A stretch of 64,000 nt of DNA. It comes from Mixia osmundae IAM 14324. Lineage: Eukaryota; Basidiomycota; Mixiomycetes; Mixiales; Mixiaceae. The notes below the pieces were generated by a model. That model was not told where the DNA came from. It saw only the letters and a program-made list of their open reading frames with translations, and made no database searches. Below, in pieces: positions 1-64,000 of this stretch (position 1 is its first letter; every line of letters starts with the position of its first letter). Location of the stretch: contig NW_014575556.1 of assembly GCF_000708205.1 (NCBI RefSeq), forward strand, positions 678,267 through 742,266, in the 5' to 3' direction. Made by a program: the position numbers and the translations under genes.

Positions 1-901
1 TGCTCGTCAAGAAAGCAGCCCGATTGCGCAAGCAGACTGGCGATGATAGATACCAGGCCCCTTTAGATCGACAAGAAGGCTCCATCATCAAAGAGGTCTT
101 CATCTCTTGCGCGCGTCCCTTCCAGCTGCTTGCCTACGAGCCCATGTGCGCTCTACTCTGCAGCTGGACCGCTCTCCTCCTTGCGATCTTGTATGTCTTC
201 TTTAGTGCCTACAACATCGTATACATGGACGTCCACGGCTTCACCCTACAAGAGACCGGCTTCACTTTCTTCGGCCTCTTGCTCGGCGTCATCCTCGGCA
301 CCGCGACTTCGCCCATCTTCGAGACACTTTATAGACGCTCCGCACAGCGGTTAGGTCATCAGCCGCCCCCGGAGATTCACTTGCGTAAGGGCATGGTGGG
401 CGGCCCACTGCTCACAATTTCCCTCTTTATCTTTGCAGTCACAAGTATGTGCGAGCTGTCTCTGGTGAAATTTCGACTGATCCAGTCCAGCAGCGCATGC
501 ACACCCTGCAATCAGCATAGTCTTCAGCGTACCATTTGGTGCCGGCGTTGTGCTCGTCTTCAGCTCGGTTTTCACGTATCTCACCGACGCTTACAGGCCT
601 TATGCTGCGTCTGCTCTGGTCAGTACAGCACAGCACAAGCTCGAGCTTGCTGACATGTGCATCAGGCGAGCAACTCTGCGACCAGATCTGCCTTGGCAGG
701 CGCGCTGCCGCTGGTTTCCAATCAGAGTGAGTCGCAAATGTCTGCATGACCACAATCCGCTGACCCAGCTCAGTGTACCATCGTCTCGGCACCATTGGCG
801 CGACGTGTCTCCTGGCTGGTCTCACTGCCTTGGCAGTGCCACTGCCGTTCATCTTTTCGCGCTATGGCGCTCGGATACGCAAGAACTCACGCTTTTCGTA
901 A
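1..901 (+). CDS. MFS transporter, DHA1 drug/polyamine type, C-terminal part
   Basis: The gene runs in from the left edge; only its C-terminal half is here. Exons are 1-444, 494-618, 666-726 and 774-901, each intron 47-49 nt with GT-AG ends. The product has a cytoplasmic loop, then paired TM helices around LLAYEPMCALLCSWTALLL and NIVYMDVHGFTLQETGFTF, the motif SVPFGAGVVLVFSSVFTYL, and the basic tail GARIRKNSRFS, a pattern typical of fungal DHA1 multidrug/polyamine antiporters (family knowledge). It would sit in the plasma membrane and export small molecules by proton antiport; the substrate cannot be read from this part. The stop is TAA at 899-901. The family assignment is firm, the substrate is not. 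Confidence 0.85.
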
Positions 902-1006
902 TGCGCACTCTCTGTAACGTGAGCAAAATGTATTGATGTACAAAAGCATGTGATAGTCTATACAGTCCAATATATAGTGTTCAAGTACAGCCATTAGCAA
1001 AGATCA

Positions 1007-4000
1007 TCAGATGCCGGGGTCTGGGCGAGCGTGGCGGGTCAGTGCCGCTGACAGCTCTTGCAGGGATACCGGTTTTCTGCATAGGCAAGCGCATCAGTAG
1101 CTGCATTGACGGTCGAGCGTAGAACCCACGTCAAGAAGTCGTCCATGCCGACTGCCTTGCATGCAGTCTCGGACTCTGTCGTCACGTTTGCTGTCAACGC
1201 GAGAATGGGTAAACGGCCTTGCAGCTCGCCGGAGCGTTCCTTGGCGCGAATGAGCTGCGTTGCTTCGAAGCCTGACATCAGAGGCATGGACAGGTCCATC
1301 AGCACGCAATGATAATAGTCTGTGATTGCGAGCTCGACTGCGATCTGGCCATTGTCGGCTGTTCGGCAACTCCAGCCGAGACGTGTGATGATTCTGCTCA
1401 TTAGTCTTTGGTTGATAGGGTTGTCTTCGGCCAGCAAGACGAGGCCTTTCGTTTTTGAAGGCGTGCGATCGACTGGGGGCCGGATAAGTCGGTCTGGTCG
1501 ATCTTCTGGTGACGTCGAAAGTGCGACATGCGGCTCTGCTGTAGCTGTAGCTTCTTCTGTACTGTCGAGGAAGCGAACGCTCCGGGCGGGCAAACTGTCC
1601 ATAGCCGTCGTCTCGATCTCTTGACCGAGATAGTGATCCGGGTCCTCGAGCAGCTTGACGACGAGATGTAGGACAGTAGGGCGCTTAATGAGGATCACCC
1701 GGTTCGTTGCGTGCAAGTCCTTGTCGCCGACTATCGTATCCGGATCGCTGTCGTGCACCACGACGAAGACAGCCTTCCTCTTTTGAGCGAGGAATTCAAG
1801 TAGGACAGGCGCAGCAGCTAAGCTTTGTGTATCGGTCCAAATTATGTCGCTCTCTTGCGCCAGACTTTCGACAGTGGCATCTGGTGACAAGGCGGAGGCA
1901 GGGAAGCCCAGTCTGGTGAGCAGCTCGATGACGAGCTCCTGAGTGCGCTCGTCACGACAGCTGACGACGCAGCGATTCGTTCGCGGCCCTCTTTCTGCAA
2001 ATTCTTCTTGTCTGTTGTCTGTCGAGAACGTGACTGGTAAAGTGACAGAAAAGGTGCTGCCTTTGCCTTCTGTGCTCGAGACTTCGATTTTGCCGCTCAT
2101 GCGCTCGACGAGCTGTCTCACAATGGACAAGCCTAGGCCACTGCCATAGAAGCGCCTTGCATACGTTGCATCGGCTTGCCGGAAAGGTTCAAAGATGGAT
2201 GACCGGAAGCTGGCCGGGATACCGCAGCCAGAATCGACCACTTTGACGAGTAGGTTGTCCGCGCTTCTTGAGACATCGACGAGGACGAAGCCAGCCGATG
2301 TCGCTTTCAGTGCGTTGGATAGCAGACTTCAGAGCCATATCAGCTACTGTGGGCGCGACAAGGCAGAGAACCCACTTCATGATGATGCGTAGTGCATACG
2401 TCTCGTCGAGGAAGAGTGTGTCTGGCACATCCTCCGCCACGACGACGATAACATCTACTCCCTTCTGTAGCCCGACGGGCTGTCCGTTATTCTTGTCGAC
2501 GGTCATTCGCCCCAAAGATTCGAGCAGCTTGCGGATTGCGACTTGTACCGGCCGCGCTGATGACTCCGAGTTACCTCGCTCTAGCTTACTGAAATCTAGG
2601 ACGTTGCCGGCGATAAGATTGATGCTGTGACAAGCCTGCCGTATGTTGCCCAGGAAGTCCAACTGCTCTTCTGTGAGATCAGTCCGGAGGAGCAATTCTG
2701 TGTAGCTAAAGCTACAGTCAGCTTCGCTTCCTTGGCACAGCAGGAGACATACCCAGTGACTGTGCTAAGCGGAGTACGAAGTTCGTGCGACGCCACAACA
2801 AGGAAATTCTTCTGAAGTGCTTGAGCTTGCTCTGCAACTTCGGATGCCGCTAGCGCTCGCCACATCCGCCTCTTAATCCAGACTGTCTCTGCCAAGCGAT
2901 TACGCGCTGTTGTTGCAGAGTGAGCAAGGACTGCGCTGAAGACGACACAAGTGAGAATCGCTACAACTGTGATCGCAAAGGGCAGCGCCGGCGGATACTG
3001 CTTGTGCGAATGAGTGCCTGTCAGGGAGCGATTGGGTGAAGACTTACGCCTGCATCTGCTTGCGGAGGCGAATAAGAGTAAAAGATGGCGGCATGCTGAC
3101 CGGTATAGTGCATCGATGCAACGCCTGTAGCGGCGGTGAAAGAAAAAGCGATCTGCTTGAAGAAGCTGACCTCAATCGAAGGAAGCCAGACTGTCGCAAC
3201 AAGCGTGACGACGTATGCGACGATGAAAGACAGTACGATGACGAATGGGCGCCATTCGATGAAACCGTGATCGATGCGCATAGCTGCCATTCCTTGGTAG
3301 TGCATCGTGAAGACGGCGAGGGCCCAGAGAAGAGCGCGCATGCAGGCGCCGAGCGTGAAGCCCCGTCTCAGATCATCGAGAAGGTCTTCTTTCCAATCGT
3401 GTTCCGAATCGCCGTTGTTAGCACGTCGTTTTAATCGCGCCTTGACATGAGATGGCAAACGGAGCTCTTGATCAGACGTATGCTCGCTGGGATCAGTCGT
3501 CTCGTTACGCGCAGCTGAATCTGACGAATTACTGCTATGCGCGGAAGGACGTTGCCGCGATCGGCCGCGCTGTCCACTGCCGTGGCTGCCGTCTGAGCCG
3601 ATTCGTTGCAAAGAGTGCGAAGGTGTCGCGTCGACAAGTGCAGGCTTTATGCTGTCGCTAGATTCCCGGCGACTTGGTCTTGATGAGGGCTTGCTTGAAG
3701 GCGTCGAGTAGCTTATACTGCTGTCTGAGCCACTCAGCCTAGCAAGTGTTGGCAGTGGGCGTGGTGCGGGTCGTTCCATGGCGGAGTGGCTGCTATGTCC
3801 ATTAGCGAGCCTCTCCTCTTGCTCGTCCAGTAGCCGTCCCCGCTCGACAAGAGCCTCTTCTGGGTCGTCATCAGGCGCTGTGTAATTGCTATGACTACGA
3901 CTCGTCTCGGTCATCCGGTCGCCGTCCTCGGAGCCCGATGACTCTGACTTGTGGCCGATGAGCGGCCTTTGCGATTCGAGGTCTCCGCCTTGGTCGTCTT

Positions 4001-4421
4001 GTGACGCAGATTGCGGGTTTAGCCTTGCCTTGATATACCGTGTCCACTGCTTCAGCCGGAGATGGCGGAACACGTTGCTTGACAGAGCTGCAAAGGTGAA
4101 GAGGACCGCGACAACAGCCGACATGACCGTCGTGAAGGGCTCGAAGGTGACATTGACGTCGAATCGGCATGCAAGCATGCCCAAAAAGTGTAGGCAGAAG
4201 ATACCGCAGCCTCCAAAAGTCACACTGGCTCCGAGCAGCCATAGCCAGCTGCTGCTTCCTTTGGTATGTAGTGCATGATAGTGGTTCGCGATGAGCTGTG
4301 TGGTCGTATAGGCGCCCAACCAGGACACGAAGAAGGACAGCACTACGAGCGAAGGATCGAACTTGGGATGGAGTAGTCTGGGCTCGTCTAGCAAGTCGGC
4401 CATCGCGCTCGCTGTTGACAT
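1007..4421 (-). CDS. MHYT-domain hybrid histidine kinase
   Basis: Predicted 1072-residue membrane sensor kinase with five exons: 4421-3048, 3000-2753, 2705-2376, 2326-1130 and 1076-1007. The N-terminus carries three MHYT-type motifs in TM helices (LHFLGM, MHYQGM, MHYTGQ), a proposed metal/gas-sensing module in bacteria. A further TM helix follows, then HisKA with SHELRTPLS (phosphoacceptor His), the N box NLLSNALKAT, the G1 box DSGCGIP, the F box and G2 GSGLGLSI. A C-terminal receiver has EDN, the phosphorylatable Asp in VLMDLSMP and the conserved Lys in FLTKPVSL; that Lys and the end of the domain lie on the last exon. About 200 residues of Ser/acidic disordered sequence split the MHYT region. 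It should feed a His-Asp phosphorelay, possibly to the HOG pathway (inference). It shares a 308-bp upstream region with the FYVE gene. Confidence 0.93.
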
Positions 4422-4729
4422 TGTGCCACCAGAGCGCCTGCTGCCGGCCGACGATCAAAGAGCGCGGGAATGGACTCGTGCAATGATCGCAAGCGTCGTG
4501 GCAGCCTTCAAGGAGTAGTTGCGAAGCTTGTCACAAACATTGCCGTCACAGCACACGGCTGCTGCTGCTGCCTGCCTGCCCGCGATGAATTAGGGTTTGT
4601 CTCCATTTCTTCCATGCCCGGAAAAGAGGCGCAGGACGCGTCTGATATTGTTGACGCGTTCGCGCTGACGTCGCCGGGCCGCTTCTTCCGATAGCGCAGC
4701 GTGCGGGCAATTATCATGATGACAAGTAC
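4422..4729. promoter_or_regulatory. Divergent intergenic region, histidine kinase / FYVE gene
   Basis: This 308-bp stretch lies between two divergently transcribed genes and should hold both promoters. Apart from a short run of GCT repeats near 4560 I see no clear TATA box, motif or reading frame in it. Confidence 0.5.
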
Positions 4730-6888
4730 TTGATGAGTGCTCCGACGACGCCGAGCAAAGCTAGGTCGGGCGGCTCGGGCTCAGACTCACCTGCTTTTGC
4801 GAATGGTGCGAGTCCCACGGTGACCTACAAGCCATATGTGCCTGGACAGAGCAAGCGATCGTCTCTTCCAGCCAGCTCAGGCCAAAGCGTCTTCGGGGCA
4901 AGTCTCGGACGCTTCCAAAGTGAGCTGTCTGCTGGTAGTAGCTCACGAACTCTCGGCTCCGCCTATCTGCCCACGTCAAATGCCACCAATGGCGCTTTGA
5001 CGCCCGTGCAAGCCGGCAAGCGCCCGGAGACAGGACCTGCATTCTTGCGCCCTGCCCAGTTCGAAACTGAACGAAACGAGTCAGTCTCACTAGCGTCCCT
5101 CGGTGGAGATGCACAGGCATTCTTCACTTCAGGCGCAAAGCCCAACAAGCCCGATAGCGCCCCGAATGGGCCGCATTCGCGATCACAGTCTGTCGCTGTG
5201 CAATCAGCCCGTTCGGTCTCGCCTGCACGCAGCAGTCAGGCAGTCGTACAGGCGCCGATAGCTCGATCTCAGAGCGCTCATCAGATGCTTGCAACATCTT
5301 CATTGGATGCACCCTCTAGATCTGGTCAGTCGACGCCGCGGCAAGCGACTCCGCCGGTCGCGCGGTCCGTGAGTCCTCAAAAGTCAGCCAGTGTCTTGCC
5401 TGTCGATAGCGCACGGTCTCGTGAGACTGTTCAAGTGCAGCCAGACGAGCGCTCGCATAGACGGACAGTCTACCGAGCTGGATTCCAACCCAATGGCGTC
5501 TATCGCAATCGCATGGACGAATTGCTCTCGAGTCGTAACGCCAAAGGCGAAGGACGTAAGCTCGAAGAATCGCGCATCGTTCGGCGGCTCGACAAGCTCA
5601 TCGAGCTCCATACTGCTCCCGTGATTCCGAGCGAGCCTGGCGCACCGTCAATGCCACGGAATGGCCTATCGTTTCGTTCGCTTACAGATCTACAAAATCT
5701 GCGACGCAAAACGGCTGGTCAAGTCTGGGACGATGTCCTGAGAGGCGTACGAGGCAGCAAAGACGAGATCAAAAGTGCAGAGCAGAAGATTGTCAAATGG
5801 CAGGATGACGCCTCTGTACAGAGATGCCCCATCTGTCTGGCGTCCTTCTCGCTGACAACCCGAAAGCATCACTGCCGTACTTGCGGACGAGTGATCTGTT
5901 TCCTGCCGCCCACCACACCATCATCCCTTCTGCCTCCCGGCACGCCAGCTCCGCTCATCACTCGCTCACGCCGCTGTTCGACATTCATCACATTCGAAAT
6001 ACAACCAGCACTCATCCAGAAAGGCCAGCGCATCATCGAGACCGAAGTGGATATCACCGGCTCGATCGTAGGAACTCGGCCGGGCGAAAAGCTCCACGGC
6101 GCGCCTATAGTCAGAATTTGTCAGGATTGTCTGTCGACTGCAATGCGTCAACAGACCATGAGCCTGACTACGCGCGCACCCACATATTTGCGCCTATACG
6201 AAGTCCTGCTGCAGCTTCAGAACGAGATAGATAGCTCACTTCCTGAGCTGCAAGAGATGATCATGGGCTTGCAGCGAGATTCAGCTCATCTTACGTTGGG
6301 TAGTACTGCCAATGCGACGCCGGTAGCACAGAGGGACGCCCTGGCTGCACGGAAGAGTATCATGTCCAATCTAGCGTCGTACGACTCGATTGCACGACGC
6401 ATCAAGGATTTGCCACTTGCAGATGGTGGTCAGCCAGGTGGCAGCCAAGACAGGATACAGCGGGCCATCTCTTCACGAGCTCAGCTCTTCCTACACGATA
6501 AGATGGCTCTCCTCAAGGGCCTCAACATGCAGGATCTCGAAGGACCGCGTCGCAAGCCAAGACGTGGCAACACTAAAGCAGACTCCGATAATCAACAGAC
6601 GAGCCAGCAACATTCGGCTCGGACGACCGATGCCGAAGTGGGCGACCGCAAAGCGGTCCTGCTCGAGTATGTCCTGCCTCACTCTTCAGAGCCTGGAATG
6701 ACCCTCGCATGCAGACAAGCGCAACTCGTGGAGACTATGCTCGCCGACGCCAATGCCAGGCGACAGCTCGAAGACGCAGCGGCCCTCAAGACTAGTCTGA
6801 ACGAACTGCATGTCTCCTGTCTAGTCGTGCAAATGAGAGCTGACGACGAAAAGCGAGCAGGCGAGCAGAGATCAAGTTCTTGTCATGA
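4730..6888 (+). CDS. PEP7: FYVE zinc-finger protein, Pep7/Vac1 (rabenosyn-5) like
   Basis: Predicted 701 residues in two exons, 4730-6807 and 6861-6888. The first ~300 residues are Ser/Pro-rich and disordered. A FYVE finger follows: CPICLASF, then RKHHCRTCGRVIC with the basic PI3P-binding patch, and the last Cys pair at CQDC after a long insertion. Towards the C-terminus, RQAQLVETMLADANARRQLE resembles the Rab-binding helices of Vac1/rabenosyn. The protein probably tethers Golgi-derived vesicles to endosomes through PI3P and Rab5/Vps45 (family knowledge). The unspliced frame runs on to 7129 into antisense FKBP sequence. A GC-AG intron (GCATGT donor, 6808-6860) instead gives the family-like ending LNELRAEIKFLS and stops before the neighbour. 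The 3' intron is inferred; the family call is strong. Confidence 0.85.
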
Positions 6889-6966
6889 TGGCGTATGCAT
6901 CTGTTGCTACAACGTCACGCGCGAAGCGGACATACAAGCTGCGTTGCGCCTTTTGAGCAGACTCTC

Positions 6967-8653
6967 TTACTTCATCGAGACAAGCTTGACTTCGAAGTTG
7001 AGCCATGCGTTGGCAGGAATGCCGTCTGTACCGGAGCGACCATACGCCAGCGCAGGTGGAACAGAGAGCTTACGTTCGCCGCCGAGTTGCATGCCGGCGA
7101 TACCCTCATCCCATCCTTTGATGACTTGACCCTTGCCAAGCTTGAATTCGAATGTCTTGCCTGATACATTCTTGTCAAAGACCTTGCCATTGGCCAAGCG
7201 ACCGATGTAACGCATCCCGATCTTTTTGCCCTTTACGGCCTTCGGGCCTTGTCCAACTTTAGTATCCTCAATGATCAAGCCAGAAGGAAGTTTGATCTTT
7301 GTAGGCTCTGCCTTGGTAGGTACTTTGGCCTCTGCCTTTGGCGCGTCCTCCTTTTCTTGCACTGCCTTGGTCGTTGCCTTCAAAGCTTTAGCATCCGCAG
7401 CAGCAGTCTGTGTCTTGGTCTCTTTGTCCTTGTCTAGCAGAGCTTGCGCGGCCGCTTCCTTCTCGCGCCTGGCCTGCTTCTTGCGCGCATTCTTGCTCAG
7501 CTTAGCGCTGGCTGTGCTTGCGTCTGCGTCCTCTTCTGCGGCAGTAGGCGTGGTGATGATAGTCTCTGTCACGGCCACGGCCACGGGCTTCTTGGGGCTG
7601 CTCCTGTGAGTCTGTCTGAGCGCCAATCTGATCGTCACGCGAGAAACACTGACTTCTTGGCGGCAGCGGCTTGTTCGGCGGCAAGGGCGGCTACATCATC
7701 TTCACTGACTTCTTCAAATCTGCTGCTCGCGTTCAAATGCAAATGAGCCAGATGTGGTTGATGTGCGTGGCAAGCTTACCTGTCTTCATCCATCTCGTCT
7801 TCTTCTTCCGAGTCGCCTTCGAGCGCGAGGCCCTCCTCGTCGTCGTAGACGCCCATCTCATCGCTGTCGATCTCTTCATCCGAGTCGATGTCAGAGTCAT
7901 ACAGGCCCTCAGAGTCCTCGTCCGAGTCATAAGGTGGACGGTCATAGTCATAAGGGTCGATTTGACGGATGTAGTGACCAAGCAATGTGATTGCGTTGTC
8001 GCCAGCGACTGAGAAGATGTAAGGCGAGCCAGCGGGCAGGATCAAGTTGAGATTGACTTGCTCGTTCTGCATCATTGCATCAGCAGGGACAATGCATCCA
8101 TTTGAGTGCTTGTGCGCACCGTGTCTGTCTTCAGGCTGCAAAGAACAGTCTCTTGCAAGCGTTCGTCGAGCTCACGCATGTAGTCGGCTTCTTCCTCATC
8201 TTCTTCATCAATGTCTGCATCTTCATCCGACTCCTCCTCTTCGCTGTCCTCGTCCTCTTCTTCATCGTCATCTTGCACCTTTGAGCCTTTGCCGTTGGCA
8301 GTCTTGCCATTAGCGCGCTTGGCTCTGATAGCAGCCTTGACGGTAGCCTCTGCACTTCGAAGTGCGTCATCGTCTGCAGCCTCCTGTTCGGCTTCTTCTG
8401 CTGCAGCCTCGAGGATGTCCATCTCGTCGCTGTCGAGCTCCTCGTCGTCAGACTCATCGGAGTCGCCAATGTCATCCTCCTCAGCCGGCATATCGAGATA
8501 ACGCATCGTCAGCACCGAGCGTGAGGGAGCACCGGACTCGGACTGTGGCAGCAGGATAGCTGTCGTTATTTGAATGTCGCAAGGAGGCTCGAGGACAAAG
8601 CTTTCTTCAGGCGTGAAGGTCTGCGACCAGACTCCCTGAACGACGTGCGACAT
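6967..8653 (-). CDS. FPR4: Nucleolar FKBP-type peptidyl-prolyl isomerase (Fpr3/Fpr4 type)
   Basis: Predicted 507 residues; exons 8653-8120, 8066-7780, 7719-7654 and 7603-6967. The N-terminal nucleoplasmin-like fold starts at [13 protein letters not shown], is interrupted by an acidic/Ser loop, and resumes after intron 1 ([13 protein letters not shown] ... [12 protein letters not shown]). A second acidic tract and a Lys/Ala-rich linker follow. The last ~110 residues are a complete FKBP domain ([39 protein letters not shown]). Family members are nucleolar histone chaperones and proline isomerases acting on H3/H4 tails in rDNA chromatin. The ATG at 8653 is chosen because the domain begins there. 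Confidence in family and exon structure is high. Confidence 0.93.
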
Positions 8654-8846
8654 ATTGTGCGAGGCGCTGGATTGCTTCTTGAGATTCCAGAGGGCTACGT
8701 CGACGTTGACTTGCCAAAAGTTCGCAAGGTCAAAGACGCTCTTTTGCACGCAAAATTTCTCGCGACGATCATTCTACAGCCGAGCGCGGCACGTGTGGCG
8801 ACATACATGCACGTATTCTTATAACATCATGGAGTTCAAAACTCAT

Positions 8847-10865
8847 TCAAAGCATCATAGACTCGTTCAGGTGCTCATCGAGGTGCAGATCGAGTGCCTG
8901 AATTCAAGCGTCAGCGTGCCTACGTCAGCGAAAAGAGCCCACTGACCTGTTCATCAGCGAAACGCTGTCCGCATACCTGACCGCCCGGTGGGATCATTTC
9001 GCAGATGTAAGGCGACTGGACATGCTCGTCTAGATAGCCGGGCGTATCGCCGTTGTGCCTGTCTGCAGATCTCGCGACTGCAGACTGCGCTATGACAGGC
9101 GACAGCGTCGCAACGTCTCGAGGCAATCGAGGTTCGTCAGGCTGGCGGATGAGCAGGCCAGGCCTGGGTGGCTCTGCATCGCTATCAGTCTCGTCGTCGT
9201 CGTCATCGTCGTCAGTCTGTAGCATGATGCGTCTGCGCTTCGCTATCGCTAGAGAAGGCATTTGCACGGGATCGCTGTGTAGATCAGAGACTAGCGAATT
9301 ACGGTTGTTATCTCTGAGCCGGGCGATTTCCTTCTTGTACTGCCGATGGACATGGGCCAGTGTGTCCTCGAGGAATTTGTTTTGACCCTTGACCTCGTCA
9401 AGCTCGTCCCGTAGCTGGTCGGCCCGCCCTGCCTCGATGCTGACATGCATAGCGATACCGGCGGACATTGTGCGTTCTAATCGTTCCGCTTTGGCTCTCC
9501 AAGCATCCATAGCAGGCCGCATCTCTTCCGCGGCCTGTGAAGCAGCTTGATAGATACCTCGAAACTCTTCAGTCTCCTTGTCGGCGCGCTTCTTGGCTTT
9601 GTTGGCTTTGTCCAGGGACGTCCGGGTCTCTTCTAAGGTCTGTTTGAGCTTGCTGATCTCTTCGAGCAAGGGCGCCGTGTCGACAGAGCTTCCGACTTGC
9701 TGCTTGAGCTCCCCGTTCTCTTTCTGTAGCGCGTCACGCTCCTGCATCGCAGCCTCGAGCGATCGAGTCAAAGCTTGTATGGTCTTCATGTGAGTCATTG
9801 CGTTCTGGTCTGATGACTCAGCTAACAATGGCGGGGGTGATGGCGCGGGCTGCGACGGTGATGGCAGCATGGCCGGGTGAGACGCAATGGGCGAGCCATG
9901 GGTCGGCATGGGGGACAAGACTCTTGGCTGTAGTCCTGCGATGGTTGCGGGCACCGTGGGCGCAGGTACTGGCCGCGCTACAAGCCGACGCGGCTCGAAC
10001 CCGCTCAATCCGACCGCACCATCCGACGTTCGCCGTTGTGCCTGCGAATCGACACTCACATGAGCATTTCACACCCCGCAAGCTTGTAATCTACCTGATT
10101 ACTCGGATCTGGTGTGCGATCTCTGGTGCTCTGTGAGGGAAATTGCTCAATAGGCGAGCTTGCCGGCGGTTGATCGCGCTCATAGGATCTGAATGTCTCC
10201 ACATACGGCACCGGTACGGCTTTGAGCACGCGCGGCCGATGATCACCGGTCGGCTTCTGAGTGTGAGCATCAATCATGACGACATCATCGTCTTGATTCG
10301 CATCCGCTGGCGATGCGGGTCTCGTGGCTCTATCTCGTAGAGCTGTTGCCGGAGGTGCCTCATTGTCTGACACCGCTCTAAAAAATGGAGTATGACCGTT
10401 GTCGCTGCTTCTGCCAGCATGTGGGCGTGCATCATCAAGAGGTGAGTGTCCCAGACGCGCTCTCCCAGCCATAACGCCGGGATCAATTCTTGCCGGCACC
10501 AGGGGAGGCAGTGGACGCTGATGAGGGCCGCCGAGGACTGCATTCACGGGTCGAAGCCGATAAGCTTCTTCTGCGCTCGTCTGAGCTGGGTTTGACGTGC
10601 TTGGCTCGTTGCTCGTGGACTTTTTGGGTATTTTTGGCATGTAGAGTATGGACGAAGGCTCCGTAGCGCTCGGCTTGCGTACAAACGGCCGTCTGGCGCC
10701 GCTAGACGACATGCTTGCGCACCTATCGCACAAGGGGCCCTCGCTGTGACTGAGCGCTTTCGCTATGGAGCCTACAGATTTCTCCATATCTTGAATTTTG
10801 GGTTGAATCGCATCGTCAGCGCGCGATTGCGACTGCGACTCCGCCATTCGCATCGGTCCTAGCAT
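8847..10865 (-). CDS. Coiled-coil protein with C-terminal C2H2 finger, function unknown
   Basis: Predicted 638 residues; exons 10865-10095, 10041-8947 and 8897-8847. The first 350 residues are Pro/Ser-rich and disordered, with one CDRC near the start. A long heptad-rich coiled coil (about residues 360-520) follows, then a basic KRRR patch beside eight consecutive Asp. A short last exon completes a C2H2-like finger, CEMIPPGGQVC followed by LHLDEH. The wide Cys spacing is unusual for a DNA-binding finger; similar single fingers occur as protein- or ubiquitin-binding modules (speculative). I do not recognise the family. A nuclear location is suggested only by the basic/acidic patches. Confidence 0.8.
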
Positions 10866-11090
10866 CAGCAGGACCTTGCTCAGGAGACTACAGACAGGTG
10901 GGCCATCCTAGACCGACTCTTGGCACGTGTGCTGACGGTCAGTGCTCAGATATATTCGCCAGATTTCGGTTCCATCCGCCCGCGTGACCGATAAGGCAAG
11001 TCACTATCTACCCCGCTCACGAGGCCACGGAACTGACCCCGAAGGAGCTCAGAACTCGCAGGGGAGGTATAATATCGATAGACAGACAAG

Positions 11091-12944
11091 ATGAGACAGT
11101 CTAGGGTGGCCATTGCGGCCGCAGCAGTGGGTGCATCGCTTGCTTGGGCCCGACCCTCGCCCTCGATCCTGAGCGATCTGCTCGACTCGGCTTCTAGCGC
11201 ATCAGCTTCGATGCAAGGCGTAGCACTTGCGCCTCTCTATACACCCACAAACCCTTCGGGCGAGTTCGCCTCGTCCCAAGTCAACAACCATGGCTCGCCA
11301 AAGGACAACATCATTCCGGATAGCTACCTCATCGTCCTCAAAGACGACCTGACAGATCACCAGATCGAGGCGCACCATCTCGCTGTCGAGCAAGCCCACG
11401 CCGAAGATGTTCAATTCAGGATGAACGAATACACTGCCCAGCGCCAATCTCGTCAGGCTCGGGGCCCAAGACGTCACACCCCTACTGACTTCTCAGCCTC
11501 AGTCAGTGAACTCATGGAAGAGGTAGAATCCATCCTCGAATCCATCACTGGCCCAAGCGAGATCCAAGAGGAGTCCTTCTTTGACTTTGAAGGTCTCAAG
11601 CACAAGATCAAGATGCCCGGCTTCAACGCCTACTCGGGACACTTCTCAGAGCGCGTCCTTGACGCCATCCGAGCTTCGCCTCTCGTCGCCTTTGTCGAAA
11701 AGGACATCACTGTTCAGGCTCTGGACATGCCTCAAGATCCGTCAGTCGGAATTACTGATATCGAAAAGGGCGCTCCCTGGGTCAGTGCAATCGATGCAAA
11801 TCTGGCACTGTGCTGAATAGACACGCCAGGGTCTCGCTCGTATCTCACACCGCAAGCCACTCAGCCTCGGCACTTTCAACAAGTACGAATACGCTCATGA
11901 TGGCGGCGAGGGTGTTGACGTCTACGTCATTGACACGTAAGACACTCTAGCCGTGCACACGGCCCAGACTGACGCTTTTGTACTGACAGTGGCGTCAATA
12001 TCAACCACGAAGAGCTCGAGGGGCGTGCAAAGTGGGGCAAGACTGTCCCTCTGAACGATGTCGACCAAGACGCAAATGGTCACGGCTCTCACTGCGCTGG
12101 AACAATCGCCTCTCGCAAGTATGGCGTCGCTAAGAAGGCCAACATCATCGCAGTCAAGGTGCTCGGCTCGAACGGTTCTGGTACAATGTCCGATGTCGTC
12201 GCTGGCGTCGCATGGGCAGCCACATCCGCCGTCGAGAAGATGAAGTCTGCTGCTGCATCCAACGGAACCCACAAGGGTAGCGTTGCCAACATGTCGCTCG
12301 GTGGCGGCAAGGCCACTTCGCTCGATATTGCCGTCAACCGTGCTGTCAAGGCTGGCCTGCACTTCGCAGTCGCTGCTGGCAACGATAATGCTGATGCTTG
12401 CCGATACTCGCCCGCTGCAGCAGAGGATGCCATCACCGTCGGAGCTTCCACTCTCGGTGACGATCGTGCCTACTTCTCCAACCACGGCTCTTGCGTCGAT
12501 ATCTTTGCTCCCGGTCTCAATATCCTCTCCATCTGGAACAGCGGCAATACGTCGACCAACGTGATCAGCGGCACCTCGATGGCTTCGCCTCACATTGCTG
12601 GCCTGGCTGCCTACTTCCTCAGTCTGTACCCGACCACTTTCTCACCTACGGCCGAAGACTTTGCCGCTGCTGGTGTTCCTATGCCCGCAGAAGCAAAGGC
12701 CTTCCATGAGGCTGCAGAGACGATCGAGCTGTTCTCGTTCGGTACCTGGCAGCGATCGAGCCAGGTCATCATGGATCGTCTTCGCTCATACGCAGGTCGC
12801 AAAGCTACCGCTACGGTCGCCAAGCCGCTTGATCCCAAGGTGCTCAAGAAGAGCATGGAACGTCTCGCCACCAAGGGCGCTCTTGCCGCTCTGCCCGCCA
12901 ACACGATCAACTTGTTGGCCTTCAACAACCAGACTGGCTACTGA
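11091..12944 (+). CDS. Subtilisin-like serine protease, proteinase K/cerevisin type (S8)
   Basis: Predicted 583-residue preproenzyme; exons 11091-11780, 11830-11936 and 11990-12944. It has a signal peptide (about residues 1-21), then an I9 inhibitor propeptide (PDSYLIVLKDDLTDHQIE ... VAFVEKDITVQAL). The catalytic triad is visible: Asp in VYVIDTG (about 265), His in GHGSHCAGTIA (about 297) and Ser in ISGTSMASPHIAG (about 462), with the oxyanion Asn in AAGNDNADAC. A C-terminal extension of about 100 residues follows the peptidase, as in vacuolar proteinase B. It could be vacuolar or secreted. Intron 2 splits the codon next to the active-site Asp. Confidence 0.95.
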
Positions 12945-13143
12945 ACGCCAGTAGACGCCGCTCGCAGCACTTTTTTTCGCATCCATCGACGTGTACGCAA
13001 GATCCCGATCCTTCTGACCTTTCCCTCCAAGACCTGTAGCTCATAGACCCAATCACTCAATCCAGGTTGTCGTTAGCGCGTAGAGCGCACAATTGCAGAG
13101 TTTTGTCACAACATCACACACACAAAGTATACTGAGCTACCTT

Positions 13144-14649
13144 CTAGGCTAGGACTGGGTGTAATTGAGCAATGCGCATGGCGATGTCCTCAGTCTGCCT
13201 GCGCGTCAGTTTGTGCTCTCGACGCAGCTTATGACTCACCATCTGGTTGGCTTGACGGATCCTCATGTCCCATTGTACCGTTGCAGGCGCGTGCACTTGA
13301 TCTTCTTGACGATCGGTCGCTGCTGCTGCGATGCCGACGTTGGAAACAGCAGCCTCGACTTCTTTCGGCTTGACTTCGAATTCGATCAGTCCGCTGACCT
13401 GATTGATCGTCGCACTCAGTCTACCTTGCTGCACCATCGTTCTGGCCAACACTTCGGCAGCAGAAGGGGTGAGTGATAGCAGTAGCCCCAGACCAGTACA
13501 TGTGATGTTGAGGTAGAGCTTGGATGCGCTCAGTAGGTTATGTTCCATGATGGCTCGGTCGAGAACGTTCATGGGCGCCCGTCGAGCTGTAGATGGCGCT
13601 GCCCGATCCTCATCGGTCTCCGGTATGACGACAGACGACGGCGGTAGCTTGGCTAACTGGTGAGGCTTGAGTGAAGCCGCGAATGCTGTCACTTCTGACT
13701 CTGGGATCATCTGATCGAGGAACATCTTGGACAGAACCGCATAGAAAGGCGTCTGCGCAGAACGCTCATCCCTGAAGAGCGATGACAATGCACGGGAGCG
13801 AATCGGTCCAGCGGGTGCAAGGATGGCGCATGTGATGGCTTGTTGTCTGACGAGCAGCGTCAGCAACGCGCTGCGCGGTGAGGAGCAAGCTTGCTTACAG
13901 AAAGATCAAACGCTCCTCTTCGTCAATTTCGACGGCAAAGCTGAGATTATGATACTTTGTCGTCGCTTCGTTGAACTTGCGTTGCGAGTCGAGGATGCGC
14001 GCTTGACACAGCCGATAAGAGACTGCGTGGCAGCTCAGCAATTGACGCGATCGCAGCGTCGCAGACTTACGCTGCGTGGCAATGTCGGTAGAGGTGTGAA
14101 TGATGAGTGAGGCCCGATTGAACGGACCTTCTGCTGATACAGAGTCGTCGTCCTCGAGGAACAAGCGAACAGCGCGCATGTAGAGCTGCAGCTTGTACTC
14201 GTCCGTGGCTCTGCGCGCCCCACGTCAGCGGCATGGTTGGAGTCTGAGGTGCAATCTCACCTCTTGCCTGTGTCAACAGAGATCGACAGCAGTGCCTTGG
14301 CGGCGCTCGACCAGTCCTCTTCCTCCTCGAGCACTCGAGCCAGCTTCTCCCTCAAGCCAGCCAATTGATCTTCATATCCGACTTGACGCGCAGACAGACT
14401 GTCCAACGTAGCTTCGACGATCGTACGGCGTTGAGAGGCATCTTTGACGCCGTCGAGCCAGAGCAGGACTTCGTCGAGTAGCTGACGAGAGGCGACAGGT
14501 CCAACGCTGTCGTCTAAGCTTGAATGTACGAGTCCTTGGATCTGAGCTGTCGCATTGCTTGCGGGATCGATGGAGCGCAATGCTTCGATGAGTGCCTGTC
14601 CTCGCTTGCCCTGAGGCAGCTTGCCGATCTCTGAGAGACCCGCCGCCAT
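13144..14649 (-). CDS. CSN4: COP9 signalosome subunit 4 (PCI domain)
   Basis: Predicted 436 residues; exons 14649-14262, 14211-14071, 14022-13899, 13846-13240 and 13194-13144. Helical repeats lead to the CSN4 signature YRLCQARILDSQRKFNEA and the PCI/winged-helix part (MIPESEV, GLIEFEV). The complex removes NEDD8 from cullins. Intron 3 splits LQQAITCAIL and its acceptor restores the conserved reading. A final 45-nt intron (13195-13239, GTGAGT donor, CTGAC branch) is a multiple of three without a stop, so retention would only add 15 residues. The family call is secure; the last intron is probable. Confidence 0.92.
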
Positions 14650-15402
14650 CGATGACCGCCTGAGCTTGAGAGCAGGCTACGTTTGTCGCGTGGCAGCAAA
14701 GAGCAGAGCTGCTCGCCCTCGCAGCGACTGCCTGTCCACTGGCACGCACGGAGCTCACAGCCGTTCGGTCGATCGCCTGGGGTCCACGTTGGGCTTCGCA
14801 CCGCCGCTTGCAGGGTGACATAAGCCAAAGGCAACGCTACGACGGCGCAATCAAGCAGCACCGTTGGGGGCCCGTCAGATAGCCTCATAGACAGGACCGC
14901 TGCTCCTGCTCTCTCGTCATACAGCTCAAGAGAGACGCAGTCGAGTGGGCGTACAAAGTCGAGCGACAGTCGTGCCACTCTCGCTCGCTCAAGCGCCAGT
15001 CGCAGCTCGCCGCGCAAATCAGAGGCAAGCGATTCTAGCGGCGATAGCGCTCGGTCTGCTTCTTCTGGCTCGGACGGCGAAGACGAAAGAGAGCAAGACG
15101 GCTCAAAAGTTGACTTGAGAGACGTTTACGGCTCTCAGTTCTTTCATCCTCCTGCACCTGTCGCGTCAGGTCGACTCACTCCTCTTGCTACCAATCTGCA
15201 GAGAGGCTCGCCTTTCCAAGCTGACCTCTTCGATCACGATCCCGTGACAGCTAGTCCAGACGACAACGCAAGCTCTGCGGGACAGTCTGCGTCGACCGCC
15301 TCAACGCCGACACTTCAGAGCACAGAATTTGAGCCACAACCTCGCAAGCTCAACACAAAGCTGTCGAAAGAGCCACTCGCTCCTGTGAAGGCGACTGCCA
15401 AC
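14650..15402. other. CSN4 upstream region / possible 5' coding extension of the glycosidase gene
   Basis: No confirmed gene start lies in this 753-bp stretch. On the plus strand the glycosidase frame stays open from 14824 to 15402 without an ATG and encodes Ser- and acid-rich sequence (for example SGSDGEDEREQDG near 15070). It may be the end of a first exon I cannot locate, or long 5' UTR. The minus strand also has an open frame without an ATG, which I take to be a shadow. Confidence 0.4.
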
Positions 15403-18400
15403 ATGTCTACAAAGTCTACTCCGACGGCGTCTCCTACGGGTCCCGCTGATGGTGCATCCAATTATCTCGAGTCCCAAGGCCACAAGCCAAAAGGGGTCTC
15501 TGCTACCACAACGAGCGGTCCCGGCAGACCGCCTCTTCAGCCGAAAGGCGGCAAGCCATTCTCCGCACGACACTACAACCATCCGCAGATGAAGCCTTTT
15601 CCTGCGCCAGGTCTCAAATTACGTCATTCTCACCGCGCACATGCCAGCACAGCTTCGACCGATGGCGAACAAGACCCGAGATCGACCACACTCGAGGGCG
15701 ACACGAGCATAGAAGAGTTCAGACTCAAGGAAGATGAAAAGAAGAAGAAGCACTGGAAGCGATGGGGTCCTTATCTCTCTGAACGTCAATGGGTAAGTGA
15801 AGATCGTACTTCAGCTGCCGATGCTGATCTCGGTCTTTTACCAATAGGCCACAGTACGCGAGGACTATTCTGCCAATGGCGATGCATGGTCGCATTTTCC
15901 TCACGATCACGCACGCTCACGAGCTTATCGATGGGGCGAAGACGGCATTGCCGGTTTGTCCGACAACCATCAGCGCCTCTGCTTCTCCCTCGCACTCTGG
16001 AACGGCAAGGACGAGATCCTCAAGGAGCGCATGTTCGGTGTCACGGGTCATCAAGGCAATCACGGCGAAGATGTCAAGGAAATCTACTATTATCTTGACT
16101 CCACGCCCACTCATTCGTACATGAAGTTCCTCTACAAGTACCCTCAGGCGGCGTATCCATATCGCCAGCTCGTCGAAGAGTCCCAAAATAGGTCTCGCGA
16201 AGTCAACGAGTTCGAGATCACTGACACTGACGTCTTTGACGATGATCGATACTGGGATGTCTACGTCGAGTACGCCAAAGACGAAGACAACGTCGACGGC
16301 TACTCCATCAGAATCACAGCATACAATCGGGGTCCCGATCCCGCCGACCTACATATCATCCCGCAGCTCTTCTTCCGCAACACGTGGTCATGGCCCAAAG
16401 AGCGCCCAACAGGCAAAAAGATGCCTTCACTTCGTCAGCTTTCAGACACTTGCATCCAAGCAGATCACGAGACACTCGGCCGCTTCTATCTCCATTGCAA
16501 TTCTTCGCCTTCGCCTGCAGCCGCTCCACTTTCAAAGAAAGACGGTCCTGCAGAGGTCGAAGGCGTCGTCATGCCAGAACTGCTCTTCACGGACAACGAC
16601 ACAAACTTCAAGCGTCTTTACAACGGCAATAACGTCGTGCCTTATGTCAAGGACGCTTTCCACGATCACATTGTGCCCGGTCACCGACCAGCGCTGCCAA
16701 AGCGCGAAAAAGCGAAGAAACCCGAACAGGACTCCGAATCAGCCGATGGCGATAGCACACCCAATGTTACCGATGAGGAAATTGAAGACGACCGTATCTT
16801 CGTCAATCCTGAGAAAGTAGGCACAAAGGCCGGCGTGCATTACACCTTCAAAGCTGTGCCTCCTAACGGCGGATGCGCTGTTGTCCGTGTCAAGCTCACC
16901 AACGAAACTGCCGAAGACGACCAAGCTGCAAACGACGAAGAAAAGTTTGATGCCGTCATCGAAGAACGTCGTCTAGATTCCGACGAGTTCTACTCCCGCT
17001 TCGATTCAGGCGGACTGAGCGATGATCTGAAGAACATCATGCGACAGGCTCTTGGCGGCATGCTATGGACGAAGCAATTCTACTACTTTGTGCAGAAGGA
17101 ATGGATCGAAGGCGATCCTGGTCAGCCGCCACCTCCGCCAGAGCGCAAATACGTTCGCAACAGGGTGAGGCCTGCTTTTCATTGCGCACGTGGGGACTAC
17201 TGACTTGCACGAGCAGGATTGGAAGCACTTGTACATCGACAACATTCTGTCGATGCCTGATAAGTGGGAGTATCCTTTCTTCGCCGCGTGGGACACAGCC
17301 TTTCACTGCATTCCCCTCGCCATGGTCGATCCCGCATATGCCAAAAATCAGCTCGATCTCATGACGCGAGAGTGGTATATGAAGCCCGATGGTGCCCTGC
17401 CTGCTTACGAATGGAATTACGGCGACGTCAATCCGCCGGTCCATGCCTGGGCAACGTTCCGTGTTTTCAAAATCGAGCGCAAGATGCACGGACGAGAGGA
17501 CATCAACTTCCTTGAGCGAGTGTTTCAGAAGCTACTCATCAACTTTACGTGGTGGGTCAATCGCAAAGATGCGGGAGGCAACAATGTCTTCGAAGGCGGA
17601 TTCCTTGGTCTAGACAACATTGGCTTGTTCAATCGCTCCGAGCCGCTGCCGACCGGAGGTACGCTGCGCCAAGCCGATGGTACAGCGTGGATGGGCTTCT
17701 ACGCTCTGAACATGCTCAATATGGCGCTCGAGCTGGCGAAGCACAACAAGAACTACGAAGACATTGCTTCCAAGTTTTTCGAGCATTTTTTGTTCATTGC
17801 CGATGCTATGACTTTCAAAGGCGCCGAAGAAGCTGACGAGACGCTTTGGAATGAGGAAGACGGATTCTACTATGACTGCATCAATTGGGGACCTGGCAAA
17901 TCACGTCAGCTCCCTGTGCGATCACTTGTCGGCCTTATCCCTCTGTATGCAACTTTGACGCTCGAGCCCAGCACAATCAAGCGGTTCCCTGGTTTCAGCA
18001 AACGTCTCAACTGGTTCCTCGAGAATCGTACATCGATGGCTCATCGTAATATCGCAAACATGAAAGGTTGGCAATATGTCTTTATACCTCGATCCGTAAT
18101 GACGCCTCCTGTCTTCGACAGCCAAGGGCAAGGGCGATCGCCGCTTGCTGGCTTTCGCGAGCGAGGAGCGCATGAAGCGAATCCTGCAGCGCATGCTTGA
18201 CGAGCAAGAGTTCCTCTCGCCGTATGGCATTCGATCGTCAGTCATTCGACCCGTCTCATCAGCTTTGCTGATCTCCTTGCAGGCTTTCACTCGCTCACAA
18301 GGACAACCCTTACTCGATGGAAGTCAATGGCGAGCGCTTCTCCGTCGAGTATTGGCCGGGAGATTCGAAGTCGGGCATGTTTGGTGGCAACAGCAATTGG

Positions 18401-18931
18401 CGTGGACCGATCTGGCTGGCGGTCAACTTCCTCCTCATCGAATCCTTGCAACGCTTCCATCAATACTATGGCAACAAAGTCAAGATCGAATGCCCGACAG
18501 GCTCAGGCGACGAGATGACACTGGCCAACGTAGCAGAAGAACTACAGCATCGTCTTGCTCACTTGTTTGCCCGTGATCGTGATGGTAACCGGGCATGCAA
18601 CGGAGGCTCAGATAAGCTCAATCGTGATCCACACTTCCGCGATCATGTTCCCTTCCACGAGTTCTTCAACGGCAGCTCGGGATCGGGCCTTGGTGCAAGT
18701 CATCAGACAGGATGGACGGGTCTCATCGCGTACTTGATCTGGCAGAGCGGAGCTTCTGCAAGACTACCTCGCACGCCGCGCACGCCACGATCGACTGCAG
18801 CGTTCTACTTTGACGAGTCAGTACCAGGAACAGACACAGAATTCGGCACACCCGGTGGAAGCGAATTCGGCGACTCTACAGATGGCTTTGACGTCCAATC
18901 GACGGGAGAGCTGTCTCCAGATGAGCTATAG
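15403..18931 (+). CDS. GH63-type six-hairpin glycosidase, YMR196W-like
   Basis: Exons 15403-15792, 15848-17164, 17217-18066, 18122-18236 and 18283-18931. The first in-frame ATG (15403) is used, but the frame is open upstream. After a Ser/Pro-rich leader the catalytic region begins at [18 protein letters not shown]. It continues with [50 protein letters not shown] and [14 protein letters not shown]-like blocks, then [19 protein letters not shown] and [14 protein letters not shown] near the end. These match the fungal YMR196W family in the glucosidase-I/mannosylglycerate-hydrolase clan of (alpha/alpha)6 enzymes. No signal peptide is seen, so it is probably cytosolic; the substrate is unproven. 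The C-terminus (DEL) is acidic and Ser-rich. Confidence 0.88.
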
Positions 18932-19074
18932 ACACAAAAGATGCAATTTGCCCATGTGGATCGTGTGTGACGCGCTCGGTCAGAATGACGTGACAAGTCG
19001 CGTGTGTAACGCGTCGCGCGTCGTACTGGAGGTGCTCACAACTTGGCACTCTAGCTCGCATATACGGGACCAAG

Positions 19075-21214
19075 ATGACGCTGCATCGCTCCGCATTGCG
19101 ACTGCAGCTGTCCAATCGCGCGACACTCGACTCTGCTAGCGCGGGCAGCGCGCAGCTCAACGGAGCAGACGCACGAACGCCCAGCGCTAGTCCTGAAGAG
19201 AACAAACGAGGCTATTTCGACATCATGCCACGATTAGACACTAGCTCGCTGGCGAGCACAGCTTGTGAGGAAGTCAAGACACCGCTGCCCCGCACACCCA
19301 ACACTCTCTTTGGAGTGCTTCATGGCCATGCTGGCTTGCAAAACAACAACGATGACGGGGTTACCGAACCCTCGGCACTGAGCACGACTTACCTCACCGC
19401 CGGCGATCTCAACGGAGCAACATCTGGTATGATCACGCCGACTTATGGCCTTGCACCGCACACACCTCTGCCCTACGCACTCAAGGACGGCTACCATACC
19501 CCGACCGTTGATGTATTCGGCTCTTCGACCGCCATGACACCCAACTTTGCCTTTGGCAGGGCTGCTCTCAGTCGGACTGGCTCGCGACCTTCGATGGGTC
19601 TCAGACGCACTTCCTCCATGTTCAGCGCTGGCATGAATATCTCTGATGACGAGGAAGAAGAGGCCGACGCGCTCCTGCAAGCGCGACTGGCGCGCCGTCG
19701 CCGCTCACTGCATGCTCGGACGGGCTCGACATCCTCTACGGCATCCAGCATGAGCGGCTTCGACGATCTCGCACCTCACGCTATGCTTGAGAGCGAAGAA
19801 AGTGAGGAAAGCCTAGAGGACAAGGAGATGCAGACCGAATGGACGCCTTACGAGCGAGATATTCTCGCATCCGTATGTAGCCTTGATGGTCTCATCACGA
19901 TCAGAGCTGATGGCGATGACAGACATATGATGCGTACATCGACAAGATTGCACGCAGTGGAACACCCTTCACAGGCGTGCCACCCAGCCAGACACTCCAT
20001 GCTATCGCCCGTCACCTTCTCACCCGGCACGCTGAGCCGATCGTCGAGAGCGGCCAGGCTCGACAGAAATGGCGACACTCTCTTTTTGTCACGAAGGCGC
20101 GCGTGCTAGCGTTTGCCAAAGCGCGCAAAGCTTTCGAAGACTCACAGCTTGCGCCTGCGCACGAAGCAGGCAATGGCGCTACACCCCGCGCTGCCCAGGA
20201 CACGACAGACGTACAGATGCAGCCCGAAGCAGATGCTGCTCTGGCAACGCTCGCCAAGACCGGCGGAGTGGCTGTAGGACACAGACGAAGGCTCTCGTCT
20301 CAACGCTCGATGGACTTCCTGCCCTATCAGAAAGATACCAATGCGCTCTCCAAGTGAGTCGAGTCTGTCTGAGCTAGCATTCTGCTGATGTGCTGTACAG
20401 ACTGTCGAGTCGTCTGCAGCCCCAAGAGGAGGCCAGCGCGCTCGACAATGCGCATATCTCTCTCATGCGTAGTTTCTCGAGCTCCGCCGTCGCGCCCGCC
20501 CTGACGACTGCCGTCGAGCCGACGCCAAGCTTGCTCAAGCCTAGCGGAGCATCGACTTTCACTTTCGGGACCGGTGCGACGGTCTCAGCTGTGCCCCTTG
20601 GTCTCGAACAGATCGCAAGCATCGTAACGGATGACGCGGACACCAAGAGCAAAGTCACTCCGCCCCGACCGCTCCAGCGCTCTCGCTCCTCGTACGGACA
20701 GACGTCAACGCTGCCTTCCCAAAGAGGTCACAACAAGAAGCCTAGCTTGTCTTCGTCCATCAAGATTCTGTCGAGAGCAGACAAAGCCTTGGCCGAAGAG
20801 AGCGCGTCGACTTATCTGCCCACGCCGCCCGAATCTGCTCGGAAGCACAGCAAGCTCACTTACTTAGACGCGACGAAGAACCGACCTGCCCTCTTCTTGT
20901 CGCCTGCTGATCCGATCATGCCGCAGTTCGGTCGACCTGTCATGTCAAACGATGCAGACGCAGCAGAGGCAAAGAGGCAATGGCGAGCCAACGCGCTCAT
21001 CGACTCGCCCAATTCTGACACGAACGAGTCAAGCCCAGGCGGCCGTACAGATGGATCTGACGAAGCGGACGAGCCATCAGGCAATCGCGCAACGAAGCGC
21101 AAGGCTTCCATCACGCCTCTGACGCCTCAGTTCCTCGAACCTAGCTCGTTCCGCGCGGGCGCAAACCCGACCGAAGGCGGACTGAGAAGTCCGTTCACCG
21201 CTGAGTTTGCATGA
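19075..21214 (+). CDS. Conserved fungal protein of unknown function, phosphoprotein-like
   Basis: Predicted 680 residues; exons 19075-19872, 19923-20353 and 20401-21214, with lengths summing to a multiple of three. Most of the protein is Ser/Thr/Pro-rich disorder with many TP/SP sites (TPLPRTPNTLF, TPPESARK, ITPLTPQF), suggesting regulation by proline-directed kinases. The one ordered-looking block spans intron 1: TPYERDILAS joined to TYDAYIDKIARSGTPFTGVP and a following helix (LHAIARHLL). I do not recognise the domain. A role in cell-cycle or transcription control would only be a guess. Confidence 0.78.
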
Positions 21215-21387
21215 TGCTGTACCTCTCCACACACAGGCTAAGTCAAGCACGACACTCTGTATCGCTCGCAAATGCACTTCTGTCCTTGCACGAACAAGCG
21301 CGTCACTGTCTCTGTTGTATCAGCGACTCAAGCCATAGTCTGCCTCGGTGGACCTCACAAGAAGCAGTCCCATGCCACATGCCGCTG

Positions 21388-21729
21388 TCATGACTCTTCC
21401 TCCTCCTCCTCCGCTTGGCCGCCTTTCCCCTTCTGTTCTATCGCGGTCTGATGTTGTCTGTTGGCGATGAGTTGCTTCTTCTTATGAGCGATCATCGCCT
21501 CCACTCGTTCGTTCGCTCCGTGTAGGTAGAATCCCAGTCCTCCGAAGACGCCCATTGCGGCTGCGTGACCTCCCAGTCCTGACGCTCAGACAGCACGTGA
21601 GCCCGGCTGTCGAGCTGACGTGATGAAGGACCTGCCGTCAAAGACGTTGCGCTTCTGGATGCCAAGCTGCCACATTCGGCAAGCTAGACCGAAGCCGGCC
21701 CAGCCTAGTGTAGACATCAGCACGCTCAT
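21388..21729 (-). CDS. Complex I 14-kDa-type accessory subunit
   Basis: Predicted 94 residues; exons 21729-21636 and 21578-21388. One membrane helix near the N-terminus (TLGWAGFGLACRMWQLGIQ) is followed by KRNVFDG, a second hydrophobic stretch (AMGVFGGLGFYLHGANERVE) and a charged tail. This matches fungal NADH:ubiquinone oxidoreductase subunits of the Neurospora 14-kDa kind, as I recall it. The only splice that joins the two halves in frame uses a GC donor (GCAGGT) with an AG acceptor, a 57-nt intron. It shares a 160-bp divergent promoter with SCM3. The family call is moderate; the GC-AG intron is inferred from frame and homology. Confidence 0.72.
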
Positions 21730-21889
21730 CTCGCTACCGTCGTCTTCCTCGCCGAGGCTGCCGGCTGCCGCTCCTCTCAACAAAATCGCGACTCTCTCGA
21801 GCGCTCTCTGCGACGACGAGACAAAGCAGAGTCGAGACAAAGTCGCGGACTGGTCGGGCAGTTCCTTGCTCGCGGCTCGGCCCGCCAAG

Positions 21890-23274
21890 ATGGCGTTGCC
21901 CGGCTCATCAGGGCTCCAGACGAGTGCAAGCATCCTGATGACACCGCCGCTGACGTCCTCTCAGGTCGATGAAGGTGAAGGTGCCAATGCCGGTTTGCGA
22001 CAAGAGTCGGATGACTCCTTTCAACCTGGCTCGCAGTACAGCCCGGACTCCTCACAGGACGATGAAGAAGAGGACGATTCATTCGAGACCGAGCTGAGCG
22101 ATGGACGGTCAGACTTGACACTCGCGAGCGCACGCTGGTCGGCGCACGAAGCAGCAGGCAGTCCGATGCTGCATCGACAGCTCAGCCCGATCCCCCATCC
22201 GGATACAGAGGCCTCATTCCCAGCCGAAGAATTCGAACAGCACTTCGTCAGTGCCTTACGAACACAGCTAGCAACGCTCGACACGACACCGATAGATCTC
22301 GACGCGCCTGATGCCGCTCTCGAAGTGCCCGGGGAGCCAGACCTGCCACCCGTTCCTCAAGAAGATGTACCTCGTCTGAGATACGAGGCTGCCGTCAAGC
22401 TGCGTACGACGTGGGATGACATTGCTGCAAAGTACAGCCGACCGGAGTACGGTGAAGATCAAGACGATATCATCGATATCGAGACGGGCGATATCATCAA
22501 AGACCGCGGCCGTCTGCGTGCCTTATCTGAGGACCAGAACGATGACGCTAAGCCGGATTATTGGTCCTCACGAGCAACGACAAGCGCAGCATGGACGAGA
22601 CGAGCCAGGGAGACCCGAAGGAAGAGGCGCAAGCTCGGCCGGCCGACGAAGCGCAATGCTGCTTCTGAGGAAGACGAGGTGGATGCCAGCTTGAGCGAAG
22701 AGGATGAGTCGTCTGGTCTCTCGGGCGACAGCATCACGAAAGGTCGTAGGAGAGCGGAGCGTCGCAAGGCGAGAAAGCGGGTATGGAAGAGAGGTCCCTA
22801 CCATACCTCGCACAAGTACCGCTGGCAGCCCGGTCAGAGCGGCGGATCGAAACAGCTCGTCGAATCTGTCTCTACCAAGCCGACAGAACGCCTGCCTGCT
22901 AGTCGGACACCGTCACCGTTCCTAGATGCGCGATATTGGCTGCCCACAATGAGGCCGAGCGCGCCGCCGTACATGCTCGAGCCTAAGCTCGATCCCCTCG
23001 AGCTCCTGCTGAAGGCAAAGTCGGAAACGCCTGCGCCTGTGATGAAAGCGATCAAAACAGAGACTGTCAAGACTGCCCCTGTTCCGGCAAAGCCGGTGCC
23101 GCAGCTCCCGTCGGTCGTTCAAGACGCTCTCAAGCTACTTCACAGACAGAACGCACCTCTGCCTAGCTTACCAGACGCGTTTAGATCTCACTTCAGCAAG
23201 ATTGGGTGAGTGACACGTCGAACATTTCGAGACAGCTGCTGATCGGGAACGACAACAGCAAGGTGACTCAGTGA
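21890..23274 (+). CDS. SCM3: Scm3/HJURP-like centromeric histone CENP-A chaperone
   Basis: Exons 21890-23205 and 23259-23274, about 443 residues. The diagnostic Scm3 block lies near the middle: TTWDDIAAKYSRPEYG followed by DDIIDIETGDIIKDRGRLRA, i.e. the W-x-x-I-x-x-KY helix and the D(I/L)xTGxIxxDxGxL motif that bind CENP-A/H4. The rest is acidic at the N-terminus and strongly basic after the domain (RRARETRRKRRKLGR, RRAERRKARKRVWKRG), consistent with DNA binding. It should deposit CENP-A at centromeres. The last intron adds only KVTQ and makes its end overlap the 3' end of NDUFS6; without splicing it stops at 23209. Confidence 0.85.
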
Positions 23275-23972
23275 TGGCCATGGATACCATGTTCCCTTTC
23301 GAAGCGGATGCCGCAGTATCTACACGTTGTTGTATCAGCAAAGCATTTCCGCATATCAACCCAGCGCGCGCGTACGGGCATGCTTTCGAGCCAGGTTTGT
23401 CGAGATTGATGTACACCTGAGGGTGCCCGAGCGCGCCTCGTCCTATGTGATCCTCATCAGCATGGAACACTGTCTGGCAGTACGAGGCGCACCGCCATCG
23501 CAAGATGCTATCCTCGTGTTGACCAATCGAATGGGCTCCTTAGCGATCAGTTCGATTGCTGCTACGGGCTGAGGCTGGAAGTCCATCGATGTCTGCTCGA
23601 ATCTCGGTCCTCTCATCGCATTCGCTCTGCGCCACAGCCTACTTCGGCGCAGCTCGCTGAGGACACGGTGAGAGCTTACTTTGGATTTTGGGTTTTAGAC
23701 CATACACCGATGCGATTGGGCGCCTGACCCATAGGCAGATTGTGCGGTGGTTGTGGCATCCTGACGAGATCTATCATGAGAGTGCGCAAGACGAGCAGAG
23801 GGACCGAGACTGACGCTACTTGACCTGGCAAGGGTCCACCGGATACTGCCTTTGACTCATTGGTCTCGACGGGCGCAGACTCGTGCGCATTGATCGGAAC
23901 GAGCCGTGCTGCATGTCTCACTTGTCCATGTGTCCTTCGCAGCAACACGATGGGCCTTGTCGTGCGTAGCAT
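23268..23972 (-). CDS. NDUFS6: Complex I 13-kDa zinc subunit (NDUFS6 family)
   Basis: Predicted 181 residues; exons 23972-23680, 23626-23493, 23442-23376 and 23319-23268. The N-terminus (MLRTTRPIVLLRRTHG) looks like a mitochondrial presequence. Splicing reconstructs the family landmarks: APNRIGVWS, MRGPRFEQ, ELIAKEPIRLVNTRIASCDG, then GALGHPQVYINLDKPG, and the zinc site CPYCGIRF with Cys/His ligands ending HGHH. The subunit binds zinc in the peripheral arm of complex I and is needed for late assembly. An optional 54-nt in-frame intron may lie near 23766-23819. The last codons overlap the SCM3 terminal exon on the other strand. Confidence 0.92.
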
Positions 23973-24162
23973 CCTGCTGTACTGACGGCCCTGCTCGCCG
24001 TCGCGCCTGCAGGCCCAGACGGCGAAACGGTGGAGACGATCTGCGGGGACAGAGACCCTTGCGCCCTTGCTTGCAAAGTGCGATGAGCTCATAGCGCACA
24101 AGCTCCGCGGGAATTCCACTATCTCTACAGACACTCGCTCAGCTTCTGTTGATCGCCTCGAC

Positions 24163-25254
24163 ATGTCTGAGCACAGCGTCAGTGGACTTCCGAAGACCTA
24201 CAAGGCCGCCCAGGTCAAGTCCAAAGGAGCCAAATTCGAGCTTATCGATGTCGAGCTCAACTTGCCCGAACGTGGTCAGGTGCTCGTCAAAGTGCTCGCG
24301 TGTGGCGTCTGTCACTCGGACATGACGACCAAGTTTGAGGCCATTCCTGGCATTCTCCCTCGAGTGCCCGGTCACGAGATCATCGGCGACATCGTTGCGA
24401 TTCACGAGAGCGAGGATCATTGGAAGCTCAATGACCGAGTAGGATCTGGCTGGTTCGGAGGCAGCGATGGTTCTTGCAAGCAATGTCGTCAGGGGAGCCC
24501 CATCAATTGCCCCAAGCTGGCCATCAACGGCGTCACTCGCGATGGAGGATATGCTCAGTATGTCACCCTCCGACGTGAAGCCGTCGTCAGTGTGCCAAAG
24601 GAGATGGACCCTGCCGAGGCTGCTCCTTTAACTTGTGCTGGCATCACTACCTACAACAGCATGCGCAAGTAAGTCTGCTTGCTTTGGTAGCAAGGCCGTG
24701 CTTGACAGTGGGGCAGCATGGGCGCACGACCTGGAGATCTTGTCGCCATTCAGGGCATCGGCGGCCTCGGCTCGCTCGCAATTGGCTTTGCTCGTGCGAT
24801 GGGCTTCAGTACTGTAGCACTCTCATCGAGCTCGGCCAAGAAAGATCTAGCTACCAAGCTTGGCGCTCATCACTATCTCGACTCGAGCGCAGAATCTCAA
24901 GCAGATGCGCTGCAGAAGCTCGGCGGCGCAAAGCTCATCGTCTGCACCGCGCCTTCCCAGGAAGTCATCAACACGCTCCTGCCTGCTCTCCAGCCTGGCG
25001 GTACTTTGCTCCTGCTCGCTATCTTGCCCAGCGTCACCTTGCCCGCTCAGCAGATGGTGGCAAAACGGTTGACAGTACGCGGCTGGCCGTCTGGCTCGCC
25101 GCCAGACTGCGAAGATTGCATCAACTTTGCACAAGTCGAAGGCGTCAAGCCTATGATCGAAAGATACAGTCTCGATGACGTCGAGGCAGCCTTTGAGCGC
25201 ATGTCATCCAACAAAGCTCGCTTCCGCGCCGTTCTCATTCCCGATCACAAGTGA
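24163..25254 (+). CDS. Zinc-dependent alcohol dehydrogenase (MDR family)
   Basis: Predicted 347 residues; exons 24163-24668 and 24717-25254. Catalytic zinc ligands are in CGVCHSD and GHEIIG, structural zinc cysteines in CKQCRQGSPINC, and the NAD(P)-binding Rossmann motif in GIGGLGSLAIGFARAMG. Length and layout fit medium-chain dehydrogenases near the fungal Adh/cinnamyl-alcohol-dehydrogenase-like group; substrate and cofactor preference cannot be fixed. The chosen start (MSEHSVSGLP) begins just before the domain. An upstream in-frame start at 24067 (TTG) is less likely. It shares 190 bp with NDUFS6. Confidence 0.93.
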
Positions 25255-25422
25255 AGCCATGCACATGTAATCTCTGCCTCAATGCACACTCAAAGCGTCC
25301 GATATAGCGCGACTGTGAGTACAAACATGCATACACAAGCATGAGTGCCAAGACAGATCCAGCTGTGCAAAGGGGATGCGAGGGTCGTGAGATATAGCTT
25401 TCGTCAGGTCGGTCTTGGGTGC

Positions 25423-26598
25423 TCAGGATTGATCACCGCAGACAGCGAGATTCTGGAATGTGCCTGCTTTGCCAGAATAGGCGCTCTTGCCTTGCATCCA
25501 CCAGTTGAGCAGTTGCTGCGCGGGCAAGTCAGTCAGAGGGCCGTATGGGAACACGGCGCGAAGTAACCAACCTGCAAGTAGTCGAGATTGTTCTGGCAGA
25601 CGCAGCAACCTGTGCTCGCTGCTGCTGTGGCTGACGTGTAAGTCATGCCTGGCGTCCAGCCATTGTATTGTCCTGTCCGCTAATGAGCTCAATCTTGAGT
25701 GCATCAATGCGGTGCTCACCAATCGTGACGAGAACGCTGCCGCCGTTTGATGCGAGCGTAGTGGCAAAGTAAGCTGCTGCAGTCTTGACGTTGAAATCAG
25801 GATCGTTGCAATTGCCTATCGCGTTGCACAGTCAGCACGAACTTGAAGGCAATCCAGCCGCGACTGACCATTGGGCGCGCCTCCGCATTTGTCCGACGTG
25901 ATCTGCATGAGACCGAACGCGCCTCCACTATCGCCAACGACAGAGGGATTGCAGCTCGACTCCTGCATGGCGAAAGAAGCGAGCAAGATAGGCGGAATAT
26001 TGTTGAGTGCGCCGTACTTTTCAAAGATGGAAAAGTAGTCCTTGCAATCGCTGAACGTGCTGCCTGCAGACTCGAGGGAGGTGTAGACGAGCTCGTCCAT
26101 CGTCACTTTGGCGGGTGCCCAGCCTGAGGACGGGTTCGATTTTGAGATGCCATTGGTGAGGAAAGCTTCGGATCCGTTCGGGCCGGCATCGACGGTGGAC
26201 TGAGCCGTCGCGCCTGTCAGCTTGGAGACATGTCCTGATGAGGCAGTCCCGCTCGTCGTCGAGGTCGTCGTGTTACTCGTGCCCGCAGACGAAGAGGTCG
26301 AGTTTGACTTTGACTTTGACTTGGACTTGCTGACTGCTTTGGAGTTGGCCGTCGTGAGACTGTCGACCACGCTGCCTTTTGCAGCCGCCTTCTTGCTCTT
26401 GGTCTTCTTCTTCATGACCTTTTGCTTGTGGTGCTTTGCATGCCTGTGATGGCTATGTTTGTGCTTGTGATGGTGTGACTTGTGCGTCGAGACTTCCATC
26501 TCGCATTCCTGCGCGTTGACAGAGACCGGCGCGACGATGGCAAGTGCGACGGCGACAAGAATGGCAAGACGCTTGAAGGTGGTAGTGTGTGCGAACAT
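25423..26598 (-). CDS. Secreted lytic-transglycosylase-like protein (GH23/SLT fold)
   Basis: Predicted 339 residues; exons 26598-25869, 25815-25720, 25672-25572 and 25515-25423. Residues 1-30 form a signal peptide. A His/Lys-rich stretch follows (HKSHHHKHKHSHHRH), then Lys-rich and Ser/Thr-rich linkers that should be O-glycosylated. The catalytic domain has PILLASFAMQESSCNPSVVG with the expected general-acid Glu, then GGAFGLMQIT, the helix TAAAYFATTLAS, and QYNGW. This pattern resembles goose-type lysozyme/SLT enzymes that cleave peptidoglycan, a substrate fungi lack, so a role against bacteria is plausible (inference). The His-rich segment could bind metal. Confidence 0.88.
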
Positions 26599-27021
26599 CG
26601 TTGCTCGTGATGACTTTGTCCGACAAAGGCGTGAAAAGGTGTGAGCGCGTTAGCTGAATGTGATGATTATGAAAGAGGGTGCGAGTCTGAGTCCAGCTCA
26701 AGTGTGGTGGTATACGATTGCGCTTGTTCGAATCAGTCTGCCCTAGTTCTCTGCGTGGACTCGACCTGCGAGCAAATGTCTTTCGGCGAACAGAAGGTCA
26801 TCAAATATCGAAGGCCATCAAAAACGCGTCGCGTGTCGCGTCCAAGGTCATGTCACTGGCGACCCGTCGTTGATTTTAATATTTGCAATGAGCTATAATT
26901 CTATGAGTTTGTGCGAGATGGATCAGGATTACTCTGATTTTTGACGCTTTCCTGGCCTTTGCGACCCCATGATGCTGCAGATGGAACACGTTAGAGCAGT
27001 GCGAGCATGACAACAGCAGCC
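26599..27021. other. Intergenic region, lytic transglycosylase promoter side
   Basis: A 423-bp gap between the start of the minus-strand lytic transglycosylase gene and the end of the minus-strand Gfa-like gene. It should hold the promoter of the former. An AT-rich patch (about 26870-26905) is the only notable feature; I see no gene. Confidence 0.5.
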
Positions 27022-27910
27022 TCACTGTTTCTCGGTGACTTCGCAAGCGTCTTCACCCAATAGCTCGGACTTGTTTTTCATGCCCGACCATTTGGGCAGG
27101 CCATCGGCCAGATCCATCGTCCTCTGGCTGTAGAAGATATGGCAAGATGGGTGAAACGATGCCGGCAGCTTGCCGTCTTTAAACTTGAAAGTGCCAGGAT
27201 AAGCAATCATCGTCGACCGGCCCTCATCGAACATGGGCGAGCGACAGTTCTGCTCCCGAATTAATGGCGGTTGTATACATGCAGTGATGAACGCACTGTG
27301 CAAGCGACTTTGCAGGGGACATAATGGATTGATTTCTTCTTTTCAGTCGAGAAAAAGTCGAGGCTCTCGCCTTCGTTCTTGCTCAATCGAACAGCAGCTT
27401 TGGGGAAGATGACGGCGTGCTGGAACGGTGCGCCGTGCAGGCCTGTAGATTTATTAGATCAGATCTTTGAATGCACAAAGAGCGTACGCTGGCAGTCATG
27501 ACAATGGCAGCTGCGGCAGCTTTGTTAGCTCAGTATCGCTTGAGACGGTCTCAGCGTACCATTTCGACGACAGCGGATCCTGTGAAAACTCGAAGCCGAC
27601 GTTGCCGCACCAGCAAGAGCTGCGACCAAGATGAGCCAAAATCGGCGGAAAATCTATCATTCCCGCACGAAGTGTATTTCACCTTGAACTTATCGCCCGT
27701 AGACTCCCACTTGTACGGAGGCTTGGACATAAAGTCTGTCTCAGAGTCCCCTCCATCCTTGCTTGGAATGTCCGGACTTCCTTCCCATCCGGTTCCGATG
27801 TCCGTGAGCGCATTCTCGCCGTCTGGGAGATCTTTGTCCTTGCTTTTGTCTAGTGCATCCTGGACCTTGGTCGCATGCTCTTTAGTCCTTGGCACCTTCT
27901 GACCAGCCAT
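27022..27910 (-). CDS. Gfa/CENP-V-fold (glutathione-dependent formaldehyde-activating-like) protein
   Basis: Predicted 232 residues; exons 27910-27669, 27619-27560, 27510-27488, 27442-27297 and 27249-27022. Exon 3 is only 23 nt. Splicing restores the full zinc-cysteine set: SCWCGNVGFEF, then CCHCHDCQRLHGAPFQ, KVACTNCRSPMFDEGRST, and the C-terminal YPGTFKFKDG and FHPSCHIFYSQR blocks. This is the fold of bacterial Gfa and animal CENP-V; fungal members are common and mostly uncharacterised. The acidic/Lys-rich first 60 residues precede the domain. It shares a 174-bp divergent promoter with the next gene. Confidence 0.9.
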
Positions 27911-28084
27911 GATGATCCACTGCAGTACTTACAGAGTGATGACGGTTGGCCGATGGGCGAAAACTTGACATCAAAGACAATTCGATCACGAGAAAGCAGT
28001 CGCGACCCGCGAAAGACAGTCACGAGCGAGGCACTGCATCCTCGGCAACGAGACGACTGAGCCCATCATCCGCCAGCAAGGTCC

Positions 28085-29199
28085 ATGCCGCTCGATGCGA
28101 ATCGTCAGTGATATGCTAGTGACATTGCACATGCAGGCTGAACCATCAAGCAGTCTACACGCTCGATCTGAAGCCTATCACGCAAGGCGTCGCATTGCAG
28201 CATCACGGCGACGTTGTCTACCTCTTGCGCGCACCGCATGACAGCGAGGAGTCTCTCACGTTGTACGATGGCGCGACAGAAGCACAGCTTGCAAGTCTGG
28301 TCTATGTGACCGTGCGCGCTCGACGTATCACGCTCGTCAATCCGACTCAGCATGTGCAGATGGAAGTGCCCACAGGCGCTCTGTCTGCCCTCAAGGGCTT
28401 TCGCTGGACATTTCGATTCGAGAATCTCAAATTTTATTGGGATCGCGAGGTCGTGCTGGGCAGTCAGCAGAGGTCCTACTCGCTCTGGCTAAGAAGAGCG
28501 CCCGAACCGGATTGGCAATTGATGATCTGCAAGCCTGCGAGAGCGAGCCTGGAAGCAGACGAAGGTCTCGCTGCTACGCTTACTATTCTCGACTACAACC
28601 TCAACAGGGCAGGGCCTGCAGAGATGGAAGACCGTAAAGGTTTCGAGCTCGTCGCGCTCATCACGCTTGCCTCCTTTTTGGCGCCTACGATTCCATCCAT
28701 CGCGCCCCCTACAGTACCGGTCGAGACAGCTAGGAAGACACCCGCGCCTGTGGTCAAACCCGCAGCTGCCGCAGCAAAGCCAGGCTTAACGACGCCAAGC
28801 GTGCCTCGACCCAAACCGCGCTCGCCCGTGCCAACGGCAACGAATGAGATTACCGTCAGCGAGCACAGCGAGACGGTGCTGTTGCTCAAGCAAGCTGACA
28901 GCATCTTACGAGATCCTACGATCGTCTTCATCAAGCTGCTCGCCCAAGGCGGCGCAGTACCGATAGCCGTCAAGCTTGCCTCAGAAATCAAGCGACAGAT
29001 CCTCAAGCAACGAGGAGGAGATCTGTGGATGTATCTCGTCGATACGAGGTCCTCAAAGACCTTGCCTACTGCAGCAAATACGGACACCGGCCTTTCGCGA
29101 ACGCTCAGCAAGCTCAAGTCATATAAGCAGCCAGAGACCATCACCATCTACCTCTCGCGAATGCCGCTGGCTGAACTGGACCCCAAGAAAGCCAAATGA
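28085..29199 (+). CDS. Conserved fungal protein, possibly Tubby/LURP-like fold, unknown function
   Basis: Predicted 355 residues; a 19-nt first exon (28085-28103, MPLDAN) and a long second (28151-29199), 47-nt intron. The N-terminal ~190 residues look like a beta-rich domain (DVVYLLRAPHDSEESLTLY, GFRWTFRFENLKFYWDRE, TILDYNLNRAGP, DRKGFELVALITLASF). The LDYNLNR and DRKGFE blocks recur in uncharacterised basidiomycete proteins and somewhat resemble Tubby-C-like phospholipid-binding folds, but I cannot confirm that. A Pro/Ala linker separates a helical C-terminal part (HSETVLLLKQADSILRDP). It ends 4 bp from the PDCD2 stop on the other strand. Confidence 0.72.
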
Positions 29200-29203
29200 T
29201 GCA

Positions 29204-30621
29204 TCAAATCTCGAATTCTACCGTCACATGTTCTCGCGAGAAGGTCGTTCCGCCTGGCAAAGCTATTGCTGCGCAATCGCCCGAGCAAGTAAAAATCCAA
29301 GCGGTTGACCAGCCTAAGATCAACTTTGTCCTGAGCCACGTGCACAGGGCAGGCATGAGCTGGGCTTCGAACACTCTCTGCGCGCCACATTGCTCGCATA
29401 GAGGCGCACGGGCGGCCTCGAAAGCGATTGCGCCTGGCAGGAAAGCAGCAGGCGCGTATGCTGTTCGCGTGACTGTCGTCATGCCTTGCGATCCGGTAGA
29501 CGCTTTGACGAGGTATCGTTCGTAGGCCGGACTGGTAGACGAGTAAGGCAACGGCTTTCCGGCATATTCGTACCTGATGAACTGACTAGGCTGTCGGGAG
29601 AGGACATCTTGGAAGTGCAGGAATACAGAGTCAACGCCTTGTATCCTTTGCACTTCATATGACTCCGATGCGCTCTTGCTGGAAGGATCGGGATGATCAT
29701 CTAGATATGCTTTGGGTTCCTTCTTCTTGCTCTGCGCTGCCTTGACGGGCGGCTCAAGCATCGCGAAGCAATAGCTCATTGGCCAAACGGCGATGCCCCA
29801 ACGCGTTGGCTTGTTCAACTGAGTCGACTGAGTCGACTGCGTCATGGCTACCGCACTCTCAGATGGTCCCGGTGCTGCGTCTTTGGACGCGGGGGTGGCA
29901 GAAAACGGGTTGTCGCCAAAGAGGGCATTGCCAAAGGTCGAGCTCGAGTCTGCCGAGAACGGATTGACAGACGTAAGCGCGGATGCGAATGGATTCAGAG
30001 CTGGCTCGTCCAGCTGCTATTGTACTGCCTCAGCTGATGCGCCGTTGAGGACGCACAAGGCTCACCGGCTTCTGGGCTTCTTGGCCAATCTGTCGCGTTA
30101 TACGCCAGACGAACAGACCTCTGCTTGATGATCAGTCGACGTAGGCTATACAGGCAAGCACAACACACCCGTCGTCTTGCCCTACGCATTGCGGGCTGGC
30201 ACATTGAGCGATGAGCAGTGTGCGATATGTGAGCTCATTCAGGGGTGCAGCAATGGCGCCAACGAAGTTGAGGTCCTTGGTGCAGCGGGGGCATTGGCCT
30301 GCATGCGTTCGAAGGAAAGGCTCATAGTGATACGATGTCTGCGGGCCCCGACAGCATTTGCATGTGTACAACGAGCCATCGACAAAAAGGGGGGCTCACG
30401 AATTGACCACCGAAATAAGTCAGGGTAGGATCTCGAAAGAGTGCCTCTCTGTCAGACTGTGAAGCGGGCTCGCCATCTTCGAACAGGAGCCAAGTGCCCG
30501 TTGTGGCTTGCCGGTCAATGTAAGTCGTCTGCGAGCTGTCATCGTCATCGTCGTCCGGTTCGCTGAAATTGCCAGAGTCGGCAAATTCGACGGCCCTCAG
30601 CTTTGCTGCCACTGCACGCAC
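29204..30621 (-). CDS. TSR4: PDCD2/Tsr4-type 40S ribosome-assembly chaperone (5' end unresolved)
   Basis: Readable exons: from about 30612 to 30400, then 30338-30186, 30120-30066 and 30000-29204. N-terminal PDCD2 features are DGEP...TYFGGQF, a zinc pair in GQCPRCTKDL, IAAPLNE and the Cys cluster CASPQC. A linker with repeated NPF motifs follows. The C-terminal PDCD2_C domain has YERYL, CEQCGAQRVFEAQLMPAL and a final zinc-binding IFTCSGDC. Tsr4 escorts uS5/Rps2 during small-subunit assembly. The first coding exon lacks an in-frame ATG: its frame enters at about 30606-30621 behind an acceptor-like GTGCAG, so a short upstream exon in 30622-30900 must supply the start. Confidence 0.82.
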
Positions 30622-30965
30622 TCTCTATGAGCCAAGAACTCTGGGAGAGTGATCGGGATGAGGATGAGGGGGCTTCAGTGGTAAGGTAGCGAAGGAGCAT
30701 CGGTCATGCGAGCTGCGGCCGTCTCTTGCGAGAAAATTTGCCTCGACCAGCGAACCCTCTGACTCGTCATCTATAATATCGTTGTGTCATCTTTGACAGT
30801 GCGGGACCTGATGGCTCTCGCTGCTGACGAGGACAGGAAGGAGCCGCACTTACTTTTTCTCAAGTTCTGCAACAAAGCCAAAGCGCGCGCGACGCGATAG
30901 ATCGATCCTGTGCGGTCACGGCGTTGCATGATGCATGATCTACAATGTACAGCTTCGTCACGTCG
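30622..30965. other. Upstream region of PDCD2/TSR4
   Basis: A 344-bp gap between the Kei1 stop and the first readable PDCD2 exon, both on the minus strand. It should contain the PDCD2 promoter and its first exon. Candidate ATGs lie near 30704, 30696 and 30761, but none joins the next exon with consensus splice sites and a typical intron length. Confidence 0.4.
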
Positions 30966-31941
30966 TCATCGCTGAACAACAGGACTCCTCGGTCGGGTCG
31001 TAGAAGACTCACGTGAGAGCGATTTGCTCTCTGTATTCCATCCTACTTCGTCCTCCTGATCTGCTTGCGCTTCGAACATTCTGCGGTTATCGACCGTCGA
31101 GCCATTGGGCCGCTTGTGGGCTGTTCCGTTCGACGAAGCAGTGACTGGCGGTGGCGGATCTGACAGTGGAAGCGAAGAGTATGTACCTCGCCTGACATGG
31201 ATCGCAAAGGAGTAGAGACACAGTATAAAGTAGATCTGCGGTGTACAGCTTTCAGCGCTCCGTCTTCGGCGCGAGACGAGCGATCGCTTACCCTGACGAA
31301 CCAGCCGATCAAGATGACAAAGCCAGAGAACGCGCGTTCTTCTCGCCAGACTGCCTGAGCTGCCATGGCTCTCGCCTCAGGATCCGATCCGCCCACTTGG
31401 CCGACGTTGGTGCCCTCTCCCATGAGCTCTCGTTGGGCGTCTGAGTTGGCTATCCTCCTGCCGTCGTGGGGATCGTAGACGTACCAGACGATGGCGAAGA
31501 AGGCCGTCCAGACGGTCGAGATGAAATGATCCAACGCGTACAAGTGAGCATACGTCAGAGTTCTCTCGACGCTCTCCTGTTCATGTGAGCCCGCGTTGAG
31601 CCTCTCCGGGCAGAGCGCAAGCAAGATTCGGACTCGCCTCTGCTACACCCTTGAGACCCCAGATGCAGAGACCGGCAGTCGCGAGCGAGTAGAGATACAT
31701 GCTGACTTGGGCAAACGTTCCCCCGTGGAAGACGGCAATGATGCCATACACGCCCGCGACCTTGTTGAGCAGTGCAAAGAGTGTGATGATGGTCGCGCCT
31801 GCACACGTAGGTGAGCCTTGCTCGAGTGCTTGGCTGTCCGACTGTGCGCGTACCTATCTTGATGTCGAAGAGACCGATGAAGGAAGTGAGCAGCGGTAGT
31901 CGGCTCGGCAGCTTCTGGAAGACGAGCTCGGCCGGAGCCAT
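30966..31941 (-). CDS. KEI1: Inositol phosphorylceramide synthase regulatory subunit Kei1
   Basis: Predicted 267 residues; exons 31941-31854, 31798-31638, 31576-31292 and 31235-30966. The Kei1 signature spans intron 1: SRLPLLTSFIGLFDIKIG then ATIITLFALLNKVAGVYG and AVFHGGTFAQVSMYLYSL. Further TM helices (LYALDHFISTVWTAFFAIV, FSGFVILIGWFVRIYFILC) and the motif DPHDGRR follow, with a cytosolic tail. Kei1 holds Aur1 in the Golgi for IPC synthesis. Intron 2 is best read as GC-AG (GCGAGT donor, 31577-31637), which keeps GLKGVAE joined to ESVERTLTYAH. A 70-nt GT-AG alternative would delete three residues. Confidence 0.88.
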
Positions 31942-32078
31942 ACTCGTTGCGTGACTCAGTGAGCTCTCACTCTGCGGGGAGTGAGGTCGAGTCGAAAGAC
32001 GTCGAGCAGCGAGCAGCGCGACAGAAATTCAGTCGGGTCGGGTCGAGTCGACTCCCTTGCCGGCCAAGGACGGGGGAC

Positions 32079-33472
32079 ATGCACAACGGCAGCTCGATCA
32101 AGCTCTTGACGGGCAAGCCGGACTGCTTCGGTGGATGATCACGTCCTGACCAGTCAGCTGTCTTGCAGGTAACAGTCATCCTGCCCTGGCACAGGCAGTC
32201 GCAGAAAGGCTCGTCGGCGTCAGCTGCCCAGTGCCTGTCGCTGAGAGTGTGCGCGACAAGCAGACTAGGACTACGGCTGTGTCAGTGTACGGTCAAGAAG
32301 TTCTCAGACAATGAGACTTCGGTCAGTATCGGCGAATCCGTCAGAGAAGAGGATGTCTACATCCTCCAGACGGGCTTCAATCCTACACCGATAGCCTCAG
32401 ACAAACCTGCTTCCTCACGACCCTCCTCGCCCAACTATCTGCCCGCAGCAGATCCGAACGACTTGCTCATGGAGCTGCTCATCCTCATCTCGTCAGTCAA
32501 ACCCCCTTGATGAGACAAAGACGCGCTTCTTGTGGCTCATCACGGGTCAGATAGAGCTTGCAAGACGGCTTCCGCCCGACGCATCACCGCCGTCATTCCT
32601 TGCTTTCCCTACTCGCGGATGGACAGGAAGGACAGATCGAGAGCGCCCATCACGGCCAAATTGGTCGCCAACATGCTCCAAGTGGCAGGATGCGATCACG
32701 TCATCACCATGGATCTGCACGCTTCTCAGATCCAGGGCTTCTTCGAGATTCCCGTCGATAACTTGTGGACGGAACCCCTCATGCTGAGCTACATCAAGCT
32801 CAACGTACGCGATTGGCATAACAGCATCATCGTCAGTCCAGATGCTGGCGGTGCGAAAAGGTACTTTTCAGATACTGGTCAATGACATATCAGATGACTG
32901 AGGAAGATCAGAGCGACAACACTTGCAGATAGACTGGGCGTAGACTTTGCCTTGATCAACAGGACAAGAGCCCGGGGTCAGAATGTAGAAAGCTCGTCTG
33001 ACAAGATGGAGGTCCTCGTGGGCGACATAAAGGGGAAGAATGCCATCCTGATCGACGACATGCTCGACACGGGCGAGACGTTGCAACTTGCTACCCAGAC
33101 ACTCAAGAGCTCGGGGGCAAAGACGGTCTATGCTATCGTCACACATGGTCCGCAACGATGTCTCATCATGAGCCTCCTTTTGCTCACATGGACGATCCTG
33201 CCGACAGGTCTCTTGTCCGAGGACGCGCTAGACATGATCATCCAGCTGCCGATCGAGAAACTTGCAGTGACGGATACGATCTGCCAGCACGAGAAGACCA
33301 AGCGAGCGCTCGACAAGCTAGACACCATGTCTGTCGCTCCTCTCATCGCAGAATCAATCAGACGGGTCAGTCTCATTCAGAACAGTTGAGACGGATGCTG
33401 ACGAGCTCATAGACCCACAATGGAGAAAGCTTGAGCTTACTCTGGAGCGAAGGCGGGGCAGCAGCATTCTAG
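32079..33472 (+). CDS. PRS: Ribose-phosphate pyrophosphokinase (PRPP synthetase)
   Basis: Predicted 353 residues from seven exons: 32079-32112, 32169-32208, 32264-32491, 32555-32860, 32912-33147, 33208-33365 and 33413-33472. Motifs in order are [49 protein letters not shown], the flexible-loop RxxPI-like [28 protein letters not shown], and the PRPP-binding loop [15 protein letters not shown]. The C-terminus is RRTHNGES. It makes PRPP from ribose-5-phosphate and ATP for nucleotide, His and Trp synthesis. About 25 disordered residues are inserted after ILQTGF. The first two introns have GC donors (GCAAGC, GCTCGT); only those junctions restore frame and conserved sequence. Confidence 0.93.
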
Positions 33473-33563
33473 ACCTTTTTCTTTGCTTCTCATGCATTTG
33501 TACGACCTCGGAACCAGCCGAAATTGTATCAATCCTTGCGGGACCTCTTTTGCTCGATGGGGA

Positions 33564-34541
33564 TCATCCAAAGTGAAAGGTGTCGCGTAAGACATGCCAC
33601 ACTGCCCCATAGGTCTTTTCTACTTGCGTCTCTTTGACGACTTGGCCTGTCAGGCCCTCTCGTTCGACGAGTGTACAAGGTTGCTCTGTACTTGCTTCCC
33701 AGAGTAGCGAAGTTCTATTGCCGTTCCGGTGGAGTATCGAAGCGACGAGCAGATTGACAAACCGTTGCTCCTTGTGCGTCGCCATGTAATGATTGGCGAC
33801 TTCAAAGTCGATCGGCGTCAGACTGATGGCATGCAAATGGTATGCAGGACTCCAGTAGCTCTTGCTCTCACCGTCACGTGCAGGGAAGTATCGCCAGAGT
33901 GTGTAGCCCTCTGGCATGTCTGGTAATTGCTCGACATCGTGTCCCGGCAGCTTTTCCTTCTTCATGCGATACTTGTAATTGCCAGCGATGGACGAGACAG
34001 TCTCATCGGTATCGAGAGGGACTGCATAGTCGGCCGCACCTCCGCCAAAGCCGACATCGGCCAGAAAGCGCGTATCTCTTCGATCGGACACTTCGACGAG
34101 CATGACGAAGTGTGAAAAGGGCGTCCAAGCATAGTCCAATCCCGTAGGATCTTGATGCCTGTTCAAGTATGTTCTTGCGCCTACATCTGACACTCTGAAA
34201 GGCGTTGGCCAAGAGCGCAAAAGGGCAGAAAAGAGCGTGTTGAGTACAAAGCAGAACCCGCCGCGGCGTTGTTGGACGACGCGCGTATAGCAGAAATCGA
34301 GCTTGCTGAGGTAGCCTTCACCCTCTCTGAGGGCGATCGGTCTATCGGCATTCGATGGATCTAGCTCTGCGAGATGGATGCCTGTTGTCTCAAAGGGCAC
34401 GCTCAGGAGATGAGCAGATTGGAGTGTGTTGAGCGTTGCGAGCGTCGGCGGATCGTCAATGATCGACGGAGGTAGACCTATGCGATCCAGATAGGCTACG
34501 ATCTGCTCACGAGAGAGAAGGGGACGTACGCCCCAAGTCAT
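33564..34541 (-). CDS. Arylamine N-acetyltransferase
   Basis: A single-exon 325-residue gene, unusual among these intron-rich neighbours. The catalytic triad is clear: Cys in RRGGFCFVLN, His in FSHFVMLV and Asp in FLADVGFGGG. The N-terminal helical part (LDRIGLPPS ... LQSAHLLSVPFE) and the lid region match fungal NATs, which acetylate arylamines such as plant or self-made benzoxazinone derivatives using acetyl- or malonyl-CoA. A cytosolic location is likely, with no signal peptide. The intronless structure could reflect recent acquisition or intron loss; sequence alone does not decide. It shares 131 bp with the divergent RhoGEF. Confidence 0.95.
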   Translation of the reverse strand: MTWGVRPLLSREQIVAYLDRIGLPPSIIDDPPTLATLNTLQSAHLLSVPFETTGIHLAELDPSNADRPIALREGEGYLSKLDFCYTRVVQQRRGGFCFVLNTLFSALLRSWPTPFRVSDVGARTYLNRHQDPTGLDYAWTPFSHFVMLVEVSDRRDTRFLADVGFGGGAADYAVPLDTDETVSSIAGNYKYRMKKEKLPGHDVEQLPDMPEGYTLWRYFPARDGESKSYWSPAYHLHAISLTPIDFEVANHYMATHKEQRFVNLLVASILHRNGNRTSLLWEASTEQPCTLVEREGLTGQVVKETQVEKTYGAVWHVLRDTFHFG

Positions 34542-34672
34542 CGATCGCAGTTGGCAGCGGGCAGCGCCGAGTGTGTCGTAAATAGTTTTTCAGATGGACT
34601 CGCCTGTGCCCAGAGCTGGCACCAGTGTCGCCGAGTCGAGCAACCGTTCGGAGCGGCGGATGACCTCGTACG

Positions 34673-37600
34673 ATGGCAAGCCAACGTACGCCGCCCTCGC
34701 CAGAGGATGTGCGGGTCAGACGGACGGCCTGGCGCGAGGACGACAGCGATAGCTCGAGCTCGTCGAGCGTTCGATCAACCACGCCGGCACCGTCTGCCAG
34801 TGCGAGCAGAAAGTCTTCCAGGAATGTCTTGTATGGCAGAGGGAGCTCCCCTGTCCCCGGCACATCTCCCGGCGCAGAGAACAGCTTCTCGCGACCCAAG
34901 AGGAGCGGCAGAACGCCCTTGTCTCCGTCGCAAGCTGCTACCACGACAGGCTCGCCAGATGTCAAGAAGCAAGGCAGCAGGATGTTCCCCGATACGAGCA
35001 AACCCTTGCCTCCGCTCCATCGGAGCTCGGCAGACTCACTGTCGCGAGGCAAAGATGCCCGGGTAGGCTTGGGATTAGCTCAGCCCTCTGCGACCGGCAG
35101 GCAAAGATCGGACTCGCTCTCCTCTTCCTCGAGCGATGTACCCCGCAAATCGCGAACGAGCTCCACGCCTGATCTCGGGCGCACTGTGTCTGCTCCCCGA
35201 ACGAGCAAGCCAAGCTCGAAGACGGCTAGCCCGCAGCAGTTGTCGAAACGCGGGTCGGGCCTCTTTGGCGTCAGGAGTAGAGACTCTGGCTACATACAAT
35301 ATGATCCAGAGAGTATAGCCATGGGGCGTACAGCCTCGGGTAGCAAACGCGAGGGAGGATCTTCCTCATCATCACTCCACTCTCGGAGCGCCCGTCGTAC
35401 GTCGTCCAGCTCGAACAGGCATCAGAGCCCCGCCGAGCTAGGCTTTGTAGCTGTCTCTCAATCGCTCTCGAACGAATCCGGTAGTGCTAGCACCTCCACG
35501 ACTGGTAGATCTGGCTCGAGACCTCACTCGCCTTATCAATCTGGCTCGTCCGAGTTTCCTGCGTCAGCCCAACCGCAACGCCGGATTCCGCTGGGCAGCC
35601 GCTTGTCGTACAGCAGCATAGAAGCACCCTCGCCCACTCTAAGTGATTCAAAGTCCATCTCCAGTCAGTCTGATCGCAGACGATCAGGCGCGCCTGTCAA
35701 TCGAGCACGCGCGAGCTCGGCTCAGCTCTCTCCAAGAATCTGGACAACTGAGCTTGCGCAGCCTGTCGACAAAGTCAACAGCTCTGAAGGTGAGATGGAC
35801 AAGTTCTCGGAAGCCGAATCTACTACCTCTTCTCGGCGCTCGAGAAGATCGACCGAGCAGTCACTCCGACTGATCGGACGTGGTGGCATAGCGACACCGC
35901 CAGCCGTGCGAGAAGATGCCTCCGATGGCGCATATCTAGATGTCAAAGCGAGACCTTCCTTAGATGAGCCTGACACAGCACCTCGTGTTGCTAACAGTCG
36001 CAAAGCGCCAGGTAGGCTGGCTCTGCTTCGCGCTCGGCACGAGCATTAGCTAAAGCATATTGCAGTGCCCTTACCTGCCAAATCGCCGAGACGGTCTCAG
36101 ACGATTGCAATGGTGCCAGATCACCGGTCTGCCAGTTCACCAGCGCGAATCGCTTTGCCCACACTGACCGTGCAGTCTGCGAGCCCATCGCCTCGCAAGC
36201 CTCAGATACCGCTAGAAATCAATGATGAAGGAGCAGAGCAGACTCCTACCAGCGCAAGTCCGATCAGGCATGATTATGCGGGCTTTCCAGACACTGCGGC
36301 GGACACACCAGTCGATGCGGAGCCTGCAGAACCGGAAAGCGTGCCCATGCCTCGCATCAGATCTGCTGGAACAATTGCAGCAGAGCCAACCCAACGTAAT
36401 TCCTGGTCGCCGCTATCCCTTGCTCTAGGCTTGCCGAATCTCGTCGGGCTCGGCACAAGCACTCTCAAAGGATTCCGACCCGCCGATCTGGCTACGCCTA
36501 CTGAAGCCGAAGTGCAAGAAACGCGACTTGTCTCGCCTGATCTGCATCCCAAGGGACACAACAAGCATGATTCGATCACATCGCTTGCTAGCTCAAGAAG
36601 CGACTGGTCTGCCTACTCGGTTTATGCATCAGAATCGCCTGCATGGGAATCGCACAGTCCCACATCGCCTGCTTTCAATGCCGCTTCTTTCAATCAAATT
36701 CAAGAGGAATCGGAGGATGATGATGCAGGCGATGACTCGGAAGAGGCGCAGAGGGCACGTCAGGCTCGCAAAGCCGCAGAGGCAGATCGTCGTAAAAGGA
36801 CAGCGATCATGTTCAGTCAGCAGGCAGATCGGATGGCCAACGATACTTCGCCCACAGACAGGACGCGCCCACCTCTACGCGTTGTCCCTTCGACGTCACC
36901 TCCTGCTGCTGGAAGCTATTCTCCAGGCTCCTTCACGCAGGAGGCTCTTTTCAACACAGATCCGTATCCTGGCGCTGCAATGCCTAGCAGCCCAAGACGG
37001 GGTAACACAGAAGATGGCAGTGCACCGCGTACGCCGCCAAGAACACGTAGCAAAGCCTCAAGGGCGCCGGGTGAAGCGACTTCTATGACTCGCAGATCTT
37101 CAAACGCTTCCCTTATCAGTCAGAATAGGGGCAATTCGCCTGATCTGCCGAGAAGACAGTCTAGCTTGTCCATTGAGAAAATGGAAGCGAAGACGAAGCG
37201 ACGTGACAGGTCAGGCTCCTCGAGTCCGACTGCGTTCCGCAATTCGCCAGTTTCCACACCTGGCTTGTCAGCGTATGCCACGCCAGATGTCACGACGCCG
37301 CCAGACGTCAATGCGTTAAACAAGGCAGACCTCATCAATCCTCGTGCGCCGCGACAGGTCTCTGGCGGGATCATGCAGGTGGCAGCGGCAGATGAGAAAG
37401 TATCCAAGCGACTCACGCAGACAGGCGACAAGCTACAGGAGCATCTGCAGGCCGAGCAAGTCGCACTCACTCATCGACAACAGCAAAGGCGAGGCTGGGC
37501 GATACAGGAGCTTCTGCGCACAGAAGCCGCTTTCGCGACTGATATGGCCATCTTGCGAGATGTCTACCTGGCTCGAGCGCGAGGCATGGATCTGCACGCG

Positions 37601-40012
37601 ATCAGCAAGCATATCAGTGAAGTCGAGTACGCTCCACCTACGCAGCCAATGGAATTTCACGAGCCAGGTCTATCGCACTCGACGGCGACAAGCGAACGCC
37701 TTGCAAATGGTCGAATATCGAGTACAGCGTTTTCGCCTTCGGCATCGTTCACCTCATCATTCGCAACGCTCGTAGCGCCATCCACAACGTCACTCGATGC
37801 ACCGCTCAGCGCTCATGATATCAAGAAGATCTTTCTCAATCTTGAGGATGTTGCCAGCTTCTCAGAGCGGTTCTCGACGCTTCTGCATTCGGCTCAGGGG
37901 ACGCTGGGTCAGCAAAGTATGGATGGGCAGTCGGCTACGATTGTAGGCGACACAATCGGCGCGACCTTTGTAGAGATGGTACGTTGCCTGCATTAGCTTG
38001 CTGAGCCAGCCTTATGCAGCGCTTTTCTCTACAGCTGCCCCGTATCCAGAGCATCTACACGCGGTACTGCTCACGACACGACGCGGCTATTCAGCGACTG
38101 AGCGAGATGACGCCGTTCATCGGAGATTATCTTGCGGAATGTCGCGACCTATGCCGGACGATGACAAATGCTTGGGATCTCGCGAGCTTGCTCATTAAGC
38201 CCGTACAACGCGTGCTCAAGTATCCTCTGCTCATCGATGCAATCTTGAGCAACACGGCATCAGATCACCCGGACTACAATGCCCTTCGGCGTGCCAACGA
38301 GGCAATACTCGCGGTCGCAGAAGACATCAACGAGGCCAAGCGGCGTCACGAGCTCATTGGCAAGGCCCTTGGCCGAGGCTCGGCGAAGTCTGCATCCAAA
38401 GTCGATGTCTCTACTAGCAAAGCAACCAAAAAGCGACCCGAAAACTCTCATTCTCGTGCATCGCTGAGCAGCGTCACCAAGAAGTTTGGTCGTGCCAGCC
38501 AGAAAGCCAGACAAGAGCTTGGCATGGATGCCCCGCTACAGATTGAGCAGAGCCTCACACATCTGATTGAAGAACTTGATGCAAAGGAAGCTGCAATCCG
38601 CAACTTTCGCTCGGCTGCAAAGGCGTGGTCGCGCTCGGTCGCAGCGTATCTGGCTTCGCAGATCTCGCTCCTCGAGCAGTGGGCGTTGTGCAACGCGCGT
38701 ATTGACGTCTCGGCCATGATGTCTATTGCCGACCGCGGAGAGAAGTCATTGCTCAATTCTGCGCTCACTGTCATCAGACTATCTGTCGCGGATTGGCAGA
38801 AGATGGTAAGCTGTTGCCCGTCTGCAGAGCCGGCACTGATTCCAAGTCTCTAGGACATACAACTTCGTGCTCTTCTGACGAATCGAATCGATCCTTTGCT
38901 GATCCTGCTGAAGAATCCGCGGATCGTCATTGCGAATTGTCAAGACAAGCTGCTTGATAAGGAAAGATACAAGAATGCGAAAGGCTCTGCGGATCGCGCA
39001 AAGGGACTTGAAGCGGCAACGGCCTGCGATGCTCTCACGCTGCAGCTGACGGAAGAGCTGCCTCGGCTTTGCGTGTCAATGACGCGCTATTTCGACATTG
39101 TCCTCGTTCAATGGGCACAGATTCAGGCGGGCTACTTTAGCAAAAGTCATGCTCACTGGGCTAGCATTCGACTACCGGCGAGCTCGACAGATGCTCCCGG
39201 GTCAAGCTTGGTCATGCAATGGTGGCTCAAGCACAAGAACGCGTCTGAAGTCTACGAGCAGCTACTGCTTTCCAATGATTCGTCAAGACGCCCTAGCCTG
39301 CGTGAGAGCACCGAGGGCGATCCTGCCGACACGATCTCTCTCGTCGAAAGTAGTAGAGGACCTTCGTTCAAGTCGGTCGGGGAAGCATCACCGAGTAGGC
39401 TTGCTGTCTTCGTAATGCCATAGGGCGCTGATGACGCGATCAGGCATGATGTCGTCGACAACCACGCCTGAAGGCTCAATTCACGCGCGACGTGCAACGA
39501 CAGATGCAGTCATCGATGCGGACACTGTCTCGATAAATGAGAGACCAGCGAGAGCGAGCCTGCCACTCAGCTCGGGTGCAGCTGCAACTGCCCGACATTG
39601 GCTGAGTCGACGGCGTAGCCGACCGCGCATCAATTCGGATGAAGGCGGATTGACGCCGGAGAACGAAGAAGTGCCGCCGATGCCGACTGTTCTCCCTGCG
39701 CTCGGCTTCCAGAAAGAGAGCGTCAAAGCGAGCGCGGCAACAAATTCGTCTCTGGGTACGAATGTTGGTGGCGAATCTCGTGCGTTAGAAGACAAGCCGG
39801 TACTGTATCGCGTACGAGCAGTAGACGACACCGATTCGACTTCACCAAACGGATCTGCGACGACGTATCCCATCATTTCGCAGCGTGCTGGCGATGTCTA
39901 CGAGGTGCTCCACGTAGATGCGCCAGAACGACCGGATACTTGGCTGTTTGTCCGCACGGTCTACAAGTCCTACGGCTGGGTCAGCGCCGTGGGTGTCACA
40001 CTTTTGCCATGA
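34673..40012 (+). CDS. RhoGEF with DH, BAR and SH3 domains (Gef1/Tuba-like)
   Basis: Predicted 1715 residues; exons 34673-36011, 36066-37978, 38020-38805, 38854-39394 and 39444-40012. The first ~900 residues are Ser/Pro-rich disorder. The DH domain begins around RGWAIQELLRTEAAFATDMA and includes the conserved helix SLLIKPVQRVLKYPLLIDAI. A BAR-like helical region follows (about residues 1250-1490), with the typical NCQDKLLDKERYKN block and LCVSMTRYFDIVLVQWA. A C-terminal SH3 reads VLYRVRAVDD ... GDVYEVLHVDAP ... WLFVRTVYKSYGWV. This architecture (DH-BAR, no PH) is that of S. pombe Gef1 and animal Tuba, which activate Cdc42 at curved membranes. A role in polarity or septation is inferred. Confidence 0.92.
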
Positions 40013-40127
40013 GACGAACAAGATTAGCAGTTTTTCTTTAATGACGGGCAGACGGATGTTTTGTTGCGACTTGTGATGTACCTTAGTATTGCAGCATGAG
40101 TGTGCATCGATGTACAGTCTGATGCGT

Positions 40128-40793
40128 CTATTTCAGATGCTTCTTCATCAGTACGAATTCGAGCAGCCTCGGTGGATTCTCGCTCGTTTGGCGGTTGCGG
40201 TAGCCGTAGAATTTGTAGCCTCGTCTGATGTACCACTGTTCGTTCGAGACAGCAGCCATAGGCTTGCCGTCCTTTGCTCGCTCGGCAGCAATGACAGCAT
40301 CGGGCAGCGTATCTAGGAGAACAACGCTGCAACTCAGCGGTGAGGTCGCGGCGCGTGCTTCTATGGCGTCCATTGCCGAGGAGCCTAGTCTCTGACCTTG
40401 CACTGCTGTGGAGATGTACAGTGCTGCTATCTTGACCACTCGGCCGCCTGCAGGATCATGCAGGCTCATGTCCTCATCTTCATCGATGAGATAAAGAGCA
40501 ACATGACCGATCGGCAGAAAGCTGACACCGTCGGGATCCGTGAGCGTCGATGCTTGCTGAGGATATGCAGCGAGCTGTCTAGCTTCTACATTCTGCCGAT
40601 GAGGGTCGTCACGAGGCAACGAGACCCAGAACATGAGCATTCTCCCTTCATCAGTCCATCGCTGCCACCGTGGTAAGCTCGCTTCTCCCCAGCCACATGC
40701 GAGTCGCTGAAGACGGAGGCGTTCAATATGATCATCACTGTGAGCGTCCCAGGCGTGCAGCTCCACTCGGGAGCAGGTCAAGCCGTGAGTCAT
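40128..40793 (-). CDS. GNAT-family N-acetyltransferase
   Basis: A single-exon protein of 221 residues when started at the ATG of 40793; an in-frame upstream start would overlap the Ubc1 coding region. The GNAT core is visible: GHVALYLIDEDED (beta4), VVKIAALYISTAVQGQRLG with the acetyl-CoA pyrophosphate loop QGQRLGSSAM, and EQWYIRRGYKFYGY near the end. A tryptophan-rich N-terminal part (WGEASLPRWQRWTDEGRMLM) precedes it. The substrate is unknown. It shares only about 95 bp with the divergent E2 gene. Confidence 0.88.
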   Translation of the reverse strand: MTHGLTCSRVELHAWDAHSDDHIERLRLQRLACGWGEASLPRWQRWTDEGRMLMFWVSLPRDDPHRQNVEARQLAAYPQQASTLTDPDGVSFLPIGHVALYLIDEDEDMSLHDPAGGRVVKIAALYISTAVQGQRLGSSAMDAIEARAATSPLSCSVVLLDTLPDAVIAAERAKDGKPMAAVSNEQWYIRRGYKFYGYRNRQTSENPPRLLEFVLMKKHLK

Positions 40794-40888
40794 CGGGTCA
40801 GGACGAGGACGGGGCGATAGTCGACTTGACATCGCGCCAAAAGGGGATCGCAGCCAAGCCGCTGTCGCCTCCACTGACGACGGGCAGG
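40794..40888. promoter_or_regulatory. Compact divergent promoter, GNAT / UBC1
   Basis: Only 95 bp separate the chosen ATG codons of two divergently transcribed genes, so both core promoters and 5' UTRs must fit here or overlap the neighbouring coding sequence. No TATA box is visible. Confidence 0.5.
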
Positions 40889-41920
40889 ATGACAGATGCA
40901 AGGCAGAGAAGGCTCATGAAGGAGATCAGAGACTGCGCAAGGGATGCGAGCACTTCCGGCATCACCATACGATTAGCAGGCGCAGATCTCGACGAGGATC
41001 CCGGATCCGCTTTGGCGTCGGGCGGCGACATCTCCCATCTCATCGGCGTCTTCAAAGGTCCAGAAAGCTCGCCCTATGAGGGAGGCATCTTTGAAGGCTC
41101 GTACGAAGCTGCACAGAGCAGTATCAGGCTGATCGGCGATACGTGACGAGCAGTGGATATTGTCGTGCCGCCCACTTATCCGTTCCAGTGAGCTCTGTGC
41201 GCCCTTTGCAGCTCAAGAGGATGCTGAACAGTCCTTGCGCTCGCCAGGCCACTCAAGATGAAGTTCATTACAAAGGTACATCGTCAGGCAAATGATGATG
41301 GACATGCTCACGCGACCGGTAGACCTACCATCCCAATGTCAGCTCACAAAGCGGCGCCATCTGTCTCGACATCCTCAAAGGTCAGCCTCTGTTCGCTTGA
41401 GTGATGCCGAGCTGACGAGCAAAGGCAGATGCGTGGACGCCCGTACTGACGCTCAAAACGGCGCTTGTCTCGCTACAAAGCTTGCTATGCTCGCCGGAGC
41501 CAAACGATCCACAAGACGCCGAAGTAGCCAAAGTATTCCTCACAGATCGCAAGCAGTTCGATGACACTGCCAAATACTGGACAACCGTACGTCAAGCCTG
41601 CCCGCGTGCACGCGAAAGAGGGCGCTCACACTCGTGCAGGTTTACGCGGGGGGCGATCGAGCTGCAAAGAGCAAATTAGGGCCAGACGGCAAGCCTGTAG
41701 CGCTAGACGAGATCCAGCTCAATGGTCTCAGCCATGAGCACGTCAAGCAGTGTGTCCTCATCTGCCACTAATAAAGACTATGACCCAAGACTAGCTCAGG
41801 TTCGTCGATATGGGCTTTGAGCAAACGAGAGTCATTCAGACTCTGGCCAAGGTCAACTACCGCGGCAACAATGCGACGAACATCCCTGACGACACGATTC
41901 TCACGGCCCTGCTCGAGTAG
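40889..41920 (+). CDS. UBC1: Ubiquitin-conjugating enzyme E2 with UBA domain (Ubc1/UBE2K type)
   Basis: Predicted 238 residues from seven small exons: 40889-41096, 41154-41187, 41248-41275, 41323-41380, 41429-41586, 41640-41749 and 41800-41920. The UBC fold reads [40 protein letters not shown], then the catalytic Cys in [10 protein letters not shown] and [17 protein letters not shown]. The C-terminus is a UBA domain ([20 protein letters not shown] ... [16 protein letters not shown]). Ubc1 extends K48-linked chains and serves ERAD. Intron 1 needs a GC donor (GCTCGT, 41097): no GT donor in the right phase exists, and only this join restores YEGGIFEVDIVVPP. Confidence 0.94.
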
Positions 41921-41965
41921 ATCTACGCAAAGTTAAATGCCATCCTTGTTGTACCAACGCGCAAT

Positions 41966-43750
41966 CTACATCGAATCTGTCTCTTCAGCAATGAGTAGAG
42001 CTGCCTTTTCGCCCAGTGCCAGTGCGACTGCTGCAGGATTGCCAGAGACGGTATCGGGCAGTATGGAGAGATCGATCACTTTCAGTCGTGCTACGCCGTG
42101 GACATTCATGCGCGTATCGACTACGCCACCCTCGCCGAGTGGCCGCATAGGCAGCGTCCCCATCGGATGAGCAGTCGTACTGATGGTCGCCCGCACCCAC
42201 TCTGCAATGATATCATCATCTTCAGAGCTATACTCGAGCATTCCTTCGGCTTTCTGAGCCGGTCCGTCCACGTCGAGCGACATGCAGCGAGCCGTCGAGT
42301 GATCTGGAAAGCGAGGATGAAAAGCGGCAGCCTCGCCACGATACGCAGGCAGTCGACGCATGATCTCGCGCGACTTCTTGTATGCCCAGATGGCCACCTC
42401 CATATCCTGCTCGCAGCTCAGATATCCCGCATCGAACACAGCCGGCACAGCAGGATCGGTGCTTCGGATGTGAATAGAGCCAGAGCTTTGGGGGTGTAGC
42501 ATGACCAAACCGGCCGTCAGGTACTTGCCCGAGGCCAAATCGCCAGTACGAGCAGCTTGCAAACCTGGCACGAACACGAGTTGGAGCAGGGGTCGATCGA
42601 CCCAGTATGCAAAGCGCTCGCGCCAGTACTGCTTGAATCCTTGTGACATGTTCATGAGTGTGTCCTTGCATGGGCGGAGCTTGCATCCGACGTCAATGTA
42701 ATTTGTCGACAGCGGTCCTGTGCCGCTTTTGAAAGATAGACGAGCTGTCGTCACTGCGTCTGACTCGGCGCAGAATAGCGCGTCAAGCGTGTTCGTGTCA
42801 TTTCCAGCGCGATAGACCGTCTTGAGGTTCGGATGGTCCCGATAGGTTGCACCGATGCCGGGTACAGCGGCGAGAACAGGTATGCCGAGTGCTTTGAGGA
42901 TGTTAGGACGGCCGAGTCCTGAACGCTCCAATATAGCAGGCGAGGCGAGCGCGCCTGCGCCAAGGATGACAAGCTTCCGAGCGTGACAGGTGAGCATGGT
43001 GCGTTCCATTCTGACTGCTGTTGCCGATGGGCCGGCCGTACAACGTATAGGCTCGCGATAGATAACCACGCCCGTGGCTTCTTTATCAGCGTCGAAGAGG
43101 ATTCTATCGACGCGGTGGCCCATGAGAACTTCTATATTGGTGCAGGTCGCGCGAGCAGGTGTGAGCATACAACTCGCTGGATCTTGTCGCTTGCCGTCTG
43201 CAACAAATCGAGGCCAGAACTGCACAGAGTGACCAAGCTGTCTGTCTGCGTCAAAAGGAATGCCTTGATTTTCGCAAGCTTGCACGAATTGTGTGACCAG
43301 ATCCGAAGAAGCAGTCTCGCCCACGCTGGCTTTGACTGCGCCGAGCGATCTGTCAACGAGTGGCATCATAGAGTGACAATCGAAGCCCTCGCTTCCCATT
43401 GCGTCAAAGTCGCTCGCGAGCGGCTTGGTGTATTGCAGCCAATGCATCTGAGATGAGCCGCCAAGAGCATGACCTGTAGGTACGACGACGGGTCGACGCG
43501 CACCGAGATGTGGCGAAGGCGTGGCAATGTGATAGTCCACGGTCGCACTGTTCGGCACGAGATGACTGAGGAACAAGCCTGGCGTGGAAACAGCGGGGTT
43601 CAGCGTCTGATCCTCGCCTTTCTCGATGATGAGAATTGAGAGATCTGGCCTCAAGTGAGCAAGTCGAGTCGCAGCGACGAGTGAGGCTGTCCCTCCGCCG
43701 ATGAAGAGCACATCGCATTGCTTCGCCGCTTCAGACATCTCACTCGACAT
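41966..43750 (-). CDS. GMC-family FAD oxidoreductase
   Basis: A single-exon protein of about 594 residues, starting at MSSEMSEAAKQCD. FAD-binding motifs are VLFIGGGTASLVAATRLA, an acidic ribose-binding end LIIEKGEDQT, GHALGGSSQMHWLQYT, and the second GMC signature GAGALASPAILERSGLG. The catalytic His is probably in AHPMGTLPM or near it. The C-terminal block VIDLSILPDTVSGNPAAVALALGE is typical. Fungal GMC enzymes oxidise alcohols or sugars to make H2O2 or serve detoxification. No clear signal peptide is seen at the chosen start; the upstream in-frame stretch (TTG start near 43837) is Leu-rich but lacks an ATG. Confidence 0.9.
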   Translation of the reverse strand: MSSEMSEAAKQCDVLFIGGGTASLVAATRLAHLRPDLSILIIEKGEDQTLNPAVSTPGLFLSHLVPNSATVDYHIATPSPHLGARRPVVVPTGHALGGSSQMHWLQYTKPLASDFDAMGSEGFDCHSMMPLVDRSLGAVKASVGETASSDLVTQFVQACENQGIPFDADRQLGHSVQFWPRFVADGKRQDPASCMLTPARATCTNIEVLMGHRVDRILFDADKEATGVVIYREPIRCTAGPSATAVRMERTMLTCHARKLVILGAGALASPAILERSGLGRPNILKALGIPVLAAVPGIGATYRDHPNLKTVYRAGNDTNTLDALFCAESDAVTTARLSFKSGTGPLSTNYIDVGCKLRPCKDTLMNMSQGFKQYWRERFAYWVDRPLLQLVFVPGLQAARTGDLASGKYLTAGLVMLHPQSSGSIHIRSTDPAVPAVFDAGYLSCEQDMEVAIWAYKKSREIMRRLPAYRGEAAAFHPRFPDHSTARCMSLDVDGPAQKAEGMLEYSSEDDDIIAEWVRATISTTAHPMGTLPMRPLGEGGVVDTRMNVHGVARLKVIDLSILPDTVSGNPAAVALALGEKAALLIAEETDSM

Positions 43751-43837
43751 TAGGAGTTTTGTCGTAGGAGAAGGTAAGCAGGTCTGAGAGAGCAGCAGGA
43801 GAAGAGCAGGTCCATGCGGCAGATCTCGATCCGACAA

Positions 43838-44267
43838 TCAGTATCCGACTCGATCTCGGTACAGCTTATTCAGGTAGAAGCCTCCGGCCAGCAGAGAAGT
43901 GACGGCAAGGGCTTGCGGTATTGGTCCTTTCCGGAATCGAGGCACGGAAGAGGCCAAGAGCACGGCGGACGCTCCTGCTCGTGGTGCTGCATCAGTGCTC
44001 GTCGCATAGTCTGGGCTTGCAGGTCTCGCACCTGCTGCAATCTCGTGACCATAGTCTGCGCCGGTCTGAAGTCTGTAGCCTGCAAGTGCATATGCTGAGC
44101 CGACGACGAGGCCTGCGATGAGGGAAGGACGAGAGCGAGTTCGGGCAAAGCCAGCTGCGCCTCCCAGCATGCAGATCCTGCGGTTGCAATAAGAGGATCA
44201 GTCTCATCGGTCTGCTTCTCTGGCTATCGACACACCCTGCCATAGTGTAAGCTGGATGCTGTGACAT
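43838..44267 (-). CDS. TMEM14-family small membrane protein
   Basis: Predicted 123 residues; exons 44267-44236 and 44178-43838 separated by a 58-nt intron whose removal gives MSQHPAYTMAGICMLGGAAG, the usual start of the family. Glycine-rich helices (PSLIAGLVVGSAYALAGYRL, ALAVTSLLAGGFYLNKLYRD) with TRSRPSLIAG are characteristic of Tmemb_14/UPF0136. Animal members act in the mitochondrial inner membrane (TMEM14C in haem synthesis); fungal function is unproven. The connecting loop is longer and more Ala/Ser-rich than usual. Confidence 0.85.
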
Positions 44268-44371
44268 GTTGTAGAGCCCGAGACCTTGACGAGCTGTCTC
44301 TTTGCGCCAGTCGCGACGCAGCACGCACAAAATCCCAAAGCGTGCAACAATCAGAAAACGGACTACAAAGC

Positions 44372-46233
44372 TCACTGAGTCGGCGGCATCTCATCTCGCG
44401 CCATGGCGCGTTTCCGCTTGCGCTCCTCCCAGCTCTCCAGATGCCCGTCCTCTTTCTGCACGCGCACTGTTCAGCACAGTGGAACGGAAGGGATGGCAAG
44501 TGACGTACGGCAGCCACGAAAGCAGCCAGATCTAGCAGACCTGCAAGCGATTCTTGTCCGACAGTCTTGATCTCTTCCGGCGGCAGAAGGAAGCCGTAGA
44601 CGCCCAGATCACGTAGTTCGGCAGCGTATGACCAGACAACGCCAGCTGCGCCATACGTCCAATCGAGTGAATCGCCAGCAGCAGTGTAAGAGATCTCACA
44701 CCGGCTTCCCGTCTGCACAAATGTCAGCCTGACGCTCGAAGATGCGAGCCTACTGACCTCAAAGACTGAGCCGTGTACCGAGCGAATCGCCTTGGCAGTA
44801 TCGAGCGCAGCCTCGTACAGATTCTCTGCATCGCCAGGCTGCACTTCGCAGGAATAGCTGAATGGGAACATGAGCTGCTGTCCGAACGAGTGTACATCCA
44901 GATAGGCCGTCACATCGTTGGCCTCGTCTAAGACGTAGTCGGCGATACGCAATGATTCGACGGAGTCAAACGCCCTGTAGCCTGGGAAGACTTCGTTGCA
45001 TGGGTTTGGCCGATAGGGCTGTGCCCAGTGATAGCCAAAATTACGATTGATGTCAATGCCGAAGCAGTCCTGTCCTACTGGCTGGCGAGTCTTCTTCCAT
45101 AGCCTATCGTCCGTGAACGTATAGGAGTATCCGTCGGGATTGACAGTAGGCACGAATGTGATCTCAAACACATTGAGGATACGCTGCAATTTCGCCGACA
45201 CTTCGGTCGAAGCAGCTTCTCGCAAGATCTCAGAGGCCATGTAGAGCACCGTCGAGGGAGCGATCCATTCGCGAGCATGGGCACCGCCGGTGACGAGGAA
45301 GCCTAGCTTGTCCGGGTAGCCGTGTCTGCCTTTCTGCCGTCGGACAGCTTTCTTACTCCATTCTCGGCGAGGATGTCGATGCCTCCTGTGGCCACCATGT
45401 AGGTATTCCTCTGCTACTGACAGGCCGAGTCGGCTTCTGAGAGCGTAATAGAACGATCTGACTGCATGCTTTGTGTGATGCCAGTGGTGCTTGACAAAGC
45501 CAGAGCGATGATGGTGGCGATGATGCCGCTGATGATGGCGTCCGTGACCATGACTGTGGCGATGGTGGCCTCTCTTGTGGCATGGAGGTCCGCCCGAGCT
45601 GTGAGGATGATCGTGCTCGAAATTGCTAATCTTGAGGCCCAAAATGTCCCGACCCTCGTATGATTTGCCCAGATTGACGACCCTCGCAAGCGCTGGATAG
45701 TCTGATGCTAGCATACTCAGTATCGAATTGATAGCTTCGGGTGGGTGGAAGATGGAATGAATATCGCCAGGATCGGTCTCTAAATGCGCAGTCGCGTTCT
45801 CGAATGGGTTGGTCGAAGTGCTCATTGTAAACGTGTCACGCAGAGCCTCGAGACTGTGAGGTAGATGTCGTGCTTCTGTGGATTTGCGGGGCAGTCTGAC
45901 GACAAAGTGAGACTGTGAAGCTTGCAGTAGATCTGCCTCATCCTTGTGTGACACAGAGTGAGCACGACGCGGTATTGCAAGCCAGAGGACGCGTACTTCG
46001 AGCGATGCGATGGCCTCTTGCACAGTCTGTTGACTCATGCTTGCATCTGAAGAGTCTAGTCGCAAGAAGAGGTCGTGGCTATGATCGACGAGTTGGGAGC
46101 TCGAGGGATGATGCGCAGTCGGTAGCGCGAAAGTGATCTGTTGCTCGTTCTGATTGTTCGCTACCACACTCGGCGCAGCAGATGTCACTGCGAGCTGTGC
46201 GCCCAGCAGCGCAACGCAGGCTCTGGCTTTCAT
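44372..46233 (-). CDS. Zinc carboxypeptidase, M14 family, secreted (Ecm14-related layout)
   Basis: Predicted 587 residues; exons 46233-44758, 44712-44509 and 44455-44372. A signal peptide (residues 1-19) and a ~150-residue activation-peptide region precede the peptidase. Zinc and catalytic features are GGAHAREWIAPS (His/Glu), YLDVHSFGQ (second His), substrate-binding GIDINRNF, and the catalytic Glu in SYAAELRDLGVYGFLLPPE. A His-rich loop of about 30 residues sits inside the catalytic domain (RGHHRHSHGHGRHHQRHHRH and more). Yeast Ecm14 relatives lack the catalytic Glu (family knowledge); here it is present, so activity is likely. Val at the S1' position would suggest hydrophobic C-terminal residues (inference). 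Confidence 0.92.
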
Positions 46234-46380
46234 CCTCGGCCCTCAGTCTCTGGCACACGACCTTGGCTTAACGGCTGACTGCCACGTCTACCGAATGCGC
46301 GATTTGCCGCATTTGCCCGGCGCGACCGACAGACTTGCAACGCTTTCACGACCGTCAAAAGCGCTCTGATTGCAAGAGTA

Positions 46381-48239
46381 ATGAGCAGTCTGATTGCTCG
46401 ACGAGTCGCTGGCAGCGCAAGGGTAGCATCTAGATCAGCGAGCAAGCAAGTCGCAGTCGCAAGAGTCCAGCGAGCCAGTCTTGCTTCCCTCGCGTCTGCA
46501 AGCCTTTCCGCGCCAAAATCAGCCTCAATCTCGACAAGAGCTCGCGCATTCTCTTCCAGCGCCATGCTTGCGTCAGCCGGCAGCGAATCCGCCGAGCGCG
46601 GCCAGCCTGATCAGGTACGCAGACGGCGCGCGAAGCTTAGACCGTGCTGAGACGGCTAGCGCAGGAACTGATTGATATTGCCAAGTATGTGCACGAATTC
46701 AAGATTGACAGCGCCCTTGCCTACGATACTGCTCGGCTCTGTCTCATCGACACACTTGGCTGCGGTCTCGAGGGATTGCGGGTGTCGAAGCAATGCTCAA
46801 ACCTCATGGTAAGCTTCTGCCGGCCCAGTAAAAGACCCCCAGAGCTGAACGCATCACACCTAGGGCCCGGTGGTCGAAGGCACAGTGGTGCCCAATGGTG
46901 CTCGTGTCCCAGGCACAGACTATGTGCTCGACCCAGTACGAGCGGCATTCGATATTGGCACCCAGATCCGCTGGCTCGACTTTAACGACTGCTTCCTTGC
47001 AGCCGAATGGGGTCATCCCTCTGACAACTTGGGCGCCATCATGGCAGTCGCAGACTACCTGTCTCAAGTCAACAAGGCTTCAGGCAAGCCCGCCCTCAAG
47101 GTCAAGGACATCCTCACCGGCATGATTATGGCGCACGAGATCCAAGGCTGTCTCGCGCTCGAGAACTCCTTCAACCGCGTCGGCTTAGATCACGTCGTGC
47201 TCGTCAAGGTCGCCTCGACGGCTGTCGTCTCAAAGATGATTGGTCTGTCACTCGAGCAGACTATTGATGCCGTCTCGCATGCCTGGATCGACGGACAATC
47301 TCTCCGGACCTACCGTCACGCGCCCAACACCGGCTCGCGCAAGTCTTGGGCTGCCGGTGACGCTTGCGCGCGCGCCGTCAACATCGCTCTGCTCGTCCAG
47401 AAGGGAGAGGTCGGCTACCCGACCGCACTCACTGTACCGACTTGGGGCTTCTACGACGTTGCATTTGGCAAGAAGCCTTTCAAGTTCCAGCGTCCGTACG
47501 GCAGCTATATCATGGTACGCTCCCCGCTCTGATCGCGGACCAAGCTGATTCTGGGTGCAGGAAAATGTGCTCTTTAAGCTCGCAGCGCCTGCAGAATTCC
47601 ACGCGCAGACAGCCGTCGAAGGATCATTGATCCTTCACAAGAAGCTGAAGGAGATGGGCAAGAGCTCAGATGACATCAAGGAGGTCAAGATCCGCACTCA
47701 AGAAGCTGCCATCCGCATCATCGATAAGAAGGGCAAGCTGCATTCGTTCGCCGACCGAGATCACACTGTGTGTCCATATCTGATGACGTCAACGACTGAC
47801 TGACTGACTGCCTTTATTACAGATCAACTACATGACGTCTATCCCGTTGATCTTCGGTCGTCTTGAGCCAGGCGACTACCTCGACGAAGTCGCTGCTGAT
47901 CCTCGCATTGATGAGCTGCGCGCAAAGACCTACTGTGTCCAAGATCAATTCTTCAGCGAGGACTACCACAACCCAGACAGCCGTTCGATCGGCAACGCCA
48001 TCACCATCACCCTCAAGGACGGCACAGTGCTTGATGAAGTCGAGATCTTGTATCCGCTCGGTCACATGCGCCGTCGCGAGGAAGCCAAGCCCGTCCTGAA
48101 TGCCAAGTTCAAGCGACACATCGATCATTGGTTCCCCGCCGAGCATGTCAAGAAGATCATCGACCTCACTGCTGACCAGGCCAAGCTCGAGGCAACGGAC
48201 GCGGACGAGTTTGCTGCTCTTTGGGTCAAAAAGGCATAA
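46381..48239 (+). CDS. PDH1: 2-methylcitrate dehydratase, mitochondrial (PrpD family)
   Basis: Predicted 550 residues; exons 46381-46614, 46665-46808, 46864-47514, 47561-47767 and 47823-48239. The first ~70 residues are Arg/Ser/Ala-rich without acids, a mitochondrial presequence. The MmgE/PrpD core reads [76 protein letters not shown] and [17 protein letters not shown]. The C-terminal domain has HFADRDHT-like [20 protein letters not shown] and RIDELRAK. It converts 2-methylcitrate to 2-methyl-cis-aconitate in propionyl-CoA disposal. Introns are 46-55 nt, all GT-AG. Confidence 0.96.
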
Positions 48240-48339
48240 TTTATGCTGAGTGAGATGTAAGCGAGGATAGAATGCATGGACAGAGTCGCTCTGCACCTGT
48301 GTTAGCATGACGCAGCTTGCATTTTTAGGGGCGATCAGT

Positions 48340-50884
48340 TTAGAGCTCGTCATGCTCGCTAACTGGCTCCTCGGCCGGCGCTTCTTTGAGTGCGTCAGGC
48401 GTGATCTTGTCCTTCAGATCCTTCCAATCTGGCCAATTCTTCGCTTGCTCTTCGATATTGGCTTTCACGCTGTCTGCTGCATCAGAGACAGCTTCAGCAG
48501 CTTGAGTGATAGGCGACGGGTCTACTGGAGGTGCTGGCTTGACATCGACCTTAGGCTGAGCGGTTTCGCTCACGCCAAGTGATCGTCTAAGCAAGGCCTC
48601 GATGCGAGAGAAGTACAGGTTCGCGTCCTTGACGTTGTAGCCAGATTTGACGAGAGAAGTGTCCCAGAGAATGTTGGTCAGCTCGCTCAAGTCAGCAGCT
48701 GCTGTTGCGTTGTCTTCGATATCGGCAACCTTTTCGAGCAAGCCCCTGATGAGAGGATGGTGCGGGTTAATCTCGAGTATACGCTTGGATTCGCGGATGA
48801 ACTTGGTCATAAAATCTTCGCCAGTCTTGCCACTCTGTGCTGCCATGAGACGCTCCATGTTGGCAGTCCAGGCGTACGAGTCTGCGGTGACGGCACAAGG
48901 ACTGGTCGTCAATCGCGTGCTCAACACAACTGCGGCACCGTCAGCTTGCTCGCTTGCGAATGCAACGAGGCGTACCTTCGCTAACGGATGCGTCCAGCTC
49001 CTTCTTAAGGTAAGCCACAAGAGGTTCGTATTCCTCCTTGAGCTCTGCCTCTGCAGCCTTTGAGTCATCATCGTCTTCGTCGCCAAAGATGAGTCCCTTC
49101 TTGGCGACGTCCTGGAACTTCATGCCTTCGTACTCCGGCACAGAAGAAGCGATTATCTCGTCCATGGGTTCCGTCAGGTAGAGCACTTCGTATCCGCGCG
49201 CGAGAGCCGTCTCGACAAAAGGGCTCTTCTCGAGGATCTCCTTGCTCTGTCCTGCTCCCGCCATGTAGTACATCTGCGTCTGGCCCTGCTTCCTGCGAGA
49301 CACGTAGTCATCGAGGGAAGTGAAATCGTCGACGCTGGTTCTGAATCGGATGAGCTTGAGCAGTCGGGGTGCGAGCTTCTTGTCCTCGGCATGTGCTAGC
49401 TTGAAGGGTGTCGCAGCATACGTATGGAACTCCTTGTACGTTGCGGGATCATTCTTGGCAGCGTTTGTGAACATCTCGATCGCTTTTCGCAGGATGGCGC
49501 TCTGAATCTGCTTGAGTGAGCGATTGTGCTGGAGTGTATCACGGCCAACATTGAGCGGCAGATCGTCGGCGTCGATGACGACTTTGACCCAGTTCAGCCA
49601 CTTTGGCAAGAACTCGTCGCCCAAATCAGAGGTGATGAAGACGCGTTTGACGTAGAGACGCGCAGAATTCTGCGACTGGTAAGACTTTGTGTAGAAGTCG
49701 CCGACGATAGTCTTGGGTGCATAGATGAGTGCCTTGAAGGATGTTCTGCCTGCATCGCCGGAGAAGTGGGTCCACATGGCCGGTTCGGGCCCTTCTTCTG
49801 GAATTGGGTTGCTGTCCTTGTTGAGGACGTTCTTGTAAAAGGAGATGTACTCTTCCGAGGTGACATTCTTTGGATCTCGCATCCAGATAGGAGGACGATC
49901 GTTGATCCTCGACCACTTTTGAACAGTCACCCGCGTGTCGGCGGCTTTCTTCTTTGGCTTCTCGATAATGTTGCCATCTTCATCAAACTCAGGCTCGGCA
50001 GCGTCATCGATGGCTGACTGGCGAGTGTCTTCGTCATCCCGTGGGATGGTACCCGTCGTCGATGTCCAGAGATAGATGGGTGCAGACGTGGCAAATTCAG
50101 AGTGCTTTGCCACAAGTTCCTTGATCTTGTCTGTGCCGAGGTACTCTTGCGCATCATCTTTGAGGAACCTGCTCCCAGGCGTCAGAGCGAGCGCACCATT
50201 AGCGAGTGAACATACAGAGTGATCTCTGTGCCTCTGCCGAGGGTGATGCCGCGAGGATCCTCTCTGATTTTGAACTCTGCCGCGTCTGCCTCGCTCTCAA
50301 AGACCCATTGAACGGGATCGTTGTTGGCTTTCGAGGCAACTTGCACGCGATCTGCGACGAGGAAGGAAGAGTAGAAGCCCAGGCCGAATTGACCTAGACG
50401 AGCGGATGAGCTCAAAGCAGGCCATGACGACCACTCAGCGCGTACCGATGAGGTTGGCGCCTGCGCCGGTCTTGCCCTCGCCAGACTCGAGCTTGCTCAA
50501 GAATTCTGATGTACCCGATCTAGCGATCGTTCCCAGGTTCTTCGTGAGGTCCTCCTTGCTCATACCGATGCCATAGTCGGTAATCGTGAGCGTCTTCGTG
50601 TTGGCATCCGTCTTGATGGATATATTCAGGTAAGGCGCATCCGAATCTGTCAAGATGGTACTGTCCGTGAGAGCCTGGAACCTCAGCTTCTCGAGAGCGT
50701 CGCCTGCGTTGGAGACAAGCTCTCGTAGGAAGACATCTCTGTGATGGTAGAGGTGTGACACGACCACTCGCATGAGCCGAGCTACGTCCGACTGGAACTG
50801 CAGCGTCTCCTCCTCTGCTCGCACAGGTGTGCCTGACCATGCCAGCCAGGCTCCTAGCGCTAGCGCTGCTGATCTGACCCTCAT
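48340..50884 (-). CDS. HSP90B1: Endoplasmic reticulum Hsp90 (Grp94/endoplasmin type)
   Basis: Predicted 799 residues; exons 50884-50446, 50393-50216, 50168-48976 and 48929-48340. A signal peptide ([18 protein letters not shown]...VRAEE) and a C-terminal HDEL place it in the ER lumen. The GHKL ATPase shows [37 protein letters not shown] and [18 protein letters not shown]. The charged linker is moderate (KPKKK), and the middle domain has [20 protein letters not shown] and [17 protein letters not shown]. Another landmark is [20 protein letters not shown]. Grp94 folds client receptors and secreted proteins. The model yeasts have only cytosolic Hsp90. All four exons join in frame and conserved order. 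Confidence 0.95.
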
Positions 50885-51001
50885 CTCTGAGCGACTGCTT
50901 GTCACAAAGTTGTGGAGGCAGCGAGTCGCGAGAGAGGGCGACGACGACGTGTCGACGTGTCGACCCTTGCAGCCTTGCAGACGATCTGGCAACTGTCCAA
51001 G

Positions 51002-51811
51002 ATGCCTCCTCAGCTCTCATCGACCACGCTCGGGCTCAAGTTCATGCAGAGAGGCAATGCCAACAAATCACAAGCCACGTCTGAGCCTGCCCAGCCTAGC
51101 ATCGTCCCTTCACCGAGCGCGATCGCACTTGGCAAACGTCGTGCTCCTTCGCCGCCTGTTGCTGCTCCACCTGCCGCCGTCAATGGCAAGCTTGCCACAG
51201 TCTCGGCAAGCGCACCTGCCGCAAAGCGAGTGCGCTATGTGACGGAAACCTCTCTGCTCAGCTTTCCCTTGGCCGGCTCTTCATCTGCTGCCACGCCGTT
51301 GCAGACTGGCCGAAGAACGTATGGCATCGCCGAGCCAGCACCCGCTGAAGCGAAAGACGAGGAGGAGGCCGCAGACAGTGAGACTGAAGCAGAGAAGGAG
51401 TCACAGAGGATTCTGGCCAACCTCGCGCCTTCACTTTCCAGCGCGATATCACAGGCGCGCAGACCACAAGACAAGGCCAAACGGCAGCCGCCACTGTCAG
51501 CTCCCACGCCCGAACAGCGCGAAGCGCACCGGCAGAGGGAGGCCCGGCTCGAAGCAGAAGGGACGGAGCGTATCATTCCCGTCAAAGAGAAAGCGTCACA
51601 CGCTGGCAAGTCGGCGAACGGCTTCATGAAGCCAGGCGGCTACGATGCTATCACGGCAGCCGAACCACGCACTGTCGTACCGGCAGAGCCAGAAGATGGA
51701 GACAGCATCAAACCTCAAACGCTGGACGAGATCCGCGCGGCGCAGAAGAAAGACAAGAAAGCAAGGAGGGCGCTCAGAAAGGCTGCTGCCGCTCAGACAG
51801 CCGGAAACTAG
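51002..51811 (+). CDS. MPP6: Mpp6-like nuclear exosome cofactor
   Basis: A single-exon protein of 269 residues. The N-terminus STTLGLKFMQRGNANKS carries the MPP6 hallmark (L-x-x-KFMQR), the helix that docks on the exosome core subunit Rrp40. Further on, KRVRYVTETSLLSF and GRRTYG are family-like, and the C-terminus is Lys/Arg-rich (KKDKKARRALRKAAAA). Mpp6 recruits Mtr4 and helps nuclear exosome degradation of pre-rRNA and cryptic transcripts. The rest is low complexity, so the call depends mainly on the N-terminal motif. It starts 117 bp from the divergent Hsp90 gene. Confidence 0.7.
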   Translation: MPPQLSSTTLGLKFMQRGNANKSQATSEPAQPSIVPSPSAIALGKRRAPSPPVAAPPAAVNGKLATVSASAPAAKRVRYVTETSLLSFPLAGSSSAATPLQTGRRTYGIAEPAPAEAKDEEEAADSETEAEKESQRILANLAPSLSSAISQARRPQDKAKRQPPLSAPTPEQREAHRQREARLEAEGTERIIPVKEKASHAGKSANGFMKPGGYDAITAAEPRTVVPAEPEDGDSIKPQTLDEIRAAQKKDKKARRALRKAAAAQTAGN

Positions 51812-51968
51812 CACATGAAGCAATCATGCATTGTCTGTTGTCATCCTATGCAGCATATTCAGCCTGTTGTCCTCGCGGCAATGTTTGCAAACTGACCTCT
51901 AGAGAGCGCCGCGCCGCGCTCAATGGTGATTCGACTTGTGATGCTTCAGATGCATCTGGTCTGAGGCC

Positions 51969-52333
51969 TCACCTCGTCAGCTCGGCAGAAGCGAGCCCAA
52001 CAGCGGACTCACAGTGAATCGTGTAGCTGATGAGGAAGACGCCGACAATGGCGTGAACGAGCGGAGCCGCGCTAGCATTCTCTCCATCAAAGTAGCGAGC
52101 CTTGTATCTCGCCACAGGGTTCAGTCCGGGCGAGTTGTGGGGCGCAGGTCCCTTGGGCAGCTTCGAGTAAAAGTCGATGACCCTCGTCATGCGTTGTGCT
52201 GTCTTTTGCGCCCCGATAGCATTGGGTGACGCAATCTTGGGCGGTATCAGTGTGCGCAGCCTGCATCCCTCGCTGCAGATTAGCAGACATTCGGAGGACC
52301 TGCTGAGCCGAGAAGAACGCACGAGGAAGCCAT
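51969..52333 (-). CDS. ATP17: Mitochondrial ATP synthase subunit f (Atp17)
   Basis: About 100 residues. The matching block is RTLIPPKIASPNAIGAQKTA, then MTRVIDFYSKLPKGPAP, ARYKARYFDGENASAAPL and one TM helix (VHAIVGVFLISYTI), the order and length of fungal subunit f in the Fo stalk/dimer interface. The likely start (MASSC, 52333) is in another frame, so a ~51-nt intron must join it to GCRLRTLIPPK. The best candidate has a GTTCTT donor and a GCGAG acceptor after a GCTAATC branch. The 5' structure is less certain than the identity. Confidence 0.85.
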
Positions 52334-52655
52334 CTTGCTGTCGCTGCTGAGTCTCGCAGCAGTCGGCAAGCGCCTTGTCCTGTTTGTTGCATTTACTGTC
52401 TGCGCGTGTTTGCCTTTGCGCGATGCCACGCTTGCCTGGAATCTGTCTCTCATCCTTCACGGCTCCATGATTCCTTCCTCATCGTCGGCTTCTGCGCGGA
52501 TATTGTCGTATTTCACAGCTACATGGTGCTGTTCCGGTCTCGAGAAGGCGAGATCTCGAAGATCGAGGCACCAGTCGCCAGCACGCATCGGTACCCAGCC
52601 TTCGTGACCTTATGTATCGCCAGCTGTCTTCGAGTGATCAGAAATTGACATACGA
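52334..52655. other. Region between ATP17 and the inverted-repeat element
   Basis: A 322-bp gap holding the ATP17 promoter. A plus-strand frame ending at 52648 encodes a hydrophobic stretch (SFLIVGFCADIVVFHSYMVL) but has no ATG start or clear splice signals, so I do not call a gene. Confidence 0.35.
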
Positions 52656-52824
52656 ACCGGTACGTGAGAGTGTGATACGAGTCAGCATTGCGAAAGGACC
52701 GACAGCAAGCCATCGAATCGATTGAGGCACGAAAGATCAGAAGACCTTTTGTTAGGTCGATGACCTGATTCTAGAGTTTCGTCTGCCAAGAACAGATACT
52801 ACACTTCATCAGAGTCAAAAGGCC
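52656..52824 (+). repeat. Left inverted-repeat arm
   Basis: 169 bp; its reverse complement recurs at 53975-54143 with roughly 91% identity counted by eye. The central blocks GACAGCAAGCCATCGAATCG and GTTAGGTCGATGACCT are identical in both arms. Confidence 0.8.
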
Positions 52825-53034
52825 TGTTGACGAAAAAGCATTAGCAACCTGAATAGCGACCGAGCTAAAAGTGACTGGGCAGAAACGGTTTTTGGGTTGG
52901 CGCTCACATCTACCCCTTGATGTGCCTCGATACACCTCTGTCATTCCACTCAATGATAGACCTTTTAGCTATACGAAGAGTATGCTCACGTCTGAAATAG
53001 AAGCCTCGGTGATCAGCCTCTTCAGGATCGTCTC

Positions 53035-53574
53035 TAAATTTGCCTCACGCATTCCAGGGACTCCGTCTTATCTAAAGGAGCGGCTGAAGCCCTGCAGCTG
53101 TCAGACGTCAGACCGCGACCCATTTCACTTCCGGAACGAAACAGAGATGATGCCATCATAACGCCGCTTCCGCAAGCAACGCATGCTCGAGATCTACTCT
53201 GTACACGTTCCATAGCGCCTTACATTGCTCGAGAGCCTTTGCCCGCTGTCGTTGACATCATACTAGACATATCAACGCTGTCGGATCTCATCGCGCATTA
53301 CGAACTCCCTGGTGACGCTTTCTCAGACTCTGCACGACGCTCTCCGTCGATGAGCTCGATCTGTCAAGATCATCATCGAGACGGTACAGAGTGGCCGCAA
53401 TTCAAAGCCATCTACCATACTCTAGGCAATGGCGACGTGCCTCTAAGTCTCGGTCAGCCAACAACAGGCATGGATGCCATCTCTCGTTATCTGAATACAA
53501 GTGCAGTCTCATGTGCTTTTGTGAATGCTGGCTTGTCCCTCAAACGCTGGCAAGTATCGATCGCTGACTTCTGA
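53035..53574 (+). CDS. Unrecognised open frame inside the inverted-repeat element
   Basis: A frame of about 179 codons with no stop from 53035 to TGA at 53572-53574 but no ATG before its middle, so it would need an upstream exon. The C-terminal part (ISTLSDLIAHYELPGDAF, LNTSAVSCAFVNAGLSLKRW) looks protein-like; no domain is recognised. A second frame at 52871-53161 (plus) begins with ATG and overlaps its start; a short intron could link the two. It may be an element-encoded or captured gene fragment, or chance. Confidence 0.3.
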
Positions 53575-53974
53575 AGGCTCTCAAGCCCATGAGACATAGA
53601 TTCGGCTGCCCCGCGGGCGAATTCGGCGACGGCGAACGCAGCGTGCAATAGCTTGTGTGAGATCATGACGTGTGCTCTGCACTCGCAGCCCATGCATAGC
53701 TGGCGTTGGGCATCTCTTTTACGTGCGAGCGAGCGTGCGCGAGTGTTTGGGCTGAGAATGTATGCAAAAGGATAGAACAACGCTCGATCTGATCTATCGA
53801 AGTGCTTTGAAAAGGCAAATGTAAGCCTGCCGACCGTATCAAGCATCGGTATGTCCACTGCACTGAGGTCGAGTCCTGTTCTACATTGTCCAACAGCCGT
53901 TGTGCCTTGATCACACTGAATCTTCTGGAAATTAGGTATATATAGTTTGCGCTGACTCGCAGGACACCGTTTCT

Positions 53975-54143
53975 GGCCTTTTGGCTTTGATCAAGTGTAG
54001 TATCTGTTCTTTCTAGACGAAACTCTAGAATTAGGTCATCGACCTAACAAAAGTTTCTCTGATCTTTCGCGCCTGAATCGATTCGATGGCTTGCTGTCGG
54101 TCCTTTCGCAATGCTGGCTCGTATCACACTTTCGCGTACCGGT
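53975..54143 (-). repeat. Right inverted-repeat arm
   Basis: 169 bp, inverted relative to 52656-52824 and of exactly the same length, which argues for a bounded element rather than chance similarity. Confidence 0.8.
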
Positions 54144-54369
54144 GTTAAGGCATCCCCTTCTTTTTTGGCTTTTCCTTTTTCTGCTCCACCTTGCTGTACG
54201 CGTCAGCCGAAGCGGGTTGTACACCACGCATGGCTGCCACGACTGGCCTGACGACTCGGTTTTGAAATCACATCCGGCTTGCGCTCGGTCGATCGCATAG
54301 ACAAACATTATGTATGACATGCTACGGTGGGGCGTGAGAAAAGATTTTACCGTCTGGGATGGCCGAGCG

Positions 54370-54421
54370 GCAAGTCAAACTTGTGAGCCTGAGTGACGTC
54401 GCTGATATTCTGCACTCTCAG
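54370..54421 (+). other. 52-nt D-loop insertion in tRNA-Ser with GC-AG spliceosomal-intron hallmarks
   Basis: The insertion begins GCAAGT, the best GC-type 5' splice site in the window. It contains GCTGAT about 18 nt before its end (branch-like) and ends CTCTCAG. Its length equals that of nearby mRNA introns. Removal yields GAGCG joined to GTTTAAGGC, an ordinary D-loop. Internally CAAGT/ACTTG and CCTGAG/CTCAGG can pair. Whether the spliceosome, the tRNA endonuclease or nothing removes it cannot be told from sequence. Confidence 0.75.
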
Positions 54422-54442
54422 GTTTAAGGCGGCAGTTTTGAA

Positions 54443-54454
54443 TTCCCTAGAATT
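54443..54454 (+). other. Canonical anticodon-loop tRNA intron (12 nt)
   Basis: TTCCCTAGAATT lies directly after position 37, the standard site cut by the eukaryotic tRNA splicing endonuclease. The exact edges are ambiguous by one base. Confidence 0.75.
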
Positions 54455-54502
54455 AGCTGCTGGGTTCGCCCTCCTGTGTTCAAATCACAGTTCCAGAGAT
54501 CA

Positions 54503-54508
54503 TTTTTT
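54503..54508 (+). terminator. RNA polymerase III terminator
   Basis: Six T residues begin five bases after the tRNA discriminator base, the usual Pol III stop. Confidence 0.85.
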
Positions 54509-54642
54509 GCCGCTTCCGCGCAGCTCGTCTCATTGTAGTATGCAGTTGATCAAGACACGCGCTACGTATCTTTTTGATGTAAAGATTGACCTCGCGAGCT
54601 TTTGCGCTGTGGACGCGTGCAGCTTCTCGGACCTCGAGGACG

Positions 54643-55696
54643 ATGCTGAGGCGAGTATGCAGGCAATCGCTGCCCTTTGCTACAGCCCCGAGAGCATGCG
54701 GTCGCACTTTCGTTAGCTGCTCACCCCTCCGAGACGCTGCATCCGAGGCAAAGGCGGAAGCAAAGAGGCAAGCTCGAGAGACGCATTTTGGCTTCAAGAA
54801 TGTGCCTGAGGGTCAGAAGGAGTCTTTAGGTCAGCCCACCCATTCCGTTCTCGAGTATGGAGCTGATAACAGTCTGCAGTCTCGTCGGTCTTTTCGTCCG
54901 TGGCATCGTCCTATGATGTGATGAACGATGCGATGTCGCTAGGCATCCATCGGCTCTGGAAAGATCACTACGTCAAGAAGCTCGATCCTCATGGCGGTCT
55001 CAAGTGCCTCGATGTAGCGGGCGGGACTGGCGATATAGCCATGCGAATCCTTGATCATGCCAAAGACAAGCATGCCGATCGCGAGACGTCTGTTCATGTG
55101 CTCGACATTAACCCTGACATGCTCGCCGAGGGTCGCAAGCGATTCGCAAAGACGATGTATCACGCCGGTAAGATCGTAGCGCTTCACCCAACATTTCTCA
55201 TGGAGAATGCAGGGCCTCAAGTTTCCTTCGAAGTCGGAAACGCTGAAGATCTCAAGTCGATATCATCAGACTCGCTCGATGTCTATACGATCGCATTCGG
55301 CATCAGAAATTGCACACACGTTGACAAAGTACTGTCAGAAGCTTACCGGGTTCTCAAGCCCGGCGGAGTGTTCAGCTGTCTCGAGTTCAGCAAAGTCACT
55401 AATCCCCTACTTGCAAAGTTAGCCGTCGTCTCTCGCTTCGTCTGCATGGCACCCGCTGACTCCGAGGCAGAGCTTATGAGGCATACTCCTTCTCGGTCAT
55501 ACCCAACTTGGGACACATCATTGCTGCCGATCGCGACTCGTATCAATACCTCGTCGAATCGATCGTCAAGTTTCCAACGCAAGAGAGATTCGCAGAGATG
55601 ATAGAAGACGCAGGTTTCACTGCGCCACAGGGGGGCCAGATCTGGGAAGACCTCACATTCGGCGTGGCGGCAATCCACACGGGTATTAAGCTTTGA
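54643..55696 (+). CDS. COQ5: 2-methoxy-6-polyprenyl-1,4-benzoquinol methylase
   Basis: Predicted 316 residues; exons 54643-54829, 54880-55417 and 55471-55696. The start is an Arg-rich mitochondrial presequence ([13 protein letters not shown]). The UbiE/COQ5 signatures are [37 protein letters not shown], the SAM-binding loop [14 protein letters not shown], and [17 protein letters not shown]. After intron 2 come [20 protein letters not shown] and [11 protein letters not shown]. It performs the C-methylation of ubiquinone synthesis on the matrix side of the inner membrane. The tRNA gene ends only 145 bp before this start codon. Confidence 0.96.
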
Positions 55697-55758
55697 TGCA
55701 GCATCGCGGAGGAACTGCAAATTGCTGTCAACAACAATGAAGTACACACAGGTATGCG

Positions 55759-57358
55759 CTAGTCGGCTACCGCGAGTCGTTCAGCGCCCGCCAAGCGTAC
55801 AGAGCTGACGGGCGGGAAGCCCGCTTGTGGGCCTTTTTGCAAGACGAGCAAATTGCGCGCCTGGTGGATGTAAGCTTTGCTGTAGCCTTGCTCGTTCAGG
55901 CTAGCCGCAACGCAATGCATGTCGTCTAGATCGAGCGTCGGATCTCGCCAGGCATATTGTGCCGCAGCGAGTAGCTTGTCCAGTGGGAGCGTTGGAGGCC
56001 CTTCACTCGTTGGCCTGCCTTTGCTGAGTATCCACAGCCTACATCTCGCGATCAGCGGTGTCGGCCGAGCTAGCGGATAACGTACACTTTGCGGCACAGA
56101 TTGCGCCAGCAGATTACTTCCAACTTCTCTTTGAGGAGAACGTAAGCCCCTTTAGATCTGTGCCACTCTCGCCATCGATCGAGAGCTTGTACGCAGGCGG
56201 TATAGTCACCGAGCTATGCGCCCGTCAGCGGCGCTGAGCTGTAATGCAAAAAGTGAAGGCCTACTTTGAGCGCATCGGTCAAGGGTCCATATTGCGGTTC
56301 CAGGTCATATTGTTGCAGCAATAGCTTGCTGGGCAGTATTCCGAGGGGTAAAGAGGCAGCGATGAGGAAGATGAGCAGCATTCTGCATTGGGCGTATGCA
56401 GCAGGAGAGCAGAGATCGAAAGCGGCTTGTAGCTCTTGTCTTGCTTGTCGCAGACGCCTTTGCGAGAGGTAGATCCGCCCGATATAGTATCGATAGGTCA
56501 CTCGATCGGACTTGGGAAAGTCGACGTCGAGGAACGGTCGAGCGTGTCGCGTGTTGTTGATGATCGTATCGGTCAGGCGCAGATTGTCAAGCTTAAAGTA
56601 GATGCGCAAGCATTGATTGGCGACATAGAAAGTTGCCAGACGCTTCTGAGTCGCGCCTCTGTTGGTACATGAGCTTGGGCCTGCTCGGATGAACGATGAC
56701 CAACTTGTCCGTCGAGATGACATTCAAAGTGCGAATGAGCAAGCGGGATGCCAGACTTGCGCGGACGTTCTTGCTATCGTGCGCTGCCTCGTCCGCCTGT
56801 CATTGTGTCGATCAGCCCTGTACCGTTCATCTGACAGGACGAGCTGACTTGAAGTGCCAGCAGGGCGAGGGCGCGCGAAAAGAGCTTGAGCGTTGGCACG
56901 AGCCAATCACTATCTGGCTGCTGAAAGATACTCAGAACATCGCTGTATGCTCTTCAGCGATAGGCAAGCTCGGCGTTCGTGCGACATACGTGTAGCATGT
57001 TTGTATGAGCTCGTAGGCAGCTGCTTTGGCCGACAAGTCTGGCGAGCCTGGCCTTGCGTCATCGAGATAGCGTAAGTAGTCGTGTACCAAGTCTCCGAGC
57101 GGTCCGTTCTCCTTGAAGAGACTGCGAATGCTGAGCATGACGCTCTGTGTGTTGCGCCGAGGCATGAGCTGAGCCGGGACCTTAGCGCACACGGCTCACA
57201 TTGGTAGCCTGGAGAGCAAGAGCGAGCTGTCGAGTGGGAGAGTCATTCTGAGCGCTGAGAAACCAGAGAGGCTCGAAGCAGGCTGCAAGTGCGCGTGCAT
57301 CACCGCTTTCGTATGCGAGCTTGACCCTGAGGCCGAACCGGCGCACTTCATGCTCCAT
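55759..57358 (-). CDS. PCI-domain protein, PCID2/Thp1/Csn12 family
   Basis: Predicted 432 residues; exons 57358-57200, 57168-56990, 56942-56849, 56769-56705, 56658-56265, 56213-56086 and 56038-55759. Family landmarks are YVANQCLRIYFKLDNLRL, RVTYRYYIGRIYLSQRR, LLLQQYDLEPQYGPLTDALK, KEKLEVICWRNLCRKV and the PCI end LDDMHCVAASLNEQGYSKAY. Members belong to TREX-2 (mRNA export) or the yeast Csn12 branch. The first intron is either a 31-nt GT-AG or a 40-nt GC-AG intron, both in frame. Intron 3 (79 nt) is the least certain. Starting at 57165 instead would drop 64 residues. Confidence 0.82.
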
Positions 57359-57440
57359 CGGACCGTCAATCTCGGCCTCGGCCTCCCAGCGAAACAATGA
57401 GGGACGCGACTTGCTGGACTTGCCTGTACCGACAAGCCCG
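57359..57440. promoter_or_regulatory. Very short divergent promoter, PCI gene / BIR1
   Basis: 82 bp separate the proposed start codons. If the PCI gene truly starts at 57358, both promoters share this segment. If it starts at 57165 the gap is 275 bp. Confidence 0.4.
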
Positions 57441-59170
57441 ATGGCCAGCAAAGGCAGGGCAAAGGGCAAGGCGAGAGACGTACACAAGCAACAAGAAGCA
57501 CTCCTCGCTCAGCCTGCCTTTCGCATCGGCACCTTCGAGAACGGCGGGATTCCCAAGACAAACATCGCGTGGCCTCATCCCGCAGAGTATGGCATCACAC
57601 CGAGGTCGCTAGCAGAAGCGGGCTTCTACTATTCGCCGAGCGTAGGCGACGAAGACAATGCGACTTGCTTCCTCTGTGCCCGTAGCTACGGTGGCTGGTC
57701 CGAGGACGACGATGCGACGCAAGAACACTTTCGTCATCAACAGTACGCTGGAGAGTGCGCCTTTGCACACCTCCGCAAGATACACAGCGTCATGGGAGCA
57801 TCCGTACAAGCCGGTCTACCGATCCCGCCTCTCGAAGATTGGATGGAGAACCCCACGAGCGAACACGAGACGAGGATGCGCTTCACTACCTTTGGCACTT
57901 GGTGGCCCCATGACAAGCGCGGCTGGACGCCCAATGCCAAGAATGCGAGTCCACTGTTCCAGCTCACGCGATAGCTGCTGATACCGATTGAGCAGATCGC
58001 CGAGGCGGGCTTCTTCTTCAGTCCCGATATAGATGACGGACGGATAGACACCGCGCTCTGTCCCTACTGCGGCACCGGCCTAGACGGCTGGGAGAAAGAC
58101 GACATACCATTGTACGCGCTCAGCAGGTTTTTTTGGGCCCATACTGACCTCACTGCAGTGATGAGCATCACAAGCGCAAGACTCACTGCGCATTCGTTCA
58201 GGCAGAATTGGCAAGACGAGCGAAAGCCGTCGAGAGCGCGCCAAAAGCGTCAACGAGCAAGAGGAGTAATTTGGCAGCGTCGAGGAGCAAGCCGACAAGC
58301 TCGGCGTCTATCGGCTCAAGGGCAAGTGCAGCTGACGATGTCCCGGAGCAAGCAACACGCGTCGAACCTGAAGAGGAACCTCGGCCGGCAGTACTGCCTG
58401 GCAAGCGACAGGTGTCCGGCGCAAAGCGACAGCGACAGATCAGCACAGACAGCATTGCGCGACGTCCTCCGGACCGAACAGAGACGACGGGCGTGCAAAC
58501 GAGGCGCGTGACTCGTTCGGCCTCTGTTGCTTCCCTAGCCAGCTCCACGCGTTCTGCGCCGCCATCGCACGACGAAGGCATAGCGGATGGACCAGCATCC
58601 TCTTCACCGCCTTTGCCCCAGGCGAAAAAGCCGAGGCGCAAAGCAACAAAGAGTCAGACTCGAACGGTCTCGAAGACAAGTCAGATACCGACCATCGATC
58701 TCGGCTCCACGTCATTAGATCTACCTGACGAGCCAGTCCATGCAAGCAAGATTTTACACACTGTCGAGCAAGTGTCCAGGGAGCCAGCACCGGCCCCAGG
58801 TCATCTACAGGCCCCTGCAGAAGCTACACCTCGCTCGAGCACATCTACTGCATTCCACTCGGTTGCCTCGCCCGATCATTCCTTCTCGATCATCGAGGCG
58901 CCAGAGGCGAATGAAGATGCTACACTCCGCTTGCCCGTCATCAACGGCTCCGCTGCAGCCTTGCCGAGCAGTCCGAAGCGAGTATCTGATCTGATCGCCT
59001 TACCGCCCGCAATGACCGAAGCCGAACTCGATATGACGGTGGAGGAGTACATCACCCGCGCTCTCGATAGAGATGCAGGAGAAGCCGAGAGAGCTTTGCG
59101 GCAGAAGCTCGAGGTCTTTGAGAAGCTCAGTGCGATGCACCGTCAACGGATCGAGCAAGCACTGTTGTAG
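57441..59170 (+). CDS. BIR1: Bir1/survivin-like protein with two BIR domains
   Basis: Predicted 544 residues; exons 57441-57944, 57993-58111 and 58159-59170. BIR1 spans about residues 30-115 (zinc ligands in ATCFLCARSYGGW, EHFRH and CAFAH). BIR2 follows at about 135-240 (FTTFGTWWPHDKRGWTP, AEAGFFFSP, LCPYCGTGLDGWEKDD, DEHHKRKTHCAF). A long Ser/Pro tail ends in a conserved helix (MTVEEYITRALDRDAGEAER), probably the coil contacting INCENP/borealin. Bir1 targets Aurora kinase to centromeres. Intron 1 is GC-AG (GCGAGT); it removes an in-frame TAG and restores TPNAKNQIAEAGFFFSP. Its 3' coding end overlaps the opposite-strand TPR gene by 44 bp. Confidence 0.93.
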
Positions 59171-60395
59171 CTTTTGCAATCTCAGCTATTCGCATCAGTA
59201 GCACCTGACGCGGCCATTCTATGTTCTCGATCTGCGGATTGGACAGCCAGACCGCGGCTGTTGGTCCATTCGGCAGCAAGATTGTCAGGGCCTGATGGAT
59301 ATGATCGGATATTGACGATGTGCCCGTCTGCAACCTGTCCACGTTGGCGAGCGAAAGATGACAGTCTGCTAGGGCGAGCTTGCGCTCGTGAGTCTGTAAA
59401 GGTGGCTTGAGCGGCATTGCACCTTGCAACTTTGCCAATGCGCGACCGAAAGCATTCTGCGCGAGCTGCAGGAGGGTAGACCATTTCGCTCGATCCAAGC
59501 GCTGCTCTTCCACGACGAGCACGAAGAACTCGGCCAGGCTCGTCAGACCACTCGCGGGTAAGTCGACTGCCAAATCGTTGACGAGCTCGTCGAGTATGGA
59601 CACGAGCTGGGCGTCTGTGAATAGCGATATGTTGTGTGCCAACCTGCCGAGCTCGGCCACTCGGATGTCCTCTTGTCGATGAGACAAGGTGGCAAGGTCT
59701 ACAGACGCAGAGAGCGGCTGCAGGACATGCTGGTTCGGCAGCAAACATTCGACGTCGCTCTTTGCGATGATCGTCGTGAGCACAATGTCGAGCGTAACAA
59801 TCTCGGTGATCTGGATATCGTTATCCTCGACCATCCCCAGGGATGCATCAGGAACATCGTCATCTTGCGATGCTGGTTGTAAGCGTGAGATCTGGGATAC
59901 CAGGAGCTCGTCCAGCAGACTAAGCGCTCTCTGAGGATCGTCAAGCGCGATGGGCTCATTGCCTGCAAAGTCGGTGTCCATCTCGTAACGAGTTGTCAGG
60001 GCAGCCGTCATGTTGAAGCAAGCATCGTCACGGCTGACTTCATACTGTCTAGCAGCGTCGAAGCGATCGATGGCTTGCGAGACAAGTTCTCGACAATGAG
60101 GAAAAGGCGTGAATGTGTCGCCTAGCTTTAGCAAAACGCGCGCTCTGGACTTCTGATGAGGATGATATCAGTCCACACGACGAAGAGAAGCGCACTCGTT
60201 GTAGATGGCATCTCCGGTGAACCGAAACGTCTGAGCGAGCCGGTAGAGACGGAGAGATTCGTGATAATATCGCAATGCTTTGTCGCCGAACTGGTAGCGC
60301 TCTGCTTGTTCCTCCTGGTGTACACCTGCATCAAGGGCTTCGTCGTAGTCGATAGGCTCTTGTTTTCCCTTGGGTTTGGCTTTCTTGGGGGGCAT
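59127..60395 (-). CDS. TPR-like helical-repeat protein, function unknown
   Basis: Predicted 405 residues; exons 60395-60196 and 60144-59127. A basic start (MPPKKAKPKGKQEP) precedes TPR-like helices: ALRYYHESLRLYRLAQTFR, DAIYNEARVLLKLGDTF, LVSQAIDRFDAARQYE and FNMTAALTTRYEM. Later helices are LAQNAFGRALAKLQ and LALADCHLSLANVDRL. Related proteins seem widespread in basidiomycetes, but I know no function. The C-terminal end (IAEIAKATTVLARS) runs into BIR1's 3' coding sequence on the other strand. It shares 157 bp with the divergent 4-TM gene. Confidence 0.8.
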
Positions 60396-60552
60396 GAGAT
60401 GACACGCCGACAGTGACAGAGCGATGACTTCATCGACACAGAAGCACTGCCCCAGGCTGCGCAACGAGCTTAATTGCCAGCTCATTTCCCCGGCTTGACT
60501 CAAGGTACAGTACAGAGGACGACCTCACACAAGTCAGCAGATCAGCACAGAG

Positions 60553-61327
60553 ATGTCGACGCAACCGGGCGAGGACGTTGCACTGGACAAGTCATCTTCA
60601 ATCAACTCCGTCATTGCAAGCGAAAATGCCAATGCTGTCATTGACCGCAACACTACCCAGTCAGTCGCACAGCTTCAATGTGCATCCATTGAGCTTAACA
60701 AGCCCGACTGGACAGCTACTTTGCATTCTCAGCGGCCACTTTCCTCATCCTCATCTCGATCCCAATGATATTCTTTCCGAGGCTGCTCTCTATCGCTCTG
60801 GGGGACGACCTGGCTTCAGTCGAAGGCGAAGGCGGTGTGCTACGACCGCTGAGCCAGCTCGAGTGCTTTTTTGCCCTCATCGCAGGTATCGCACACGTTG
60901 CTCTCTCGCTCATGCTTATCATCCAAGTGAGTGCCCACGTAGCCCGTTGACAAGCGTCTCTGATGAACGTGTACAGACGGGCGCAATCCCACTCGTGACC
61001 ACGCTGTCTGCAGATGAGGGGGAAGCGATGGCCAGTCCTTTCCGCAGTCCGGCCATCGCCATTGCTTCTGGCTATCTCGGGGGTCTCGCAGCCGTTTGCT
61101 GGTCACACAGTCTGCGCTTCATCGCAATCAACGCAGCCGGTCTCACTGTCTTTGGACTGTGGTCGCTCGTCTTTGGCGCAAACCTTTCGCTGAATTCGAA
61201 AGGAAAAGACAAGGTAAGCAGGCTCCTTGCTCAGTCCGGGTTTTGACTGACATGTATGCGCGACGGTTAGCATCAGAGCAGTTTCCCATTCAAGAATGAT
61301 TCTGCAGAAGATCGCAAAAAGGCATAG
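60553..61327 (+). CDS. Small fungal multi-pass membrane protein, unknown function
   Basis: Predicted 203 residues; exons 60553-60659, 60716-60926, 60977-61213 and 61271-61327, summing to a multiple of three. Four hydrophobic helices are visible: FAFSAATFLILISIPMIFF, LSQLECFFALIAGIAHVALS, AIAIASGYLGGLAAVCWSHS and FIAINAAGLTVFGLWSLVFG. The tail GKDKHQSSFPFKNDSAEDRK fits a conserved ending (KHxSxFxFxNxSA...KK) I associate with an uncharacterised fungal ER-type family; the C-terminal lysines could be an ER-retrieval signal. Intron 1 removes the frame shift between the soluble N-terminus and helix 1. Confidence 0.8.
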
Positions 61328-61444
61328 GAGCCCTTGCCTCACATACACCCTCATGTTCATGAACTCGCGCAATCAGTGGAAATAGAAAGATGTAGCGATC
61401 AGCAATGCATACACGAACAGTTGTCACGTCACTCTGCGCGGACG

Positions 61445-62744
61445 TCATGCGATTCTCTTGGGTTGGCCGTCTGACGCGACGAGAGAGTGGTCTGCGCTTA
61501 GCACGCGCGGTCCGTCGCCTACTCGGGTATGGATAAGTCGGCTGACGCTTTCCGGCGGAAAGACAGTCGATACTTTCACGTTGAAGCCAGCAGGCAGGGA
61601 GCCTTCTTTTCTATCTTTCCCCGGAAAAAAGTGAGAGACGAGTGCGATGATCTCGGGCATGCTTTGCTCGAGTGCGTAGATGACCGCATTCGGCCCTGCG
61701 TCGAATGTGTAAGCCGCCACAAGACCTTTGCCAGCTTCTGTCGAGAGTCTGTTGAGTTCTGTGATGACTGCGATGATTGACCTTGACACGTCGTTCAGAT
61801 AGAAGATAGGTGGGAAAGTGTCCATGCAGACTGCATGGAAGCTATTCGAATCCTTCATGGTGATTGTTGCAAAGGTATCAAAATCGCGTTGGTTGATTGC
61901 CTTTGTGATCTCTGCCATTCTCTCGGGCACGACAGAATTGATGCGCTCTTGCAGCAGTGTCGAAGTCTGCACGGTCCTTTGCATGCCCGAAGTAGAAGAA
62001 GTGCCTTTCTTTGCATCCGACACCACGCAGATCAGTGCTTTCATGCCCGCCCAATGTGTCTCGGGCGCAACTTGGACAGCTAACGAGTCCTGCCCATCCG
62101 CAGAGGCGCCCATTTCCCAAGCGACATACCCGCCAAACAGTGACCGACAGGCTGATCCTGAGCCCTGTCGTGCTATTCTCGATAGCTCAGATGCGTTCTC
62201 AGGCAGCTGGTATAGTTTTGCGAGCGTGAAGACAAGCGCTGCGAAGCCTGAAGCTGATGATGCTAGGCCGGCAGCGGTAGGGAAGTTGTTCTCTGACACG
62301 ATGTGCAAGTGACAGCTCGACAGCGCCTGCGAACCGTGCACCTTGTCATCAGCCTTCTTTGCCTCAAAGAAGAGCTTACTTTGCCGTCAATGTCTTTCTG
62401 TGAGGCTGATTGTTCGAGTTGTCGCCTGAGCTTGCGCATTTCCTCGAGACAAGTCGTCATCCTGCCTTCGCCATCTAGAGCGACGCTCGAGCCATTCAAC
62501 CACAGCGCGTCTCGTGTGAAGGTTGCATCTGCACGTATGCTCGTTGTAGAGCGCAGATCATCTTGCGACAGCGTCAGAGAAAGGGACGAATTGGTTGGCA
62601 GAATGAGCGCAGTGTCCCTCTTGCCCCAATATTTGATGACTGCGATGTTGACCTGTTTTAGCACCAAAGCAAAGCATCAGCATACACATGATGTACATGC
62701 ACTCGACTGACCGGCGCCGAGCATGTCGCCTCGACAAATGTCAT
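61445..62744 (-). CDS. MVD1: Diphosphomevalonate decarboxylase
   Basis: Predicted 400 residues; exons 62744-62712, 62652-62380 and 62341-61445. GHMP-kinase-fold motifs are [46 protein letters not shown] (phosphate loop), [16 protein letters not shown] and the catalytic-Asp helix [14 protein letters not shown]. It makes isopentenyl diphosphate from mevalonate diphosphate, feeding ergosterol and ubiquinone (COQ5 is also in this window). Intron 2 is only 38 nt (GTAAGC donor, CTGATGAC branch). The first exon encodes just [11 protein letters not shown]. Confidence 0.96.
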
Positions 62745-62920
62745 TTCTGTGGGCTGAGCGACGTGGAAGCGTGAAACGCGGCACGCGGCATTGTTGCCTT
62801 TGCTAGTGCGCGCTAGTGCCCCGCGCTCACAACTTGAATCATCTAATTTTGGGTGTCGACTCCACGCAGTCGAGATTGTCGCCCTCCGGTATAGCCCCAT
62901 CGCTCAGGCCATCGCAAGTC

Positions 62921-64000
62921 ATGAGCGATGACGAGGATGAAGACCGACAGACGCTACTGTCGCCTCCGCCGGCAAAGGCGCTAGACAAGCCCCTCAAAAG
63001 ATCGCAATGGGTCATCATGGTCATCATCATGCTTTGCGAGCCCGTTTGCTTCTCCGTCATCTTCCCCTTCATCAATGCCGAGATCGCCTCGCTAGGTGTA
63101 CCCACAGAGCGAGTAGGCTACTCTGCAGGCGCGGTCGAGTCTGCATTCGCCCTCGCGCAGCTATTCACTGTGCTCGCGTGGGGCCGAGCGTCAGACAAGT
63201 TCGGTCGAAAGCCCATCATGATCTCAGGCTTGGCCGGCGTTGCGATCAGTATATGTTCCTTCGGCTTGTCGAGGACGATCCCCGGCTTGATCGTCAGCCG
63301 ATCGCTCGCAGGCGGGCTGTCTGGCAATGTCGCCGTTGCCAAGAGCATGATGAGCGAGATGACGAGCCCTGGGTCCAAGCGGCGTACTAGAATGTTCTCA
63401 CTCATGCCTGTCTGCTGGTCCTTCGGCTGCGTCATCGGCAGCGCACTCGGGGGCGGTCTGTCCAACGCGGCCAAACGCTATCCCACCGTCTTTGGCGATT
63501 CTGCTTTCCTACATGCGTACCCTTACGCGCTGCCTTGTCTCATCGCCGCCGTCTTTCCCTTTGTTGGCGCCGTTCTCAGCTCGATCGTGCTGGAAGAGGT
63601 GAGCCAGTAGGGTATGCTGCAGGCCACGACTGATTCGCAGCACAGACGCATCCGAATCACCAGCCAAAGTACGAGAGGATAGCAAGCTATAGCAAGACGC
63701 TCAGGCATGAGCGCACGATCTCCGTTGCCTCGGCTTACAGTGACGATGCGCTGCTATCGCCAACGGCCGAGCGGCGGTCGAGTCAGTACGAAGATCATGC
63801 TTTGCAGGGTCAGGATGAGCTAGAACGGGAGGCTGCATTGCACGACAAGCCAAAGCCGAGTCAGCTAAGGATGCTGCTGAGAGACCCGCAAGTTCAGATC
63901 ACACTCGCCAACTTTGCGACGCGCGCCACCGTCATCACCGCCTGGACAGCTATCCTGCCGCTTTTTGCATTCACGCCAGTCAAGAGCGGCGGTCTCGGTA
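62921..64000 (+). CDS. MFS transporter, YCR023C/ZIFL-like, N-terminal part
   Basis: The gene runs off the right edge. Exons seen are 62921-63598 and 63646 onward. An acidic N-terminus (MSDDEDEDRQTLLSPP) precedes TM1 (VIMVIIMLCEPVCFSVIFPF). TM2 leads into motif A (LAWGRASDKFGRKPIMISGL), then SRSLAGGLSGNVAVAKSMMS and RTRMFSLMPVCWSFGCVIGS. A long Ser-rich cytoplasmic loop follows TM6, then ITLANFATRATVITAWTAIL. This is the fungal group related to yeast YCR023C and plant zinc-induced facilitators; the substrate is unknown. It differs clearly from the DHA1 transporter at the left edge. Confidence 0.9.

Follow-up and report, generated by a model that had tools for sequence, protein, structure and literature searches.

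The window analysed here is a stretch of 64,000 nucleotides (contig C8, positions 678267-742266) from the 13.5-Mb, 19-contig assembly of Mixia osmundae, a member of the Pucciniomycotina that its genome and nucleosome paper describes as having no close relatives (PMC3376729). The diphosphomevalonate decarboxylase encoded on the minus strand of the window (61445-62341 and just upstream) is 100% identical to the protein of M. osmundae IAM 14324. A tRNA-Ser(UGA) gene occupies 54353..54498 of the plus strand, and a UbiE/COQ5 methyltransferase reading frame opens about 370 bp downstream of it on the same strand. A U2 snRNA gene (53966..54153, plus strand) lies 199 bp upstream, for which we claim no functional link to the tRNA; it scores 44.6 bits against a gathering score of 46, has several broken pairs and is a variant or decaying copy. 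A second U2 copy (52642-52836, minus strand) is inverted relative to the first and 91% alike over 169 bp.

Read directly and recomputed, the unspliced tRNA gene spans 146 nt and comprises an acceptor stem (TCTGGGA/TTCCAGA), T8, an A box TGGCCGAGCGG (54360..54370), the anticodon TGA, a B box TGTTCAAATCA (54477..54487) and the discriminator G73 (54498), followed by a Pol III terminator-like run TTTTTT (54503..54508), all on the plus strand. Two blocks interrupt it, also on the plus strand. One is a canonical 37/38 intron of 12 nt, TTCCCTAGAATT (54443..54454). The other, of 52 nt (54370..54421), sits in the D-loop at about position 18/19, outside the canonical position, and is an mRNA-type GC-AG intron with a 5' splice site GCAAGT (54370..54375), a branch-like site GCTGAT (54401..54406) whose A lies 16 nt from the intron end, and a 3' splice site CTCAG (54417..54421). 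Excision of both leaves 146-52-12 = 82 nt, which ARAGORN folds into a Ser(tga) cloverleaf that has every stem and the long variable arm, whereas the unspliced gene, or the gene minus the 52-nt block only, is labelled Gln(ttg). The Rfam tRNA family gave no match at this gene, either at its gathering score over the window or at an E value of 10 over 801 bases. After intron removal the sequence presents the features of a functional tRNA-Ser(UGA) gene: cloverleaf, variable arm, G73, A and B boxes and terminator.

Re-reading confirmed every element of a serine tRNA named in the earlier note on this DNA (stems, G73, variable arm, A and B boxes and T6 terminator), and its GCAAGT start, GCTGAT site, CTCAG end, normal 12-nt intron and length of 82 nt after removal proved exact to the base. 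The note had also set the block immediately 3' of the A box; that position stands, but the junction can slide over three equivalent registers. Only one of them gives GC-AG ends, and there the intron opens with the G that closes the A box.

Further tRNA genes that carry mRNA-type introns

The earlier note had called for a genome scan for other D-loop insertions; in this one genome four more tRNA genes proved to carry an mRNA-type insert, at four other sites. In tRNA-Ser(GCU) (locus L079, minus strand), a 51-nt insert at junction 25/26 separates GGTTAACGC from GCTGCCCTGCTAAGGCAG, starts GTGAGC, contains GCTGAC and ends ACATAG. In tRNA-Arg(UCU) (L062, minus strand), the insert, again of 51 nt, runs from GCAAGT to TCCAG between GGTTATGAG and TTCGAATCTC at junction 53/54. 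The tRNA-Lys(UUU) gene (overlapping loci L204 and L245) is interrupted at junction 60/61, between GGTTCGAGT and CCCACACTCGGTG, by 55 nt that begin GTACGT, contain GCTGAT and end TGCAG; its junction has a single register, which is exactly GT...AG. Finally, tRNA-Pro(AGG) (L098, minus strand) holds 49 nt from GTGAGC to GATAG between GGTACAGG and GTTCGACTCC at junction 52/53, together with a separate 12-nt 37/38 intron. Excision of the inserts yields Ser, Ser, Arg, Lys and Pro cloverleaves in ARAGORN, and a run of T5 or longer lies downstream of all five intron-bearing genes.

These genes came to light by different routes. Ser(UGA) was taken from the earlier note; Ser(GCU) emerged from an A-box pattern and a structure finder, and Arg(UCU) from a tRNA-family match, the splice signals of both being recognised afterwards. 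Lys(UUU) gave a weak family match (27.6 bits), its 3' part being located by a search for GT-AG blocks, and Pro(AGG) was found by a scan for splice signals, so that these two are not independent of the signals that helped to find them.

The five inserts share the signals of mRNA introns. Their ends are GC-AG in two and GT-AG in three, with YAG in all five; the 5' splice sites (GCAAGT, GTGAGC, GCAAGT, GTGAGC and GTACGT) have G at +5 throughout; and a YTNAY branch site lies 11-16 nt before the end of every insert (criterion range 7-35 nt), in the CTRAY form in four, whereas in Arg(UCU) the choice is limited to TTAAC and CTCAC. For comparison we mapped six mRNA introns in the window: two in the decarboxylase gene, placed exactly with the Mixia protein, and four in a GH63 glycosidase gene, for which the protein search listed no Mixia entry and on which splice-aware alignments to three homologues concur. 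The alignment to P0122 gave three further glycosidase introns and that to P0124 one; not being common to all three alignments, these were left out. All six are GT-AG, and five have CTGAY, the sixth having no YTNAY in range and only GTAAT. The inserts measure 49-55 nt and the mRNA introns 46-59 nt, in keeping with the earlier note's remark that the Ser(UGA) insert resembles nearby mRNA introns in length and signals. GC-AG ends occur in two of the five inserts against none of the mRNA introns, of which six are too few to give a background rate. A special fold of the inserts was rejected, since folding energies were ordinary in the four inserts other than that of Pro(AGG) (z -0.16 to 0.69), and as regards an introner family we saw no sequence similarity among the five inserts or to the other DNA compared, a small part of the genome.

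Chance accounts poorly for these signals. Among segments of 51-55 nt from all over the window, on both strands, the combination G[TC], +5 G, YTNAY and YAG occurred at a rate of 3.9e-4 (248 of 639,470), and its stricter CTRAY form at 1.3e-4 (80 of 639,470). At the former rate, with two and three registers respectively, the probability of finding the signals in both Ser(GCU) and Arg(UCU) is about 1e-6, a figure confined to these two genes because only they are free of selection on the signals. We also ran a strict excision scan over 338,354 bases of Mixia DNA, with four duplicate loci left out and some overlap remaining. Its 3,497 candidates with real signals gave seven junction-spanning calls, namely the five genes (Lys(UUU) on both of its overlapping loci, and Ser(UGA), with the 37/38 intron still in place, read as Gln) and an artefact in L059, where the call falls on the 3' terminus of a complete tRNA-Thr. 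Three decoy signal sets of 3,631, 3,161 and 1,811 candidates (8,603 in total) gave no call at all in the same scan. Looser scans (40-75 and 40-110 nt) yielded no new acceptable gene and are not evidence, because ARAGORN tolerates wrong boundaries and the decoys match the same known loci; only the strict scan therefore discriminates. A tRNA-Gly with a 171-nt intron that ARAGORN proposed in L034 was dropped as spurious.

In four of the five genes the insertion leaves both internal promoter boxes unbroken. The A box of Ser(UGA) is kept because its intron begins with G, and the B boxes of Arg(UCU) and Pro(AGG) are kept because their introns end with AG or G; the Ser(GCU) insert lies between the two boxes, and the Lys(UUU) intron cuts off the last two bases of the B box. 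This pattern is as expected if only insertions that spare the promoter survive, but five cases are no proof, and searches based on A and B boxes favour genes in which they are spared.

The tRNA gene set and copy number

We located tRNA genes with the Rfam family, ungapped A- and B-box patterns, a structure-only finder and ARAGORN, and obtained at least 29, each with a different anticodon and including the five described above; the Ile(AAU) gene among them was read by eye, ARAGORN labelling it Asn(att). Of the 29, 23 contain an ordinary 37/38 intron, in the case of Ser(UGA) and Pro(AGG) alongside an mRNA-type one; another three are interrupted by an mRNA-type intron alone, and three (Gly UCC, Ser AGA and Met CAU) have no intron. 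The 21 ordinary introns outside the five genes measure 9-28 nt. The Mixia tRNA set thus looks intron-rich and nearly single-copy. Of 180 candidates the family search scored 63, and three intact tRNAs of 40.5-47 bits escaped it; genes for His, Cys, Asn, Val, initiator Met, Ser(CGA) and others were not located, which reflects the limit of the search and is no evidence of their absence.

Copies were sought through the A box for three of the five genes, Ser(UGA), Ser(GCU) and Lys(UUU). We read 117 of 125 Ser/Leu-type sites, comprising 52 of 52 matches to TGGCCGAGNGG and 65 of 73 matches to TGGCDGAGYGG; of the eight unread sites of the latter pattern, five lie near contig ends and three in the overlap described below. 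Apart from an identical Ser(UGA) copy on contig C17, these 117 sites held no second Ser(UGA) or Ser(GCU) gene. The Lys A box TAGCACAATTGG has one other site in the genome, which is not a tRNA. A further A-box pattern gave 68 sites, of which 40 were read and yielded two ordinary tRNAs (Phe and Ile), three were known genes and 25 are unread; another pattern with 312 sites showed no tRNA in the 11 read among the matches listed.

The C17 copy of Ser(UGA) was rejected as a second gene, being identical and apparently the product of contig overlap. Contig C17 (152,222 bp) matches the end of C8 in collinear order, the offset staying constant at 623,140, with shared pattern sites from C17:16,601 on and 100% identity over the 9,935 bp compared; the last 60 bases of C8 are found in C17 at the expected place, and C17 extends about 19 kb beyond. 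We take this overlap as contig redundancy, the alternative being a recent large duplication.

Several other features of the genome were recorded along the way. Ser(GCU) has a tRNA-Lys(CUU) gene about 460 bp away on the opposite strand (L079, 1978-2076, plus strand), whose T-loop, ATCGTTG, is unusual. The one U6 snRNA gene that we found has no intron and lies about 1.5 kb from tRNA-Leu(UAG) (L053, C14:256202-258529). The 11-mer TGGCAGAGCGG recurs at C5:2186, C6:1610, C6:1056905, C7:560, C7:842965, C8:939 and C12:411542, several of these sites lying within about 2.2 kb of contig ends, which suggests a shared subtelomeric repeat.

The codons that correspond to the intron-bearing tRNAs are in use: the five open frames of the window (2,305 codons) contain 27 AGA, 26 AAA, 56 AGC plus AGT and 32 UCA. 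The intron-bearing tRNAs may be the sole readers of their codons.

Proposed removal of the inserts

In the reading that we consider likely, the D-loop insert of 52 nt is a spliceosomal intron of the U2 type with GC-AG ends, lies in a nuclear tRNA-Ser(UGA) gene transcribed by Pol III and is removed by the spliceosome; different tRNA genes of Mixia would hold at least five introns of this kind. The earlier note had raised the invasion of a tRNA by an mRNA-type intron and its spliceosomal removal; as far as sequence can speak to this, four more genes, matching mRNA introns, the lack of a bulge-helix-bulge motif and zero decoy calls support the proposal, and the five-gene finding is real and larger than the note had it. 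Counting against spliceosomal removal are the intronless U6 gene, the GC-AG ends in two of five inserts against none of six mRNA introns, the branch candidates of Arg(UCU), the cut B box of Lys(UUU) and a four-pair helix in Pro(AGG).

The inserts might instead be ectopic tRNA introns that are cut by the tRNA splicing endonuclease and whose GT/GC-AG ends are accidental. Introns outside 37/38, sometimes two or three per gene, have been reported from Cyanidioschyzon merolae, nucleomorphs and Crenarchaeota. Those in the D or T arm are known in C. merolae and cryptophyte nucleomorphs, and many in Guillardia theta have no defined bulge-helix-bulge; ordinary endonuclease-type introns, moreover, are abundant in Mixia (23 of the 29 located genes). 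The Mixia inserts resemble the known ectopic introns in lying outside 37/38. They differ in that the latter are attributed to cleavage by the tRNA endonuclease, for the most part at a bulge-helix-bulge, and measure 3-24 nt in G. theta, whereas the inserts are 49-55 nt long and carry splice signals. Nor does their length match that of the 21 ordinary Mixia introns outside the five genes, only 9-28 nt, and the accidental occurrence of splice signals and of mRNA-intron length in five inserts is very unlikely.

The structure of the junctions bears on the same question. We took a bulge-helix-bulge, following a published definition, to be a central 4-bp helix with one or more bulges and at least one flanking helix of more than 2 bp; in the relaxed form of the motif, too, one flanking helix is reported to exceed two pairs. 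Across all sequence-equivalent registers, and with shuffled controls, none of the five inserts has the motif in strict or relaxed form, in a test that is weak for eukaryotic introns because ten ordinary Mixia introns scored only 2-8 of 10 pairs. The central helix reaches at most 3, 2, 2 and 1 of 4 pairs in Ser(UGA), Ser(GCU), Arg(UCU) and Lys(UUU), in line with the earlier note, which had seen no clean motif at Ser(UGA). Pro(AGG) does form all four central pairs, which speaks for endonuclease cleavage, but two of these are G-U and each flanking helix has one pair. The fractions of shuffled inserts that reach the observed pair sums are 0.53, 0.28, 0.26 and 0.58 for the first four genes and 0.15 for Pro(AGG). 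This result argues against removal by the endonuclease, which we regard as improbable.

We think it equally improbable that all five are pseudogenes or disrupted genes whose tRNAs are supplied by intact copies elsewhere. A review notes that an insertion in the D or T arm of a eukaryotic tRNA gene mostly affects a single member of a large synonymous set, which is supposed to be a pseudogene; the genome search, moreover, was lossy, the family search having passed over the three intact tRNAs mentioned above. Against this, the stems, discriminators and terminators are kept in the five genes and both internal boxes in four, and each anticodon was seen once among the 29 located genes. The earlier note held that several intact Ser(UGA) genes elsewhere, together with a silent locus, would mark this gene as a pseudogene; the 117 A-box sites read out of 125 held none for Ser(UGA), or for Ser(GCU), bar the C17 copy, and the other Lys A-box site is no tRNA.

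Least probable is Pol II transcription within longer transcripts, from which the inserts would be spliced as in mRNA: it would explain splicing without any link between Pol III and the spliceosome, and the methyltransferase frame opens downstream of Ser(UGA) on the same strand, but the contiguous A and B boxes of four genes and the T5 or longer runs after all five stand against it.

Under spliceosomal removal from Pol III transcripts, the polymerase would transcribe Ser(UGA) from its internal A and B boxes, and the major spliceosome would take out the intron of 49-55 nt as a lariat. Removal of the intron would let the D or T arm form, and end processing would follow arm folding. Removal of the 37/38 introns of Ser(UGA) and Pro(AGG) by tRNA endonuclease and ligase would come next, a step that we place after arm folding because Sen54 has been reported to contact the D-arm.

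Relation to known introns and significance

The mRNA-type intron of fungal U6 must be excised for a working RNA, and U6 is a known Pol III host. Such introns, known from fission yeast and other fungi, resemble the Mixia inserts in being short, of spliceosomal type and carried by a small Pol III RNA. They differ in that U6 is itself a part of the spliceosome, whereas the Mixia hosts are tRNAs interrupted at five different sites and the Mixia U6 gene is intronless. The introns of fungal U3 snoRNA genes are reported to be of the normal spliceosomal kind, and their host is likewise a structured non-coding RNA, of a different class from tRNA; U3 may be a second Pol III precedent, since an abstract calls it a polymerase III gene. 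Canonical 37/38 introns, among them those of 12 nt in Ser(UGA) and Pro(AGG), differ from the inserts in position, in their shorter length and in having no shared GT/GC-AG and branch signals.

One review, which does not use the word spliceosome, names nucleomorphs and C. merolae as the sole sources of D- and T-arm introns in its section on eukaryotic tRNA introns, and a second review confines nuclear tRNA introns to position 37/38. No spliceosomal tRNA intron is listed in the sections of a 2025 intron-border paper that we consulted, and the word tRNA is absent from the main text of the Mixia genome and nucleosome paper (PMC3376729), which reports work with RNA-seq reads of the fungus. Among the full-text literature matches listed, a body of work largely outside subscription journals, we recognised no report of spliceosomal introns in nuclear tRNA genes from titles and the beginnings of abstracts. 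Genes of this kind may stay unseen: the description of tRNAscan-SE 2.0, in the part that treats non-canonical introns, gives their analysis for the archaeal search model, and Ser(UGA) was misread by both Rfam and ARAGORN.

By a widely used rule, endonuclease and ligase take the introns out of nuclear tRNAs and the spliceosome does not; if our reading is true the Mixia genes would be an exception to it. A Pol II transcript would then not be needed for entry into the spliceosome, and Pol III genes too could gain introns, provided that their A and B boxes were spared. For Mixia itself, the apparently single-copy state of the Ser, Arg, Lys and Pro genes suggests that the spliceosome is probably obligatory for tRNA maturation: decoding would depend on the splicing of Pol III transcripts, and some precursors would pass through two unrelated machines in turn.
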